Shown here: positions 1-59,610 of the stretch, piece by piece
Position numbering within the stretch: the stretch's first letter is position 1
Layout of the letters: each line of letters starts with the position of its first letter
DNA from: Nitrospirota bacterium
GTDB taxonomy: Bacteria; Nitrospirota; Thermodesulfovibrionia; Thermodesulfovibrionales; JdFR-86
Length of the DNA stretch: 59,610 nucleotides
Assembly: GCA_016207905.1 (NCBI GenBank)
Contig: JACQZC010000040.1
Span: forward strand, 1 to 59,610
Direction: 5' to 3'
Translations under genes and position numbers: made by a program
The notes under the pieces: model-generated
What the model was told of the DNA's origin: nothing
The model's input: only the letters and a program-made list of their open reading frames with translations
The model's database searches: none

Positions 1-10
1 CATAGACCTC

Positions 11-1951
11 ATGTCCTTTAAGGCAAAGGCATCGAGCATGCTCTATGCAAAAGACAGATTGTGGAAGCAGGATGTGATTGACACAATCACTTATCCAAAT
101 GCCTATGAGGATGTTGGAAAGGTTGAGCCAATCGTTTATGGGAAAGACATTCTCATGCCTGCCCTAAGGACAGATTGGGGTGCAAAGACAACCCTAAAGG
201 CAGACATCATTGCATCATCAGTAAGCCTTGAGCTTAGTGATGCCTCAAGGTTTCCTTCCTCTGGCTCGGTATGGATTGATGATGAAAAAATAGGCTATGT
301 CTCTAAATCAGGTAATATCTTAAATACACTCACGAGGGCTCAGTCTGGGACAACTGCAACATCCCATAGGGCAGGTGCCGAGACATGGGAGCATAAGGCA
401 CAGTATGATAGCCTTCTTGCAAGCCATGAGCTTCACTCTCTGGGAGACATCTTCGCTGAGATAGACAGGAAACTTTTAAGGGTTACATCAGGTGTCTCTG
501 GTGTTTATGAGAATGGCAAACATAAACTCAGAGCAACAGAGCAGATTAAGGTTCAGGCTGTAAAGGATGATGTAGGTATTTCTCAGGGAAGCCATGGTCA
601 TAGCTCACCAGCAACACAGACGAGGATTCCCATCTCTGCGAGTCATGGTGGCAACTGGTTTAACTGGTCAGGTGTTGATGCAAATGTCTTTGACCAATCA
701 GACATCACATATTTACAGGGAAATAACAACACGATTGATTTAGGATGGGGAATGATTACAGCAAACTTTAATGCTTACACTGGACCAACACCCACGGCAG
801 TTTATCTTTGCGTTACGCATACATTTTCTTCTTCTGTGGTTGGTGCAATCCCCAAGATTGCAGGCGAAGGTGGCTTATGGATAGATTTAGATGCCTCCGG
901 TGTTAAGGTAACACAGAAGGTATATTTTGGAACAACTGTTCCGACACAGGTTAAGTATAAAGGAGAAAATAATAGCACTGCTCGTAATATATCCTTTTAT
1001 GTTTATGAGATGTGGCTTGAGGTGCATACATCCTCTACATCCTCAGACCCAGCCACAGGTGTGGCAAAAACAGGTGGCATTATTGCAACCCGCACAGTAG
1101 ACCGCTTCCATGCAGTCGTCTCTGGTTATAAAGACCCTGATGGAAAATATGGAGGAATAGGCTCTCTCATCGAGAGACCCGACTTGGTGATAAAGCATTT
1201 CTTAGTTCAAAAGATGGGATTTAGTTTTTCTGAGATTGATACGATGTCTTTTAATAAGGCAAGTGTGGATTATGGCATTTTATGCTCAGGAGCAGGATTT
1301 GCTTTTGTGATTGACTCTAAAATCAAGCCCTCCGAGCAATTAAAAAGACTTGCCTTTGAGTGCAGGTCTACTGTCAAGTATATCAAGGGCATGTGGTATT
1401 TAGATGTCCTTGCCGATACTGCACCTTCGGCTTTAAGGACAATCACATATAAAGAGCTTGCTGGTGAAGGAGCAAGATTTGTCTTTTCAAAAATTCCAAT
1501 CTATGCCCTTGCCAATGACCTCTCTGCTAAATTCAAAAAGGCTTACTCTAAATTAGGCTCGGAATCGGATTGGGACGGAACATCTAAGATAACGGATTCT
1601 ACCTCTGCTACGAAGTATGGCTCATATCCAAAGGAATTTGAGTTTGAATTCGTAAGGACTCAGTCAATGGCAGACAATGTTCTTACTCACATCCTTAAGC
1701 AGAGAAAGATGCCATATCTTGTTGTTTCATTCCCTGTTTTTTGGGAGCACTTTGATTTAAAGGTGGGAGATACCATCGAGATAGACAATCCCCTCTATGA
1801 CGGTAAGAAATTCTTTATAGAGGAGATAAGAAGGGATAAGGCAAAGGCAGAGGTCAAGGCAGTTGAATGGTGGTACGGTAAGAAATTCTTTATAGAGGAG
1901 ATAAGAAGGGATAAGGCAAAGGCAGAGGTCAAGGCAGTTGAATGGTGGTAA
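11..1951 (+). CDS. Phage tail/baseplate-type structural protein, 5' end possibly outside the window
   Basis: Prophage-type structural protein, most likely part of a tail tip or baseplate; I cannot assign the exact virion position. The N-terminal part (residues about 30-60, with VEPIVYGKDILMP) and a following Ser/Thr/Gly-rich segment with SSGSVWIDDEKI (about 83-95) and TRAQSGTTAT resemble tail proteins of transposable and siphovirus-like phages; this is pattern memory, not a search. The frame is open to the window edge, so the ATG at 11 may be internal. The last 25 codons are present twice, so the protein ends in two copies of a YGKKFFIEEIRRDKAK-containing block. A strong AGGAGG follows the stop codon with no start codon behind it, so the next phage gene seems lost. 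It lies alone beside non-phage genes, hence an island edge or prophage remnant. Confidence 0.55.
   Translation: MSFKAKASSMLYAKDRLWKQDVIDTITYPNAYEDVGKVEPIVYGKDILMPALRTDWGAKTTLKADIIASSVSLELSDASRFPSSGSVWIDDEKIGYVSKSGNILNTLTRAQSGTTATSHRAGAETWEHKAQYDSLLASHELHSLGDIFAEIDRKLLRVTSGVSGVYENGKHKLRATEQIKVQAVKDDVGISQGSHGHSSPATQTRIPISASHGGNWFNWSGVDANVFDQSDITYLQGNNNTIDLGWGMITANFNAYTGPTPTAVYLCVTHTFSSSVVGAIPKIAGEGGLWIDLDASGVKVTQKVYFGTTVPTQVKYKGENNSTARNISFYVYEMWLEVHTSSTSSDPATGVAKTGGIIATRTVDRFHAVVSGYKDPDGKYGGIGSLIERPDLVIKHFLVQKMGFSFSEIDTMSFNKASVDYGILCSGAGFAFVIDSKIKPSEQLKRLAFECRSTVKYIKGMWYLDVLADTAPSALRTITYKELAGEGARFVFSKIPIYALANDLSAKFKKAYSKLGSESDWDGTSKITDSTSATKYGSYPKEFEFEFVRTQSMADNVLTHILKQRKMPYLVVSFPVFWEHFDLKVGDTIEIDNPLYDGKKFFIEEIRRDKAKAEVKAVEWWYGKKFFIEEIRRDKAKAEVKAVEWW
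1801..1950 (+). repeat. Perfect 75-bp tandem duplication
   Basis: Bases 1801-1875 and 1876-1950 are identical. The period is a multiple of three, so the phage gene stays in frame and gains 25 residues; the first copy reads through because its TGG-TAC junction replaces the TGG-TAA stop of the second. The lack of any difference means a very recent event, or an assembly artefact. Confidence 0.95.
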
Positions 1952-1995
1952 GGAGGAAGTTTAAGTCTTCATAACCGTCAAGCCCTTCTTTCTGT

Positions 1996-2001
1996 TATAA
2001 T
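1996..2001 (+). promoter_or_regulatory. -10 element of queH, leaderless arrangement
   Basis: Consensus TATAAT ends 5 nt before the queH ATG. Transcription would start at or next to the start codon. No Shine-Dalgarno sequence is visible and no good -35 box was found. Confidence 0.5.
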
Positions 2002-2006
2002 TATCT

Positions 2007-2540
2007 ATGAAGCTTCTTTTGCATATGTGCTGTGCAAATTGTAGTCTTTATCCTGTCAAGAATCTTACATCAAAAAAAATAGAGTTAAAGGGTCTCTGGT
2101 TTAACCCCAATATTCATCCAGAGGAGGAATATCTGAATAGGCTCGATGCCTTAAAGAGACTCGATGGACTCTGGAGCCTCGATATAGAATACATCGATTA
2201 CTACGGGCTTGACTACTTTCTCAAGGTGGCTAAGGAAGAAGACCGCTGTAGTGTCTGTTACAGGGTGAGGCTCGGAAAGACTGCCGAGGTTGCAAAAAAG
2301 ATGGGGCTCGATGGCTTTACCACAACACTCCTTGTAAGCCCTTATCAGAAGTTCGATTTGATAGTGGAGACAGGAAGGGAGATGGAAAGGCTTTATTCGA
2401 TTCCGTTTTATCTTGAGGACATGAGGCATGGATGGAAAGAGGGTATAAGGGTCTCAAAGGAGCTTGGTCTTTACAGGCAGAGATACTGTGGATGTATGTT
2501 TTCGATGATTGACACAGGCACTGGCAATCTAATAAAATAA
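2007..2540 (+). CDS. queH: Epoxyqueuosine reductase QueH
   Basis: Predicted to reduce epoxyqueuosine to queuosine in tRNA, the last step of queuosine synthesis, in the cytoplasm; QueH is the cobalamin-independent alternative to QueG. The 177-residue length fits the family. The Cys signature is complete: CCANC near residues 8-12, CSVCYRVR near 81-88 and YCGC near 160, expected to bind the iron-sulfur cluster and a second metal. The family-typical NPNIHPEEEYLNRL and TTLLVSPYQK segments are present. Start chosen at the ATG directly behind a TATAAT box; there is no ribosome-binding site. It stands as a single gene between the prophage edge and the TPR gene. Confidence 0.9.
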   Translation: MKLLLHMCCANCSLYPVKNLTSKKIELKGLWFNPNIHPEEEYLNRLDALKRLDGLWSLDIEYIDYYGLDYFLKVAKEEDRCSVCYRVRLGKTAEVAKKMGLDGFTTTLLVSPYQKFDLIVETGREMERLYSIPFYLEDMRHGWKEGIRVSKELGLYRQRYCGCMFSMIDTGTGNLIK

Positions 2541-2570
2541 AAGTTAAACTGCTTAACTGTAAAGTATAGC

Positions 2571-2599
2571 TTGACTTTTAAGCCGAATTGGTTGAAAAT
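2571..2599 (+). promoter_or_regulatory. Candidate leaderless promoter of the TPR gene
   Basis: TTGACT (2571-2576), 17-nt spacer, GAAAAT (2594-2599), then 8 nt to the ATG at 2608. The -10 is weak (4 of 6), but position and lack of a Shine-Dalgarno sequence match other genes in the window. Confidence 0.4.
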
Positions 2600-2607
2600 T
2601 CAAAACA

Positions 2608-3696
2608 ATGGCAATGGACAATCTCGAAAAACTCAGAGAGAAGGTAGGAAAAGACCCTGCCTCAAAGCTTTTTGTTCCTCTTGCCGAAGAGTATAAAAAA
2701 GCAGGAATGCTCGATAAGGCTATAGAGACCTTATCTGCAGGGCTTGTGCTTCAGCCCGGATACATGAGTGCAAGGGTAGCACTCGGAAAGATATTTCTCG
2801 AAAAGGGTATGCAGGAAGCCGCAAGGGACGAGTTCGAGAAGGTCATAAAGGCTATACCCGATAACCTCTTTGCCCAGAGAAAACTTGCAGAGATATATAT
2901 GGGTATGGGCAATACCGAATCTGCCTTAGCCCGATATAAGACAGTCTTAAAACTTAATCCCCTCGATGAAGAGGTATCTTCTGCAATCAAGGAACTTGAG
3001 GAGTTTGCCTCTGAAAAATTAACTGCCGAAAAACCTCTACAGGCTGAACCAGTTGAACTCGAAGAGATTATACCCGAGCAACCAGCCTTAGAAGAGGCTG
3101 AAACATTAGAGATTCTCACAGAGGAACTGCCATCCGAAGAGCCTGTGGAAATCCCTACGGAAATGCCTGAATTTGTAATGCCTGATGAAACGACCCTTGC
3201 TCAACAACCATATCAAGAAGAAACCGAGGAAATAGAAATAATAAAAGAGTCTTCAGAGGCTCTCTCTATAGAAGAGGCAGAAGAATTGCTCAAAGAGGTA
3301 TCCCTGCCAGAAGAGGCTATCTCTATTCCAGAGGAACTATTGGCTGAAGCTGCCTTACCAGAGGAGACAGATGAGTTTATGCGGCTACATGAGGAGCCCT
3401 TAGAGGAAGTTCTTCCAAAGGAAGAGGCAATCTCCGAGACACCTATGACTGTGTCTCATGCCTCATTAGTCCTTGCGGATTCATTTATTTCAGAGGGAAA
3501 TTATTATGAGGCAATGCGCACATATAAGACACTCCTTAAAGACGACCCTCAGAATAAACGGGTAATGCAAAGAACGCATGAGTTAAAGGCACTTCTTAAA
3601 CTTCTTGGCAAGGACAAGGAAGTGCTTGTGGTAAGACTGGAAACATTTCTTAATGCTATAAAAAAGAGGGGCAGTGAGCTTTTCAGAAGTTCTTAA
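2608..3696 (+). CDS. TPR-repeat protein with long acidic linker
   Basis: Cytoplasmic scaffold-type protein of unknown partner. Residues about 1-130 hold three to four tetratricopeptide repeats (pattern A.Y...G....A...Y...L...P), the middle third (about 135-280) is very rich in Glu and Pro with near-repeats such as EELL and PEEA and is probably disordered, and the C-terminal 90 residues hold another TPR-like pair (SFISEGNYYEAMRTYKTLL). The 3' end overlaps the downstream roadblock/LC7 gene by 23 bp, so the two are translationally coupled and probably act together, perhaps in polarity, motility or secretion regulation as other roadblock proteins do. An alternative start two codons downstream (2614) cannot be excluded. 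Confidence 0.75.
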   Translation: MAMDNLEKLREKVGKDPASKLFVPLAEEYKKAGMLDKAIETLSAGLVLQPGYMSARVALGKIFLEKGMQEAARDEFEKVIKAIPDNLFAQRKLAEIYMGMGNTESALARYKTVLKLNPLDEEVSSAIKELEEFASEKLTAEKPLQAEPVELEEIIPEQPALEEAETLEILTEELPSEEPVEIPTEMPEFVMPDETTLAQQPYQEETEEIEIIKESSEALSIEEAEELLKEVSLPEEAISIPEELLAEAALPEETDEFMRLHEEPLEEVLPKEEAISETPMTVSHASLVLADSFISEGNYYEAMRTYKTLLKDDPQNKRVMQRTHELKALLKLLGKDKEVLVVRLETFLNAIKKRGSELFRSS

Positions 3697-4030
3697 AGAA
3701 GCAGTAGACAGGGTTGACGGTGCTGTGTCTGCCATGATAATAGGCAAAGACGGGATGCCTGTTCAAGAGTATGTTACCGAGAAGCTCCTAAGTCTCGATG
3801 ACCTTGGAGCAGAGGCATCGCAGATGATAAAGGATATTGGCATAGCAGCTGAAAACTTAGGTCTTGGAGAGGCAAAGGAGTTTTCTATTATCTCTGACCT
3901 CTGCGGAATCGTCCTCAGAAAGATAAACTCGGACTACTATTTTGCCATGGTCATAAAGCCTGATGGTAACTATGGAAAATGCAGGTTTGTCCTTCGCTCC
4001 GTTGTTCCAAAGGTTGAGGGAGAGTTTTAA
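3674..4030 (+). CDS. Roadblock/LC7-domain protein
   Basis: Small single-domain protein of the roadblock/LC7 (longin-like) fold, which in bacteria usually pairs with MglA-type small GTPases or acts as a dimeric adaptor; no GTPase gene is in the window. The whole 118 residues fit the domain: an initial helix FSEVLKEAVDRVDG, strand AMIIGKDGMPVQEYV, central helix, and the pair SDLCGIVLRKINSDYYFAMVIKPDG. The start is GTG at 3674, inside the upstream TPR gene, with an AGAGGGG ribosome-binding site. It ends just before a strong terminator that also serves the convergent cytochrome gene. Confidence 0.75.
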   Translation: MSFSEVLKEAVDRVDGAVSAMIIGKDGMPVQEYVTEKLLSLDDLGAEASQMIKDIGIAAENLGLGEAKEFSIISDLCGIVLRKINSDYYFAMVIKPDGNYGKCRFVLRSVVPKVEGEF

Positions 4031-4045
4031 TCCGTAAGCTGAAAC

Positions 4046-4070
4046 AAAGAGGGGGCAATGCCCCCTCTTT
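4046..4070. terminator. Bidirectional intrinsic terminator
   Basis: An 11-bp perfect stem (AAAGAGGGGGC / GCCCCCTCTTT) with a 3-nt AAT loop. A-rich and T-rich flanks let it work for both the roadblock gene and the convergent cytochrome gene. Confidence 0.85.
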
Positions 4071-4077
4071 ATAGTGT

Positions 4078-5283
4078 TTATCTGTCGAGAGTTACCTTCC
4101 TGGTTACTGAGTGAATCGGATATTTCTGCTCAGGGTTGCCAAGTTCGTAGAAAAGGTTAACTGTCACATCGGCTTCCCTTACACCCTCGGGGAGGTCGAA
4201 CTCCATTGTCTCCTTTTTAGGTTTCATCGGCTGAAGGCTCGTATCGCGCAGGTTTGCCACCTTCCAATGTGCTCCATACTTCATCTTGTGGTCCCTGCAG
4301 TTCGTAGCCTGCGGATGATAATGCCTTTCCTGCTTGTTCTCTACATCCTTACCATCTTTGTCTTTGTATTTTGCGGTCACTTCCATGACCACTCTGTTAT
4401 GAGATGGTCAGCCATCAGGGGTTCTATGCCCGGCAGTTGTAGTTATCGTTGTGGACACGACAACCTTAGACACATAAGTGCCTGCCTTTCTCAGCCAATC
4501 GTATCCGACGGTCTGCACATCGAGGGAAATCGCCTTGCCGAGGAGCTCTACCGTTGCCTTTTCATCGTTCCAATCAGGTGCTATAAGGTGGTCGCCTTTT
4601 TGCATGTGGCAGTTCTGACAGGTCTTTGTTCCGCCTGAGGATATATAGTTATGGAGATAACTGCCATACAGATTTGCACACTGAAATGGCTGGTCGAATT
4701 CAAGGTTAGGACCAAGTCCATGGCACTGTCCGCAAAAGAGCGAGTTGGTAAATATTGCGCTCTTTTTAATCTTTCCGCCTGGATGTGCATCATTGTCTTT
4801 TGAGCTATAGATGACGCCCTTTTCAGGCTCGCCAAGCTCACGCTTGTGAAGAATCGCCTTGGTGTTATGGCAGACGGTACATGTAATCTGAAGCTTGCTT
4901 ATTTTCTCCTTATTGCCGTCTAAGAGAGCCTGTGCCACCTCTGCGAAAAACGAATTCTCTGCATCCAATGCATTCGGTAGATGGCATTTGAAGCAGGGAA
5001 AGTTCTTTGCTGTTGCCACTTTAGGATCAACCTTGCCATCCTTGTCCTTTGGTGAAAACGCACTTTCCTTTACCACAGGCACAAGCATTAATCCGCCTTT
5101 GACCCCCATAAGAGGCCTTGCATGATGGGACTTTTCCCACTGGGCATAAATCTCGGCATGACAGCCCTTACAATCACTACTATCATACATCTTTGCAAGC
5201 TCATCGATGCTCTTTGCGCCTGCATAAACCGAAACAGGCACTACTACAATCGCTATTAACAGTAGCATTTTCAGATACTTCAT
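4078..5283 (-). CDS. extKL: Multiheme c-type cytochrome ExtKL-type, candidate selenoprotein (in-frame UGA at 4408-4410)
   Basis: Predicted periplasmic or outer-membrane electron-transfer cytochrome. An N-terminal signal peptide (KMLLLIAIVVVPVSVYA, cleavage near residue 21) precedes five CxxCH heme motifs at about C38, C97, C135, C184 and C222. A UGA codon falls at residue 292 in GHRTPDG-UGA-PSHNRVVMEV, and the frame continues for 109 more residues (MEVTAKYKDKDG onward) to a TAA. Both halves are in the same frame and well conserved in style, so this is not a frameshift; a SECIS-like hairpin lies right behind the UGA. From memory, public databases carry a family called multiheme c-type cytochrome (seleno)protein ExtKL, found with the porin ExtI in Geobacter ext loci; the divergent neighbour here is ExtI-like. 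Start is an ATG behind AAAGGAGG. If UGA were a true stop, a 291-residue protein would result. Confidence 0.8.
4373..4410 (-). promoter_or_regulatory. Candidate bacterial SECIS element
   Basis: In the mRNA, numbering the UGA as 1-3, nucleotides 19-25 (GUGGUCA) pair with 32-38 (UGACCGC) around the 6-nt loop UGGAAG. The 7-bp stem has one G-U pair. Loop distance from the UGA and a G among the first two loop bases match bacterial SECIS rules. It lies inside the coding frame, as expected for SelB-dependent decoding. Confidence 0.6.
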
Positions 5284-5319
5284 AATTCCTCCTTTCGTAT
5301 CGTGCTTGTACTCCTCTTT

Positions 5320-5349
5320 TTATATCGCATCGGCATAGTATAGTTTCAT
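5320..5349 (-). other. Short leader ORF (9 codons) upstream of the cytochrome gene
   Basis: In the transcript from the minus-strand promoter, GGGGGTGAG stands at proper spacing before an ATG followed by eight codons (MKLYYADAI) and TAA. It ends 36 nt before the cytochrome start. Possible leader peptide; function unknown. Confidence 0.3.
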
Positions 5350-5389
5350 CTCTCACCCCCTTTTTGAATACAAAGAATCGTTTACTCAA

Positions 5390-5418
5390 CTTATACAAAA
5401 AAACAACCAATTTGTCAA
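5390..5418 (-). promoter_or_regulatory. Promoter of the ExtKL-type cytochrome gene
   Basis: On the minus strand: TTGACA (5418-5413), 17-nt spacer, TATAAG (5395-5390). Near-consensus sigma-70-type promoter giving a leader of about 100 nt. Confidence 0.7.
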
Positions 5419-5439
5419 TTTATAAATTTAGGTCATATA

Positions 5440-5533
5440 TTAAAAGTATTTAGCCCCTTTGATTATCTCTTCCTTTTGTATCAAGTAGCTGTCCTTCTCA
5501 GCTCTTCCCTCAAGCACTATGGGATAACAGGTT
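5440..5533 (-). pseudogene. C-terminal fragment of a DUF2318 gene
   Basis: The minus strand encodes TCYPIVLEGRAEKDSY and so on to IIKGAKYF plus stop, an in-frame copy of the last 30 residues of the DUF2318 protein at 7921-8340 (TCYPIGLEGRAEKDSY..., LIKGTQYF). Nothing upstream of the conserved Cys remains. It sits between the cytochrome and porin promoters. Confidence 0.8.
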
Positions 5534-5588
5534 CATCTTAATAGTATGAAGACTTTACTATTTCAAAACTAAGAAGTTTAGAAATCTA

Positions 5589-5617
5589 TTGACAAAGATA
5601 CTTCTTTTTGCTAAACT
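5589..5617 (+). promoter_or_regulatory. Promoter of the porin gene
   Basis: TTGACA (5589-5594), 17-nt spacer, TAAACT (5612-5617), followed by AAGGAGGT (5634-5641) and the ATG at 5647. Confidence 0.65.
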
Positions 5618-5646
5618 AATTAAAAATCACACCAAGGAGGTAACCT

Positions 5647-7155
5647 ATGAGAAAGATTTTGGTATTCCTGCTTTTGGCACTTCTTCTTATCCCTACCCTC
5701 TCCTCTGCCAGCGAAGAAGAGCTAAAATCTGACATAGAAGCGCTTAAGAAGCAGGTTGAAGAACTCAAGATGTCCTCAGGAAAGGCTGAGTGGCCCTCAT
5801 GGCTTAAGCTAAATGGAGACCTGAGGACAAGGATTGACAGTCTCAAGGGCAAGGTCCATGACCACACCCTTGCGCTACCGAGAGGGACATATTATAACGG
5901 AATGCCCCTCTTCTATTTCAACGCCGCAAGCTCAATAAATGGTTATGATGCAAAGAACGACCCCATCTTTACAAACCGCTTCAGGCTTGGCATTGTTGTC
6001 AATCCTGTAGAGAATGTCTATGCAACAGCAAAGCTTGCTGCTTACAAGGTCTGGGGGCATCAGACCGAAACACCCGTTCAGGGTGCATACTTCGCTGACA
6101 GGGCTAATGGCACATTTGACGGCTCAGTAACGCATGTTCCTGAGGATAACATCCTCAGAGTTGACCAAGCAGACTTCACCATACTGAAAATACTCGGTAA
6201 GCCCATCTGGTTTTCTGTTGGAAGGAGACCCTCAACAGGTGGAGTTCCCACACATTATAGAAGGAATGAAGAGAAGGTAGGCACAGGCGGAGTGCAGGGC
6301 ATACTCGTTGACTATGCATTTGACGGCACCTCATTAGGTGTTGCTCCTGAGATAAGCGGGCTTCCAGGGGCTTATGCAAAGGTATGCTACGGGAAGGGCT
6401 ATGACTCAGGCTTCAAAAACCTTCAGGGTAACAGCATCAAGGATGTCACAATGGTTGGCTTAGACATAGTTGCGATAGAGACAGATGCCCTTCGCGTGGA
6501 GGTTGAAACAAACAAAGCATTTAACATATTTGACAACATGCCCGATGCAGGCGTCAGGACAAACCTCGGCGACATAGTGCAATATGGAACTACGGTCTCT
6601 GGAAAAGTTGCCAATCTTAATCTCTTTGCAAGCGCTGGACTTAGTAAGACAGAACCCAATAACAACATGTTCACCTATGGCATTGACAACGACAATGACG
6701 GTGCCCCTGAGATGACAGCTGGTGCAGGACTTCTTTATGATGCGGTGAAGGAGGACCACTCAGGCTGGGCAGTCTATGTTGGAGGCAGATATGATGTAGA
6801 GAAAACCCGCACCAAGATTGGCGCAGAATACAACCACGGCTCCAAATACTGGATAGCCTTTACCCCTGCGGCAGATGACATGTGGACAAGCAAGCTCGGC
6901 ACAAGAGGTGATGTCTACGAGGTCTATGTGATACAGTCCCTGAACAGAAAACCCATTGCAAAGCGCGGGCAGGTGTTCTTTAGGCTCGGCTATCAGTATT
7001 ATGACTTCAAACACACGGGCTCCAACAACTGGGTGGGCGCACCGAGAGAGATAGCCAAGCTTACAACAAACGACTTCGCAAACGGAAACGCACAGATGTT
7101 CCAGCCCATTGACAAGGCATACGACATCTACCTCACTTTAGAGGTAGTATTCTAA
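5647..7155 (+). CDS. extI: ExtI-like outer-membrane porin (DUF3373-type)
   Basis: Predicted outer-membrane beta-barrel. A cleavable signal peptide (MRKILVFLLLALLLIPTLSSA) is followed by a short coiled coil (EEELKSDIEALKKQVEELK, about 23-45), typical of trimeric or periplasm-anchored porins, and then about 440 residues of alternating polar/aromatic strands. The protein ends in LTLEVVF, the C-terminal Phe signature of barrel proteins. I place it with DUF3373/ExtI porins because of its divergence from the ExtKL-type cytochrome and its features (NRFRLGIVVNP, GRRPSTGGVPTHYRRNEEK); the assignment is from memory. Such porins sit with cytochromes in outer-membrane conduits linked in Geobacter to metal or selenite reduction. 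It has its own promoter, ribosome-binding site and terminator. Confidence 0.7.
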   Translation: MRKILVFLLLALLLIPTLSSASEEELKSDIEALKKQVEELKMSSGKAEWPSWLKLNGDLRTRIDSLKGKVHDHTLALPRGTYYNGMPLFYFNAASSINGYDAKNDPIFTNRFRLGIVVNPVENVYATAKLAAYKVWGHQTETPVQGAYFADRANGTFDGSVTHVPEDNILRVDQADFTILKILGKPIWFSVGRRPSTGGVPTHYRRNEEKVGTGGVQGILVDYAFDGTSLGVAPEISGLPGAYAKVCYGKGYDSGFKNLQGNSIKDVTMVGLDIVAIETDALRVEVETNKAFNIFDNMPDAGVRTNLGDIVQYGTTVSGKVANLNLFASAGLSKTEPNNNMFTYGIDNDNDGAPEMTAGAGLLYDAVKEDHSGWAVYVGGRYDVEKTRTKIGAEYNHGSKYWIAFTPAADDMWTSKLGTRGDVYEVYVIQSLNRKPIAKRGQVFFRLGYQYYDFKHTGSNNWVGAPREIAKLTTNDFANGNAQMFQPIDKAYDIYLTLEVVF

Positions 7156-7174
7156 ACACAGTAACCCTCCTGAG

Positions 7175-7212
7175 GGGGAGAGCACCCTCTGTGCTTTCCC
7201 CTTTTCTTTTTT
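7175..7212 (+). terminator. Intrinsic terminator of the porin gene
   Basis: An 11-bp stem (GGGGAGAGCAC / GTGCTTTCCCC, one G-T pair) with a 5-nt loop, followed by TTTTCTTTTTT. Confidence 0.9.
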
Positions 7213-7214
7213 CG

Positions 7215-7374
7215 CCTTAATCTTTGAAGTTGCCACTCCTGTGAGTCTCACATAAAGTCCTGAGATTGTTCTTTTAAGCTCAGATGGATTCAGGGTTTCA
7301 TATTGCCTCTTAAGAATTCTCTTGGTATTTTTGTCTATGTGTTTTGACTCAAGAGTTCTCTGATATGGTTCCAT
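7215..7374 (-). pseudogene. Relic of an integrase-core transposase C-terminus
   Basis: The minus strand encodes EPYQRTLESKHIDKNTKRI and then YETLNPSELKRTI, closely resembling the C-terminal end of rve-type transposases (PYQR.L.S.....TK.....Y..LNP..L...I). No catalytic DDE region precedes it, and the 3' end merges with the porin terminator. Too short to act; a leftover of an insertion. Confidence 0.5.
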
Positions 7375-7420
7375 TTGCCTTTCTATTACGAGTAGATTTT
7401 TGATGAGGCAATTCGCATTA

Positions 7421-7449
7421 TTGACCTTTTAGTGCTGAATGGATAAAAT
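7421..7449 (+). promoter_or_regulatory. Leaderless promoter of the ArsR-type gene
   Basis: TTGACC (7421-7426), 17-nt spacer, TAAAAT (7444-7449), then 8 nt to the ATG at 7458. No Shine-Dalgarno sequence. Confidence 0.6.
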
Positions 7450-7457
7450 ATTATGTT

Positions 7458-7778
7458 ATGAATAAAAGTAAAACGCTCTTTGAGTTACAGGCTGAGGTCT
7501 GTAAGACCCTTGCAAGCCCGAAAAGGCTTGAGATAATAGATGTGCTTAAGTCAGGTGAAAAGACTGTAACCAGTCTTGTTCAAATACTCGGCATTCCAAA
7601 GGCTAATATCTCACAGCACCTTTCCCTGATGAAGCACAAGGGGATACTTAGGTCAAGAAGGGAGGGTGTCAATATCTACTATAGCATTGCAAACCCAAAG
7701 GTAGTGAAGGCATGCCTCCTCATGAAAGAGGTCCTTACAGAACAGATGAAAGAAAGAAGCAAGCTCATAAATGCCTAA
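7458..7778 (+). CDS. ArsR/SmtB-family transcriptional regulator
   Basis: Small winged-helix DNA-binding repressor. The order is typical: helix with LASPKRLEIIDVLKSGEKTV (about 18-37), recognition helix TSLVQILGIPKANISQHLSLMK (about 38-59), and wing GILRSRREGVNIYYSIANPK. The family's metal-sensing CxC of the alpha-3 helix is absent (only C15 and C91 are seen), so it probably senses something other than arsenic-type metals or uses another site. It sits between the porin and the minus-strand DUF2318/NosL genes and may control this respiratory region. It is monocistronic with its own promoter and terminator. Confidence 0.8.
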   Translation: MNKSKTLFELQAEVCKTLASPKRLEIIDVLKSGEKTVTSLVQILGIPKANISQHLSLMKHKGILRSRREGVNIYYSIANPKVVKACLLMKEVLTEQMKERSKLINA

Positions 7779-7838
7779 GCTTCTCATTTAGAGAAGTTTC
7801 TATGTCTTCAAGCTGAAAAACTGTTTTTATCTAATTAG

Positions 7839-7870
7839 AAAAGGGGGGTCAAATTGCCCCTCCTTTTTTT
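7839..7870 (+). terminator. Intrinsic terminator of the ArsR-type gene
   Basis: Stem of about 9-10 bp (AAAGGGGGG paired with CCCCTCCTTT, one wobble) and a T run to 7870. Confidence 0.8.
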
Positions 7871-7920
7871 CTGATTACTCAATCTCTACTTCTAATATCC
7901 ATAATTTATATATAGAAAGG

Positions 7921-8340
7921 TTAAAAATATTGTGTCCCTTTGATTAGCTCTCCTTTTTCTATTATGTAGCTGTCCTTCTCAGCTCTTCCCTCAAGCCCTA
8001 TGGGATAACAGGTTCCTATGCCTTTGAGGGCATCGATAGGGTATTTTATTCCACATGCCCTGCACACGAGGCTTTCATCTTCCGGAAAATAGCCAAGCCT
8101 CTTTGGATAGCATTTCATACAGGCATCAAAAAATGAAGAGACATTGCCGTTTATCTTTAGGACAAAGAAATTAACTCTCCTGCCCTCATAGATATATGAG
8201 TAAAATACAGGTAGCTTCTCTTTCAGATCCCTTATATCCAGTTCGACCATATCGCCCCTAAGTGGAGGCGGTGGATAAGAGGCATTGCCCTTACAGGAAA
8301 AAAATGCAAATATGGCCAAGATTACTGCTAAATTCCTCAT
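7921..8340 (-). CDS. DUF2318-type lipoprotein
   Basis: Exported protein of unknown biochemistry. A hydrophobic N-terminus ending in FFSC (residues 13-16) looks like a lipobox, so it is probably a periplasmic lipoprotein. The DUF2318 signature is clear: ACMKCYPKRLGYFPEDESLVCRACGIKYP (about 74-102), two CxxC pairs likely to bind metal, then GIGTCYPI. In other bacteria this family occurs with iron or copper transport and periplasmic redox genes. It is encoded immediately after a NosL-like gene (6-bp gap) and is probably co-transcribed with it. A truncated copy of its last 30 codons lies at 5440-5533. Confidence 0.7.
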   Translation of the reverse strand: MRNLAVILAIFAFFSCKGNASYPPPPLRGDMVELDIRDLKEKLPVFYSYIYEGRRVNFFVLKINGNVSSFFDACMKCYPKRLGYFPEDESLVCRACGIKYPIDALKGIGTCYPIGLEGRAEKDSYIIEKGELIKGTQYF

Positions 8341-8346
8341 GGCTTT

Positions 8347-8811
8347 TTAATGCATCTTCATGGGCATCCTGACAGGCATCTCCATTGCCTCATTGAATGT
8401 CATCAGAGCACCCTTCTTAGAGGTAGAGTCTTTGTCTTTAAATGCACCGATACCATAGCCCATTGGTGTTGAAAACTCAGAGCTTTTTACATAATGTGCG
8501 GTGAGTGCATCTATCCATGTGCCTGAGGTCATATCTTTGACAAATACGGTTTCAGGCTTTTCTTTCATCTTTTTATAGTGGATGAGCATGTCTCCGACAT
8601 CGCAGAATGAAAGGAGTTTCCCATCCTTGGTTACTATTTGGGCTATGAATGGAGATGCCTTATCAACCTTCATTCCGCACTCAGCACACATCGCACCTTC
8701 TCCAATCTCCATTGGCTGGGAAAATACATTCACCGAAAAGCCCACTACCAAAAGGCATACCAACAAAACTCCAAGCAAATTTCTCTGACCTTCTTTGTAA
8801 TCTCTAATCAT
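8347..8811 (-). CDS. NosL-family copper-binding protein
   Basis: Predicted periplasmic Cu(I)-binding protein of the NosL family, known for helping copper delivery to nitrous oxide reductase; nosZ is not in the window, so here it may serve another metal or redox role. A signal or anchor helix (LLGVLLVCLLVVGFSVNVFS) is followed by the diagnostic CAECGMKVDKASPFIAQI with a second conserved block LLSFCDVGDML. The C-terminus is Met-rich (MEMPVRMPMKMH), suiting copper binding. The start is set at 8811 (MIRDYKEG), because GGAGGTGATT lies directly before it; an upstream ATG at 8826 lies inside the TonB-receptor relic. Followed by the DUF2318 gene. Confidence 0.75.
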   Translation of the reverse strand: MIRDYKEGQRNLLGVLLVCLLVVGFSVNVFSQPMEIGEGAMCAECGMKVDKASPFIAQIVTKDGKLLSFCDVGDMLIHYKKMKEKPETVFVKDMTSGTWIDALTAHYVKSSEFSTPMGYGIGAFKDKDSTSKKGALMTFNEAMEMPVRMPMKMH

Positions 8812-9225
8812 AATCACCTCCATCAAACTGTGATTTTGTCAGGGTTCCGGGAAGCTGTAAATCAGCCGCTGTGTAAGTAAAGGTAGCCTCCAAAGAGGTC
8901 CTGTCATCAATCAGCCGTCCTACCTTGAGGCTACCTTGATTTGTGCTGAATTCATTCCACTGCCTCCATGAATCCGTAGACCGCCTACTTCCTAAGAATG
9001 TAAAAATGTCTTTCCTATGCTGGCTCCATAGATAAGGTTATACATCTGGGTGTTATTGCTTCCATAGCCGAATTTGAGCTCTCTTATTTTTTCAAAGGGG
9101 CTCTTTGTGATTACATTTATAACCCCACCAACAGCATTTGCTCCATAAACCGCCATATTAAATTCAATATTTTCAAATTTTTCTATCTATTAATTCTGTC
9201 ATTCCAAGACCGAACATCCTGACTC
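8808..9225 (-). pseudogene. Decayed TonB-dependent receptor
   Basis: The minus strand carries plug-domain sequence (MFGLGMTELIDRK, then in another frame VYGANAVGGVINVITKSP and GYGSNNTQMYNLIYGASIG), and after a further frame change barrel sequence (STDSWRQWNEF, LEATFTYTAADLQLPG) that stops at TAG overlapping the NosL start. At least two frameshifts are present, and the bulk of the barrel and the N-terminus are missing. A TonB receptor for metal or siderophore uptake was once here. Confidence 0.8.
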
Positions 9226-9240
9226 CTTAGAGATTTTTGC

Positions 9241-9263
9241 GGGGAAGGGCGATGCCCTTCCCC
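9241..9263. other. Stem-loop downstream of the TAT-exported protein gene
   Basis: Perfect 10-bp stem (GGGGAAGGGC / GCCCTTCCCC) with a 3-nt loop, 20 bp after the minus-strand gene end. No T run follows on the minus strand, so it may be an mRNA 3'-end stabiliser or weak terminator. Confidence 0.5.
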
Positions 9264-9283
9264 GATGCATCCGAGACGCTACA

Positions 9284-10066
9284 TTATTTGGTCGGGTTAC
9301 CCTTTGTGTTTATCTCGGGTACAGCCGAGCCATGACACTCCGTGCAGTTATGCTGGGAAGTTATATTATAGACTAAGGCAGGGAGTTTGTGTTCAGCCTT
9401 AAACTTACCATCAGCCCAGTCATTCAAGAGTTTCACTGTCCGCATTGCTACATCAGCAGAGAGCCTGGCACACCTGTCTTTCCTCTCAGGGGTCCAGAAT
9501 CCTTTATCTGCCTTCTTCATCCATTTGCCAACTGAAATGTGGCATAAAGGAGAATCACTCTTGCTCTTTATCATCTCTGCAGCTGTCTTTGGAGTCTTAG
9601 GGGTATAAATTGGTAGCTCTGTGTCCGCATACCAATGTATCACCTCATTGGCAATCTGTTCGCCGTCTTTAGCTACGCCGGGTCCACATATGAGAGATGT
9701 AACAACGCTGGCTCCAAGCATTGTTCCGCATAGCGTTCCCCATCCTACCACCCCACCGTGACCCCATACAAGGGATTCTACGGGGAATGAGGTATAGGGT
9801 TCTCCAATCTTTTCTCTGAGGGGAAGGATTATTCCGCTTGCAACTGAATAACAGCAGAATCCCTTATACCAGTTTTCATAGGCTATTTTCCCAACCTCCT
9901 CAGGATCCAACTTTTTGTATGGCCATGGCAGTGGTGTTTCTTTAGCCTCTGCCTTTGAAATCAGTGTAAGTCCTCCTGCTGATACAATGGCTGTTCCAAT
10001 GGCAAGCTTGCCTGCACCTTTTAATAGCTCTCTCCTTGAGAGATTTTCATTTTTTATATCTATCAT
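9284..10066 (-). CDS. TAT-exported C_GCAxxG_C_C / split-Soret-like cytochrome
   Basis: Predicted periplasmic redox protein. A twin-arginine signal (SRRELLKGAGKLAIGT, about 10-25) with an AEA-type cleavage site near residue 40 indicates export in folded form with cofactors bound. The body has the spaced-Cys pattern of the C_GCAxxG_C_C family (GFCCYSVASGI, GWGTLCGTMLGA, LICGP), a CHISVGKW segment, and one CxxCH heme site (CTECH) near residue 242. This arrangement resembles split-Soret cytochromes of sulfate reducers, which carry heme plus an iron-sulfur cluster; the assignment rests on motif memory. The start ATG follows GGAGGT. It belongs with the neighbouring cytochrome and NosL genes. Confidence 0.65.
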   Translation of the reverse strand: MIDIKNENLSRRELLKGAGKLAIGTAIVSAGGLTLISKAEAKETPLPWPYKKLDPEEVGKIAYENWYKGFCCYSVASGIILPLREKIGEPYTSFPVESLVWGHGGVVGWGTLCGTMLGASVVTSLICGPGVAKDGEQIANEVIHWYADTELPIYTPKTPKTAAEMIKSKSDSPLCHISVGKWMKKADKGFWTPERKDRCARLSADVAMRTVKLLNDWADGKFKAEHKLPALVYNITSQHNCTECHGSAVPEINTKGNPTK

Positions 10067-10101
10067 AAGTGTTTTACCTCCATATTAGATTTAATATTTT
10101 C

Positions 10102-10133
10102 AAAAAGCCCCCTGCACCCAATGGGTGCAGGGG
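10102..10133 (-). terminator. Intrinsic terminator of the small exported protein gene
   Basis: Perfect 11-bp stem (CCCCTGCACCC / GGGTGCAGGGG, AAT loop) followed on the minus strand by GGCTTTTTGA. Confidence 0.75.
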
Positions 10134-10204
10134 TAGTTTGCTTATGGGGAGAAGTAATACCAGAGCGTATCGGTGAAACGAATTTACACTCTGGAGCTGA
10201 AAGA

Positions 10205-10471
10205 TTAAACTGTAGGTGGCTTATCTAAAGCAGATTGGACTATGAAATGATAAGATTCAGAGGGCTTCTCTAAAAGAAACCCTATGGTTTCTGCAGATAA
10301 CATATCAAAGACAGGCTCAACTGTCATGCACATCTCATCGATGCTTCCATGAGCCTGACTGCTACAGACATCGAGTGTCATAATGACCTCTCCTGTATGC
10401 ATCTTAATCGGAGATATAAAAAGGGGTATGGACAAAACGAAAATAAGTAGCAAGATGCCTATGAACCGCAT
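10205..10471 (-). CDS. Small exported protein, unknown function
   Basis: An 88-residue protein I do not recognise. The first about 20 residues (MRFIGILLLIFVLSIPLFIS) form a signal peptide or membrane anchor; the rest is soluble, with two Cys (DVCSSQAHGSIDEMC, about 35-48) that could form a disulfide or bind metal. It has its own near-consensus promoter 6 nt before the ATG and its own terminator, so it is expressed alone. It lies upstream of the TAT-exported cytochrome in the same direction. Confidence 0.5.
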   Translation of the reverse strand: MRFIGILLLIFVLSIPLFISPIKMHTGEVIMTLDVCSSQAHGSIDEMCMTVEPVFDMLSAETIGFLLEKPSESYHFIVQSALDKPPTV

Positions 10472-10477
10472 AAAAAA

Positions 10478-10506
10478 AGATTAACAAATGGGTGCGGGTC
10501 TGTCAA
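10478..10506 (-). promoter_or_regulatory. Leaderless promoter of the small exported protein gene
   Basis: Minus strand: TTGACA (10506-10501), 17-nt spacer, TAATCT (10483-10478), then 6 nt to the ATG at 10471. No Shine-Dalgarno sequence. Confidence 0.55.
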
Positions 10507-10561
10507 CTTCAAATTGTGAATTTAAATTATCTGATAATTGACGACACAACATCTTTCTGAC

Positions 10562-10590
10562 TTGACATTGCTGTTGGGGATTTTTATTAT
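10562..10590 (+). promoter_or_regulatory. Promoter of tRNA-Pro
   Basis: TTGACA (10562-10567), 17-nt spacer, TATTAT (10585-10590), 8 nt before the mature tRNA 5' end. Confidence 0.85.
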
Positions 10591-10598
10591 CTTTAAAT

Positions 10599-10672
10599 CG
10601 GGGCGTAGCGCAGTCCGGTAGCGCACACGGTTCGGGACCGTGGAGTCGAAGGTTCAAATCCTTTCGCCCCGA
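10599..10672 (+). tRNA. tRNA-Pro (anticodon CGG)
   Basis: Full cloverleaf: acceptor CGGGGCG/CGCCCCG, D stem GCGC/GCGC, anticodon stem CACGG/CCGTG with loop TTCGGGA (anticodon CGG), 5-nt variable loop, T stem GAAGG/CCTTT with loop TTCAAAT. The discriminator is A and the CCA end is not encoded. Its last 14 bases recur at 11442-11455. Confidence 0.93.
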
Positions 10673-10764
10673 TTAGCTTAAAGGAGAATTTAATGCCGCA
10701 CACGTGGTTTACCGCCCAACGCAACGGATTGCATTTAAATATCATTTGAGTGTTTTTTTATATA

Positions 10765-11130
10765 TCAGTCAATCGGAAGGGTGGTTCGGCGTATACGGGC
10801 TCTGTCCACCACGGTTATGGAATTTTGGATTTTGTCTTCCTTAACGCTTTCAAGCACTCTGCTTAGAAGGGTGCGCATTTCCTGTTCATTGTAATTACCG
10901 CCTCTGAACAGAATAATCCCCGGGTCTTTTGATTTGCTCAGAGCGAGAATTTGCGGGAAGTCGAGGTCTGCGGTAATGATGACTCTTTCTTGTTTTCTTG
11001 CTTCTTCAAGGATTTCTTTGTCTTTAGCGGTATATAGGCCGATGTCAGAGGCGTGAACGGCGTCGTGTCCCTTTTCGGTAAGCCATCTCGCAACCTCGGG
11101 CGAGACAGGCATGTCCACGAGGAAATTCAT
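10765..11130 (-). CDS. DUF5615 PIN-like toxin of a DUF433/DUF5615 pair
   Basis: Predicted ribonuclease toxin of the PIN-like (Mut7-C-related) DUF5615 family. Acidic residues typical of the active site are seen in MNFLVDMPVS (D6) and VIITADLDFPQ (about 50-60), and the family pattern GHDAVHASDIGL and PGIILFRGG is intact over 121 residues. It overlaps the upstream DUF433 gene by 4 bp (ATGA), the usual antitoxin-first layout. A 14-bp direct repeat of the tRNA-Pro 3' end flanks the pair. Confidence 0.85.
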   Translation of the reverse strand: MNFLVDMPVSPEVARWLTEKGHDAVHASDIGLYTAKDKEILEEARKQERVIITADLDFPQILALSKSKDPGIILFRGGNYNEQEMRTLLSRVLESVKEDKIQNSITVVDRARIRRTTLPID

Positions 11131-11348
11131 GCAAACTCCATGATTTCCTCGTCAGCAAGGCATGCCGCATATCTCAATGCCTCATCAATATCTTCCGGCT
11201 CAAGATAAGGATATACCCTTAGTATAGATTCTTTTGTCTCTCCGGCAGAGAGAAGCCCGAGAATCCGGGAGACCGGGAATCTCAGCCCTCTTATACAGGG
11301 CTTGCCGGAGCAAACCTCGGGATCAACCGTTATCCTGTTGAATCTCAT
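11127..11348 (-). CDS. DUF433 antitoxin
   Basis: Small protein of the DUF433 family, the usual partner of DUF5615 toxins, with a winged-helix type fold that probably binds DNA and the toxin. The signature RITVDPEVCSGKPCIRGLRFPVSRIL (residues 5-30) and the C-terminal PYLEPEDIDEALRYAA are complete. A good GGAGGTGAG ribosome-binding site precedes the ATG. Forms an operon with the toxin (4-bp overlap). Confidence 0.87.
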   Translation of the reverse strand: MRFNRITVDPEVCSGKPCIRGLRFPVSRILGLLSAGETKESILRVYPYLEPEDIDEALRYAACLADEEIMEFA

Positions 11349-11441
11349 TTTCTCACCTCCAGATCTATTTTATCACAGAATCTTTTCTTTTTAATCTTAT
11401 AACTCTTACGACAGCCTCGGGTGTTATAATCCCTGCTCGGG

Positions 11442-11455
11442 TCCTTTCGCCCCGA
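11442..11455 (+). repeat. Direct repeat of the tRNA-Pro 3' end (att-like)
   Basis: TCCTTTCGCCCCGA matches tRNA-Pro bases 10659-10672 exactly. With the tRNA copy it brackets the toxin-antitoxin pair, as left by site-specific integration at a tRNA. No integrase lies between the copies. Confidence 0.55.
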
Positions 11456-11470
11456 CCATCTATGAGGGAT

Positions 11471-11572
11471 ACCGTGTATGGGTTCAGATACATATGAGAC
11501 TGAATGCGTCAATTAAATCACCCTCGAGGGGGGTATAACTTGTCTCATATGTCCTGAACCCATACATACCGT
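11471..11572. repeat. Imperfect 30-bp inverted repeat around a 40-nt centre
   Basis: Left arm 11471-11500 and right arm 11542-11572 share TATGGGTTCAG and ACATATGAGAC in inverted order with a few mismatches. The centre holds a 10-bp palindrome CCCTCGAGGG (11521-11530). It could be a miniature transposable element or a structured RNA; no flanking target duplication is seen. Confidence 0.65.
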
Positions 11573-11594
11573 TGAAAAAAATTCACAATTAGAT

Positions 11595-11600
11595 TAAAAT
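11595..11600 (+). promoter_or_regulatory. -10 element of the radical SAM gene, leaderless arrangement
   Basis: TAAAAT ends 8 nt before the ATG at 11609, and there is no Shine-Dalgarno sequence. Confidence 0.4.
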
Positions 11601-11608
11601 TTAATTAT

Positions 11609-13168
11609 ATGGCTAATCTCGGCAAAAACTCATCTGCTGACATCATTCTTCTATATCCAAAGACTGGACTTGATATAGGAGGGCATACGGTTGCTCCTCC
11701 TCACTCCTCGCTGGCAGTTGCCGCACCTGTTCACAACGCAGGCTATAAGGTCAAGATAGTTGACATGAGGCGTGATGCCAACTGGCAAGGTACAATCAAG
11801 CAGTCTCTGTCAAGCGATACGATTTGCGTTGGCGTAACCACAATGACTGGTACACAGGTTTTCTTTGCCATTATGATGGCAAGCTATGTAAGGCATCTTA
11901 CAGGAGGCAAAATCCCCATAGTCTGGGGAGGGCCTCATCCAACGATTCTTCCTGAGCAGACCCTTCAGAACGAAAATGTAGATATTGTCGTTGTGGGCGA
12001 AGGAGATGTAACATTTTTAGAATTAGTAAAAGCACTTGAGAAAAAACAGCCCCTTGATGGCATTAGCGGCATTGCATTTAAAAACGGAGGTGGTGTCACT
12101 ATAACCCCTCCAAAGGGACTTCTCGATGTCAACACCCTTCTGCCTGTTCCATGGGATTTGATTAATGTGGAAGACTATATCACGCCTGATAACTATTTCC
12201 TTAAAGGCAGTCCGAGAACACTGGATGTCGGGCAGACAAGCAGGGGCTGTCCTCACAGATGCGGTTTCTGCCTAAGTTCGAGCATACTCCAGAAGAAATG
12301 GCGTCCTATGACGATTGACCGTGCAATGGATATCATTCTTGAGCCTGTAAAAAAATACAAGCTCACAGGTATATGGGTAAGGGACGATGAGTTTTATGTA
12401 AGCCCCAAAAGGGCATTCACTATCTGCGAAAACATCGTCAACAGTGGTCACAATATCTTATGGTATGCAACTGGCTCGAGGGTAGATGACTTTAACAGGT
12501 TTACAGACGAAAACCTGGAGCTTCTTAAGCGAAGCGGCGCCCAGATTACGAAGTTTGGCGCTGAATCCGGAAACAACAGGATTTTAGATTTAATCCAGAA
12601 GGGCTTTCATATAGAAGACACCATAAAGGCAAACCTGAGATGTAAAAAGCATGGAATCATCCCGGCTTATTCCCTGATTATAGGGTTTCCAACAGAGACC
12701 ATAGAGGAGATAAACAACACGATTAACTTTGGCTTTAGACTGAGAAGGGACAACCCCTCTGCACAGCTTGAAACAATGCCTACATATACTGCATTCCCCT
12801 GCACCCCTATGTATGACCTTGCACTGTCCCTTGGGCTCAGGCCTCCTGACCGTCTTGAGGGCTGGGCAGATTGGATTTTAGATGACTATGACCTCGAAGG
12901 AAGACAGATTCCATGGTTTAACCGTAGACAGAGGCTCTGGATAGGCAATATAAGCTATCTTAGCATCCTTGCCCATGCAATTGGAAATGTAGCAGGCGGA
13001 ATAGAAAACAAGTTCTGGAGAGCATTCTTTTCCTCTGTCTTAGTGCCCATGCAGTCATACTATAGATGGAGACTGAAACACAAATTCTACAAACGGCTTC
13101 CAGAGCTGAGGGTTGCCCGATATCTCAGGAAGAAGATATTCTACAGGTCCTCCAAGATGATAAAATAA
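11609..13168 (+). CDS. B12-binding radical SAM protein
   Basis: Cobalamin-binding-domain radical SAM enzyme (519 residues), probably modifying a lipid or polysaccharide precursor; substrate unknown. The N-terminal Rossmann-like B12-binding domain spans about 10-150 (IVWGGPHPTILPEQTL and VVVGEGDVTFLELV are typical). The radical SAM cluster motif CPHRCGFC lies near residue 213 in TSRGCPHRCGFCLSS, followed by the TIM-barrel segments GIWVRDDEF, KFGAESGNNRILDLIQKG and YSLIIGFPTET. The C-terminus is basic and may touch the membrane. The next gene, a GtrB-like glycosyltransferase, starts 4 bp after its stop, so the pair is co-transcribed. Confidence 0.85.
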   Translation: MANLGKNSSADIILLYPKTGLDIGGHTVAPPHSSLAVAAPVHNAGYKVKIVDMRRDANWQGTIKQSLSSDTICVGVTTMTGTQVFFAIMMASYVRHLTGGKIPIVWGGPHPTILPEQTLQNENVDIVVVGEGDVTFLELVKALEKKQPLDGISGIAFKNGGGVTITPPKGLLDVNTLLPVPWDLINVEDYITPDNYFLKGSPRTLDVGQTSRGCPHRCGFCLSSSILQKKWRPMTIDRAMDIILEPVKKYKLTGIWVRDDEFYVSPKRAFTICENIVNSGHNILWYATGSRVDDFNRFTDENLELLKRSGAQITKFGAESGNNRILDLIQKGFHIEDTIKANLRCKKHGIIPAYSLIIGFPTETIEEINNTINFGFRLRRDNPSAQLETMPTYTAFPCTPMYDLALSLGLRPPDRLEGWADWILDDYDLEGRQIPWFNRRQRLWIGNISYLSILAHAIGNVAGGIENKFWRAFFSSVLVPMQSYYRWRLKHKFYKRLPELRVARYLRKKIFYRSSKMIK

Positions 13169-13171
13169 CAT

Positions 13172-14152
13172 ATGAACCTCTTATCCAAAGAAAGCCCTTT
13201 TGTCTCGGTAGTTTTCTCTTTTCGGAATGAAGAAGAGGTCATACCAGAGTTGATAAAACGGCTTCGGGATGTCTTTGAAGGAGAGCTTAAAGAAAACAGG
13301 ATTAAAGGGCACGAACTAATATTCGTAAATGACGATTCGACTGACCACTCCTTAGAGCTTCTCCTTGAGCAGGATAAAGGCTATGGCGATATCAAGGTCA
13401 TAAACATGTCCAGAACCTTTGGGGTCTCTGTGTGCGTCATGGCAGGCTTGAAATACTCAAAGGGAGATGTTGTCCTCTACATGGATGCTGACCTTCAGGA
13501 CCCTCCTGAGCTAATACCAGCGCTTATCGAGGAATGGAGGAAAGACGATGTGGATGTCGTTTATACCACAAGAAGAACAAGGAAGGGCGAGCATCCATTT
13601 AAGCTCTGGCTCACGAGGCTTGGCTATAGGATTCTCAAGACTGTCTCGAACATAGATATTCCGGCAAACTCAGGGGACTTCAAGCTTATTTCAAGAAGGG
13701 CTGTAAATGAGCTTATAAGACTCCACGAGAAGAAGCCATTTACACGGGGACTGATTTCATGGATTGGGTTTAAACAAAGGCAGGTCTTCTACGACAGAGA
13801 CCCCCGCTATGCAGGAGAAACTAAATTCCCAATCTATAGCTGGAAGGTGATTAGCAATTTTCTGGATTCTGCACTAATATCGTTTTCGGATGTGCCTCTT
13901 AAGCTTGCCCTTCTTAGCGGCTTTGTCATATCAAGCAGTGCATTCCTCTTTCTCATATGGGTATTCATCCAGAAATTCCTTGGACTTGCCCTTCCTGGCT
14001 GGTCTGCCTTAGCCGCAATAATATTAGTTCTTGGAGGCATACAGCTTATTACTATAGGAGTGCTGGGGCTTTATATAAACTCAATCTTCAATGAGACGAA
14101 AAAAAGGCCTAATTATATTGTCAAAGACACATACGGGTTTAATGACCCTTGA
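13172..14152 (+). CDS. Polyprenyl-phosphate glycosyltransferase, GtrB/ArnC type (GT2)
   Basis: Predicted to transfer a sugar from a nucleotide donor to undecaprenyl phosphate at the inner membrane. The GT-A domain has VVFSFRNEEEVIPELIKRL (about 13-31), NDDSTDHS, and the metal-binding YMDADLQDPPELIP (about 107-120). The characteristic NSGDFKLISRRAV follows at about 170. Two C-terminal transmembrane helices (about 235-300) match GtrB, DPM1 and ArnC proteins. The convergent GtrII-like gene ends 15 bp away, suggesting both serve side-chain glycosylation. Confidence 0.88.
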   Translation: MNLLSKESPFVSVVFSFRNEEEVIPELIKRLRDVFEGELKENRIKGHELIFVNDDSTDHSLELLLEQDKGYGDIKVINMSRTFGVSVCVMAGLKYSKGDVVLYMDADLQDPPELIPALIEEWRKDDVDVVYTTRRTRKGEHPFKLWLTRLGYRILKTVSNIDIPANSGDFKLISRRAVNELIRLHEKKPFTRGLISWIGFKQRQVFYDRDPRYAGETKFPIYSWKVISNFLDSALISFSDVPLKLALLSGFVISSSAFLFLIWVFIQKFLGLALPGWSALAAIILVLGGIQLITIGVLGLYINSIFNETKKRPNYIVKDTYGFNDP

Positions 14153-14167
14153 AAGCTCTAAGAAAGC

Positions 14168-16201
14168 CTACTCAAGGAGTATCTCATTTATCTCGATCAG
14201 CCTGCTGTTTCCGGCTGTAAAGACCCAGCGGTAATTCTTATAAAAGTTCGGTTTCTTCAAGGTGACTCGTTTCTCCACTACATAAACCGGTTCATCTCCT
14301 TTAGCCTCAACCCAATTGAGATCTTTATCCAGTGTAAGGGGCCTCCAGCTTTTCGGGACCAAAACACCTTGAATAAGGTGGGCATCCTTTGCCCCAGGGA
14401 TTTTATCTGTCTGTCTGTCTATTTCAACCCAGTTTGTTCTATCGTTTGAGGCTTCTAATTGCCAGTTAAGCGGTATAACCGCAGGAGATACGCTCATTAT
14501 CGCATACTTTGTTATTTTTTCGTCTATTGGATAAGAAATCTCAATCCACTGGGGGTAATCGGTTGCCTTCCACGAAGAATCAGTTCTGTCAAATGCCCTT
14601 GCCGGGCTTGTCCCTTTAGAGGAGGCATAAAATCTTGTTATCGATATCTCATCCTCATATCTGCCTCCTACAAGTCTTGCCTCGTTCATGTCAATAATAA
14701 GTGTGTCGTCATCCTTCAAGATGCGGGTTTTTTTGTTCCCTAAATAGGATGTTGTGGTTTTAATGTCTTCATCTTCAATGCCCATTTCATCCAGCACAGC
14801 CACTACGATTGAGGATACATGGTTGAAGTTTGCTGTGCCGAACCTGAACTCGTATCTAAGGTCGCTGTCAGTAAAGATAGCGCCCCGTGGGACAGTAATA
14901 AACGAGATGTTCTGGAGCCTTGGGGGATCGTCAAACGAGGCTATCTTCTGGCGAACAAATTCAAGCTCGATGTTTGCATTTATAGCAGTTTGAGTCATAT
15001 TTCTAAGGGTAAGTGCTCCTGAGCTAACCACAAGGAATACCATGATTGCATAACTAAATCGCTTGAGCCCGGAAAGGCTTAGCCTATGCAGAAGCCAAAA
15101 CAGACCGATTACTGCCATGGCAGAGTATACGAATACGAAGCGATATGTTACAAAAGAGCCTTTTGCAACAAGCATCGGAGTATTGGCAAGCAAAATAAGA
15201 AGGACTACAAAAAACAGCATCTGAGCCTTCCGACCAATGGAGCCACTGCCTTTACTGCCACGGTAAAGCACCAAAGCACAGCCCACAAGTAAAAGGACAA
15301 GAACCGCCAGTGCTACCTTGCTTCCAAATGCAAGGTGCCATGCCCCAGAGAGAGCTACCCCGGAAAGTTTAAGGAACTGCCTTGCCTTTTCGATAAAGTC
15401 TCCTGTTATGGAAAGCTCGTATTTTGGATGTGCCATGATAACATCCAATTGTTTTCTTATGGGTGCATATCTATTGGCAAGAAAAGGTAGGATTAAGAAC
15501 TTGTGTGCCACATAATAAACTGACATTCCGGCTGTAGTAAACAGCAGGTCCCTTGTCAGTAGCTTGCGTGTCTTTTGCCACTCGGAGGGCTCTGAAAAAA
15601 TAATCCTTGCAAATGGAAACAAAAGCACTGTTAGTGCAGTTGGCGGATACACGAGGAGGGAGACCAAAAAGACAAAAAATGCAAGGAGGAAATAGGCTTT
15701 ACCCTTCCGGCTTTTACTGTCTGCCCTTTCAAGAATATAGTATGAGGAAACAGCTATGAGTATGTTGAGGCTTCCTGGCACAAAGTTAGTTGCCCACACC
15801 GTGTAGACCTGCACAGAGGGTAGAGTAAGGATGCTGAATGCAAGCATTGCGCTGAAAGAAGGCTGCAGATGGAATCGGCTCGTAAGATACCTCTTAATGA
15901 CAAGGCAAAAGAGCACTGCAGTTAAAAAACTCACAATCCTTGCAATTGCAAAATCCTCGATTGACTCTATAAAGAAGAACTGGATGTTCAAGAGTAGGGC
16001 GTTAATCGGCCTTCCAACCGCAACCAGCCAGTTTGTTTCGGGAAACCCTAAGAAGTTCTTTTCCTCGTTAGCCCAAACAGAGTAATCGTTGTGTATGGCA
16101 AAGTCCACGATGAAGGCAGGAAGATAAACGGCAAGGCTGAAACTAAAAAAGATGAGGATTAACTTTTTAGAAGAGATGTTTTCCCAGTATGACATATTCA
16201 T
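14168..16201 (-). CDS. GtrII-like polytopic glycosyltransferase with C-terminal discoidin-like domain
   Basis: Large inner-membrane protein (677 residues). About ten to twelve hydrophobic segments fill the first 400 residues. The N-terminal loop AIHNDYSVWANEEKNFLG and WLVAVGRPINALLL resemble the GtrII/GT-C family, in which an acidic pair in the first periplasmic loop is catalytic; assignment is by motif. The last about 280 residues are soluble and include a segment (ARAFDRTDSSWKATDYPQWIEISY, LNWQLEASNDRTNWVEID) that looks like a discoidin/F5-8 type C carbohydrate-binding fold. It probably adds a sugar from an undecaprenyl carrier to surface glycan. It overlaps the upstream gene by 1 bp and is last in the minus-strand operon. 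Confidence 0.6.
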   Translation of the reverse strand: MNMSYWENISSKKLILIFFSFSLAVYLPAFIVDFAIHNDYSVWANEEKNFLGFPETNWLVAVGRPINALLLNIQFFFIESIEDFAIARIVSFLTAVLFCLVIKRYLTSRFHLQPSFSAMLAFSILTLPSVQVYTVWATNFVPGSLNILIAVSSYYILERADSKSRKGKAYFLLAFFVFLVSLLVYPPTALTVLLFPFARIIFSEPSEWQKTRKLLTRDLLFTTAGMSVYYVAHKFLILPFLANRYAPIRKQLDVIMAHPKYELSITGDFIEKARQFLKLSGVALSGAWHLAFGSKVALAVLVLLLVGCALVLYRGSKGSGSIGRKAQMLFFVVLLILLANTPMLVAKGSFVTYRFVFVYSAMAVIGLFWLLHRLSLSGLKRFSYAIMVFLVVSSGALTLRNMTQTAINANIELEFVRQKIASFDDPPRLQNISFITVPRGAIFTDSDLRYEFRFGTANFNHVSSIVVAVLDEMGIEDEDIKTTTSYLGNKKTRILKDDDTLIIDMNEARLVGGRYEDEISITRFYASSKGTSPARAFDRTDSSWKATDYPQWIEISYPIDEKITKYAIMSVSPAVIPLNWQLEASNDRTNWVEIDRQTDKIPGAKDAHLIQGVLVPKSWRPLTLDKDLNWVEAKGDEPVYVVEKRVTLKKPNFYKNYRWVFTAGNSRLIEINEILLE

Positions 16202-16719
16202 CAGTCTGATGTTATCACGCGCATGTTTATCGTTGAGGTTCTGGAGCCCTTTGGTCCAAACCAGCCAACTCCTTCTTGGATCAGGTCAAATTCCATTCGG
16301 AAGTCTCCCTCCATGTGGGAAAAAACCTTTGCATACACGATGGCATTTTCGCCTGGTTTGATATCGTAAGGCAGTGGCGTCTTTGGTCCGTCCATAATAA
16401 AATTTCCGCCCTTAGAGTATAAGTGATACGAGAGGTAAATATTATAAGGTTCATCAGGTCTGCCTGTCCCGGCAGGCCATGTGATGTCACTAAGGTTTTT
16501 TACCTTTACCCTTAGCTCGGTAAGAATATAGATTGGCACAAACTCCACTGGATTTTCAATGTTTAGCTTTGCCCTGAATGCACTTTCAAGTAATGGCTTC
16601 TCTATAGTTGTCCTTGTTCTATCCTGGGGCTTTTCCGAGGAGAGGCAAAAAATGGCTGACCCTAAAAGGAGTAGAGAAATCAAAGCCCATGACAGCTTAC
16701 TTGCAGGGTCATTCCTCAA
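16201..16719 (-). CDS. Membrane-anchored Ig-like protein, unknown function
   Basis: A 172-residue protein with one N-terminal transmembrane segment (LSWALISLLLLGSAIFCLSS) and an all-beta exported domain. The pattern V.VKNLSDITWP, YHLYSKGG, TPLPYDIKPGENAIVYAKV, GDFRMEFDLIQEGVGWFGPKGS is a recurrent beta-sandwich found alone or fused to polysaccharide and lipopolysaccharide enzymes; its role is not known to me. It overlaps the radical SAM gene upstream by 11 bp and the GtrII-like gene downstream by 1 bp, so it may work with the latter on surface glycans. Confidence 0.6.
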   Translation of the reverse strand: MRNDPASKLSWALISLLLLGSAIFCLSSEKPQDRTRTTIEKPLLESAFRAKLNIENPVEFVPIYILTELRVKVKNLSDITWPAGTGRPDEPYNIYLSYHLYSKGGNFIMDGPKTPLPYDIKPGENAIVYAKVFSHMEGDFRMEFDLIQEGVGWFGPKGSRTSTINMRVITSD

Positions 16720-18178
16720 TCAGCCTCCTTTTAAGTCTTGTCTTAGTCATCTCGCTTATATGCTCTCTCACATGACTCCCGAATTTCTCCTCGAGCATTT
16801 TAAGATAATCGGGGTTTTCGAAGTACTGATGAAATGCATTGTCCCTGAACCTCAAGACCTCTTTGGCGCTTATATATTTTGTTGGAAGCGGAAGGGTCTC
16901 GTAGGAGTGCTGGGAGAATCCGTGCCACTCAGAGGGCATCTGCCATCCCTCTTTCACTGCAATGTCATAGAGTTTTGAGCCCGGGTATGCCATTGCCGAG
17001 TAGAAGTTTGCAAACTCGCAATTTAGCTCCACTGCCATATCCAGTGTCTCCTGCATGGTCTCAAGCGTATCATCCGGAAGCCCAAAGATATAATTCCCTA
17101 TAACCCTGATGCCTGCCTCCTGAATAGTCTCAACAACCTTTTTTATGTCCCTGACCCTCATCCTTTTTTGAGCTCCGTCCCTTACATTCGGGTTGGCGGA
17201 TTCAATCCCAAGGGCAAACCAGTTAATCCCTGCCTTTTTCATCTTCTTAAGGTTTTCGGGCTTCACAGTATCCACCCTCGCATAGACCCAGAAATTCAGG
17301 TCATAGCCTTTTTTGAGAAGTAGCTCCACAATCCCCATGTAGTGCTTTTCGCTAAGGACGAAGAGCTCGTCTACTATCTTGATATTTTTAATGCCGTATT
17401 TATTTACCAGCAGGTCTATCTCTTTGACGACTATCTCAGGGCTTCTGTATCTTATCCCGGGCTTTCCAAATGGCGCATTTATACAGCAGAATATACAGGA
17501 GTATGGACATCCTAAACTCGTATATATTGCTCCATAGGGCATTCTGTTACGAATATCGTCAAAACAGTGCCAGTTATGTGCCTTGTATTTATCCATAGGG
17601 ATGAGGTCCCATGCGGCAATTGGAAGTGCCTCATCCAGGTCTCGGACGATTTGTGCACGGGGTGTGCTTTTTATATCTCCATTTTCCTTCCACCAGAGCC
17701 CTGGTATGCCCGAATAATCCTTTCTTCCTGCCTTTAATGCCTGAAGAAGTCCAGTCAGGGTATAGAATCCCTCGCCTTCTATGACGAAATCCACTGCCTC
17801 TTCCTTGAGTGTCCTTTCAGGCAGTGCTGATGGATGAAGGCCTCCCAATGCCACCTTTCCTTCTATGCCCTCTTTCAGAGCCCTACATATCTTTCCTGCA
17901 ATTGTCATGTTCTGGGTGGAGGCAGATGGCTGAGAGCCATAGACTATGACTGCAGTAAGAAGGGGATTCAGCTCAGAGACCCTCTTTGCCGTCTCATCAG
18001 GCGTGATGTTTTCGGCATTTGAATCTATGATGGCAGGCTCAAACCCCTTTTCTCTGAGATATGAGGCAAGAACCGCAACCCAGAAAGGAGGCTCTACAGC
18101 AGAGTAATCCCTTGCAAGGTCCTGATAGACCTGCTTTCTGTCTCCGGGATTAATCAGTACGATATCAACTGTGGACAT
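16709..18178 (-). CDS. B12-binding radical SAM protein
   Basis: Second cobalamin-binding radical SAM enzyme (489 residues), substrate unknown. The B12-binding domain (about 1-150) contains VLINPGDRKQVYQ, GGLHPSALPERTL and FVIEGEGFYTL; the cluster motif CPYSCIFC is near residue 224 in TSLGCPYSCIFCCINAP. The barrel follows (KIVDELFVLSEKHY, ALGIESANPNVRDGAQKR, GNYIFGLPDDTLETM). It follows the split transketolase genes after 58 bp, in the same operon as the GDP-heptose genes, so it may modify the heptose-containing glycan or its lipid carrier. Confidence 0.83.
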   Translation of the reverse strand: MSTVDIVLINPGDRKQVYQDLARDYSAVEPPFWVAVLASYLREKGFEPAIIDSNAENITPDETAKRVSELNPLLTAVIVYGSQPSASTQNMTIAGKICRALKEGIEGKVALGGLHPSALPERTLKEEAVDFVIEGEGFYTLTGLLQALKAGRKDYSGIPGLWWKENGDIKSTPRAQIVRDLDEALPIAAWDLIPMDKYKAHNWHCFDDIRNRMPYGAIYTSLGCPYSCIFCCINAPFGKPGIRYRSPEIVVKEIDLLVNKYGIKNIKIVDELFVLSEKHYMGIVELLLKKGYDLNFWVYARVDTVKPENLKKMKKAGINWFALGIESANPNVRDGAQKRMRVRDIKKVVETIQEAGIRVIGNYIFGLPDDTLETMQETLDMAVELNCEFANFYSAMAYPGSKLYDIAVKEGWQMPSEWHGFSQHSYETLPLPTKYISAKEVLRFRDNAFHQYFENPDYLKMLEEKFGSHVREHISEMTKTRLKRRLIEE

Positions 18179-18189
18179 ACCGAAAATTA

Positions 18190-18231
18190 TAAGTCGTCAT
18201 TGCGAGTCCTGAGATTTGGGACGAAGCAACC
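18190..18231. repeat. Dispersed intergenic repeat remnant
   Basis: CGTCATTGCGAGTCC and GACGAAGCAACCT match the ends of a short intergenic repeat common in many bacterial genomes (CGTCATTGCGAG ... GAAGCAATC). Related fragments occur at 59405-59446. Confidence 0.4.
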
Positions 18232-18236
18232 TAACT

Positions 18237-19187
18237 TTATAGTGCCTCCTTAATCTTTTTGATAACTGCCTCTTTATCGAGCCCATTCAATTTATGAAGG
18301 TGCAGTCTGCCTCCAAGCTCAAAGACATATCTGTCCTTAAAGCCCATTCTTTTTACTCTGGCATTGGAATCCCTGCACTCAAGTATAAGTGACACAAGGC
18401 TGTCAAGCCCCCCTCTGTTTATAAATGCCTCCTCAAGCGTTATAACGGTCTTGTATCCCTTTATTGCCTCAAAAAACATCTCTTCATTAGGCTCAAACAG
18501 AAACACATCGATGAGCCCGACTTCCACTGCCTCATTGGCAAGCTCCCTGACTGCACTTAAGGCAGTATGTGTCATAAACCCTGTTGAAACGAGACAGACA
18601 TCTTTGCCTTTCGATAGCTCATAAAATCCCTTTTTGAGGTCAAAATCAGAGGACTCATCATAGATTTGTGGCAGGGGCTTTGAATCGAATCTCAGGTACT
18701 TAGGTCCCTTTACATTTATGGAATAATCCACAAACCGCTCAACCAGCACCCAGTCGCTTGGGGAAAAAACAGAGATATGGGGAAGTGCCCTCATTACGAT
18801 AATATCCTCGAGGCAATGATGAGAGGGCCCGGATACATCATAGCTCAGCCCTGCTCCCACCCCTATGAGGTTGATATTGACCTCTTTTGTCTGTGCAAGG
18901 AGGGAAAGGTTATTCCTTATCTGTTCATATGGCCTCATGGTAATAAAAGGTGCAATGGCATAGGCATAAACCGTAAAGCCCTCAAGTGCTATGCCTGTTG
19001 CGATATTAATCAGGTTTTGCTCTGCAATGCCAACATTTATAAACCTGTCCTTAAAATCCTCTCTTAGTTTGTCGAGCTTGGGTGCTCCGAAGTCTGCCGT
19101 GAGAAAGAAGAGCCTTTTATCTTCAACCATTCTGTCACAGAGCTTTCCTATAAAGGCATCTCTCATTGTCTTTGTAGGAGGTGTCAT
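18237..19187 (-). CDS. Transketolase, C-terminal half (pyrimidine and C-terminal domains)
   Basis: Second subunit of a split transketolase. The 316 residues cover the pyrimidine-binding domain (FLTADFGAPKLDKL, FINVGIAEQNLINIATGIALEG, about 25-70, holding the catalytic Glu of the GIAEQN motif) and the C-terminal domain (VCLVSTGFMTHTALSAV, GLIDVFLFEP). It overlaps the N-terminal subunit gene by 4 bp (ATGA). Within a GDP-heptose cluster, the likely job is to supply sedoheptulose 7-phosphate; a different sugar-branch function is possible, since split transketolases also occur in other polysaccharide loci. Confidence 0.88.
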   Translation of the reverse strand: MTPPTKTMRDAFIGKLCDRMVEDKRLFFLTADFGAPKLDKLREDFKDRFINVGIAEQNLINIATGIALEGFTVYAYAIAPFITMRPYEQIRNNLSLLAQTKEVNINLIGVGAGLSYDVSGPSHHCLEDIIVMRALPHISVFSPSDWVLVERFVDYSINVKGPKYLRFDSKPLPQIYDESSDFDLKKGFYELSKGKDVCLVSTGFMTHTALSAVRELANEAVEVGLIDVFLFEPNEEMFFEAIKGYKTVITLEEAFINRGGLDSLVSLILECRDSNARVKRMGFKDRYVFELGGRLHLHKLNGLDKEAVIKKIKEAL

Positions 19188-20044
19188 CTTAGCCTCGCAA
19201 TCGCATCATCTATGTCTTCTGGTTTTAGACTCTTTACATGGCTCATTGGGTCGGACTCAAGGCTTGGCACCCCTTTGCCCTTTACTGTGTCTGCTATCAG
19301 AACCTTTGGCTTATTGCCCTTATCGCTTTTAAGTCTCATGAAAGTTTTATGGACCTGCTTTGTATCGTGGCCATCAATCCTTTCGGCAGACCACTTATGT
19401 GTCCTGAATTTTTCAGGAAGGGGCTCGAGGTTAATGATGTTTTCGCATCTGCCCAGCATGCATGCCTTGTTGTTGTCGATTATCGCTATGATGTTATCGA
19501 GACGATGCTGTCCTCCGAACATCACTGCCTCCCAGACAGAGCCCTCGTAAAGCTCTCCGTCTCCAATAAGGACAAAGACCTTTGCATCGTTGCCCTTTCT
19601 TTTTAAAGCCAGTGCCACACCGCATGCCGCACCAAGACCATGTCCCAAAGAGCCGTTTATGGTCTCGTACCCCGGGATGAGGGTGTCAGGGATTCCTCCT
19701 AAAAAGGAATCCTCCTTACAGACCCTCATTAGCTCCTCCTTGTCAAAAAAGCCCATGTCAGCAAGTATCGGATAAAGGGCTATAGAGCCATGTCCTTTGC
19801 TGACTATGAGCCTGTCTCTACCTTCCCATGTAAGATTCTTGGGGTCGAAATTAAGAATCTTTCCGTAATATAATGAAACTAAAATCTCAACTGCCGAAAG
19901 GGACGAGGCAAGCCTTGTCTCAGGTGCTATCTTATGGATAAGGAGTGTCTGTTTCCTTACCCATAGAGCCTTTTCCTTTAAGGATTCCAAAGAAATATTC
20001 AGCTTCATCTGCCTCCTTAGGTCTTTATGTTTTTTAAATACCAC
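19184..20044 (-). CDS. Transketolase, N-terminal half (thiamine diphosphate domain)
   Basis: First subunit of the split transketolase (286 residues). It carries the thiamine diphosphate motif: GDGELYEGSVWEAVMFGGQH and then NNKACML (about 150-190), the SKGHGSIALYPILADMGFF segment, and NGSLGHGLGAACGVALALKRK. With the downstream half it should form a 2+2 cytoplasmic enzyme transferring two-carbon units between sugar phosphates. Its start lies 28 bp inside the upstream epimerase/reductase gene, so expression is tightly linked with the nucleotide-sugar genes. Confidence 0.9.
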   Translation of the reverse strand: MVFKKHKDLRRQMKLNISLESLKEKALWVRKQTLLIHKIAPETRLASSLSAVEILVSLYYGKILNFDPKNLTWEGRDRLIVSKGHGSIALYPILADMGFFDKEELMRVCKEDSFLGGIPDTLIPGYETINGSLGHGLGAACGVALALKRKGNDAKVFVLIGDGELYEGSVWEAVMFGGQHRLDNIIAIIDNNKACMLGRCENIINLEPLPEKFRTHKWSAERIDGHDTKQVHKTFMRLKSDKGNKPKVLIADTVKGKGVPSLESDPMSHVKSLKPEDIDDAIARLR

Positions 20045-20958
20045 TCATAGGTAGCTCTTATGCCATCCTCTATGCTCGTTGAGGGTCTCCAGCCAAGAGA
20101 AGAAAACCTTGAGTTATCGAGAAGCTTTCTTGGGGTTCCATCAGGCTTTGTCCTGTCCCATAGTATCTCACCCTTAAAACCCACAATCCCGGATATGATT
20201 CCTGCAAGCTCCTGAATAGAATAGTCCATACCTGTACCTATATTATAATGTTTATTTTCGAGCCTGTCTGCATTTTTCATTGCAAAAACCGAGGCATCGG
20301 CAACATCCTCGCTAAAGAGGAATTCCCTTCGTGGAGTTCCAGAGCCCCAGAGGACTACCTTATCCTTCTTTTCAGTCTTTGCGGAATGGAGTTTTCTTAT
20401 AAGTGCAGACATGACATGAGAGCTTTCAGGGTCAAAATTGTCATTAGGACCGAACATGGAATTCGGAAGTAATGCAATGAACCTTTTTGTGCCGTATTGG
20501 TTGTTATATGCCCTACAGGCAATCAGCCCTGCAATCTTAGCACCTGCATACGCCTCTGATGTCTCCTCAACATGTCCTGTAAGAAGATATTCCTCTTTTA
20601 TAGGCTGGGGACAGTCCTTTGGGTAAACGCATGAAGAGCCGTAAAATATAAGATGCCTTACGCCATATCTCTCTGCAGACTGAAAGACACTGTCCTGAAT
20701 TGCGATATTTATGTGCATGAAATCCGCAGGGTATGTTTTGTTGGCTATAATACCTCCTGTAAGACCTGCTGAAAGAAACACATACTCAGGCATCTCTTTT
20801 TTAAAAAACCCATCGACTGCCTTTGAATCAGTCAGGTCAAGCAGGTCATGGTTTGCAGTAACTATGTTCTGGTAGCCTTCCTGAGAGAGCTTTTTTAAAA
20901 GTGCAGAGCCTAAAAGTCCTTTATGTCCTGCAACAAATATCCTGGAGTCTTTAAACAT
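20017..20958 (-). CDS. GDP-fucose-synthase-like SDR, probable GDP-4-keto-sugar reductase
   Basis: Extended short-chain dehydrogenase of the WcaG/Fcl family (313 residues), NADPH-dependent. Seen: nucleotide motif GHKGLLG, catalytic GSSCVYPKDCPQP (Ser-Ser-Cys near 107-110) and YAGAKIAG, WGSGTPRREFLFSEDVADA. The position of the epimerisation acid His of E. coli GDP-fucose synthase (YGPHDNF) reads FGPNDNF here; that change is common in homologues and does not settle the activity. Because no GDP-mannose 4,6-dehydratase is present but a Cj1427-like dehydrogenase is, I favour C4 reduction of a GDP-4-keto-heptose, as for MlghC of Campylobacter, over fucose synthesis. Overlaps both neighbours. Confidence 0.8.
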   Translation of the reverse strand: MFKDSRIFVAGHKGLLGSALLKKLSQEGYQNIVTANHDLLDLTDSKAVDGFFKKEMPEYVFLSAGLTGGIIANKTYPADFMHINIAIQDSVFQSAERYGVRHLIFYGSSCVYPKDCPQPIKEEYLLTGHVEETSEAYAGAKIAGLIACRAYNNQYGTKRFIALLPNSMFGPNDNFDPESSHVMSALIRKLHSAKTEKKDKVVLWGSGTPRREFLFSEDVADASVFAMKNADRLENKHYNIGTGMDYSIQELAGIISGIVGFKGEILWDRTKPDGTPRKLLDNSRFSSLGWRPSTSIEDGIRATYEWYLKNIKT

Positions 20959-21889
20959 TACTGTATTTACTGTTTGTGATTATAGTATATCCTTTTATAA
21001 GCTCTTTGATTCCCATCTGAAGTGAATATACGGGTTTAAACCCTGTCCTTTCTATTTTTTCGTTTGACACTATATAGTCCCTTTTGTCTGGGTCCTCGCC
21101 TATTGGGGCTTCGAGGTATATGAAGTTAGGAACTGCCTCTTTTATCTTTTCGCATAGCTCTAACTTTGAGAGATTTGCATCCGAAAGCCCAACATTATAA
21201 GGCTCGTTTTTCATCTTTTGGAAATTATCCATTGCATGAATAAATGCCCTTGAGACATCTCTGACATGGATATAATTTCTCTTGAAGTGTCCCTCAAAAA
21301 CGACAACGAAGCGGTCCTTCACAGCCCTGTAGGTGAAATCATTTACAAGGAGGTCAACCCTCATTCTTGGGGACATGCCAAACACAGTGGCAAGCCTGAG
21401 ACTAATCGCATTTCCCCTGTCAAGCAGGACCTTTTCTGCTTCAACCTTCATAATGCCATAAAGAGAGATAGGCTTTAGGGGTGTGTCCTCTGTGCAGAGG
21501 ATGCCTTTCTCTCCAACACCGTATCCGCTGTTTGTGCAGGGATAAATGATTCTCTGCTCTTTAGAGGAAAGCCTTGCTATGCAGGCTATTGCATCTCTGT
21601 TTGTGGTCACTGTTCCTGTTTTATCTCTACCACAAAGTGGAGCACCCACTAATGCGGCTAAGGGGATAATATAATCAACATCTTTAAGAAGAGGGCTGAG
21701 GATATCCTCCTGCCTTGCATCTCCTCTTACAACATTGAAATTTTCGTTTGAACAGCATTCAAAAAGGCTGTTTTGTGCAAACATGAAATTGTCAAGCACA
21801 GTCACCCTGTGTCCGACTCTCAAGAGTTCGGGCACAAGGGTTGAGCCTAAATAGCCTGCACCACCTGTAACCAGAATATTGTATTTCAT
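20951..21889 (-). CDS. NAD-dependent GDP-heptose 4-dehydrogenase, Cj1427-like
   Basis: Extended SDR (312 residues) closely resembling, as I recall it, Cj1427 of Campylobacter jejuni, which oxidises C4 of GDP-D-glycero-alpha-D-manno-heptose and reduces 2-oxoglutarate to recycle its tight NADH. Shared features: GGAGYLGSTLVPELL (7-21), PLAALVGAPLCGRDK (about 76-90), YPCTNSGYGVGEKG (about 115-128), catalytic YGIMKVEAEK, and RLATVFGMSPRMRVDLLVNDF. The ordinary UDP-glucose epimerase alternative is less likely given the HddA and HddC neighbours. It lies between the ColD-like and Fcl-like genes, with an 8-bp overlap with the latter, and an L-2-hydroxyglutarate oxidase heads the operon. Confidence 0.8.
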   Translation of the reverse strand: MKYNILVTGGAGYLGSTLVPELLRVGHRVTVLDNFMFAQNSLFECCSNENFNVVRGDARQEDILSPLLKDVDYIIPLAALVGAPLCGRDKTGTVTTNRDAIACIARLSSKEQRIIYPCTNSGYGVGEKGILCTEDTPLKPISLYGIMKVEAEKVLLDRGNAISLRLATVFGMSPRMRVDLLVNDFTYRAVKDRFVVVFEGHFKRNYIHVRDVSRAFIHAMDNFQKMKNEPYNVGLSDANLSKLELCEKIKEAVPNFIYLEAPIGEDPDKRDYIVSNEKIERTGFKPVYSLQMGIKELIKGYTIITNSKYSNV

Positions 21890-21900
21890 AGGGTCTCCTT

Positions 21901-23067
21901 TTATATGTTTTTCAAAGTCTCATAGAGATAATCGATCTTATCTCTTATGTCATGCGGATGATTGCCAACAAAAAAGCCACTATAATGGGCAATATCGGCA
22001 TTGGTTGATTTCGTTACCTCATAGTCATAATATTTAACGACATCGTTTCTCAGGATATTTCCACCTGTTATGATTCTGTGCTCTATGTCTGCATTTTTTA
22101 GTTTTTCGAGAACTATTTTCCTATTAACCCTGAGCTTCGGGTTTAAGACCATTGTAAATGAAAACCATGAGCTATCTGCACCAGCAACCTGCTGCTGGAT
22201 TATAAACCTTTCGTCGTCTTTAAATCGCTCTACGAAATGCCTTGCATTCGTTCTTCTGATTTTCAGAAAATCCCCTAATTTAACGAGCTGGGCATTTCCA
22301 ATGGCTCCGTGAATCTCACCTGGCCTGAGGTTATACCCAGGAAGGATAAACCTGTATGCCTCGAAGAAATCATCGGTCTTTCTTTCAAATATAGGGCTGT
22401 CGGAATCCTGGTCCCTTGTCCAGCCATGATTTCTAAGGGACTTGAGGATATTATAAAGCTCCCTGTCGTTTGTGAGCACAATACCTCCTTCCATTGTGGA
22501 GATATGATGGGAGTAGAATGTGCTGAATGTATTCAGGACTCCGAATGTTCCTGTGTATCTTCCATTAAATGTAGCGCCCATGGACTCGCAATTGTCCTCG
22601 AAAAGGATAATGCCATTTTCACTACAGAGCCTCGTTATCTCGTCAAACTGGCAAGGGTTTCCAAGTATGCTGACTGCAACCACCATCTTAGTTTTTGGGG
22701 TAATGGCTTTCCTAAGCTCTTCGGCGTCCATATTAAGGGTATGAAGGTCTATGTCCACGAACCTGAGCTTGAGTCCATACTGGGCAAGGGGGTGAAATGT
22801 AGTTGCCCATGAGATACATGGCACTATTACCTCGTCGCCTTTCTTGAGGGGATTTTCCGATCTATAAAAGAGAGAGGCAATTGCAATAAGATTTGCAGAA
22901 CTGCCTGAATTTACCATCACCGCATATTTCATTCCAAAGTATTCTGCAAACCTCTCTTCAAATTCCTTTACATTTTTCCCCATGGTAAACATACCACCTT
23001 GCATGACCTCTGCCATAGCATGTTTTTCCTCGTCTCCGCATGTTGAACTCGTAAGCTCGTATCGCAT
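21901..23067 (-). CDS. ColD-like PLP-dependent 3-dehydratase (His replaces the catalytic Lys)
   Basis: DegT/DnrJ/EryC1/StrS-fold enzyme (388 residues). At the position where sugar aminotransferases carry the PLP-binding lysine, the sequence reads TFSTFYSHHISTMEGG (about 180-195), the histidine form known from ColD (GDP-4-keto-6-deoxy-mannose 3-dehydratase) and RfbH. This change turns transamination into C3 deoxygenation. Other PLP residues are present: GSSANL (55-60), FEDNCESMGA (about 157-166). It lacks the Cys cluster of RfbH, so ColD chemistry with glutamate is expected. In this cluster the substrate is inferred to be a GDP-4-keto-heptose, giving a GDP-3-deoxy sugar. It follows the hddA gene after 1 bp. 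Confidence 0.82.
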   Translation of the reverse strand: MRYELTSSTCGDEEKHAMAEVMQGGMFTMGKNVKEFEERFAEYFGMKYAVMVNSGSSANLIAIASLFYRSENPLKKGDEVIVPCISWATTFHPLAQYGLKLRFVDIDLHTLNMDAEELRKAITPKTKMVVAVSILGNPCQFDEITRLCSENGIILFEDNCESMGATFNGRYTGTFGVLNTFSTFYSHHISTMEGGIVLTNDRELYNILKSLRNHGWTRDQDSDSPIFERKTDDFFEAYRFILPGYNLRPGEIHGAIGNAQLVKLGDFLKIRRTNARHFVERFKDDERFIIQQQVAGADSSWFSFTMVLNPKLRVNRKIVLEKLKNADIEHRIITGGNILRNDVVKYYDYEVTKSTNADIAHYSGFFVGNHPHDIRDKIDYLYETLKNI

Positions 23068-23068
23068 T

Positions 23069-24079
23069 TTATCTACCCCTGTTTCCCTGATAATCAGGCT
23101 TATAAACTATTATCTCGGAGCCTAAAAAATCGAAGCTGAAAGGCACATGAAGATACCCTTTAAGGGCTTTTTTAAGAGCCTCCTGATTTTCCGGCTCGGC
23201 ATAGAAAACTATAAAGCCTCCTCCGCCTGCTCCAAGGAGCTTTCCACCAATAGCTCCGTTTTTTATAGCAGTCTCGTATATATGGTCTATCTCGCCTGTG
23301 GTAATCTGACTTGAAAGGGTTCTTTTAAGCTTCCATGTCTCGTTCAGGAGTTTTCCGAAATCCCTAAAATCGTCCTTATCGGATGTAAGTATTGCCTCTG
23401 CCTCGTCAACGAGCCCCCGCATGGTCATTAGCTCCATTTTTTTATTCGGGATGTTTTTAATCTGCTCTCCTGCTACCTCCGATGCCTTTCTTGAAAGCCC
23501 TGTGAAGAAAAGCATAAATTTATTCTCAAAGCTCTTGAGTGAGCTCTCCTTCATTATAATCGGTTTTACGAGAATCTCTCCATTTTGCAGAAACTCGACG
23601 GCATTGAGGCCTCCTACTGCGGCCCATACCTGGTCCTGAGAGCCAACATTTTCTTTTATCAGGTCCTGCTCTATATGTATTGCCTCCTTATAAAGGTCCT
23701 CCTTTGAAATGATTTTTCCCTCGAGTGCATAAAGGCTCTTTAGGAGCCCCACGGTGAATGATGAGCTTGAACCCATGCCTGACCACGCAGGGATATCGCC
23801 ATCGTGATGAATCTCCAATCCGACTTTAATCTTGAGATACCTCAGCGTCTCTCTCACGGATGGGTGCTGAATCTCGTCTATATCGAAAACCGTTTCTATC
23901 TTTGAGTATACGATTCTGTGTTTGTGCTTGAAAAACTGAGGAAGCTTTCTACAGCTTATATAGCAATACTTATCGATTGCCACCCCTAAGACTTTCCCTC
24001 CATGCTCGAGATACCATGCAGGATAATCCGTTCCTCCGCCAAAAAACGATATCCTATGAGGTGTCCTTGAGATAATCAT
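23069..24079 (-). CDS. hddA: D-glycero-alpha-D-manno-heptose 7-phosphate kinase (GHMP family)
   Basis: GHMP-type sugar kinase (336 residues) predicted to phosphorylate D-glycero-D-manno-heptose 7-phosphate at C1. Motif 1 RTPHRISFFGGGTDYPAWY (5-23) and the ATP loop IPAWSGMGSSSSFTVGLL (about 96-113) are clear, as is the C-terminal GAIGGKLLGAGGGGFIVFYA (about 272-291). The GGGTD signature is typical of HddA-like kinases rather than galactokinase. It overlaps hddC by 4 bp (ATGA) and precedes the ColD-like gene. The isomerase GmhA and phosphatase GmhB are not in the window and must come from elsewhere. Confidence 0.87.
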   Translation of the reverse strand: MIISRTPHRISFFGGGTDYPAWYLEHGGKVLGVAIDKYCYISCRKLPQFFKHKHRIVYSKIETVFDIDEIQHPSVRETLRYLKIKVGLEIHHDGDIPAWSGMGSSSSFTVGLLKSLYALEGKIISKEDLYKEAIHIEQDLIKENVGSQDQVWAAVGGLNAVEFLQNGEILVKPIIMKESSLKSFENKFMLFFTGLSRKASEVAGEQIKNIPNKKMELMTMRGLVDEAEAILTSDKDDFRDFGKLLNETWKLKRTLSSQITTGEIDHIYETAIKNGAIGGKLLGAGGGGFIVFYAEPENQEALKKALKGYLHVPFSFDFLGSEIIVYKPDYQGNRGR

Positions 24080-24786
24080 CTACTGCCTCCTTTTAAGATA
24101 AAGCATAACTCGGACTTTGCCCTTTCGTAATCTTCTGGCACTCCTATGTCTATAAAATAACCATTGCTTATAAAGGCAAATGGTCTTATATTTTCAATAT
24201 CCATCTCCAAAAATTCAACCTCAAAAGAAAAACTCCTTCCGTATCCCTCGAGAAAACCCATAATGTCTTTGTTCACCGCATAGATACCTCCGTTTATATA
24301 GCCTGAGCCCTTGAAGGATTTCTCTCTAAACCCTTTTACCCTTTCGTTCTCTACGATTACACTGCCATACCTCGTGAAATTACCCATGGGTTTTAAGGCA
24401 AGGGTAAGGATTGCCGATTTCGATAGATGAAACTCAAAGAGCCTTTTTAAGTCAACCATAAAAAGCGTATCTCCATTAAGGCATATCACATTGTCCTCAT
24501 GGGCATGTCTTAGCGACTCAAGGATAGCTCCGCCTGTGCCCAACGGCTCCTTTTCTATTACATATTCTATATCCATTGCCTTATACCCTGCGCCAAAATA
24601 ATCTTTGATGACCTCGTATTTATAGCCAACCGAAAGCAAGATTTTCTTTACACCCTGACCTGATAAATAATCCATTACATATGCCAAAAACGGCATTCCA
24701 TCTATATCTGCCATTGGCTTTGGAACATCTCCTACGACATGTTTTAGCCTCCTGCCGAATCCGCCTGCTAAGATAATTGCTTCCAT
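24076..24786 (-). CDS. hddC: D-glycero-alpha-D-manno-heptose 1-phosphate guanylyltransferase
   Basis: Sugar-1-phosphate nucleotidyltransferase (236 residues), predicted to make GDP-D-glycero-alpha-D-manno-heptose from GTP. The N-terminus AIILAGGFGRRLKHVVGDVPKPMADI (3-28) carries the nucleotide loop and the catalytic Lys; GTGGAILESL and CLNGDTLF (about 83-105) follow. Length and neighbours (hddA overlapping by 4 bp) favour HddC over glucose- or mannose-1-phosphate enzymes, though substrate cannot be read directly from the sequence. It follows lhgO by 62 bp. Confidence 0.82.
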   Translation of the reverse strand: MEAIILAGGFGRRLKHVVGDVPKPMADIDGMPFLAYVMDYLSGQGVKKILLSVGYKYEVIKDYFGAGYKAMDIEYVIEKEPLGTGGAILESLRHAHEDNVICLNGDTLFMVDLKRLFEFHLSKSAILTLALKPMGNFTRYGSVIVENERVKGFREKSFKGSGYINGGIYAVNKDIMGFLEGYGRSFSFEVEFLEMDIENIRPFAFISNGYFIDIGVPEDYERAKSELCFILKGGSR

Positions 24787-24848
24787 GTTTGTCTCCGCAA
24801 AATTTCAACTAAAATTAGCATGTCCTATACCAAAATGCAACTTATAAT

Positions 24849-26054
24849 TTATACTGCCACATATTCACTGACAAGGAGTTCTGCAAACGACATAGAACTT
24901 GTGAATGCAGGCGAGATGGCATTCAGCACATGGATGCTATTTCCGTCCCTAATAACGAGAAAGTCCATAACAAGCTCTTTTGTTGTCCAGTTGACAAGCT
25001 GTGGTCTAATGCCTGCCTTGTCCGAGGGCTTTATATCTTCCTTCCTTAGGTCTTTTACAAGGGCTTTTGCATCCTCAAAGAAAAACTTAAAGATATATTT
25101 TTTTGGCTCTGTGAGTGCCACTTCTCTGAACCTCGGGTTAACTGCAAAAAGCACAGCATCCCTGTAGAGGATTTTGGGAGCCTCGGTGTCAATGCCACTT
25201 AGGATTCCGTAATTTTCCCTTCCGCAGACAGGTATGGCAGTAGGGCCTAAGTAGACCTCTTGAGAGGCGCTTCTCGTGAAATGCACACCCAAAAAAGGAT
25301 TCCTGATATCAGGCACAGGATATATGTTGCCTTTTATCCTGCTGGATGCAGGGCTTGTGAGTTTCCTGTATATCCCTTTAAAAGGGATCAGCCTGTAGTT
25401 TGTGCCAATGGAAAATGAGCGTGCCACCTTGTCGCTATATGCACCTGCTGTGTTTATGAATGTGTCAAAGCTCAACTCTCCGTTATTCGTTAAAACGCTG
25501 TTATTGCCCTTGAGTCCCCTAAAGGCGGTTTTAGTAAGGATTTTTACCTTTCCTGAAGAGATAAGGTCGTCGTAGAGGCTTCTCAATATCCCTTTTGGCT
25601 CGACAACAGCGGTATCGTAAGAATATAAAGCCTGGCAGTGGGTTTTGGCATTAGGCTCTATATCGGAAAGCTGTTTTTCATCTATCATCTCCACCCTTGC
25701 ACCATTTTTTAGTGCCCTTTCTCGAAGCTCCTTAAGTGTTTCAAGCTCTTTTTCGTTCTTTGCAACTATAACCTTACCTGTCTCTAAGACAGGTATGCCT
25801 TTTTCCTTACAGTAGCCTTTCATCAGGAGATTGCCTTTCAGGCATACCTTTGCCTTGAGCGTGTCTGGAGAATAATAAATCCCTGCATGAAGAACACCAC
25901 TATTTCTGCCTGATGCGTGCTTTCCCAATGAGTCTTCTTTTTCGATGAGGACGATATTCTCATAGCCTTTTATGAGAAGCTCTCTTGCGATGGTAAGTCC
26001 AACTATTCCTGCCCCGCATATCAGGAAATCCGCACCAGTGGTATTTTTAGCCAT
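24849..26054 (-). CDS. lhgO: L-2-hydroxyglutarate oxidase LhgO
   Basis: FAD-dependent oxidoreductase of the DAO family (401 residues) that oxidises L-2-hydroxyglutarate to 2-oxoglutarate, feeding electrons to the quinone pool at the membrane. The dinucleotide motif is DFLICGAGIVGLTIARELL (9-27), followed by the family-specific GKHASGRNSGVLHAGIYY (about 44-61), YDTAVVEPKGI and PFKGIYRKL, and the C-terminal AGIRPQLVN and LNAISPAFTSS. It is first in the minus-strand operon that encodes a Cj1427-like dehydrogenase, an enzyme type that generates 2-hydroxyglutarate, so it probably closes that cofactor cycle. A -10 box lies 8 nt before its ATG. Confidence 0.9.
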   Translation of the reverse strand: MAKNTTGADFLICGAGIVGLTIARELLIKGYENIVLIEKEDSLGKHASGRNSGVLHAGIYYSPDTLKAKVCLKGNLLMKGYCKEKGIPVLETGKVIVAKNEKELETLKELRERALKNGARVEMIDEKQLSDIEPNAKTHCQALYSYDTAVVEPKGILRSLYDDLISSGKVKILTKTAFRGLKGNNSVLTNNGELSFDTFINTAGAYSDKVARSFSIGTNYRLIPFKGIYRKLTSPASSRIKGNIYPVPDIRNPFLGVHFTRSASQEVYLGPTAIPVCGRENYGILSGIDTEAPKILYRDAVLFAVNPRFREVALTEPKKYIFKFFFEDAKALVKDLRKEDIKPSDKAGIRPQLVNWTTKELVMDFLVIRDGNSIHVLNAISPAFTSSMSFAELLVSEYVAV

Positions 26055-26062
26055 AACAGTTT

Positions 26063-26068
26063 ATTTTA
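26063..26068 (-). promoter_or_regulatory. -10 element of lhgO and the GDP-heptose operon
   Basis: Minus strand TAAAAT ends 8 nt before the lhgO ATG; no Shine-Dalgarno sequence and no clear -35. The intergenic region to the divergent flippase gene is about 130 bp. Confidence 0.4.
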
Positions 26069-26185
26069 GCACATCGGATTCTTAATGAGTCTCGGAAAAT
26101 CTATCACGGAAAATGAGATGCTTACTGGAACCTATTAAGGTTTGCATAACAGGCAGTGTGTATACTACACTACTTGATTAATACT

Positions 26186-27766
26186 ATGATAGAAAGGCTC
26201 TCTCTATTTAAAGACAGCAAAAGTGTAAGGGCCAGGTTTTTTACAACCCTTATAGCTAATCTCATAAGGTTTGTCCTCAGCTTTCTTTCAGGGCTTTTTA
26301 TTGCGAGGGCACTTGGCCCATCGGGGTTTGGAAACTTCAATTTTCTACTCATGAGTTTTGCAAGCATCAGTACTCTCCTTGACATGGGTACTTCAAATGC
26401 CTTTTATACCTTTATATCTAAAAGAAAGAGGGCATCTGCCTTTTACCTTTACTATATCTCATGGACCGCACTCCAGTTCATTATTGCAGTTTTACTTGCA
26501 ACCGTGCTTTTGCCCGAAGTCCTGAGGCAGAAGATATGGCTTGGACATGAAACTGGTCTTGTCCTTCTTTCCCTGCTTGCAAGCTTTGGCATGAACCAGC
26601 TATGGCAGTCAGTAAGCCAGGCAGGCGAGTCCATCAGGGCAACTATCATCGTGCAGACATATAATGTTGTCCTTTCATTGGTCTATGTGCTTGCTATCCT
26701 TCTGATGATAAAGATAAATGTTCTTACGGTCAGTAACCTGTTTATATTCATAGGAGGCTTATACATCTTCTTTGCAGTCCTTCTTTCAAGGAGACTCAAA
26801 GAGGGGCTTTTAGCGAAGGCTGTGGGTGCCGAAAGCCTTGGAAGTGTTTTTAAGGAATTTAAGGCATATTGTTATCCTCTTATAGCCTACTCATGGATGA
26901 ATTTTGCATACATGTTTGCTGACAACTGGCTCCTTCAGAGATTCGGTGGTGCAGAGGAGCAGGGCTATTACTCAATAGGGTACAGGTTTACTTTTTTAAG
27001 CAGTATAGCCACTGCCTCTATGCTTCAGGTCTTCTGGAAGGAGACTGCCGAGGCAGTGGAAAAACACGACTATGAAGGCATAAAAAGGCTTTATTTCAGG
27101 GTCTCGAGGATACTTTATTTCTTAAGCGCTCTCTTAAGTTGTTTTCTTATCCCATTTTCGAGGGAGCTTTTAGTGTGGCTCGTAGGGCCATCATATGAGG
27201 GAGCATGGATTGCTTTAAGCATCATCCTCCTTTTCCCTTTAATTCAGGCAATAGGGCAGATAGCACACACAGTATTGCTTGCTGGAGGACACACAGTTAT
27301 ATACAGGAACATAGGAGTTACATTTATGGCAATAAGTATCCCTTTGACCTATCTTATCCTTGCTCCACCACAGGGTGCATATCTGGGCATTCCCGGGCTT
27401 GGATTGGCATCAGCAGGAATGGCACTAAAGATAGTAGTTCTTAACTTTATCGGCACAAACATAATGGTTTACATAATATCGAGGATGAACAAATGGAGGT
27501 TTGACTTCTGGTATCAGTTAGTTGCAGTAGCAATACTTCTTCTATGTGCCTTTGGGGCAAAGACAGTGACAGGATGGCTTCTCAGTTCATTATTTGTTAC
27601 AGTCTCTATACCTTTATTGATATTTAACAGTTTACTCTTATATCTTTTGGGAGTTGTGGCTGTCATATATCTATACCCCACACTTACAGGGGTTAGGAGG
27701 GATGAGTTTAAGACAATGTTAGACAATGTCAGAGGGGTCTTGACCTTTGGTCGGACAGGCAGATGA
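26186..27766 (+). CDS. Wzx-type oligosaccharide flippase
   Basis: Polytopic inner-membrane protein of the MATE/MVF superfamily with 12 to 14 predicted helices, expected to flip undecaprenyl-linked oligosaccharide units to the periplasm. The N-terminus has the classic IRFVLSFLSGLFIARALGP and FGNFNFLL pattern; a later loop YKWFADNW-like segment (NFAYMFADNWLLQRFGG) is typical. The start is set at ATG 26186 (MIERLSLF); a GTG at 26156 in the same frame is less likely. TATACT (26161-26166) could be its -10 box. It heads the plus-strand polysaccharide operon and overlaps the next gene by 4 bp. Confidence 0.85.
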   Translation: MIERLSLFKDSKSVRARFFTTLIANLIRFVLSFLSGLFIARALGPSGFGNFNFLLMSFASISTLLDMGTSNAFYTFISKRKRASAFYLYYISWTALQFIIAVLLATVLLPEVLRQKIWLGHETGLVLLSLLASFGMNQLWQSVSQAGESIRATIIVQTYNVVLSLVYVLAILLMIKINVLTVSNLFIFIGGLYIFFAVLLSRRLKEGLLAKAVGAESLGSVFKEFKAYCYPLIAYSWMNFAYMFADNWLLQRFGGAEEQGYYSIGYRFTFLSSIATASMLQVFWKETAEAVEKHDYEGIKRLYFRVSRILYFLSALLSCFLIPFSRELLVWLVGPSYEGAWIALSIILLFPLIQAIGQIAHTVLLAGGHTVIYRNIGVTFMAISIPLTYLILAPPQGAYLGIPGLGLASAGMALKIVVLNFIGTNIMVYIISRMNKWRFDFWYQLVAVAILLLCAFGAKTVTGWLLSSLFVTVSIPLLIFNSLLLYLLGVVAVIYLYPTLTGVRRDEFKTMLDNVRGVLTFGRTGR

Positions 27767-29541
27767 AGCTTCTTGTCTTCTTAGAGTCCAAAGAGCAGTT
27801 TGAGGAATTTGAAAAAATCAGGCAGGCTTATAAAGATTACGCGATAATCTACTGTGCCCTGAGTCCGTTTGTAATGCCCCATTTAGACTCAAAAGGGATA
27901 AGCTATGTGATACCAGAGAACTTCTATAGGTCAGAAGAACTCTCGGCTATCAGACAGGATACACAGAGATTTGTAAACTCCGTAGTGGATACACTTGACA
28001 GAATCTCAATCGGCTACTCAAAGAAAACCATAGGTATCGAGCTAAAGGCAGGCACATACTTTGAGCATCTTTTATGGGTCCTTATAAGCGGGGTGCATTC
28101 AAAGATATTCCAGTTAAAAAAAGTTATCTCAGCCACTTCGCCTGACGCCATAGTGGGCTTCGGGTCAGTAAAAGAACTGCCTCTTGAGATGGACTTCATA
28201 TTCGGCGCAAAGGAATCCCTTTATGGATTAATTCTTTCTGCTATGGAAGGCAATATAAAAATAATAAAATATAGTGTCAATGCTCAGAAGTCTAATATAA
28301 GAGCCGCGATTAAGGAATTCCTTTTAGATAAACTGCCAATACTTTTAATACTAAGGATGTACGGTTTTAAAAAGGGAATTCATCATATACTACCTTCTTT
28401 TGGCAAAAAGAGCGTGCTTGTCTTAGGCAGCGTATATAACTGGGTTGATGTTATGGAGCGAAGGACATTCAGAGAGACCTTTAGCATAAGGTATTTCCTA
28501 AGGGCGAGGATTCCGCATAAGGTAAAAAACTATTCTCTCGATGGCATCGATATGCCTTCTTTGAGCTTTATTTTCATGGGAGTCGACTATGGCGGACTCA
28601 TCGACAGGCAGATTTCTCTTATACTTAGGTCAATAAAGTTTTTTTCATCTCGTTATAGGAAGGTATCAGAACTGATTGACAAAGTCTCTGGGGTCTTTAC
28701 ATGCGGATACTGGTATCCGCTTTTAAGCTTTGTGGCACACATTGCATTCATAAAAGGAAAACCAGTTATATGCTGGTCTCACGGAGAAAGCGGAAACAGA
28801 AAGACCTATGGCATGGTAGAAGGTGAGCTAAGGTTTACTACGGCTTACTTTGCTTTTGGTGAGGGCTCAAAAGCCCATTATGAAAATGAAATAAAGAATC
28901 TCGGTTTCTCAGGAAGGACTATTGCAGTTGGCTCACCTGAACTTGACAGACTAAAAGAAACTCTTTCAGAAAGCATCTCGGGGAGCTATATCCTTTATGC
29001 AACTACTAATTTTTATATGAACTGGTTTTATTTAGGATTTGACCCTCCGTTTTCAGATAATTCATACTATAGAACTGTCAAGACAATCCTCAGTTATCTT
29101 GAAAGTATCGATGAGGCAGTATTATGGAAAAAACATCCAATGCCAATAATGGGTGACATCCCAATCAAGCCTCTATCCCCGTATATCAGAGTTCAATCAG
29201 AAGGAAGGTTCTCTGAGTTGATTTCTGGTGCAAGGGCAATTGTCATCGACTGTCCCGCAACCACATTTTATGAGGCATGCCTGACTGAAAAGCCGATATT
29301 CGTAACCATAAAGCATCTGGACTTTATACCAGAGGCACTGCTACTCCTTAAGAAAAGGGCAGTTTGCACAGATACCCCTGAGGAGCTTATAAGTAGGCTC
29401 GATGGGTTCCTGAAAACAGGCAAATACCCTGCTGATACAAAAAACAGGGAATACATAAGGGCATATGGCACACACCTTGATGACGGAAACAGTGCTAAAA
29501 GGGCAGAGGCAGAATGTGTTAAAATTATTAAGAGGGCTTAG
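27763..29541 (+). CDS. Large GT-B-like surface polysaccharide transferase
   Basis: A 592-residue cytoplasmic protein with no membrane segment. The C-terminal half shows a GT-B-like nucleotide-binding architecture: CWSHGESGNRKTY (about 338-350), GSPELDRLKETL, VLWKKHPMPIMGD (about 452-464) and IDCPATTFYEACLTEKPIFV (about 496-515), as in capsule and CDP-glycerol transferase-like enzymes. The N-terminal half is not recognised. The start overlaps the flippase stop by 4 bp (ATGA) and the radical SAM gene follows directly, so it is a core member of the operon. Donor and acceptor are unknown. The protein at 34381-36171 is similar in type and size. Confidence 0.6.
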   Translation: MKLLVFLESKEQFEEFEKIRQAYKDYAIIYCALSPFVMPHLDSKGISYVIPENFYRSEELSAIRQDTQRFVNSVVDTLDRISIGYSKKTIGIELKAGTYFEHLLWVLISGVHSKIFQLKKVISATSPDAIVGFGSVKELPLEMDFIFGAKESLYGLILSAMEGNIKIIKYSVNAQKSNIRAAIKEFLLDKLPILLILRMYGFKKGIHHILPSFGKKSVLVLGSVYNWVDVMERRTFRETFSIRYFLRARIPHKVKNYSLDGIDMPSLSFIFMGVDYGGLIDRQISLILRSIKFFSSRYRKVSELIDKVSGVFTCGYWYPLLSFVAHIAFIKGKPVICWSHGESGNRKTYGMVEGELRFTTAYFAFGEGSKAHYENEIKNLGFSGRTIAVGSPELDRLKETLSESISGSYILYATTNFYMNWFYLGFDPPFSDNSYYRTVKTILSYLESIDEAVLWKKHPMPIMGDIPIKPLSPYIRVQSEGRFSELISGARAIVIDCPATTFYEACLTEKPIFVTIKHLDFIPEALLLLKKRAVCTDTPEELISRLDGFLKTGKYPADTKNREYIRAYGTHLDDGNSAKRAEAECVKIIKRA

Positions 29542-30552
29542 ATGGCTAAGAATGTAATAATAGAGGCAAATGCAAATTTCCATCACATTGCAGGCGAGGA
29601 CCTCTTTAGAAGGCAAGATGAGAGGTTTCAAGACTACAGAAGAAAATGGAAGGAGTGGCCAGAGACATTTCATGTTGGAGAGTTCCCGCTTTTCATAGAT
29701 ATAGAGGTCACGAGTGCCTGTAACCTCAAATGCCCTTTCTGTGCAACTACATTCAGGGGAAGTAAGATAAGAAGGGGTTTTATATCAGAGGACACTGTAA
29801 GAAAGGTCATCGACGAAGGTGCTGAAAAAGGGCTTTACGGTGTTAAGTTTAATATCAGGGGCGAGCCACTTTTGCATCCAAAGCTCCATGAATTCGTTGG
29901 ATATGCAAAGGCTAAAGGCTTGATAGATGTCTATTTCAACACCAATGCAATGCTCCTTGACAGAGGGTGGGCAAGAAGGCTCATTGATGCAGGGCTTGAC
30001 AGGCTTTCAATCTCGTTTGAGGGCTATACAAAAGAGGTCTACGAAAGGCACAGACCCGGTGCGGTGTTTGAGACAGTAATCGAAAACATAGAAGGCATTC
30101 AGTCATTAAAAAGAAAACTCGGTGTAGGGCATCCAAAGGTCAGGGTTCAGACAGTTCTTCTTCCTGAGCTAAAAGGCTCGTTTAAGGAATATAAGGCATT
30201 CTGGTCCGATAAGGCTGACGAGGTCGGCTATCTCGACTATAAGGAGATGAAGGTCAAAAAGAAGGATATTAAATATCCATGGGCATGTCCGCAGATATTC
30301 CAGAGGATGGCTATCTGGTGGGACGGAACCCTTCTTCCATGTAACCACGATGACGATGGCTTACTTTCATTAGGAAATGTAAATGAGATGAATGTAAAAG
30401 ATGGATGGCATTCGGCTTCTTTAATGAAGCTGAGGGAGACCCATAAAAATGGCATGGCACACGAGGTTTCTGCTTGCGATGGCTGTTATCTCCGTGACAG
30501 TGAGATACTGAAGCTCGTCGGAAAGGAGGCGGCACTGCAAACAGATGGCTGA
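29542..30552 (+). CDS. Radical SAM protein with SPASM domain
   Basis: Radical SAM enzyme of 336 residues. The cluster motif CNLKCPFC is near residue 58 in EVTSACNLKCPFCATTF. The C-terminal Cys-rich region (WACPQIFQRM, GTLLPCNHDDDG, SACDGCYLRD) is a SPASM-type auxiliary cluster domain that also includes the usual WWDG turn. Such enzymes act on peptides or small metabolites; in polysaccharide loci they are found with unknown sugar or carrier modifications. The ATG abuts the upstream stop and the next gene overlaps by 8 bp. Confidence 0.85.
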   Translation: MAKNVIIEANANFHHIAGEDLFRRQDERFQDYRRKWKEWPETFHVGEFPLFIDIEVTSACNLKCPFCATTFRGSKIRRGFISEDTVRKVIDEGAEKGLYGVKFNIRGEPLLHPKLHEFVGYAKAKGLIDVYFNTNAMLLDRGWARRLIDAGLDRLSISFEGYTKEVYERHRPGAVFETVIENIEGIQSLKRKLGVGHPKVRVQTVLLPELKGSFKEYKAFWSDKADEVGYLDYKEMKVKKKDIKYPWACPQIFQRMAIWWDGTLLPCNHDDDGLLSLGNVNEMNVKDGWHSASLMKLRETHKNGMAHEVSACDGCYLRDSEILKLVGKEAALQTDG

Positions 30553-32047
30553 TTTCAGGGTCTTACTCGTATATCCGAATCTGCAGATGGTAAACCTCCT
30601 TCCATCGAATGTCTCTTTGCTTGCGGCATGTCTTAAAGAGGCAGGCTTTAAGGTAAGGCTTTTCGATACCACCCTTTATAAAACAGCCGAAAAAAGCGTA
30701 GACGAGATAAGGGTCGAGCATATGCAGATTAGAAGATTCAACCTTAAAGAGCAGGGCGTAGATTATAAAGAAACCGATGTATATGAGGACTTCTTAAAGA
30801 CAGTCGACGAATTTAACCCCAACCTTATAGGGATAAGTGCAACGGACGACACATACGATTTAGGTCTTTCCCTCGCCGAAAGGGCAAAGGGACGAATAAG
30901 GCAAAGGGGCATCCATATAATTATGGGTGGCGTATATCCCACTTTTTCGCCTGAGGAGGCAATAGAAAACGAGATCCTAAATTCGATATGCCTTGGCGAG
31001 GGCGAGGAGGCTGTTGTAGAGCTTTCTAATGCCCTCAAAAAAGGAAAAGACATAACCGGGATAAAGAACCTATGGGTGAAAACAAGCGGGAAGCTCTATA
31101 AGAACGATATGCGGAAGCTTATAGACATAGATGTTCTTCCCTATGAAGATTTGGGCATATTCGACGAAAAGAGGCTCTTCAGGCCGATGCAGGGCAGGAT
31201 ATTCAGGATGATACCGGTCTCCTCTGACAGGGGATGCCCATTCAGCTGCACCTTCTGCGCAGCACCGTCGCTTAGAAAGCTTTATTTCGATTCGGGCTCT
31301 GGACAGTATTTCAGGGTGAAGTCCGTAGGAAAGCTCACAGGCGAGATACGGCATCAGGCACAAAGGTACAAGGCAGATTATATCTATTTTAACAGCGAGA
31401 CATTCTTTGCCCGAAAGGAGGAAGACCTCGAAGAGTTTGCGAGGCAGTACAAGAAGATTGGACTTCCATTCTGGTGCCAAACGCGCATCGAGACCATAAC
31501 CGAAAAGCGGGTGAAGATGCTTGAGGATATGGGCTGTAACAGGATGTCTATAGGCATCGAGCATGGCAATGAGAAGTTCAGGAAAGAGGTACTCAAGAAA
31601 CATTTTACAAATGAACAGGTCATAGATGCATTCAGGATACTCGAAAAAAGTAAAATTCCCGTTACAGTCAACAATATAATAGGGTTTCCTGACGAGACGA
31701 GGGAGCTTGTGTTTGACACAATTAAGCTTAATAGGCAGATAAAGGCAGACAGCATCAATGCGTATTTTTTTGTCCCCTATAGGGGCACGCCTCTCAGGCA
31801 GTACTGCATTGAAAAAGGCTATCTTGAACCCAATGCAAAAACTGACAGTCTTATGAGAAGCTCTATATTGAGGATGCCCCAATTTCCATCTAATGAGATA
31901 AAAGGGCTTGTGAGGACATTCCCGCTTTATGTGAAGATGCCTGAGTCTTATTTTGATAAGATTAAGATAGCAGAGCAGTTGAACGAGGAGGGAGATAAGA
32001 TGCTTGCCATGCTAAGGGAGATATATTTTAAGGAGTATTTTAAGTGA
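30545..32047 (+). CDS. B12-binding radical SAM protein
   Basis: Third cobalamin-binding radical SAM enzyme (500 residues). The B12-binding domain (about 5-150) has LLVYPNLQMVN, LLAACLKEAGFKVRLFDT and IIMGGVYPTFSPEEA; the cluster motif CPFSCTFC lies near residue 230 in SDRGCPFSCTFCAAPSL. The barrel then shows YIYFNSETF, CQTRIETITEKR and IGIEHGNEKFRKEVLKKHF. Substrate unknown; methyl transfer or rearrangement on a polysaccharide precursor is plausible. It is encoded directly after the SPASM enzyme with an 8-bp overlap. Confidence 0.85.
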   Translation: MADFRVLLVYPNLQMVNLLPSNVSLLAACLKEAGFKVRLFDTTLYKTAEKSVDEIRVEHMQIRRFNLKEQGVDYKETDVYEDFLKTVDEFNPNLIGISATDDTYDLGLSLAERAKGRIRQRGIHIIMGGVYPTFSPEEAIENEILNSICLGEGEEAVVELSNALKKGKDITGIKNLWVKTSGKLYKNDMRKLIDIDVLPYEDLGIFDEKRLFRPMQGRIFRMIPVSSDRGCPFSCTFCAAPSLRKLYFDSGSGQYFRVKSVGKLTGEIRHQAQRYKADYIYFNSETFFARKEEDLEEFARQYKKIGLPFWCQTRIETITEKRVKMLEDMGCNRMSIGIEHGNEKFRKEVLKKHFTNEQVIDAFRILEKSKIPVTVNNIIGFPDETRELVFDTIKLNRQIKADSINAYFFVPYRGTPLRQYCIEKGYLEPNAKTDSLMRSSILRMPQFPSNEIKGLVRTFPLYVKMPESYFDKIKIAEQLNEEGDKMLAMLREIYFKEYFK

Positions 32048-32060
32048 GGTATTATTAAAG

Positions 32061-32798
32061 ATGGTTATTGCGCTTCTTATGGGTAGGAAAGGAAGCAAAG
32101 GGTTTCCAGGCAAAAACCTATATCCAGTCTTAGGAAGACCCCTTGCCTACTATCCAATGAAGGCAGCCAGAGACTGTCCTGAGATAGATAAGGTTTATCT
32201 TTCAACAGACGATGAGGAGTTGATGAGGCTCGCAAAGGAAAACAATATTGAAATCATTCAGAGACCCCCTGAGCTTACAACTGAGACTGCTTTAGGAGAG
32301 GATGTCTATGTCCATGCCTATGAGACTGCAAAGGAAAGGAATAAAGGGGTTGAGATAGAGCTTATTGTCCTTTTAATGTGTAATGCAGGAACAGTTACCT
32401 CTGCTTCCATCTCAGAGGGGATAAAAGTGCTCAGGGAGCACCCGGAGTATGACTCGGCAGTGAGTGTCTCAAGGTACAATATGTGGAGTCCCCTCAGGGC
32501 AAGAAGGATTGGTGGAGATGGCCTACTTCATCCATTTGTGCCATTTGAGACATTCGGAGACCCAAAGAGCCTTTCATGCGACAGGGATTCTCAGGGAGAT
32601 GTCTGGTTTGCGGACATGGGAGTCTCTATCGTAAGACCGAGATGCCTCGAGAGGCTCGAAGAAGGGCTTCTTCCACAGAAATGGATGGGTCAGAAAATCT
32701 ATCCCCTCAAGCAGTGGGGAGGATTGGATGTTGATTACAAATGGCAAATACCACAGGTTGAGTTTTGGCTTAAAGAACACGGTTTTTCTGAGGTATAG
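32061..32798 (+). CDS. CMP-sugar synthetase-like cytidylyltransferase (NeuA/CMP-Kdo family)
   Basis: Cytidylyltransferase of the NeuA/KdsB superfamily (245 residues), predicted to activate an acidic 3-deoxy-ulosonic sugar with CTP. The N-terminal loop MGRKGSKGFPGKNLYPVLGRPL (7-28) has the conserved R and GKN; YLSTDDEEL and QRPPELTTETA follow. No NeuB- or KdsA-like synthase is in the window, so the sugar identity is open. It lies 13 bp after the radical SAM gene and 3 bp before an SDR gene. Confidence 0.8.
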   Translation: MVIALLMGRKGSKGFPGKNLYPVLGRPLAYYPMKAARDCPEIDKVYLSTDDEELMRLAKENNIEIIQRPPELTTETALGEDVYVHAYETAKERNKGVEIELIVLLMCNAGTVTSASISEGIKVLREHPEYDSAVSVSRYNMWSPLRARRIGGDGLLHPFVPFETFGDPKSLSCDRDSQGDVWFADMGVSIVRPRCLERLEEGLLPQKWMGQKIYPLKQWGGLDVDYKWQIPQVEFWLKEHGFSEV

Positions 32799-32801
32799 AG
32801 A

Positions 32802-33524
32802 ATGAAAACAGTCTTGATCACAGGAGTAGCAGGCGGCATCGGAAGGGAGATAGCCCTCAGGTTTGCAAAAGAAGGCTGGAATATCCTTGGGCATTATTTC
32901 TCCTCTCATGAAAAGGCAGGAGAATTAAAAAAGGCAATAAATCGATATGGTGTGGAATGCACCCTGTTTAAAGCTGACCTTTCATCCGAAGGCGAGATTA
33001 AAAGGCTTCTAAAGAAACTTCAGAGATTTGAAGTTCATAGCCTCATCAACAATGCAGGTGCATATGTAACCCAGAAGCATTTCACTGACCTTACGGTTAA
33101 GGATATAGCAGAGACATTTATGGTTAATGCATTTGCACCCATGATGCTTTCCTTTAAGCTGTTTATGCAGATGAAGAAAAGGCGATTTGGAAGGATTGTA
33201 AATATCAGCTCGATAGCGGCAAAATATGGAGGCTCAAGCGTCTCCGTGCATTATGGCTGTTCCAAACTTGCACTTGAAGGCATGACAAAGACGCTGGCAA
33301 GAGAAGGAGCGGACTATAATATACTCGTAAACACTGTAAGACCTGGTGTGATTGACACCGAATTCCACAAAAAATTTCCAAAGGATATGTCAGAGAGAAT
33401 CAAAATGATACCACTTAAGAGGATGGGCTCTCCAGCAGATATTGCAGAGATGGTCTATTACCTTGGAAGTGACAAAAACAGTTTTATCACAAATGAGGTC
33501 ATAGCAGTGGCAGGAGGGGAATGA
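32802..33524 (+). CDS. Short-chain dehydrogenase/reductase, FabG-like
   Basis: Classical SDR (240 residues), NAD(P)-dependent. The cofactor loop TGVAGGIGRE (6-15), NNAGAYV, and the catalytic Ser-Tyr-Lys triad (NISSIAAKYGG, VHYGCSKLALEGMTK) are complete. The C-terminal VIAVAGGE matches the usual end. It probably makes or reduces a keto group on the acidic sugar activated by the neighbouring cytidylyltransferase, but fatty-acid-type reduction cannot be excluded. It overlaps the FkbM gene by 4 bp. Confidence 0.85.
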   Translation: MKTVLITGVAGGIGREIALRFAKEGWNILGHYFSSHEKAGELKKAINRYGVECTLFKADLSSEGEIKRLLKKLQRFEVHSLINNAGAYVTQKHFTDLTVKDIAETFMVNAFAPMMLSFKLFMQMKKRRFGRIVNISSIAAKYGGSSVSVHYGCSKLALEGMTKTLAREGADYNILVNTVRPGVIDTEFHKKFPKDMSERIKMIPLKRMGSPADIAEMVYYLGSDKNSFITNEVIAVAGGE

Positions 33525-34378
33525 GCATTAAACCTGCAGAATTCCTAAAGAACATTCTCATAAAAGTTGCTACTGCTTGTGCCCGTGCGTTTTGTGCCGT
33601 GCCTATAATTCGGAAATTATATCTGCTGGTATCCGCCAGACACAGACCTGTCACCGCAGTCAAAAATGGCGCACACACATTTCTTTTCTTCACCCCAACC
33701 TTTACTCCCTACTGGAGGGCTATGACTTTATTTACAAAGGAGCCGGAGACCATCAAATGGATTGATGGCTTTAGCCCTGACGATGTCCTCTATGACATCG
33801 GTGCCAATGTTGGAACCTACACCGTATATGCGGCGGTAACAGGAAAAACTAAAGCAGTGCTTGCATTCGAGCCCGAATCGCAGAATTTCGCCCTGCTGAA
33901 TGAAAATGTGTACCTCAACGACTTGCAGGACAAAGTAACATGCATAAATATTGCACTTTCCAATGTCAATAAACTGGACTTTCTGTATCTGTCAGAATTC
34001 ACCCCGGGCATGGCCATACATAGTTTTGGTAAACCCATTAACCATCTCAGAAGACCTACGAAGTCCGCATTTAAGCAGGGAGTAATCTCTTTTACCCTCG
34101 ACAGGTTCATAGAGATGTATAATCCTGAATTCCCCTCTCATATCAAAATAGATGTGGATGGACTGGAAAAGGAAATCATAGAGGGCGCACGGAATACCCT
34201 GAGCGACAGGAGGCTGAAATCCCTATTGGTGGAGATAAATGAAGAGCTGAAAGAGGACCTGAAATTAATAGAGGACTTAAGGGCTCTGGGGTTTGATGTA
34301 AAATATAGGGGGCATGCGCCCATGTTCGATACCGGGCCGTTCTCGAAGGTCTTCAACTATATATTTGTCAGGAAATAG
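33521..34378 (+). CDS. FkbM-family methyltransferase
   Basis: SAM-dependent O-methyltransferase of the FkbM type (285 residues). Motif I VLYDIGANVGTYTVYAAVTG (about 88-107) and motif II VLAFEPESQNFALLNENV are clear, as is the C-terminal PSHIKIDVDGLEKEIIEGA. Such enzymes O-methylate sugars of surface glycans. The ATG overlaps the SDR stop; the next gene starts 2 bp after its stop. The short N-terminal hydrophobic stretch may be membrane associated. Confidence 0.85.
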   Translation: MSIKPAEFLKNILIKVATACARAFCAVPIIRKLYLLVSARHRPVTAVKNGAHTFLFFTPTFTPYWRAMTLFTKEPETIKWIDGFSPDDVLYDIGANVGTYTVYAAVTGKTKAVLAFEPESQNFALLNENVYLNDLQDKVTCINIALSNVNKLDFLYLSEFTPGMAIHSFGKPINHLRRPTKSAFKQGVISFTLDRFIEMYNPEFPSHIKIDVDGLEKEIIEGARNTLSDRRLKSLLVEINEELKEDLKLIEDLRALGFDVKYRGHAPMFDTGPFSKVFNYIFVRK

Positions 34379-34380
34379 GA

Positions 34381-36171
34381 ATGATACTCTTATGCAATGT
34401 ATCAGAAGGAAAAGACATTCTAAATGGTATAAAAAAGCACAGTATAAAGAGATGGCTTTTTCTTTCGAGAGATTATCAGAAACTTATGTTTTACGAGGCA
34501 AGCCTGAAGGCAGAGAGGATTAAGACAGGTAATGTCCTTGCCATGAAGGCAAAGGCACTCAGAAAACCATTCCTCAGCCTGATGGCAGACCTTGGAGAAA
34601 GATATGACTCTACTGAGTGGTGGGCAACTAAGTTAGCCGAAAAAAATACCTTTAATAGCAATCTCTTCCTGAATATATGCTACTTGAGCATGGCAGAAGA
34701 TGCCATTAAGGCAGATGGCAATATCTGCATTATATCCGATAGCTGGGCTGTGCTTGAGACCCTTAAGTCAACTCATACGGACTCTGTGTTACTTAACCAA
34801 AGGATAGCAGTTTTTGACCGACTCAAGCAGACTCTAAAGGGCTATGCATACATTTTTTATTTCCTTATGGCAGGGCTTATAAAGGTTTTACTTTCGGTTT
34901 TATATCTGAGAAAACTCAAGGGAAAAGACCTCGATAAAGGCAAGAAGAAATATCTGATTTTCAGCTGTGTGAACGAAAAAAGCCTTAGCAGTGATGGAAG
35001 ATTCAAAGACAGGTGTTTCGGAAGACTCTCTGACTGGCTCAAAGACAAAGGATATGAGGTCATAACCTTTGCAAAGATACTGGATATAAGAGGAGGCGGG
35101 TTGAGGGCAGTTGGATGGTTCAGGAAGGCATTCAGGTGGTTTAAAGGTGCTCAGGGGAAATTCGTCATTGAGTATAGCTACTACAGGCTCTCTGACTATT
35201 TATTTGCCGTCTGGGTCTATCTAAGGCAGAAACTTATAAGGATAAAAGACATACATTTTCAGGGGCTTAATCTTAGAAGGCTTTTTAAAGAGGCACTGAG
35301 GATGGAGCTTGTTCATGAAAGCATTTTGAATTACAGGCTTGCAAAAAGGCTTAAGGAAAATGGTATAGAGCCTGATATATACATTGATTCCTATGAGAAT
35401 CTTCTTCCTGAAAAGCTCTTCAGGCTCGGCATAAGAAAATACCTGAAGGGCACAAAAATACTGAGCTATCAGCATGCCCCTTTTTTCCCGAACTTTCTCA
35501 ACCTATATTGTGCAGGCAGGGAATATACATATGCTCCTGACAGGCTGGTTACAAGCGGAAAGAAGATGATGCGTATTATTGAAGGTGAGGGGTTTCCAAA
35601 AGAGCGGATTGCCATTGGTCCAGCCTTCATGTATGATTACATGCATTACCTTAAGACTAAAGAGAAAAAGTCAGAAGGAAAACAGATAGCTCTGTTAACG
35701 CCATTTGAGCCAACACTGACAAAGGAGTTACTTTCAAAGGTCTACCATGCACTCAAGGAAATGCCTGACATCAAGCTATCCATAAAGCCTCATCCATTCA
35801 TGAGCAGGGAAAGGATTGTGGAGTTTTTTAGAGAAAGCAACTACCAGATGCCCCCCAATTTCAGTTTTACAGACAGAGAGCTTTATAGCATAATTGAGGA
35901 GGTTGACTGCGGAATACTTATGGCAACATCAGCACTTTTGGAGTTCTGCATCTTAGGCATCCCCTATGTGAATGTGGGAAGCGAGCTTTCCCTTTCTCAT
36001 GACCCCACAGAGTGGTTTGATTTCTATAGAAAACCAGTTTATACTCCTTCTGATATAAAAAAGGATGTAGAAAATCTTCTTTCTTCAGGCAAGGCTGAAG
36101 TGCCTGAGGTCTCGGTAAGCGATATCTTTGAGCCTGTAAGCGAAAGGGCAATGGAGGCATTTCTTATATGA
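34381..36171 (+). CDS. Large surface-carbohydrate biosynthesis protein, GT-B-like
   Basis: A 596-residue protein resembling families annotated only as surface carbohydrate biosynthesis proteins. The N-terminal part (RWLFLSRDYQKLMFYEASLKAE) is followed by one hydrophobic segment (about 155-180). The C-terminal half has GT-B features: IALLTPFEPTLTKEL, LSIKPHPFMSRERIV (about 463-477), and ILMATSALLEFCILGIPYVNVGSE (about 516-540). Probably a glycosyltransferase for the repeat unit, though not proven. It overlaps the next gene by 4 bp. Confidence 0.6.
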   Translation: MILLCNVSEGKDILNGIKKHSIKRWLFLSRDYQKLMFYEASLKAERIKTGNVLAMKAKALRKPFLSLMADLGERYDSTEWWATKLAEKNTFNSNLFLNICYLSMAEDAIKADGNICIISDSWAVLETLKSTHTDSVLLNQRIAVFDRLKQTLKGYAYIFYFLMAGLIKVLLSVLYLRKLKGKDLDKGKKKYLIFSCVNEKSLSSDGRFKDRCFGRLSDWLKDKGYEVITFAKILDIRGGGLRAVGWFRKAFRWFKGAQGKFVIEYSYYRLSDYLFAVWVYLRQKLIRIKDIHFQGLNLRRLFKEALRMELVHESILNYRLAKRLKENGIEPDIYIDSYENLLPEKLFRLGIRKYLKGTKILSYQHAPFFPNFLNLYCAGREYTYAPDRLVTSGKKMMRIIEGEGFPKERIAIGPAFMYDYMHYLKTKEKKSEGKQIALLTPFEPTLTKELLSKVYHALKEMPDIKLSIKPHPFMSRERIVEFFRESNYQMPPNFSFTDRELYSIIEEVDCGILMATSALLEFCILGIPYVNVGSELSLSHDPTEWFDFYRKPVYTPSDIKKDVENLLSSGKAEVPEVSVSDIFEPVSERAMEAFLI

Positions 36172-37064
36172 TAATTTTAATTACAACCTCTACATTTGGA
36201 GAGTTTGATGGTGTCCCCCTGAAAAAACTTAAGGATGCGGGCTTATCCGTAAAAACCAATCCCCACGGAAGAAAGCTCACCTCCGATGAGGTGGCTGAGC
36301 TTGCAAAGGATGCTGTTGGCATCATAGCAGGCACAGAGCCTCTCGATAGAGGGGTGCTTGAAAAATTGCCTTTACTAAAGGTCATCTCCAGATGCGGAAC
36401 AGGGCTTGATAATGTTGACATGGAAACTGCAAAAAGGCTGGGCATAAAGGTCTTTAACTCGCCTGATGCACCAACACTCGCAGTGGCTGAGCTTACAGTG
36501 GGGCTGATTATTAATCTCCTAAGAAAAATAAATCGCATGGACTCTGACCTTAAGGCAGGGAAATGGCAGAAAAAGATGGGCAATCTCCTAAAGGGCAAAA
36601 ATATTGGCATTATAGGCTTTGGAAGAATCGGCAGAAAGGTTTCTGAGCTCCTTAAGCCTTTTTCTGTGGAGGTCGCCTACACAGACCCTGCAGTTTCTGC
36701 TAAAGACATAAAAAGGCTATCCCTTAAGGATTTACTTGTGTGGGCTGATATTGTAACAATTCATATATCTCAAAAAGAGACGATACTTGTAGATAAGGAG
36801 CTGAGATTAATGAGAAAAGGCTCATGGCTCATAAATATCTCAAGGGGAGGGGTGGTGGATGAAGAGGCCCTTTATGAGCTTCTTAAGGAAGGACATCTTG
36901 CTGGTGCGGCATTGGATGTCTTTGAAAAAGAGCCGTATGATGGCAAACTCAAAGGGCTTGAAAATGTTATACTTACACCACATATAGGCTCTTATGCTCT
37001 TGAGGCAAGGACCCGGATGGAAAAAGAGGCAGTGGATAACCTTTTGAAAGGATTGATGGGATGA
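36168..37064 (+). CDS. D-2-hydroxyacid dehydrogenase (phosphoglycerate dehydrogenase-like)
   Basis: NAD-dependent D-isomer 2-hydroxyacid dehydrogenase (298 residues). The NAD loop GKNIGIIGFGRIGRKVSELL (about 143-162) and the catalytic Arg-Glu-His set (INISRGGVVDEEAL, DVFEKEPYD, LTPHIGSYALEAR) are present. It lacks the C-terminal ACT domain of SerA, so it is not the usual serine-pathway enzyme. In the operon it may oxidise an acidic sugar or hydroxy acid. The start overlaps the previous stop and the next ATG overlaps its own stop. Confidence 0.85.
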   Translation: MIILITTSTFGEFDGVPLKKLKDAGLSVKTNPHGRKLTSDEVAELAKDAVGIIAGTEPLDRGVLEKLPLLKVISRCGTGLDNVDMETAKRLGIKVFNSPDAPTLAVAELTVGLIINLLRKINRMDSDLKAGKWQKKMGNLLKGKNIGIIGFGRIGRKVSELLKPFSVEVAYTDPAVSAKDIKRLSLKDLLVWADIVTIHISQKETILVDKELRLMRKGSWLINISRGGVVDEEALYELLKEGHLAGAALDVFEKEPYDGKLKGLENVILTPHIGSYALEARTRMEKEAVDNLLKGLMG

Positions 37065-37978
37065 AGGCAGTGGTTTTTGGAGGCAGTGGGTTTTTAGGCA
37101 GTCATGTGGCTGATGCCCTTACGGATAAAGGTCATGAAGTTACAGTATTTGACCTCAAGCCATCTCCGTATATCAGTGCGTCTCAGAGGATGGTTGTTGG
37201 AGACATAATGGATGAGGCTTCAGTTTCAGAGTCTCTTTCTGGTGCAGATGTGGTTTATAACTTTGCAGGGCTTGCAGACATAGAGGAGGCAAAAGTAAAG
37301 CCCCTTGAAACCATAAGGTTCAATGTCTTAGGAAACACAGTGCTTCTTGAGTGCTCAAGAAAGGCAGGCGTAAAGAGGTTTGTTTATGCAAGCACACTTT
37401 ATGTATATAGCAAAACAGGCTCGTTTTATCGCTCAAGCAAACAGGCATCAGAGCTTATAATAGAAAACTACTACGAGACATTTGGGCTTCCCTATACAAT
37501 TCTGAGATACGGCTCTCTTTATGGCCCAAGAAGCGATGAAAGAAACTGGATATACAGGTCGCTCAAGCAAGCCCTTACAGAAGGCAAAATAGTAAGGCAT
37601 GGAGATGGAGAAGAGATAAGGGAATACATACATGTAAAGGATGCCGCAGTGGCAAGCGTGGATATACTCTCCAATGAGTTCCTAAACCAGACAGTCATAA
37701 TCACAGGCTACCAGCAGATAAAGATTAAAGAGCTTATGCTCATGATAAAAGAGATGCTTGAAAATAAAATCTCTTTAGAGTTCCTTCCTCCTTCAGAGAC
37801 TTATCATTACGAGATTACACCATATACATTTGCACCGAGGGTGGGGAAAAGGCTTGTAAGTAAAAGCTACCATGACCTTGGACAGGGAATCATGGAATGC
37901 CTTTATGACATTTATAAAAAGGTTCACCATTACCCTACACTAAATGGTCTTGTCATCAAGGATGAAAAGGCTCGTTAG
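37061..37978 (+). CDS. NAD-dependent epimerase/dehydratase
   Basis: Extended SDR (305 residues) acting on a nucleotide sugar. The cofactor loop FGGSGFLGSHVADAL (4-18), VVYNFAGLADIEEAKV, and the catalytic ASTLYVYSKTGSFYRSSKQASE (Ser, Tyr and Lys of YRSSK, about 108-129) are seen, then LRYGSLYGPRS. No strong clue to the substrate. It overlaps its upstream neighbour by 4 bp and the cyclase downstream by about 17 bp. Confidence 0.83.
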   Translation: MKAVVFGGSGFLGSHVADALTDKGHEVTVFDLKPSPYISASQRMVVGDIMDEASVSESLSGADVVYNFAGLADIEEAKVKPLETIRFNVLGNTVLLECSRKAGVKRFVYASTLYVYSKTGSFYRSSKQASELIIENYYETFGLPYTILRYGSLYGPRSDERNWIYRSLKQALTEGKIVRHGDGEEIREYIHVKDAAVASVDILSNEFLNQTVIITGYQQIKIKELMLMIKEMLENKISLEFLPPSETYHYEITPYTFAPRVGKRLVSKSYHDLGQGIMECLYDIYKKVHHYPTLNGLVIKDEKAR

Positions 37979-38621
37979 AGTCTCCTATAACATAGATGAG
38001 GGCACACCCCTTTATCCCAAGACAGAGCCTATAATAATAAAACAGGCAAAGAGCATCCTGAGAGGGGATTCTTGTAATACATATGTCATTTCTTTATCAA
38101 ACCACACAGGAACACACATAGATTTCCCGAATCATTTTCATAACTCGGGCAGAAAGGTAGCTGACTACACTGTAGAAGAATTAATCTTTAAAAAACCTCT
38201 TGTTCTTGATTGTCCAAAAGGACAGGACGAACCAATCAGGACTTCTGACCTTAAAGGCAGGGTAAAGAAAACCACTGATTTGCTTCTTATAAGGACAGGG
38301 TTTTTCAAGCTGAGAGGCAGAAAGGTCTATATATCCAGAAACCCATATATCCTTCCTGAGACAGCCAAATGGCTAAAGACATCTTGTCCCCGACTTAGGG
38401 CAATAGGCATAGACTGCATATCAGTGGCATCCCCGCTTCATCGGCAAGAAGGCAGAAATACCCACAGGGCTCTGCTTGGAGGCAAAAACCCAATACTTAT
38501 TATAGAGGATGTTGATCTTTCTATGAGGCTAAAAGGTTTAAAAGAGGTCATTGCAGTGCCTCTGTACATGGAAGGCATTGACAGTTCTCCATGTACCTTG
38601 ATAGGAGTTATAGATGCTTAA
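37962..38621 (+). CDS. Cyclase-family (kynurenine formamidase-like) hydrolase
   Basis: Metal-dependent hydrolase of the cyclase superfamily. The metal motif HTGTHIDFPNHFH (about 46-58 from this start) is intact, and GIDCISVASPLH corresponds to the second conserved block. Members hydrolyse formylkynurenine, isatin and similar amides or lactones; in a polysaccharide operon a lactone or N-acyl group of a sugar acid is a plausible target. The start is uncertain: I prefer ATG 37962 (MKRLVRVSYN), which aligns with the family start; ATG 37944 is the alternative. It overlaps the HAD gene by 8 bp. Confidence 0.75.
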   Translation: MKRLVRVSYNIDEGTPLYPKTEPIIIKQAKSILRGDSCNTYVISLSNHTGTHIDFPNHFHNSGRKVADYTVEELIFKKPLVLDCPKGQDEPIRTSDLKGRVKKTTDLLLIRTGFFKLRGRKVYISRNPYILPETAKWLKTSCPRLRAIGIDCISVASPLHRQEGRNTHRALLGGKNPILIIEDVDLSMRLKGLKEVIAVPLYMEGIDSSPCTLIGVIDA

Positions 38622-39255
38622 GGCAGTAATTTTTGATTTTGACGGAGTCCTTGCAGAATCAGTGAATATAAAGACAGAGGCATTCAGAAGGCTCTTTGAA
38701 AAAGAAGGGGCAGAGACTGTAAATAAAATAGTTGCATACCATCTTGAGCATGGAGGGGTATCGAGATTCGAGAAATTCAGATACATATACAAAGAGATTC
38801 TCAGGCGTCTTCTGCCAGAGGAGGAGTTCGAAAGGCTCTGCAAAAGATTCAAGGAGCTTGTTCTTGAAGGCGTTATGACTGCTCCAGAGGTTGATGGTGC
38901 ATCAGAATGCCTGAAGAGGCTTCATGGAAAGGTTAAGCTCTTCATAGTGTCAGGCACACCTGAGGAGGAGATGAGGCTTATAGCGAAGGTGAGAAACATA
39001 GAGCATTTTTTTGATGGCATATACGGCTCTCCAGAGACAAAAACAGAGCTTGTAAGAAAAGTCCTTAGCACCTATAATCTCAAGGCAGATGAGGTCGTTT
39101 TCATAGGAGATGCGATGACGGATTACGATGCCGCAAAGGAGACAGGAACAGGCTTTATTGCCCGCGCCATTTCAGAGACCGAAGGGCTCTGGAGGGGGTT
39201 AAATGTAAGGAGGGTTAAGAGTATCTCTGACTGTGTGATGGAGCTTGGGCTTTGA
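38614..39255 (+). CDS. HAD-superfamily phosphatase
   Basis: Haloacid-dehalogenase-type phosphatase of the beta-phosphoglucomutase/phosphoglycolate group (213 residues). Motif I VIFDFDGVLAES (5-16), motif II FIVSGTPEEE (about 109-118), motif III Lys region, and motif IV VVFIGDAMTDYDAAKETG (about 161-178) are all present, with a helical cap in between. Likely dephosphorylates a sugar phosphate of the pathway. It is the last gene of the tightly overlapping plus-strand block; the next gene starts after about 100 bp. Confidence 0.83.
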   Translation: MLKAVIFDFDGVLAESVNIKTEAFRRLFEKEGAETVNKIVAYHLEHGGVSRFEKFRYIYKEILRRLLPEEEFERLCKRFKELVLEGVMTAPEVDGASECLKRLHGKVKLFIVSGTPEEEMRLIAKVRNIEHFFDGIYGSPETKTELVRKVLSTYNLKADEVVFIGDAMTDYDAAKETGTGFIARAISETEGLWRGLNVRRVKSISDCVMELGL

Positions 39256-39339
39256 ACTATGAATACGAGGAGTAGCGCTAAAGTCTATCGGCAGATTTGG
39301 GACGCAATGCGATTATGGATTGCATTCCATGTTTTATTT

Positions 39340-39345
39340 TATAAT
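39340..39345 (+). promoter_or_regulatory. -10 element of the fourth B12-radical SAM gene, leaderless arrangement
   Basis: Consensus TATAAT ends 6 nt before ATG 39352; no Shine-Dalgarno sequence and no clear -35. It starts a new transcription unit here. Confidence 0.5.
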
Positions 39346-39351
39346 AGAAAT

Positions 39352-40923
39352 ATGAAGAGAGAGCTTGTTGTTCTTATAAATCCGGGCCACGACGAAGATG
39401 TAGACCCTGAGATTGCGCGCTCAATGGGCGCAAGGCAGAGGACTGTCTCGAGGGAAGACCCACCTGTATCCATATTGAACCTTGGGGCTTACATCAGAGA
39501 CAAGGGCTATGATGTCCGCATCCTCGACACCCATGTCGAGCCTGACTACAAGCGGATATTGAAAGACCTAATAAAGGAAAAACCTCTCGCAATTGGACTC
39601 TCCGTGATACTCGGAAAGTTCACTAAAAACGCCATCGCGATTACAATGATGATAAATGAGACAGCCCCGGAAATCCCTGTCGTATGGGGAGGCAAGCTCG
39701 TCCATCTAGCCGCCGAGCTTATACTTGAGGAACTGCCAGTTGATTATGTAATAATCGGGGAGGGGGAGCTTTCGTTCTTCACCCTATTAGATGCCCTGAG
39801 GAAGGGGCAAAAACCGAAGGACATACCCGGCTTCGGATACAAGGAGGCCGGCAAGCAAGTGATAAACAGGAACTTCGTCTATGCCGAAGACCTCGATTCC
39901 ATATACACGAGCGAGGACTTTGGCTGGGACCTCATCAAAGACAGGGTGAATTACCGCCAAGTGCCGTATTTCATCAACCTCTATACAAGCAGGGGATGCA
40001 AGTACAACTGCTCCTTCTGCTACCTCAAGGACATAAAGCAGGTCAAGGCCGTCCTCCGTTACAGGCGGAGGTCACCCGAAAATGTAATAAAGGAGATTGA
40101 ATACCTGAACAGGAATTTTGGGATAAATGTATTTACATTTGGGGACGATGATTTCCTCTACGACCTCAAAAAAGTAGCTCCTGTCCTTGAGCACATCAAG
40201 CAAAAGGGCTATTACATAGAGCATATCTGGACGAATATCAATAACCTCAAGCCAGAGACCATCGAGTTACTCAAGGGTATATGCCAGACGGTCTGCTATT
40301 CCATCGAGACGGTTTCGCCGAGACTGCAGAAAATATTGAGAAAAGTGATACCTGCCGAGAGGGTTATCGAGACAAACAGACTACTGAGAAAGTCGGGCAT
40401 TAACACTGTGCACAACTTCATGTTTGGCGTGCCCACAGAGAGGGACGAGGAAACGAAGCTCAATATAGACCTTATGAAAAGGCTCAAGGAAATAAACCCC
40501 TTCGTGAGGGCCAACTGCTACATACTGAGCCCAATCCCAGGGACGCCCATATTCAGCTATGCAGAGAAGCTTGCCGACAAGCCCATCCAATGGTCTCTCG
40601 ATGACCTTGCGAAGTTCCATTTCAGGTACATGAAAGAGAGCGCGGCAAAGTTTCGCCCCTATCTCACACTGGAGGACAACATATTCTATGAAAGGGCGAC
40701 TGTGCTTGCCAACGAGCTTTTCACAGAGCTGAATGTCCCTGCCGTGGCCAAGCAAATTGCGGAGATAGAAGGCTCAAGGAGGCTGAAGTTCATCTTCGGG
40801 GACATTAGTGGAATCCCTTATCCGATAATAAATGACAAGGTTATGGACAGGAAATACATCCTCGATAAGGTACTCAGGGCAAAGGACGAAGGGCGGCAGA
40901 TGCCTATGATAGAGCCCTTTTAA
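39352..40923 (+). CDS. B12-binding radical SAM protein
   Basis: Fourth cobalamin-binding radical SAM enzyme (523 residues from this start). The B12 domain has LVVLINPGHDEDVDPE, ILNLGAYIRDKGYDVRILDTH, VVWGGKLVHLAAELIL and VIIGEGELSFFTLLDAL; the cluster motif CKYNCSFC is near residue 215 in SRGCKYNCSFCYLKD. Then FTFGDDDFLYDL, YSIETVSPRLQKILRKV and FMFGVPTERDE follow. I chose ATG 39352 because the protein family begins there and a TATAAT box lies just upstream; the same frame is open to an ATG at 39259. Base composition is richer in G and C than that of nearby genes, which hints at separate origin with the aminotransferase. Confidence 0.83.
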   Translation: MKRELVVLINPGHDEDVDPEIARSMGARQRTVSREDPPVSILNLGAYIRDKGYDVRILDTHVEPDYKRILKDLIKEKPLAIGLSVILGKFTKNAIAITMMINETAPEIPVVWGGKLVHLAAELILEELPVDYVIIGEGELSFFTLLDALRKGQKPKDIPGFGYKEAGKQVINRNFVYAEDLDSIYTSEDFGWDLIKDRVNYRQVPYFINLYTSRGCKYNCSFCYLKDIKQVKAVLRYRRRSPENVIKEIEYLNRNFGINVFTFGDDDFLYDLKKVAPVLEHIKQKGYYIEHIWTNINNLKPETIELLKGICQTVCYSIETVSPRLQKILRKVIPAERVIETNRLLRKSGINTVHNFMFGVPTERDEETKLNIDLMKRLKEINPFVRANCYILSPIPGTPIFSYAEKLADKPIQWSLDDLAKFHFRYMKESAAKFRPYLTLEDNIFYERATVLANELFTELNVPAVAKQIAEIEGSRRLKFIFGDISGIPYPIINDKVMDRKYILDKVLRAKDEGRQMPMIEPF

Positions 40924-40926
40924 GAG

Positions 40927-42303
40927 ATGGACGAAAAGTTCTTCGACATACCTTATGACAGAACATGGTGGAAGCCGGCTTTACCTGTTATGAAGACCGA
41001 ACTGCCCGGGCCGAAATCCAAAGAGCTTTACTCAAGAGGGGTCGGACATTCGAGCTTTACTGGAAGGGTCAAGCTCTGCCCGGTTGTATTTGACTCAGGC
41101 AAGGGCGTCATCCTGAGGGATGTGGACGGAAACGAGTTTCTGGACTTTTCATCCGGTATATATGTTACGAACCTGGGACACTCACACCCCAAGGTGTCCG
41201 AGGCCGTGGCAAGATATGCAAATAGGCTTATGAACTGCCATGACTATATGACCGAGGTAAAAAGCAGATACCTCGAAAGGCTCTCCGCATTCACAGGACA
41301 CGGCATTGACTACATACACCTTTATGACAACGGGACAACCGCAATCGAGTTCGGAATACGGGTGGCCCGGAGGCTTACTAACAAGTACGAGGTCATAACT
41401 GTCTATCAGGACCATCACGGAAAGACCATGGGCGCGGCATCCCTGGGCAGAATAAACGCAACCCACAATGTGGCCAGGCCTCAGGGGTTTTACATGGTTC
41501 CGAGGGCCGACCCATACAGGCCCATATGGACGAAACCCGACGGCACAATAGACACCGACAGGTATATCGAATTCTATGACCTCTTCATTAGAGAGGTCAC
41601 CGCAGACAATGTAGCGGCATTCATCGTGGAGCCCATTCAAGGGTGGGGCGGCTCGATGGTTCCGCCGGATGACTTCCTGCCCAAGCTCTCGGAGTTCTGT
41701 CGGAGCAAGGGCATCTTTCTCATGGCAGATGAGATACTGACAGGTTCAGGAAGGACCGGCAAGTGGCTTGCCTGCGAGCACTGGTCCGTAGAGCCTGAAA
41801 TCGTAACGCTCGGCAAAGGCCTCGGCAACGGTTTCCCACTGAGTGCACTCCTCACAAAAAGCACATACGCTAAAGAGATAGAGCCCCTCGGCATGTCCAC
41901 CACATACGGCGGAAACCCGATGGCTTGCGCCGCAGGGCTTGCGGTCATAGAGGTGGTTGAGGAGGAGGGCTTGCTTGAAAACGCCGTGACGCTCGGCAGG
42001 TTCTTCCTGAGAAGGCTCAATGAATTAAAGGACAGTCACCCTATCATAGGGGATGTCCGTGGCAAGGGCTGTCTTCTCGGAATCGAGTTTGTAAAGGACA
42101 GGGTCTCGAAGGAGCCGCTTGCAGAGGCTGGAGGTGCCGTCTATCTTGAGTGCATTAAGCGTGGGTTAATCGCAGGAGTCCCGGTTGTCCATCTTCTTCG
42201 GGTCGCACCTCCGGTTATCATGGATGAGGAAACCGCGATTAAAGGGCTTGAGATTTTAGACGAAGCCATAACTGCAGTGGAAAGGCGGCTCGGATATGCC
42301 TGA
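40927..42303 (+). CDS. Class III PLP-dependent aminotransferase
   Basis: Aminotransferase of the class III fold (458 residues). Typical elements: FLDFSSGIYVTNLGHSHPKV (about 77-96), DNGTTAIEFGIRVARR (PLP phosphate site), HHGKTMGAASLG, MADEILTGSGRTGKWLACEH with the PLP Asp (DEILTG), and catalytic Lys in VTLGKGLGNGFPLSALL (about 297). The exact substrate is unknown; related enzymes act on omega-amino acids, glutamate-1-semialdehyde or keto sugars. It starts 3 bp after the radical SAM stop and is followed by the CDP-glucose genes, so an amino-sugar step in the same pathway is possible. It shares the higher-GC style of its upstream neighbour. Confidence 0.85.
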   Translation: MDEKFFDIPYDRTWWKPALPVMKTELPGPKSKELYSRGVGHSSFTGRVKLCPVVFDSGKGVILRDVDGNEFLDFSSGIYVTNLGHSHPKVSEAVARYANRLMNCHDYMTEVKSRYLERLSAFTGHGIDYIHLYDNGTTAIEFGIRVARRLTNKYEVITVYQDHHGKTMGAASLGRINATHNVARPQGFYMVPRADPYRPIWTKPDGTIDTDRYIEFYDLFIREVTADNVAAFIVEPIQGWGGSMVPPDDFLPKLSEFCRSKGIFLMADEILTGSGRTGKWLACEHWSVEPEIVTLGKGLGNGFPLSALLTKSTYAKEIEPLGMSTTYGGNPMACAAGLAVIEVVEEEGLLENAVTLGRFFLRRLNELKDSHPIIGDVRGKGCLLGIEFVKDRVSKEPLAEAGGAVYLECIKRGLIAGVPVVHLLRVAPPVIMDEETAIKGLEILDEAITAVERRLGYA

Positions 42304-42315
42304 AGGAGGTTTTCT

Positions 42316-43086
42316 ATGAAGACAGTTATACTCTGTGGAGGAATGGGCGCAAGGCTCAAGGAGGAGACTGAGTGGAGGCCAAAGCCAATGGTGGAAATTG
42401 GCGGAAGACCAATACTCTGGCACATAATGAACATATACGATTTCCATGGGTTCAAGGAGTTTATCCTTGCCTTAGGGTACAAGGGTGAGATGATTAAAGA
42501 GTATTTTCTCAACTACTACCACCACCAGAGTAACCTCACAATTGACCTCAGGACAGGAAAGGTGACTGCATCAAACAACGGGGTGAGAAACTGGCTCGTG
42601 CACCTCATTGGCACAGGGATTAATTCAATGACAGGAGGAAGGCTCCACAGGCTAAAAGACATGCTCAAAGAGACATTCATGCTTACTTATGGAGATGGCG
42701 TTTCGAATGTAAATATAAAAAAACTAATTGAGTTTCATAAATCCCATGGAAGGATTGCCACTGTGACAGCAGTCAGGCCTTCTGCCCGATTTGGCGGAAT
42801 GAGTTTTGAAGGCAATAAGGTTATAGAGTTCAAGGAAAAGCCCCAGACAGGAGAGGGCTGGATAAATGGAGGGTTTTTTGTTTTTGAGCCAAAGGTCTTT
42901 AGTTATCTTCATGGAGATGACACTGTGCTTGAAGGAGACCCTCTCGAGAACCTTACAAAAGACGGTGAACTTATGGCTTTCAAGCACGAAGGATTCTGGC
43001 AGTGCATGGACACTGCAAGGGACAGGGATGTGCTTGAGTCCCTCTGGCAAAGTGGCAATGCTCCATGGAAGGTGTATGATGACTGA
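42316..43086 (+). CDS. rfbF: Glucose-1-phosphate cytidylyltransferase
   Basis: Makes CDP-glucose from CTP and glucose 1-phosphate, first step toward CDP-linked deoxy sugars. The 256-residue length and motifs fit RfbF: ILCGGMGARLKEETEWRPKPMVEIGG (5-30), YGDGVSNVNI (about 122-131), and the family-specific KPQTGEGWINGGFFVFEPKVF and FWQCMDTARD. AAGGAGG precedes the ATG. It overlaps rfbG. Confidence 0.92.
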   Translation: MKTVILCGGMGARLKEETEWRPKPMVEIGGRPILWHIMNIYDFHGFKEFILALGYKGEMIKEYFLNYYHHQSNLTIDLRTGKVTASNNGVRNWLVHLIGTGINSMTGGRLHRLKDMLKETFMLTYGDGVSNVNIKKLIEFHKSHGRIATVTAVRPSARFGGMSFEGNKVIEFKEKPQTGEGWINGGFFVFEPKVFSYLHGDDTVLEGDPLENLTKDGELMAFKHEGFWQCMDTARDRDVLESLWQSGNAPWKVYDD

Positions 43087-44179
43087 GCATCTCTTTCGTG
43101 GACTCTACAAAGGCAAGACAGTGCTTGTAACAGGGCACACAGGGTTTAAGGGTTCGTGGCTTGCCATTTGGCTTACCTCTCTCGGAGCAAAGGTCATAGG
43201 GTATTCCCTTTATCTTCCATCTAAGCCATGCAATTTCACTGTCTCGAATATCCAAAAGCACATTACTCACATAGAAGGAGACATCCGTAATATAAATCGC
43301 CTCAAGGAGGTTTTCTTGGAATACAGCCCTGACATCGTCTTTCACCTTGCGGCACAGCCTATTGTAAGGAGGTCATTTAAAGAGCCTGCTCTTACATTCG
43401 GCACAAATGTCCTCGGCACGGTGAATGTTCTTGAATGTATCCGCGTAACGCCATCTGTGAAGTCCGCGGTGATAATAACAAGTGACAAGTGCTACAAGAA
43501 CAACGAATGGCTTTGGGGGTACAGGGAAAACGACATTCTTGGAGGAGATGACCCTTACAGTGCCTCAAAGGCATGTGCAGAGATAGCCTCACATGCCTAT
43601 ATAAAATCTTTTTTCAATGGCAGAAGGGCACATATCTCCACAGCAAGGGCAGGCAATGTGATAGGAGGTGGCGACTGGGCAGGTGACAGGGTTATCCCTG
43701 ATTGTGTGCGCGCATGGTCTTTGGGCGAGGAGGCAATAATAAGGTCTCCAGAGGCAACAAGGCCATGGCAACATGTGCTTGAGCCTCTTAGCGGTTATCT
43801 ATGGCTCGGAGTCGAACTTTATAAATCGGATAGGCTTCATGGAGAGGCTTTTAATTTTGGTCCTACTACGGAAACCGATAAGCCTGTAAGAGAGCTCGTA
43901 GAGACATTTCTTACCTTCTGGGGTAAGGCAAAATGGAAATACATAGCCTCAGCCAAGACAAAAGAATCTACACTCCTTAAGCTTTCATGCGACAAGGCAT
44001 TAAGCCTGCTTGAGTGGCATGCAGTGCTTCCATTCAAGGAAACAGTAAGGCTTACTGCCGAATGGTATAAGGCTTACTATAGTAATAACAAAGACATGTT
44101 CGGCTTCTGCCTGAAACAGATAAAATCCTATGTTTTAGAATCAAAAAAACAGGCTCTTAGCTGGACAAATCCGTCTTGA
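43076..44179 (+). CDS. rfbG: CDP-glucose 4,6-dehydratase
   Basis: NAD-dependent enzyme converting CDP-glucose to CDP-4-keto-6-deoxyglucose, acting right after RfbF. Seen: GHTGFKGSWLAIWLTSLGAKV (about 22-42), HLAAQPIVRRSF, SDKCYKNNEW, DDPYSASKACAEI with the Tyr-Lys pair, and the family-typical ARAGNVIGGGDWAGDRVIPDCVRAW. I start it at ATG 43076 (43079 is equally possible), giving about 367 residues; the frame is open further upstream but that part is inside rfbF and not homologous. No RfbH-type dehydrase gene is in the window. The 3' end overlaps the convergent nrnA by 23 bp. Confidence 0.92.
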   Translation: MMTEHLFRGLYKGKTVLVTGHTGFKGSWLAIWLTSLGAKVIGYSLYLPSKPCNFTVSNIQKHITHIEGDIRNINRLKEVFLEYSPDIVFHLAAQPIVRRSFKEPALTFGTNVLGTVNVLECIRVTPSVKSAVIITSDKCYKNNEWLWGYRENDILGGDDPYSASKACAEIASHAYIKSFFNGRRAHISTARAGNVIGGGDWAGDRVIPDCVRAWSLGEEAIIRSPEATRPWQHVLEPLSGYLWLGVELYKSDRLHGEAFNFGPTTETDKPVRELVETFLTFWGKAKWKYIASAKTKESTLLKLSCDKALSLLEWHAVLPFKETVRLTAEWYKAYYSNNKDMFGFCLKQIKSYVLESKKQALSWTNPS

Positions 44180-45116
44180 GGCTTTTAAGGAGAAGCTCTT
44201 TTGCGGTTTTTAAATCAGCTTTTATCTTATACCCTGCGGCGTTTCTATGTCCGCCGCCTCCAAATGACTCTGCGATAACTGCCACATTAACAAGGTCTTT
44301 TTTCGAGCGGAGGCTTACCTTCCATCCCGAACCTTCGGCAAGCTCCCTAAAGAGAGCAGATACATTTATGTCTTTCATCATTCGGGGATAACCTACAAAG
44401 TTCTCTGTGTCATCCGAGGAGGCTCCTGTATCCTTGAACATATCCTTTGTGATAACTGTTATTGCAATGCCATCTATAATCTCGAGGGTCTCGAGGGTCT
44501 TTGAAAGGAGTCTGAATCTTTCCTGAGACCATGTCTCATAAAGCCCTTCTGCCACTACGCTGGGCAGTGCGCCTGCCTCTACTAAAGAAGATGCAATCCT
44601 TAGAACCTCGGGAGTCGTATTGTTGTATCTGAATGTGCCTGTGTCAACTGCAATGGCTGTATAAAGGTTCACTGCAATATCCTCTGTAATACTTATGCCC
44701 AATTCCTTGATGAGACGATACACCATAAGTCCTGTGGCAGGTGCAGATGGCTCTATCCACCTTATATCTCCAAAGCCCCTTTCTACTTCATGGTGGTCTA
44801 TGACTGCAGTGTGCTTGAATGTCAGGTTTTCAACCCCTGCCCTTTCAGGGTCATTGCAATCGAGGAGGATTAAAGGCATAGACGAGGTGTTAAGCCCATC
44901 GAGGCTATTTCTGACCCTTTCCCAGCCAGGCATGAACTTATAAAACTCAGGAACAGGGTCCCTGTCATATACGATAGTTTTTTTGTCTATGGCAGAAAGT
45001 GCCATGGAGAGTGCTATTGCCGAGCCTAAGGCATCTCCTTCTGGGTTTACATGCGTTGCAAGCACAAATGAATCGTTTCCCTTTATAAAAGAGGCTATAT
45101 CCTTGATGTCGTTCAA
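44157..45116 (-). CDS. nrnA: DHH-family oligoribonuclease/pAp phosphatase NrnA
   Basis: Bifunctional enzyme that degrades 2-5 nt RNA and dephosphorylates 3'-phosphoadenosine 5'-phosphate, in the cytoplasm. The DHH domain has ATHVNPEGDALGSAIAL (about 20-36), DCNDPERAG and the VIDHHE motif (about 106-111); the C-terminal DHHA1 domain has the substrate loop ESFGGGGHRNAAG (about 287-299). Size (319) is typical. It overlaps rbfA by 4 bp, an arrangement often seen in bacteria. The first motif NPEGD replaces the more usual HPDGD, which is within family variation. Confidence 0.92.
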   Translation of the reverse strand: MNDIKDIASFIKGNDSFVLATHVNPEGDALGSAIALSMALSAIDKKTIVYDRDPVPEFYKFMPGWERVRNSLDGLNTSSMPLILLDCNDPERAGVENLTFKHTAVIDHHEVERGFGDIRWIEPSAPATGLMVYRLIKELGISITEDIAVNLYTAIAVDTGTFRYNNTTPEVLRIASSLVEAGALPSVVAEGLYETWSQERFRLLSKTLETLEIIDGIAITVITKDMFKDTGASSDDTENFVGYPRMMKDINVSALFRELAEGSGWKVSLRSKKDLVNVAVIAESFGGGGHRNAAGYKIKADLKTAKELLLKSLKTDLSS

Positions 45117-45460
45117 TGTTTCTCCTTTATCTCTTTAAGAAGGCACTCAATCCTGCTTGCATAATCGGATGTGGTATCGAGCCTGAACTCCAGAGAAGGT
45201 ATGAATTTCATCCTTAGTCTTTTTGCAAGCTCGGCACGGATGAAACCCTTTGCCGAATCCAATATCTTCATCGTCGTCTCTCTTTCTTCGGGCTTGAGGA
45301 CGCTGATGAATGCCCTTGCGAGCTTAAGGTCTTCTGTGACCTCTACATCGGTGACAGAGGCAAAACCCAATCTCGGGTCTTTAACCCTGTTCATGATAAT
45401 GTCAGCTATCTCTTTTTTTATGAGATGACTTACTCTATGGGAACGCTTATAAGGAAGCAT
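45113..45460 (-). CDS. rbfA: Ribosome-binding factor A
   Basis: Small KH-fold protein needed for 16S rRNA maturation and 30S assembly. The 115 residues match RbfA throughout: RSHRVSHLIKKEIADIIMNRVKDPRLGF (6-33), VTDVEVTEDLKLARAFISVL (about 36-55), and FIRAELAKRLRMKFIPSLEFRLD (about 73-95). First gene of a two-gene unit with nrnA. The usual upstream partners nusA-infB are not adjacent; instead there is a 660-bp poorly coding region. Confidence 0.93.
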   Translation of the reverse strand: MLPYKRSHRVSHLIKKEIADIIMNRVKDPRLGFASVTDVEVTEDLKLARAFISVLKPEERETTMKILDSAKGFIRAELAKRLRMKFIPSLEFRLDTTSDYASRIECLLKEIKEKH

Positions 45461-45614
45461 GATTTAAAGCTTAACATTTTCGGGCAGGAATGTCATTAAA
45501 GCCCCTGAACAGGACTCCTATAAAAGAGCTATCCACCCTGTTGCCTCATGTAAGAATCTTGATGGAGTAATAATCGTTGCCATCTCCTTTTTTTATAGGT
45601 TCAAGTTGAATTCC

Positions 45615-45858
45615 CTAAGTGCTTGAATTATCTTCATTTTTATCGTTTGAGTGTTCAATCTTTTTCATTTTGTTCAAGTTGCAGTCTTTTTCATCAGCCT
45701 CTATGAGCCGGGCTTAAATTCTCAGTTGGCTCTTTTACGATGTTATGCACACTTCCTATGCTCATCTCAAGTGTAGAGGCTATTTCCCTGTAGGGCTTAC
45801 CTTCAGCAAGTAAAATCCTTGCACTTACTCTTTTTTCTTTTGAGATTTTTTTACTCAT
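45615..45858 (-). pseudogene. Small helix-turn-helix gene, apparently frameshifted
   Basis: From ATG 45858 (AGGAGG 13 nt upstream) the minus strand encodes a 54-residue protein with EGKPYREIASTLEMSIGSVHNI, a helix-turn-helix like that of transposases or small regulators, ending at TGA 45694. The next frame continues with coding-like sequence (ADEKDCNLNKMKKIEH) to TAG at 45615, so one frameshift is suspected. The rest of the gap between rbfA and 46123 (45461-45614, 45859-46087) shows no gene that I can support. Confidence 0.4.
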
Positions 45859-46087
45859 AAGTCTTTTCTCAACCTCCTAACTATGGTTTTTTAAGCTATA
45901 ATCTATTATAACTATAGTTAGTAGTATAAGGCATGATTTTTGATTTGTCAAGAGGTTTTTTGTCATTAATCAATGTAGCTGCAGGCTTTAGCAAGCGATA
46001 TGGCATTGGGTCAGGAAGAGGGTCAGGGGTGTGTAAGCAGAAGCAATCTCTAACATACCCTACTGCCCTCCTGCTCTTTTATTGTCC

Positions 46088-46116
46088 TTGACAGGGAGAA
46101 GGGAGCTACTTAGAAT
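46088..46116 (+). promoter_or_regulatory. Leaderless promoter of the small gene pair
   Basis: TTGACA (46088-46093), 17-nt spacer, TAGAAT (46111-46116), then 6 nt to the ATG at 46123. The best-formed of the leaderless promoters in the window. Confidence 0.7.
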
Positions 46117-46122
46117 AACAGG

Positions 46123-46359
46123 ATGGAAAAAACAACTGCATATTTCAGAAATGAAATCTTGCGTAAGAGACCATATCTTACAATTGAGATGTGCAGAAAA
46201 GTGATTGAAAATCCATATAAAAAAGAAGTTCAGCATGGAGAAAGGATTAGGTTTTGGGGTAAAATACAGGAGTTAGGAGGAAGGTATCTGAGGGTCGTTA
46301 CGCTTGAGGACGGCATTACAATACACAATGCCTTCCTTGATAGAGGATTTAAACCATAG
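46123..46359 (+). CDS. Small conserved-type hypothetical protein paired with DUF2283
   Basis: A 78-residue protein that I do not recognise by name. Features: MEKTTAYFRNEILRKRPYL, CRKVIENPYKKEVQ, and a C-terminal LRVVTLEDGITIHNAFLDRGF; the pattern recalls small BrnT/DUF4258-like toxin-type proteins that are often encoded before DUF2283 genes. It is expressed from a clear promoter without a leader and is 12 bp upstream of the DUF2283 gene, so the pair is probably an operon, perhaps a toxin-antitoxin-like module. The toxic role is inference. Confidence 0.55.
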   Translation: MEKTTAYFRNEILRKRPYLTIEMCRKVIENPYKKEVQHGERIRFWGKIQELGGRYLRVVTLEDGITIHNAFLDRGFKP

Positions 46360-46371
46360 AAGGAGGTATTT

Positions 46372-46596
46372 ATGAAGATAAAATATTATGCAGATACTGA
46401 TTCGCTCTATATTGACCTTTCCGAGAAAACAAGCGTAGAGTCCTTAGAAATCGCCCCAGGCATAGTCGTGGACTTTGACGAGAGCAATAATATTGTAGGC
46501 ATTGATATAGACCATGCAAGCAAGATTCTCAATCTTAATGATTTAGAGATAACAAGCCTGCCTGCAAAAAAACTTCTGCTTGCATCATCGGCTTGA
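46372..46596 (+). CDS. DUF2283 protein
   Basis: A 74-residue protein of the DUF2283 family, function unknown. The typical opening MKIKYYADTDSLYIDLSEK (1-19) and the block IAPGIVVDFDESNNIVGIDIDHASKIL (about 26-52) are intact. GAAGGAGGTATTT provides a strong ribosome-binding site, in contrast to its leaderless partner upstream. Often found next to small toxin-like genes. Confidence 0.8.
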   Translation: MKIKYYADTDSLYIDLSEKTSVESLEIAPGIVVDFDESNNIVGIDIDHASKILNLNDLEITSLPAKKLLLASSA

Positions 46597-46620
46597 GACA
46601 GGTTTAGCACCAAAAACATG

Positions 46621-46638
46621 ATCCCGAAGCTTCGGGAT
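46621..46638. repeat. Perfect 18-bp palindrome
   Basis: ATCCCGAAGCTTCGGGAT is a perfect inverted repeat 25 bp after the DUF2283 stop. It may end that transcript, but no T run follows. Confidence 0.5.
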
Positions 46639-46890
46639 TCAGCAGAAGCAATTTCTAAATCCGTCAGATCAAATATTTTTGAAAGAATTTTTGAAAAAAT
46701 ACTGTTCGGGAATAATCAAAAATAGAGTTCAGGTAAATATCAAGCAGATAAGAAAATTCAATAAGATGAAAAGGGAAGTGCAATCCCTCTCTTAAAATTT
46801 CATATAACTCGTTCATAGACGACAGTGTCGCTTTTTGCCCAATTTTGGAATGATAGGCGACGTTGTCGTCTATCCATACCTGTAGATTAT

Positions 46891-47140
46891 TCATCTTACT
46901 TCCAAAATCTGGTCTAAAGGGTTTTGTATCTTCATAAAGTCTCTACTGCTAACATGAGTATAAATCTCGGTAGTTTTGCTATTTTTGTGCCCCAACAGCT
47001 CTTGGATATATCTTAAATCAGTTCCGCTTTCCAGCAAATGAGTTGCAAAACTGTGCCGTAAGGTATGCACTGTAATATCTTTCCTAACTCCAGCCTTTTT
47101 ACGATGTTGTCCTTCAATTCGTTAAAATATGAAGACCTCA
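46891..47140 (-). pseudogene. Truncated tyrosine recombinase (integrase C-terminus)
   Basis: The minus strand encodes [40 protein letters not shown] and [10 protein letters not shown], with the HxxR, H/K and Tyr of the XerC/XerD-type active site, and ends at TGA 46891. Only the last about 75 residues remain; a stop codon and unrelated sequence lie upstream. Evidence of past mobile-element activity. The stretch 46640-46890 holds only an unsupported 76-codon frame, and 47141-47200 shows nothing further. Confidence 0.8.
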
Positions 47141-47200
47141 AGTTTCATTATCTTAATCAGCCGCCTCCTTCCTGTCAAGGTCTCTCCAAGAGCTTTCCAC

Positions 47201-47228
47201 TTGACATTATTTTATCTAATGTTACACT
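47201..47228 (+). promoter_or_regulatory. Leaderless promoter of the HD-GYP/PATAN gene
   Basis: TTGACA (47201-47206), 16-nt spacer, TACACT (47223-47228), then 6 nt to the ATG at 47235. No Shine-Dalgarno sequence. Confidence 0.6.
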
Positions 47229-47234
47229 AAACTT

Positions 47235-48881
47235 ATGGGTGCGCATATCCTGATATTTAACGAAGATAGGGAGGAGACTAAGAGGCTCGGTGAGCTTATT
47301 GGAGGCGATGACCTCAGTGTCTTTGAGACCTCAAGGGTTCTTGAGGCAGTGCATATACTTAAAACAGAAGATATCTCCCTTGTGCTTGCCAGCCAGAGCC
47401 TCGATGGCATAGAGGTCGAGGAGTTCAAAGAGATTGTCGATGCCATAAAGCCTGGCATAAATATCCTCTTTCTTGGCCCTGTTTCTGCTAAGGGCAAGAA
47501 CCTTTCAGTAGGTGGAGAGGAGTTCAAAAAGTTCGTTCAGCTTTCCCTGAAATCGGAAACACAGCTTAGCCATAAACTTAGCGGACTTAAGCAGTTCTTT
47601 TTCACATTTGCAGATAGGCTTCTACAGATATTCGAGGTCCATGACAGGTATTTCTTTAACAACGACCATTTTGTGGCAGAGCTTTCGAGAAAAATCGCAG
47701 AGAAAATGGGGCTTTCAGAAGATACGGTGGATGCTATTCAGATGGCGGCGCTTTTAAGGGATATTGGAAAAGTGGGAATTCAACATCAACTTCTCGAGGA
47801 AAGAAAACGCCTCACAGAGGAGGAGCTTACTCCAATAAAAAATCATCCCCTGACCACGGTTCAAATCCTTAAACAGATAAAATTTCCGTGGAATGTAGAC
47901 TCTATAATCTCTGAGCACCATGAGCATTACGATGGCAGAGGCTATCCCCTCGGACTCAAAGGCAGGGAGATTACAATAGGGGCACGCATTATTGCGGTTT
48001 CAGACTCCTATTGTGCTATGACCTCTGACAGGCCATATAGAAAGGCCTTACAAAAAGACTCTGCAATAGAGGAGATAAAGAAAAAAGCAGGAACACAGTT
48101 TGACCCAGAGACAGTGGAGGTTTTCCTTGAGGTTATAAAGGAATTCGAACCAAAGGAAAGACAAAGACGATGCCTTCTCATACTGGAAAGACAGCCAGCG
48201 CTTTCTGCCATAATCAAGCTCAGTGTGAATGCCGATGAGATAGATACTGTTCATGCAGGGAATAGCTTCGATGCCATAAGGCTTATAAAACAAAGGGCTC
48301 CAGACATCATAGTGGCTGATGTGGAGATGCTGGAGAAAAACTCCTTCCTTCAGTTCTACAATGTTATTCAGGAGATTCCTGCTGTCAAAGACAAGCCCTT
48401 TATCCTGATACTTCCGGATAAACACTACCCAAGGAACTTCCAAGGAAAAAACCTTGTGTATGTTCAAAAACCCCTTAATGTAGCCGAGATTTCCCAGAAA
48501 ATAACATCCTTTCTCGGCAAGGAAGCCCTTCCTTTGCCTGCTGAAGTGGAAGGAAAGGGGCTGACAGGCTCGCTTGAGGACTTTGGTCTTACAGATATAG
48601 TACAGATACTTCACATAGGACTTAAAACCGCAAAGGTGGACATTTCCAGTAATAGCTTAAAGGGTATGCTCTATCTTCATCATGGGAAAGTTGTTTATGC
48701 CTCTGCCAAAGGGCTTAAGGGCAATGAGGCATTCATTGAAATGCTCAGGTGGAAAAAAGGCACATTCGGTATACTGCATGGACCAGCTGCACCTGAGGAA
48801 AATATAAATATGGACACCATACATCTTCTCCTTGAGGCATCTGCAATCATAGACGAAAGGTCACGAATCACATTGGAATAA
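47235..48881 (+). CDS. Receiver-HD-GYP-receiver-PATAN (DUF4388) signalling protein, degenerate HD site
   Basis: Cytoplasmic regulator of 548 residues. Order: receiver-like domain (about 1-110), HD-GYP domain (about 130-310), second receiver-like domain (about 315-430, EKNSFLQFYNVIQEIP, YVQKPLN with the conserved Lys) and a C-terminal DUF4388/PATAN domain (about 445-548, LTGSLEDFGLTDIVQILHIGLKTAKVDI). In the HD-GYP domain the metal-binding His of HDIGK is replaced: ALLRDIGKVGI near residue 174. The HHEHYDGRGYPLGL motif is present. Cyclic-di-GMP hydrolysis is therefore doubtful and a binding or scaffold role more likely. Start at ATG 47235 right behind the promoter. Confidence 0.82.
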   Translation: MGAHILIFNEDREETKRLGELIGGDDLSVFETSRVLEAVHILKTEDISLVLASQSLDGIEVEEFKEIVDAIKPGINILFLGPVSAKGKNLSVGGEEFKKFVQLSLKSETQLSHKLSGLKQFFFTFADRLLQIFEVHDRYFFNNDHFVAELSRKIAEKMGLSEDTVDAIQMAALLRDIGKVGIQHQLLEERKRLTEEELTPIKNHPLTTVQILKQIKFPWNVDSIISEHHEHYDGRGYPLGLKGREITIGARIIAVSDSYCAMTSDRPYRKALQKDSAIEEIKKKAGTQFDPETVEVFLEVIKEFEPKERQRRCLLILERQPALSAIIKLSVNADEIDTVHAGNSFDAIRLIKQRAPDIIVADVEMLEKNSFLQFYNVIQEIPAVKDKPFILILPDKHYPRNFQGKNLVYVQKPLNVAEISQKITSFLGKEALPLPAEVEGKGLTGSLEDFGLTDIVQILHIGLKTAKVDISSNSLKGMLYLHHGKVVYASAKGLKGNEAFIEMLRWKKGTFGILHGPAAPEENINMDTIHLLLEASAIIDERSRITLE

Positions 48882-48935
48882 GTTCTGTAAAGTCTTGTAG
48901 AGAAAATGAAATCCCTGAATATACCTAAAGGGTAA

Positions 48936-49676
48936 CTACCTTCCCTTTAAGACCTTTGAAAGTAAAAGCCCTATGTATTTGTTCAGGGGATTACCTCTCG
49001 GAAGAAACGATATAGCAGGCTTTTTTCTTATGCCTAATTTTTTTATTTCCCATAGAAGGTCTTTATTTTCGTTATCATAGGAGAGCCCTTTCATAAATGT
49101 CCCGAATGCCTCTTTTCGGTCTCCTTCTGCAAGATAAGCCCTTCCAAGGTTAAGATAAAACACAGGATAAAAAAACTCCTCTCCAAAGGGCACAGATGCC
49201 TTTAGCCTTTCGATTGCCCTTTTGCAGGTGCTTACGCCTTCTTTGTATCGCTTCTCCACTATTGCCTGAAGACAGCCATAGTATGAAAGCAAAAATGGCT
49301 CATCAGGATGGATTTGAAGTGCCTCCTCCAAATGAGAAATAGCGGCTTTTTTGTTTTTCCTTCTTAGTAACACCAATACACTATTCAGATACTCAGAGGG
49401 GGTCCTTGCCTCCTCGTGAAGTGCCTTAATGGCTTGCTTATGCTGTTTGTGCATCAGGTCATGGACCCTCTCCTTGAGGTCAGGCTCATTCGTGATATCT
49501 CTATAATCAGTGGTTATGGTTGAAAGTATCTGTCCCTTCCTGTAGGTCTTAGTTATAATCTTAGCAGTCTTAATCCCCATATCTTCTGTCTGCACGAGGT
49601 ATTTATCTACGCCTAAGAAAACAGTAGTCTCGAACTCTCCTTGTGAGCTTGAGGTAATATGGATATGCCTTTCCAT
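48936..49676 (-). CDS. TPR-repeat protein
   Basis: About 246-residue protein of unknown partner. The N-terminal 80 residues (MERHIHITSSSQGEFETTVFLG, KIITKTYRKGQILSTITTDY) form an unrecognised domain, followed by three or more TPR-like helical pairs (KKAAISHLEEALQIHPDEPFLLSY, KEGVSTCKRAIERLK, FYLNLGRAYLAEGDRKEAFGTFMKGL). I start it at ATG 49676, since a TTGTGA-18-TAATCT promoter ends 8 nt upstream; a GTG at 49712 in frame would lie within that promoter. It is divergent from the RDD-mreB operon and about 50 bp from the end of the convergent HD-GYP gene. Confidence 0.65.
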   Translation of the reverse strand: MERHIHITSSSQGEFETTVFLGVDKYLVQTEDMGIKTAKIITKTYRKGQILSTITTDYRDITNEPDLKERVHDLMHKQHKQAIKALHEEARTPSEYLNSVLVLLRRKNKKAAISHLEEALQIHPDEPFLLSYYGCLQAIVEKRYKEGVSTCKRAIERLKASVPFGEEFFYPVFYLNLGRAYLAEGDRKEAFGTFMKGLSYDNENKDLLWEIKKLGIRKKPAISFLPRGNPLNKYIGLLLSKVLKGR

Positions 49677-49684
49677 GTCTTTAT

Positions 49685-49714
49685 AGATTAGCAGAAAATC
49701 CAATGAGGTCACAA
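49685..49714 (-). promoter_or_regulatory. Leaderless promoter of the TPR gene
   Basis: Minus strand TTGTGA (49714-49709), 18-nt spacer, TAATCT (49690-49685), then 8 nt to ATG 49676. Confidence 0.45.
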
Positions 49715-49720
49715 GGGATA

Positions 49721-49750
49721 TTGTAAAAACCTTTTCCTGAATGTTATTAT
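49721..49750 (+). promoter_or_regulatory. Leaderless promoter of the RDD-mreB operon
   Basis: TTGTAA (49721-49726), 18-nt spacer, TATTAT (49745-49750), then 6 nt to ATG 49757. No Shine-Dalgarno sequence. Confidence 0.5.
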
Positions 49751-49756
49751 CTAATG

Positions 49757-50188
49757 ATGGTAACTGAGCCTAAAAGAGCCACTCTTTTACTCAGGGTTGT
49801 AGCTAAGGCAATTGATTTTATATTGGTTTTTGCGGCTGTTGAGGCATTGCCAAAGGCAGGCTGGCTTGCAGGGGTTGGCTATATACTTATAGGAGATGGG
49901 CTTTTTGAAGGTAGGAGCCTCGGTAAAAGACTTACAGGACTTAAAGTGGTATTAGCGGATGGAAGAGCATGCTCTCTAAGGGAGTCCATTTTGAGAAATA
50001 GTCCTTTTGGAGCTGGACTTCTCTTATGGAAAATCCCGATTGTCGGATGGCTCTTTTTATCTGCAATAGTTACCTTCGAATTTATATTATTGCTTGGCAG
50101 TGCAGAGAAAATGCGTCTTGGAGACGAAATATCAAAGACTATGGTTATTGAATCTGTGGTTCAGGCCGAAGGCGAAAAGGAGACCTGA
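49757..50188 (+). CDS. RDD-family membrane protein
   Basis: Small inner-membrane protein (143 residues) of the RDD family, which has no agreed function; some members are ion or solute transporters. Three hydrophobic segments are seen, with the N-terminal LLLRVVAKAIDFILVFAAVEAL (Arg and Asp of the RDD signature) and the second conserved block DGLFEGRSLGKRLTGLKVV. The start is ATG 49757 (a second ATG at 49754 lies 3 nt upstream), chosen for the 6-nt spacing to the -10 box. Its stop overlaps the mreB start, so it leads the cell-shape operon. Confidence 0.75.
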   Translation: MVTEPKRATLLLRVVAKAIDFILVFAAVEALPKAGWLAGVGYILIGDGLFEGRSLGKRLTGLKVVLADGRACSLRESILRNSPFGAGLLLWKIPIVGWLFLSAIVTFEFILLLGSAEKMRLGDEISKTMVIESVVQAEGEKET

Positions 50189-51222
50189 TGTTCATTCATG
50201 ACATATTAGGGTGGTTTTCAAATGACCTTGCTATAGACCTTGGCACGGCAAACACGCTTGTGTTTGTGAAAGGCAAGGGCGTGGTCTGCGATGAGCCATC
50301 GGTTGTCGTTGTAAGAAGGGACAATAAAAAGCCTGTTGCAGTCGGAATAGAGGCTAAAAAGATGCTCGGCAAAACCCCTTCCAATATCATTGCAATAAGG
50401 CCTATGAAAGACGGCGTCATAGCTGATTTCGATGCAACAGGAGAGATGCTCAAATACTTCATAACGAAGGTCCATAACAGGCGGAGCTTTGTCTCCCCAA
50501 GGGTGATAATAGGCGTGCCCTCTGGTATAACACAGGTAGAGCAAAGGGCTGTCAAGGATGCGGCATTGGCATCAGGTGCAAGAGAGGTCTATCTTATAGA
50601 AGAGCCTATGGCGGCTGCCATAGGAGTCGGTCTTCCTGTTGGAGAGCCATCAGGCAATATGATTGTTGACATAGGAGGCGGAACAACGGACATTGCAGTC
50701 ATATCCTTAGATGGGATAGTGTTCAGTAAGGCATCCCGTGTTGGCGGAGATAAGATGGATGAGTCCATAATGGCTTACATCAAACGCAGATACAATCTAA
50801 TGGTAGGCGATAGGACGGCAGAGCAGATTAAAATAGAGATTGGCTCAGCATATGCATTGGATGGCGAAAAGCCAATGTCCATGGACATAAAAGGAAGGGA
50901 CCTACTGTCAGGTATACCAAAGACCATCCTGATTACCGAGGCGGAAATAAGAGAGGCATTAGCCGAGCCTGTAAACATAATACTGGACACGATAAAAGTC
51001 ACCTTAGAGAACACCCCCCCTGAGCTTGCCGCAGATATAGTTGACAAGGGCATTGTGCTTGCAGGCGGAGGGGCACTCTTAAAAGGACTTGACAGCCTTA
51101 TTAAAAAAGAGACCGCGCTTCCAGTTGTGGTGGCAGATGACCCTCTTACAGCAGTCGTAAGGGGAGTGGGTAAGATGCTCGATGAACTTGAGCTTCTGAA
51201 AAAAATAGCACTTTATTCTTAA
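50188..51222 (+). CDS. mreB: Rod-shape actin homologue MreB
   Basis: Bacterial actin that directs lateral wall synthesis at the inner membrane. The ATPase motifs are complete: phosphate 1 AIDLGTANTLVFVKGKG (about 16-32), connect 1 GVPSGITQVEQRAV (about 110-123), phosphate 2 MIVDIGGGTTDIAVISLDG (about 158-176) and adenosine GIVLAGGGALLKGLD (about 288-302). The 344-residue length is standard. Its ATG overlaps the stop of the RDD gene and its own stop overlaps mreC, showing a tightly coupled operon. Confidence 0.97.
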   Translation: MFIHDILGWFSNDLAIDLGTANTLVFVKGKGVVCDEPSVVVVRRDNKKPVAVGIEAKKMLGKTPSNIIAIRPMKDGVIADFDATGEMLKYFITKVHNRRSFVSPRVIIGVPSGITQVEQRAVKDAALASGAREVYLIEEPMAAAIGVGLPVGEPSGNMIVDIGGGTTDIAVISLDGIVFSKASRVGGDKMDESIMAYIKRRYNLMVGDRTAEQIKIEIGSAYALDGEKPMSMDIKGRDLLSGIPKTILITEAEIREALAEPVNIILDTIKVTLENTPPELAADIVDKGIVLAGGGALLKGLDSLIKKETALPVVVADDPLTAVVRGVGKMLDELELLKKIALYS

Positions 51223-52001
51223 TGTCAAAGAAACACTTTAGGGTCTTCTTAGTATTTCTTGTAGTAACTGTCACCATGATGGTTTATCAGGCATCGAAAG
51301 GCCCGATAATGCCCCTCGGATTTCTCATGCATCCCCTGAACCTCTTAAACGACTCCATTAGGCAGGTAAGCTATCGCATAAGTGCCTCGATAGAAAACCT
51401 CACAATCACGCAAAAAGAAATTGAGGACATGAGAAACGCTATTGCCTTCCTGAGACTTCAAAACCAGAAACTTAAAGAGATTGAGCTTGAAAACGAAAGA
51501 CTAAAAGATCTGCTTTCCCTTAAGAAGAGACAACAGGGTTTGCCTGTTTCTGCTTCAGTCATTGCAAGGGGAAATGACCTGTGGTCTCATACACTCATTA
51601 TCGATAAGGGCAGGGCAGACTCCATAACAAAGGGCATGGCAGTTATAACGGTAAAAGGTCTTGCAGGGAAAATCCATGAGGTCTATGACTCGTATTCATC
51701 CGTGCTTTTAATCACGGATAAAAGATTCAAAGCTGGAGTTCGGCTTCAGGCAGGAAGGGCAGAGGGCATATTTTCAGGCTCAGGTGGAAGGCACGGCATA
51801 ATCCAGTATATAAGCACTGTGGAGACTGTCAGGGAAGAGGAGGTTATCGTTACAAGCGGGCTCGATAGCCTTTTCCCGCCAGGGCTGGGCATAGGCTATA
51901 TATCAGGTGTATTTAAGTCTGACAGAAAACTCTTTCAGGATATAGAGGTAACCTTATTCGTAGATACTATGAAGGTCGAGGAGGTAATCGTTCTCAGGTG
52001 A
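51222..52001 (+). CDS. mreC: Rod-shape protein MreC
   Basis: Periplasmic scaffold (259 residues) linking MreB and MreD to the elongation synthase. One N-terminal membrane helix (VFLVFLVVTVTMMVYQAS), a coiled coil (about 50-105, ENLTITQKEIEDMRNAIAFLRLQ), then the two beta-barrel domains with ASVIARGNDLWSHTLIIDKGRADSI, VLLITDKRFKAGVRL and VTSGLDSLFPPGLGIGYI, all typical. Overlaps mreB and mreD by one base each. Confidence 0.95.
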   Translation: MSKKHFRVFLVFLVVTVTMMVYQASKGPIMPLGFLMHPLNLLNDSIRQVSYRISASIENLTITQKEIEDMRNAIAFLRLQNQKLKEIELENERLKDLLSLKKRQQGLPVSASVIARGNDLWSHTLIIDKGRADSITKGMAVITVKGLAGKIHEVYDSYSSVLLITDKRFKAGVRLQAGRAEGIFSGSGGRHGIIQYISTVETVREEEVIVTSGLDSLFPPGLGIGYISGVFKSDRKLFQDIEVTLFVDTMKVEEVIVLR

Positions 52002-52456
52002 TGAGCGGACTGGGCTATACTCTTCTTATTGTGCTTTCCTTTGTCCTTGAGGCAAAGGTTCGGGTACTGGGCATAATGCCTTCTGTTAGTACGCTGATTG
52101 TATATTCAATTGGACTAAGGAACGGCCATCTTAAAGGGCTTGCCTTTGGTGCATTGATTGGCATTGTCTCGGATAGCCTTTCAGGAGGTATGCTTGGTCC
52201 AAACCTTCTTGGCAAAGGCGTGGCGGGGTATTTCTCGGCATCCCTTACAGGCTTATTATTTTTCAGATGGACTCCGTTCATTGGCATCATAGGTGCTGGG
52301 ACTGCCACGATTATAGACAGGGCAGTGTCGTTCATCTCGATCTCTATTTTCCATGGGATGTCCACAAGCGTTCTCCATGCACTGTATTTTATCCTTGGAC
52401 AGGCAGTGTTAAATTCGGTAGTAGGACTGTTCATCAGACCAAAAGGCAATGACTGA
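52001..52456 (+). CDS. mreD: Rod-shape protein MreD
   Basis: Inner-membrane protein of about 151 residues with five to six helices, part of the MreBCD elongation complex. The family pattern is seen in YTLLIVLSFVLEAKVRVLGI, HLKGLAFGALIGIVSDSLSGGMLGPNLLGKGVAGYF and the C-terminal LGQAVLNSVVGLFI. Start set at ATG 52001, overlapping the mreC stop as TGATG; a GTG at 51998 is the alternative. It overlaps mrdA by 8 bp. Confidence 0.9.
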   Translation: MSGLGYTLLIVLSFVLEAKVRVLGIMPSVSTLIVYSIGLRNGHLKGLAFGALIGIVSDSLSGGMLGPNLLGKGVAGYFSASLTGLLFFRWTPFIGIIGAGTATIIDRAVSFISISIFHGMSTSVLHALYFILGQAVLNSVVGLFIRPKGND

Positions 52457-54188
52457 AAGAAAAATAGCCTATGTCATAACCCTGATATTTCTTGTGCTTG
52501 GAGGTCGGCTCTTTCAGCTTCAGCTTATTCAGGGCAATGAGCTAAGAAGACTTTCGGAGGAAAACAGACTTCAGAGGATAAAGATACCTTCGCCAAGAGG
52601 AGTAATTTACGACAGGAATGGAATTCCGCTTGTAGAAAACATGCCCTATTACTGTGTCATTCTTCTTCCTGAAGCTGCGGATACTGTTGACATAGAGTCG
52701 ATCTCAGAGCTTCTTGGAGTTAGCAAGGAAGATGTTCAAAAGAAGATCGAAGATAGAAAACCTTTTGAGCCGATAAGGCTTAAGGAAAGGCTAAGCATGA
52801 AGGAGGTGGCGTTCATAGAGGCAAGGCTCTCGGACTATCCGGGCATTCAAATAGAGGTGGACCTTGCAAGACATTACCTTTATGGAGATGTAGGAGCCCA
52901 TGTAATAGGGTATCTTGGAAAGTTAAACCCGGAACAGGCAAAATCCCCTGGGCTTAAGGATATTCCGGCTGAGGCATTCATAGGGCAGTGGGGCATAGAA
53001 AAACTTTTTGATGACATCTTGCGGGGGGTTCCAGGAGAGAAGATTATAGAGGTCGATGCCTTAGGTAGGGAATTGAGAGTGGTTGGCGAAGTGCCGACTG
53101 TTAAAGGCAAAGACCTGCATATAAGCATAGACATCCAGCTTCAGAAAGAGGCAGAAACAGCATTCGGAAACCGTGCAGGTGCCCTCGTTGCTCTAAAGCC
53201 CGATACAGGCGAGATTCTGGCACTTGTCAGCAGACCATCTTTTGACCCTAATCTCTTTGCAAAAGGAATAAGCCCTGAGGATTGGCTCAGGCTTCGGGAT
53301 GACGGAAGGTTTCCAATGCTCAATAGGGCACTTCAGAGCCAGTATCCACCAGGCTCTGTGTTTAAGATTGTAACTGCGATATCAGCCCTTGAAAAGGAAG
53401 CCATAAACCTTGAAACAAAGATTACCTGCTCTGGCGGACTGACACATGGGAAATGGAGCTTTAGGTGTTGGAAGAAAGCTGGACACGGAACCCTTTCTTT
53501 TCATGACGCTCTTGTGCAGTCATGCGATGTGTATTTTTACACAGCAGGCAGACGAACAGGTATTAATAGCATTGCAGAATATGCGCGTGAGTTAGGTGTA
53601 GGCAGTCCATGCGGTCTTGAACTGGTCAAAGGAGAAAAGCCCGGGTTTATGCCTGATGAGAACTGGAAAATAAAGGCTAAGGGACAGCCATGGTATCAGG
53701 GAGAAACTTATATTACATCTATCGGACAGGGCTATGTGCTCATGACACCTCTTCAGGTGGCAAGACTCATAAGTATCGTTGCAAATGGCGGATACATGTA
53801 TGATGTAACGCTAATCCTGCCTGAGGAGACGCCAAAGCCGATTAAGAGGCTTAATATAAGCCAAAAGACATTTGAAATTCTGAGGAATGCCCTTTGGGGG
53901 GTTGTCAATGAGCCCGGCGGAACAGCCCATTCGGCAAGATCCAAAATCGTGGAAATAGCAGGAAAAACAGGAACCGCACAGGTCAGGTCATCAAAGGCAG
54001 GTTCGGCAAGCGGTAGATTCGGAGACCATGCATGGTTTACTGCATATGCACCATATGAAAACCCTCAGGTGGCTATAGCAGTCTTAGTAGAGCATGGTGG
54101 ACATGGAGCCTCAGCCGCCGCACCAATTGCAAAGGCAGCTATTGAGGCATACATTTCAAGGCACCTGAAGGCAGGTGAAGATGAATAA
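52449..54188 (+). CDS. mrdA: Penicillin-binding protein 2 (elongasome transpeptidase)
   Basis: Class B transpeptidase cross-linking peptidoglycan in lateral wall growth. N-terminal membrane anchor (IAYVITLIFLVLGGRLFQLQL), dimerisation/pedestal domain with RGVIYDRNGIPLVENMPYY, and the transpeptidase domain with the catalytic SxxK (QYPPGSVFKIV, near residue 305), SxN-type SCDVYFY (about 359), and KTGTAQ (about 510). The 579-residue length is typical. Between mreD and rodA in the standard order. Confidence 0.95.
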   Translation: MTERKIAYVITLIFLVLGGRLFQLQLIQGNELRRLSEENRLQRIKIPSPRGVIYDRNGIPLVENMPYYCVILLPEAADTVDIESISELLGVSKEDVQKKIEDRKPFEPIRLKERLSMKEVAFIEARLSDYPGIQIEVDLARHYLYGDVGAHVIGYLGKLNPEQAKSPGLKDIPAEAFIGQWGIEKLFDDILRGVPGEKIIEVDALGRELRVVGEVPTVKGKDLHISIDIQLQKEAETAFGNRAGALVALKPDTGEILALVSRPSFDPNLFAKGISPEDWLRLRDDGRFPMLNRALQSQYPPGSVFKIVTAISALEKEAINLETKITCSGGLTHGKWSFRCWKKAGHGTLSFHDALVQSCDVYFYTAGRRTGINSIAEYARELGVGSPCGLELVKGEKPGFMPDENWKIKAKGQPWYQGETYITSIGQGYVLMTPLQVARLISIVANGGYMYDVTLILPEETPKPIKRLNISQKTFEILRNALWGVVNEPGGTAHSARSKIVEIAGKTGTAQVRSSKAGSASGRFGDHAWFTAYAPYENPQVAIAVLVEHGGHGASAAAPIAKAAIEAYISRHLKAGEDE

Positions 54189-55293
54189 ATACCTAATAAA
54201 GAATTTCGACTGGTTCATGCTTACTACGGTCTTACTCATAAGCCTAATTGGAGTTATCACAATATTTAGTGCAACCCGACCCCTTGAAGAAGGAGGACAT
54301 TCGAACTTCTATATAAAGCAGTTCATCTGGGTTTTCATTGGAATCATTGGCCTCATCACAGTCGTAAGCTTTGATTATGTCTGGCTGGGCAGGGCATCCT
54401 ACATTATTTATGTGTTGGGTATCGGGCTTCTTCTTGCCACATATATAATAGGCAGGGCTGGCGGAGGTGCTCAAAGATGGATAAGCCTTGGGGTGTTTTC
54501 GTTTCAGCCAAGCGAGCTTTTCAAGCTCTGCTTTGTCGTGATGTTCACAAGGTATCTGACCCTGATAAAGGCACCTCTTTCAGGATGGGCTGTCATAAAG
54601 GCATTCCTTGCATTTACTGCACTTCCCTTCTTTTTGCTCCTGAAACAGCCTGATTTAGGAACAGCACTTATCCTGATTCTTCTGTTTGCATTCCTTACCC
54701 TGATAAGGGGCGTAAAAAGAAATGTTGTTTTCTTTCTCCTTATTGCAGGCATTATATCCATCCCATTTCTTGGAAACATATTCTGGGATGAGCTCAGGGA
54801 CTACCAGAAAAATCGGCTTGTGGCATTTATGGAGCCTGATGTAGACCCCAGTGGAATTGGCTATCAGATAACCCAGTCAAAGGTTGCCATAGGCTCAGGC
54901 AAGTTTCTGGGAAAAGGCTTTCTCAAGGGCACACAGGGGCCATTTAGGTTTCTTCCTGAAAAGCATACGGACTTCATATTCTCCATGTTTGCCGAGGAAT
55001 GGGGCTTTCTGGGCAGTATAGTCCTGCTTCTCATATATTTAGGATTTGTCTATCGCAGTATAGACACTGCAAAAAACGCAAAGGATGACTTCGGAAGACT
55101 GCTTGCAACAGGCATAACATTCATGCTCTCCATGTACATTGTCTTTAATATGGGCATGGCAATGGGGCTTCTGCCCATAATTGGCATACCGCTTCCCTTT
55201 ATGAGCTACGGAGGCACAGCCCTCCTCAGTAACTTCATAGCCGTCGGCATACTCATAAGCATAAGGGCAAGGAGATTTGACCTCTTCTATTAG
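54181..55293 (+). CDS. rodA: SEDS peptidoglycan glycosyltransferase RodA
   Basis: Integral membrane polymerase that works with PBP2. About ten helices; SEDS signatures GAQRWISLGVFSFQPSELFKL (about 98-118), LLKQPDLGTALIL (about 155), KHTDFIFSMFAEEWGFLGS (about 260-278) with the catalytic Asp, and LPFMSYGGTALLSNFIAVGILISI near the end. Start at ATG 54181, overlapping the mrdA stop; a GTG at 54175 is the alternative. Last gene of the shape operon. Confidence 0.95.
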   Translation: MNKYLIKNFDWFMLTTVLLISLIGVITIFSATRPLEEGGHSNFYIKQFIWVFIGIIGLITVVSFDYVWLGRASYIIYVLGIGLLLATYIIGRAGGGAQRWISLGVFSFQPSELFKLCFVVMFTRYLTLIKAPLSGWAVIKAFLAFTALPFFLLLKQPDLGTALILILLFAFLTLIRGVKRNVVFFLLIAGIISIPFLGNIFWDELRDYQKNRLVAFMEPDVDPSGIGYQITQSKVAIGSGKFLGKGFLKGTQGPFRFLPEKHTDFIFSMFAEEWGFLGSIVLLLIYLGFVYRSIDTAKNAKDDFGRLLATGITFMLSMYIVFNMGMAMGLLPIIGIPLPFMSYGGTALLSNFIAVGILISIRARRFDLFY

Positions 55294-55305
55294 CCTGAGA
55301 GGATT

Positions 55306-55314
55306 TGTTATAAT
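55306..55314 (+). promoter_or_regulatory. Extended -10 promoter of tRNA-Met
   Basis: TGTTATAAT, a TGn-extended consensus -10 box, ends 10 nt before the tRNA 5' end. No -35 box at proper spacing. Confidence 0.65.
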
Positions 55315-55324
55315 TCTCTCTTAA

Positions 55325-55398
55325 GGCGGTGTAGCTCAGTCGGTTAGAGCATGCGGCTCATATCCGCAGTGTCCGGGGTTCAAATCCCTGCACCGCCA
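55325..55398 (+). tRNA. tRNA-Met (anticodon CAT)
   Basis: Full cloverleaf: acceptor GGCGGTG/CACCGCC, D stem GCTC/GAGC, anticodon stem TGCGG/CCGCA with loop CTCATAT, T stem CGGGG/CCCTG with TTCAAAT. Paired first acceptor base and overall sequence fit elongator Met; a CAT anticodon could also be tRNA-Ile2. Discriminator A, no encoded CCA. Confidence 0.93.
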
Positions 55399-55563
55399 GC
55401 TTTCTTTTCCAACCAATGCACGATTTTATAATTGCCTGTGTGTTTTCAAGCAAAATGCGTGAAAAAACTACCTAATCTATGTGATTCAACCCCAAAAAGC
55501 AGTAAATTCAAGGGTTCTTCTACATATTAATAGGCATATAATTTGCTTATATATTAATAAGGA

Positions 55564-55591
55564 TTGTTGCCTTGAAAACTTTTGGTAGAAT
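55564..55591 (+). promoter_or_regulatory. Candidate leaderless promoter of the heme HD-GYP gene
   Basis: TTGTTG (55564-55569), 16-nt spacer, TAGAAT (55586-55591), then 7 nt to ATG 55599. The -35 is weak. Upstream (55526-55560) two TATTAATA boxes flank an AT-rich dyad that could be an operator. Confidence 0.4.
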
Positions 55592-55598
55592 TTAGGAT

Positions 55599-57575
55599 AT
55601 GTTACTTAAGACAAAGATTATAACAGCCATAGCCCTCGTTATACTCCTCACAATAAGTCTCTCAACTGCCATTGTCCTTAATGCTCAAGGCAAGAGGATG
55701 ACAGCTTTAGAGATGAAGAACTTAGAGGTGCAGGGAGATATTGTCCTTAAAAGCATTGAAAATGCCATGTCAAAGGGCAAGACAGAGGAAGTTCAGATGC
55801 TGCTTGAAAGCATCGGGAAAAGCAGGGAGATAAAAAGCCTCAGAATTATTTCGGATGACGGCTATATCCTTAAATCCAGCGATATGAAGGAAATAGGCAG
55901 AAAGTCAAAAGAATATAACTCCATTGCCTATACAGACCCGATGAAAATCGCAACAAAAGAGGATATATTAACGCACACACTCCGTATCCAGAACAAGCCC
56001 CAATGCTATGGCTGTCATAGCTCAAGCATAAAGACTATTGGAGCATTGGAGATAAGCTATAACGCTTCAAAAAACAAAGATGATATGGTTGCAATAAAGA
56101 AGTTCCTGATATTTTCCAATATCCTCACAGTCTTTGTGGTCGCAGTAGTGCTGAGCATTCTTATATCGAGGTTTGTCATGAATCCCCTGAAAGGCTTTAT
56201 GAAGACCATAAAGGAAGTGGAAGGAGGCAACTGGGATGCAAAGATAGAGCTTAAGGAAAACGATGAGCTGACCGTTATAGGCAGGGCATTTAACGACATG
56301 GTCTTTGAGATGAAGGGTCTTTATGATAAAAACCTTAAAAAGGAAAAAGAAATCTCAAAGGTAAAAACAGAGCTTGAGCATAAAAGAAAATTAGAAGAGC
56401 TAAACAGCCACCTCGAATATAAGATTAAAGAGGTTGACACAGCCAATAAGGCGGTCCTCAGCCTTTCCAAAGAGGTAAAGACGAAAAACATAGAGCTCGA
56501 AAAGATGGTAGAGAGGCTCAAAAAGATAAACGAGGTAGGAAGGGTCCTGACCACAGTGATTGAGACAAACGAGCTTGTAAAGCTTATCATAAAGATAACC
56601 GCAGATATGCTCCATGTCGAAAGGGGCTCCATTCATCTCGTAAGGGACAATAGCAGGCTGACCCTTCAGTATAAACGGGGTATGGGAATAGAAGACACAA
56701 GCGACCTTTCATTGGACTTCCATCCGCTTTACAATGACCTCCTTAGCGAAGGAAGAAGTATCTTCATAAGCAAAAACAACCTCCAACAGAAGCCCTCTGA
56801 GATAACTACCTCTATAATTGGTGTGCCTCTAAAGATGAGGGGGCAGGTTGTGGGTGGCATGCTCCTTGAGCAGAAGGTTGACGGCTCACACTTCACTCAG
56901 GAGGAGTTAGAGCTTCTAATCACAATGGCAAATCAGGCAATGGTTGCAGTAGAAAACGCATGGCTTTATGAGACAGTGAAGGTTAACTACTTTGGCACTA
57001 TTCAGTCCCTTATCAATGCCCTCGAGGCAAATGACAGATACACAAAGGGACATTCCGAAAGGGTAAGGTCGCTTTCCGTTGAGCTGGCAAAATATATAGG
57101 ACTTGATTATAAGGAGATAGAGGTGCTTGAGCATGCCGCAATACTTCATGACATAGGAAAGATTGGCATAGACTCTGTTGTCCTGAACAAGGCAGGAAGG
57201 CTTTCAAACGAGGAGTTCAGCCTTCTTAAGGCACATCCACTCATAGGGGATGAGATTTTAGGGCCAATCGTAACCTTATCAGGTGTAAGGCAGACCATAC
57301 TTCAGCATCACGAAAGATACGATGGAACAGGCTACCCATACGGCATTGCAGGCGATGAGATATGTCTTAAGGCAAGGATAATGACTATTGCTGACACATT
57401 CGATGCAATGCTCACAGACAGACCCTATAGAAAGGCATTGCCACTTGCCAAGGCAAAAGAGGAGATAAGGATTGCTTCAAACAAGCAGTTTGACCCTTTT
57501 GTCGTAAATGCATTCCTTGAGATGATTCAGAGCCGCTCTGATTTGCTCAGCTCGCTGGGATATTCCTTTAACTAA
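55599..57575 (+). CDS. Membrane HD-GYP phosphodiesterase with periplasmic c-type heme sensor and GAF domain
   Basis: Predicted cyclic-di-GMP phosphodiesterase regulated by an extracytoplasmic redox or gas signal. Order: N-terminal helix (about 5-28), periplasmic sensor domain (about 30-165) containing a single CxxCH heme motif, QCYGCHSSS near residue 135; second helix (about 170-192); HAMP (about 193-245); coiled coil (about 245-315); GAF domain (about 320-455); HD-GYP domain (about 470-650) with HDIGKIGID near 516, LLKAHPLIGDEIL and HHERYDGTGYPYGI, all catalytic residues present. The heme suggests covalent binding by the cytochrome c maturation system. Its 3' end overlaps the convergent ridA by 4 bp. 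Confidence 0.9.
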   Translation: MLLKTKIITAIALVILLTISLSTAIVLNAQGKRMTALEMKNLEVQGDIVLKSIENAMSKGKTEEVQMLLESIGKSREIKSLRIISDDGYILKSSDMKEIGRKSKEYNSIAYTDPMKIATKEDILTHTLRIQNKPQCYGCHSSSIKTIGALEISYNASKNKDDMVAIKKFLIFSNILTVFVVAVVLSILISRFVMNPLKGFMKTIKEVEGGNWDAKIELKENDELTVIGRAFNDMVFEMKGLYDKNLKKEKEISKVKTELEHKRKLEELNSHLEYKIKEVDTANKAVLSLSKEVKTKNIELEKMVERLKKINEVGRVLTTVIETNELVKLIIKITADMLHVERGSIHLVRDNSRLTLQYKRGMGIEDTSDLSLDFHPLYNDLLSEGRSIFISKNNLQQKPSEITTSIIGVPLKMRGQVVGGMLLEQKVDGSHFTQEELELLITMANQAMVAVENAWLYETVKVNYFGTIQSLINALEANDRYTKGHSERVRSLSVELAKYIGLDYKEIEVLEHAAILHDIGKIGIDSVVLNKAGRLSNEEFSLLKAHPLIGDEILGPIVTLSGVRQTILQHHERYDGTGYPYGIAGDEICLKARIMTIADTFDAMLTDRPYRKALPLAKAKEEIRIASNKQFDPFVVNAFLEMIQSRSDLLSSLGYSFN

Positions 57576-58030
57576 CTCAATTCAAAGACAAATTCTATTT
57601 CAAGCGGTGAATTCAGAGGCAGAACATTTACGCCAACTGCGCTCCTAACATGCCTTCCGCTTTCGCCAAAGACCTCAAAAAGAAGCTCTGATGCCGCATT
57701 CAGGACACTCGGCTGTTCTATGAAGTCATCTGATGAGGAAATATAACCTGTTAGCTTTACACACCTCTTGACCCTGCTAAGGTCTCCTAATTCTGCCTTA
57801 AGGATAGAGAGGGCATTTATAGTTGCAGTCCTTGCCTCCTCCTCAGCCTCCTTCAGTGTAAGTGTCTCTCCAACCCTTCCTTTTCTCATTAACTTACCAT
57901 CTTTTAAAGGCAAGATGCCGCTTAAAAAAATAAGATTACCAACCCTTATAATCGGGACATATGAGCCGAGAGGCTTAATAGGAGGTGGTAGCTCGATGCC
58001 TAATTTCTTGAGTTTTTCTTCGGGAGTCAT
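57572..58030 (-). CDS. RidA-family protein (YjgF/YER057c/UK114)
   Basis: Small trimeric enzyme family (152 residues) that hydrolyses reactive imines/enamines formed by PLP enzymes. This sequence belongs to the longer branch: KLGIELPPPIKPLGSYVPIIRVGNLIFLSG (about 8-37), TATINALSILKAELGDLSRV (about 70-90), and the ends VRSAVGVNVLPLNSPLEIEFVF with the conserved Glu. The arginine of classical RidA (R105) corresponds to the VRSAVG region. It is 5 bp downstream of leuC and probably co-transcribed. Confidence 0.88.
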   Translation of the reverse strand: MTPEEKLKKLGIELPPPIKPLGSYVPIIRVGNLIFLSGILPLKDGKLMRKGRVGETLTLKEAEEEARTATINALSILKAELGDLSRVKRCVKLTGYISSSDDFIEQPSVLNAASELLFEVFGESGRHVRSAVGVNVLPLNSPLEIEFVFELS

Positions 58031-58035
58031 TCCTT

Positions 58036-59295
58036 TTATATCCCTATCTCCTCAGGCACAGCAATCCTTCCCATTATAGCAGTTGCAGCGGCAACTGCAG
58101 GGTTACTGAGATAGACCTTGCTTTCAGGGTGTCCCATCCTTCCAATGAAGTTCCTGTTGGTCGTTGCCAATGCAGTTTCTCCTTTTGCCAAAACCCCCAT
58201 ATGACCTCCAAGGCATGGCCCACATGTCGGTGTGGAGACAACTGCACTTGCCTCGAGGAATATCTCAAGAAGTCCCTCTTTCATAGCCTCTCTGTAGATT
58301 CTCTGTGTAGCAGGGATTACTATAAGCCTTGTGTCAGGATGAACCTTTCTGCCTTTTAGAATCATTGAAGCCTCACGAAGGTCTTCAAGCCTTCCATTTG
58401 TGCAACTGCCTATAACCACCTGGTCTATTTTTATCCCTGAAAGCTCTTTTGCAGGCTTTGTGTTTGATGGAAGATGCGGGCAGGACACTGTTAATGGTAT
58501 CTTTGAGCAGTCGTATTCTTTCACATCCGCATAAATCGAGCCTTTATCCGATGTATAAAACTTATATGGTCTTTTTGCCCTTTCTTTTACATAAGCCTCT
58601 GTAATTGCATCAGGTATGATGATACCTGATTTAGCTCCTGCCTCTATTGCCATATTGCACATAGTAAGCCTTCCGTGCATTGGAAGGCTCACTATAGCTT
58701 CTCCTTCGAGCTCCATTGCCATATAAAGGGCTCCGTCAACTCCAATGTCACCTATCGTATGAAGTATAAGGTCTTTTCCAGAGACCCATTTCACGGGCTT
58801 TCCATAATATATAAACTTCATGGACTTGGGAACCTTAAACCAGCACTCTCCAGTTGCCATTGCAAAGGCTATGTCAGTTGAGCCCATGCCTGTTGAAAAC
58901 GCACCTAATGCACCATATGTGCATGTGTGGCTGTCTGCGCCTACGATGACCTCTCCGGGAAGGACAAGACCCTCCTCAGGCAAGATGGCATGCTCTATGC
59001 CCATTCTTCCTACCTCAAAGTAATGACTTAGATTGTAGTTCTTTGCAAAATCCCTTAACTGCTTGCACTGCTCTGCGGCTTTTATGTCTTTTGCAGGTGC
59101 AAAATGGTCAGGGACAAATGCAACCCTGTCTTTGTCAAAAACCTCTTTTGCACCTGTCTTTTTAAATTCCGATATTGCTATGGGTGCAGTAATGTCATTT
59201 GCAAGCACAAAATCGACTTTTGCAATGATAAGTTCGCCAGGGCTAAGCTCTTTTTTCCCCGCATGCTCGGCAAGAATCTTTTCTGTTATAGTCAT
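58036..59295 (-). CDS. leuC: 3-isopropylmalate dehydratase large subunit
   Basis: Aconitase-family [4Fe-4S] enzyme isomerising 2- to 3-isopropylmalate in leucine synthesis. The 419 residues fit the shorter archaeal/bacterial type. Cluster ligands: IGSCTNGR (near residue 300) and [13 protein letters not shown] (about 358-370); substrate segments [24 protein letters not shown] (about 108-131) are intact. Start at ATG 59295 (MTITEKIL), preceded by GGGGAG; the frame is open to 59364 but that part overlaps the promoter. The small subunit leuD is not in the window. A homoaconitase-type substrate cannot be excluded. Confidence 0.93.
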
Positions 59296-59328
59296 ATGTG
59301 TCTGTTTCTCCCCTCGATAAATAACTTT

Positions 59329-59358
59329 ATTATATCCCCATAACGCAAGGATTGACAA
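59329..59358 (-). promoter_or_regulatory. Promoter of leuC
   Basis: Minus strand TTGTCA (59358-59353), 18-nt spacer, TATAAT (59334-59329), giving a leader of about 28 nt with a Shine-Dalgarno sequence. Confidence 0.65.
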
Positions 59359-59404
59359 GGGCATGCGTCATCCGTTACCCCTCTTTATTCCGTTATTCGG
59401 CTTC

Positions 59405-59446
59405 TTGTCATTCTGATGCCGATGCTTCGGCAGAAGAATCTCAGTT
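59405..59446. repeat. Dispersed repeat fragment
   Basis: CTTGTCATTCTGATGCC and TTCGGCAGAAGAATCTC resemble a short intergenic repeat widespread in bacteria (GTCATTCTGA ... AGAATCTC). A related type lies at 18190-18231. Confidence 0.35.
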
Positions 59447-59466
59447 TTATGGGGCTTAATTAAATT

Positions 59467-59482
59467 TTGAACGCCAGTTCAA
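59467..59482. repeat. Near-palindrome at the probable insertion-sequence end
   Basis: TTGAACGCCAGTTCAA is an almost perfect 16-bp palindrome about 50 bp before the transposase start; it may be part of the terminal inverted repeat. A further inverted pair (AACACTTGGGG and CCCTAAGTGTTT) lies at 59494-59530. Confidence 0.4.
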
Positions 59483-59530
59483 TGAGGAAGTGCAACACTT
59501 GGGGCTACGAAGGAGTTACCCTAAGTGTTT

Positions 59531-59610
59531 ATGGAGAGACGATATAAGCAACTTAATTTGGAAGAGAGGGACAGGATAACGGAGTTGAAGGCAAGGGGTT
59601 TTAGCCTGAG
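59531..59610 (+). CDS. IS30-family transposase, N-terminal fragment cut by the window end
   Basis: The last 80 bases encode MERRYKQLNLEERDRITELK, then ARGFSL, the typical N-terminal helix-turn-helix start of IS30 transposases (YKQLS.EER..I..L...G.S). Only 26 residues are visible, so neither the DDE core nor integrity can be judged. AAGGAG at 59510-59515 may be its ribosome-binding site, held in the loop of an inverted repeat. Confidence 0.8.
   Translation, partial: MERRYKQLNLEERDRITELKARGFSL

Follow-up and report, generated by a model that had tools for sequence, protein, structure and literature searches.

The gene on the reverse strand at positions 5283 to 4078 of the window (the whole stretch of 59,610 nucleotides that was analysed) almost certainly encodes a selenocysteine-containing five-heme c-type cytochrome of the ExtKL/MccSep type, in which the UGA at codon 292 specifies selenocysteine (Sec). 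Since both a curated profile, NF040886, and solved structures of MccSep already exist, the finding amounts to rediscovering, correctly, a previously catalogued selenoprotein family, of which the gene is a new Nitrospirota member. ExtKL corresponds to GSU2937-2936 of Geobacter sulfurreducens, which was earlier proposed to contain Sec (PMC5877670), and ExtKL appears among the prokaryotic selenoproteins reviewed in 2026 (PMC13188914).

Translation of the window revealed a single frame of 401 codons (4078–5283, reverse strand), interrupted only by a TGA at codon 292 (4408–4410, reverse strand) and terminated by a TAA (4078–4080, reverse strand). Automatic gene calling would divide this gene at the UGA into an ORF of 291 codons ending with the TGA (4408–5283, reverse strand), which contains all five heme motifs, and a downstream ORF of 104 amino acids (4078–4392), which is merely the GTG-started tail of the same frame. 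With TGA read as Sec, the product is a protein of 401 amino acids with a signal-peptide-like N-terminus, U292, and five CXXCH motifs starting at C38, C97, C135, C184 and C222. On the reverse strand, these are CKGCH (residues 38–42, positions 5158–5172), which is invariant in 70 homologues, and CFKCH (residues 97–101, 4981–4995), CTVCH (residues 135–139, 4867–4881), CGQCH (residues 184–188, 4720–4734) and CQNCH (residues 222–226, 4606–4620), assigned from the translation and the conservation profile of the homologues. U292 is located 66 residues past H226 of the fifth motif, close to the distance of about 70 residues given in a preliminary description of this DNA. When the entire window was searched for further pairs of frames connected through a TGA, all candidates resembled ordinary gene ends.

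In a profile search, the read-through product matched a curated NCBIfam equivalog, NF040886 ("multiheme c-type cytochrome (seleno)protein ExtKL"), scoring 420.4 bits where 250 are required; the alignment comprises protein residues 22–399 and profile positions 32–422 of 423, and crosses the UGA. The preliminary description had treated the two separately called ORFs as one frame broken solely by UGA and had placed the product in the ExtKL family; the first claim is confirmed by the translation and by the profile spanning the UGA, and the second is borne out by the score. Hits to NF040886 above the cut-off were found in 82 of 296 Nitrospirota genomes, mostly with exactly one internal TGA, and the closest relatives are Nitrospirota metagenome-assembled genomes (MAGs). 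The ExtKL selenoprotein family is thereby firmly extended into this phylum, where it is widespread.

The comparison with homologues that had been proposed at the outset, asking whether Sec or Cys occupies position 292, returned these two residues exclusively. Among the 111 homologues readable in this column, 92 have Sec (all TGA) and 19 have Cys (12 TGC and 7 TGT codons), and on a tree of 107 proteins at least four switches between Sec and Cys are present, all of them forced by supported branches. Loss of the Sec machinery was considered as an explanation of the Cys members and rejected: SelA and SelB scored above their cut-offs in 14 of the 15 genomes with such members, both being absent from G242 only, so the presence of Cys does not simply mark genomes that have lost this machinery. 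Two ExtKL frames, in loci L113 (215–1384) and L130, carry an additional in-frame TAG, which could reflect decay or an assembly error.

The SECIS-like hairpin that the preliminary description noticed after the UGA proved to be real. It has the form GUGGUCAU GGAA GUGACCGC (4373–4392, reverse strand) and spans nucleotides +18 to +37, with the U of UGA counted as 0. Its predicted stability is -12.1 kcal/mol, with z-scores of -2.5 against dinucleotide shuffles and -2.4 against synonymous recodings of this gene. The hairpin is kept in Sec homologues and lost in Cys homologues: base-pairing at +19/36, +20/35 and +21/34 occurs in 98–100% of 90 distinct Sec sequences, with 98–99% for the latter two, while in the 19 Cys sequences +20/35 is formed in 37% and +21/34 in 53%; the pair +19/36, formed in 100% of the Cys sequences as well, does not discriminate between the two groups. 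With synonymous recodings that follow the codon usage of the respective gene as the reference, Sec members have a mean z-score of -1.9 and Cys members one of +0.1. As this region is coding, its conservation partly reflects the protein; the members in which Cys has naturally replaced Sec and the SECIS element has disappeared serve as a clean comparative control for this.

The AlphaFold2 model of the protein, calculated without hemes (pLDDT 90.8, pTM 0.86), consists of a heme-rich helical N-terminal part and a C-terminal beta-sandwich starting at about residue 250. The model resembles the pentaheme cytochrome c552 5ze8 (Z 22.6, 303 residues, 3.3 Å, 20% identity). A search with the profile of the 70 homologues detected, at an E-value of about 1e-138, PDB chains that bear the name "multiheme cytochrome c selenoprotein (MccSep)" (entries 9wt8, 9wta and 9wtb, and the U325A mutant 9wt9), in which the non-standard residue X325 aligns exactly with U292; a literature search found no open-access paper on MccSep. 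Outside the heme motifs, P103, C202 (4678–4680, reverse strand), H232, H286 (4426–4428, reverse strand), C/U292 and P352 are invariant, and the equivalent of C202 is a cysteine in both MccSep and 5ze8. The only conserved histidines outside CXXCH are H54 and H167 (94% each) and H232 and H286 (100% each), and in four members H54 gives way to Met, a substitution compatible with an axial ligand. With just four such histidines for five hemes, one heme probably has no conserved distal His and may be open or unusually ligated.

On the basis of these data, the following scheme could be proposed. The protein is most likely secreted and functions as a periplasmic or outer-membrane-associated five-heme c-type cytochrome. 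Incorporation of Sec at codon 292 almost certainly follows the usual bacterial pathway involving tRNA-Sec(UCA), SelA and SelD, with SelB binding the SECIS hairpin that comes immediately behind the UGA. The five hemes are located in the N-terminal half, and the GHRTPDG-Sec-P loop of the C-terminal beta-sandwich presents Sec292. His286, in the invariant GHxxPDGU loop, is a probable axial heme ligand, tying the Sec loop to a heme, in which case Sec292 would be positioned at the edge of that heme; as already suggested in the preliminary description, Sec292 may contact a metal or heme. Sec292, perhaps together with the invariant Cys202, could be the site where an oxidised substrate takes electrons from the heme chain. 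Such a catalytic role of Sec292 is somewhat more likely than not. Selenite reduction was proposed for Geobacter ExtKL in a preliminary statement (PMC5877670), and by analogy selenite would be a possible, if doubtful, substrate here. As a candidate partner cysteine, Cys202 can be inspected directly in the MccSep structures.

Alternatively, Sec could be inserted into a protein that acts as a plain electron carrier, where it would play a structural or protective rather than a catalytic role. The cytochrome c552 5ze8 has Ala at the position of Sec292, indicating that the same fold works without Sec, and gene context fixes neither a substrate nor a partner. However, the only residue that replaces Sec within the family, in no fewer than four lineages, is Cys, as expected of a redox-active Sec, and Cys202 and His286 are invariant alongside Sec/Cys. 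Taking both sides into account, we consider the plain carrier unlikely, although far from negligible, and prefer a redox-active Sec292.

The genome, 2.03 Mb in size and 98% complete, was searched for the components of Sec biosynthesis and insertion. The preliminary description had named selA, selB, selD and tRNA-Sec as the genes to look for, and all four were found: a tRNA-Sec with a TCA (UCA) anticodon, SelA (615 bits), SelB (379 bits; one full copy) and SelD (335 bits), the last with its own in-frame TGA within ASGUAAKLGP. The SelD selenoprotein locus (L137; contig C55, 8197–9114) directly follows a gene for an MnmE-like tRNA-modifying GTPase, the product of which ends in CIGK.

The same genome contains two tRNA-Cys genes (L002 and L003, each at 1497–1594 on the reverse strand, on contigs C91 and C19, respectively) with GCA anticodons, U73 and a tRNA-Sec-like architecture, both exceeding the tRNA-Sec gathering score and fitting the selC* tRNA-Cys of Nitrospirae (PMC7609411). 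Because selC*-type tRNA-Cys have been described in Nitrospirae, and some of those from elsewhere carry a UCA anticodon (PMC7609411), one could hypothesise that a suppressor tRNA of this kind decodes the UGA as Cys or another residue. This reading is highly improbable and was rejected: both tRNA-Cys have GCA anticodons, the genome profile search revealed one full SelB and no second SelB*, the genome has a dedicated tRNA-Sec(UCA) and the gene a SECIS hairpin, and the solved relative MccSep, named a selenoprotein, has a non-standard residue at this site. The possibility that the UGA is a true stop, leaving a 291-amino-acid five-heme cytochrome and a separate 104-amino-acid gene or decaying remnant, was dismissed as next to impossible: although a standard caller would split the gene there and the heme motifs all lie upstream, a single NF040886 profile crosses the UGA, the tail is conserved and contains the invariant P352, 19 homologues continue through this position with Cys, and both the SECIS element and the complete Sec machinery are present.

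The divergent neighbour of the ExtKL gene (5647–7155, forward strand) encodes a DUF3373 outer-membrane protein (porin), while ExtI is assigned to the phosphate-selective porin O/P family, and thus this neighbour should not be called ExtI. The ext genes for the ExtI porin, ExtM and ExtN, which are typical neighbours in Geobacteraceae and are not part of the curated NF040886 model, do not lie beside the gene; the DUF3373 porin and unrelated genes are found instead. The statement in the preliminary description that ExtKL occurs near ExtI porins thus holds for Geobacter (PMC5877670) but not for this locus, nor was a DUF3373-type porin found beside ExtKL in its closest relatives. Their neighbours are unrelated, encoding a KsgA-type rRNA dimethylase, an ILVD-type dehydratase, a homoserine dehydrogenase, and GNAT and LigD_N proteins, which indicates that in this branch ExtKL is a stand-alone gene without an ext operon. 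A DUF3373 porin adjoins ExtKL in three other loci only: in L024 and L025 it lies directly upstream, and in L111 the two genes are convergent. The association thus recurs in distant branches. A conserved operon or partner naming the substrate was not found among the homologue loci, about one-third of which had flanks of only 1.5 kb.

Within the window, the gene at 9284–10066 (reverse strand) encodes a Tat-signal protein similar to split-Soret cytochrome c of the C_GCAxxG_C_C family, although its score of 163 bits falls short of the 400-bit cut-off; a relative of this protein, a split-Soret cytochrome, adjoins ExtKL in two loci, L063 and L110. The region 7458–8826 may be a locus for the handling of a metal, perhaps copper: it comprises a gene for an ArsR/SmtB-type regulator and, after it on the opposite strand, FtrD-like and NosL genes.

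As a tentative idea, the stand-alone branch of Nitrospirota and Thermodesulfobacteriota ExtKL proteins might represent a periplasmic oxidoreductase in its own right, operating outside the ext cluster, in which the open or unusually ligated heme, the Sec292 selenol and the Cys202 thiol would form one catalytic site for an oxyanion; we regard this as conceivable, with the balance leaning against it.

Among known systems, MccSep (9wt8) aligns over residues 17–401 with U292 matched to U325 and with Cys202 and every heme motif conserved, although the sequence similarity is just moderate and several MccSep insertions are missing from the present protein. The cytochrome c552 of Thermochromatium tepidum (5ze8) shares the fold of the whole protein, the heme layout, the HxxPxGxP loop and the equivalent of Cys202, and differs in having Ala in place of Sec292 and in its low sequence identity. 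The Geobacter sulfurreducens ExtKL (GSU2937-2936, NF040886) has likewise five CXXCH motifs and a single UGA encoding Sec in the C-terminal domain. However, while extKL of Geobacteraceae is located within the extHIJKLMNOPQS cluster (PMC5877670), the gene described here stands alone, accompanied by a divergent DUF3373 porin gene.
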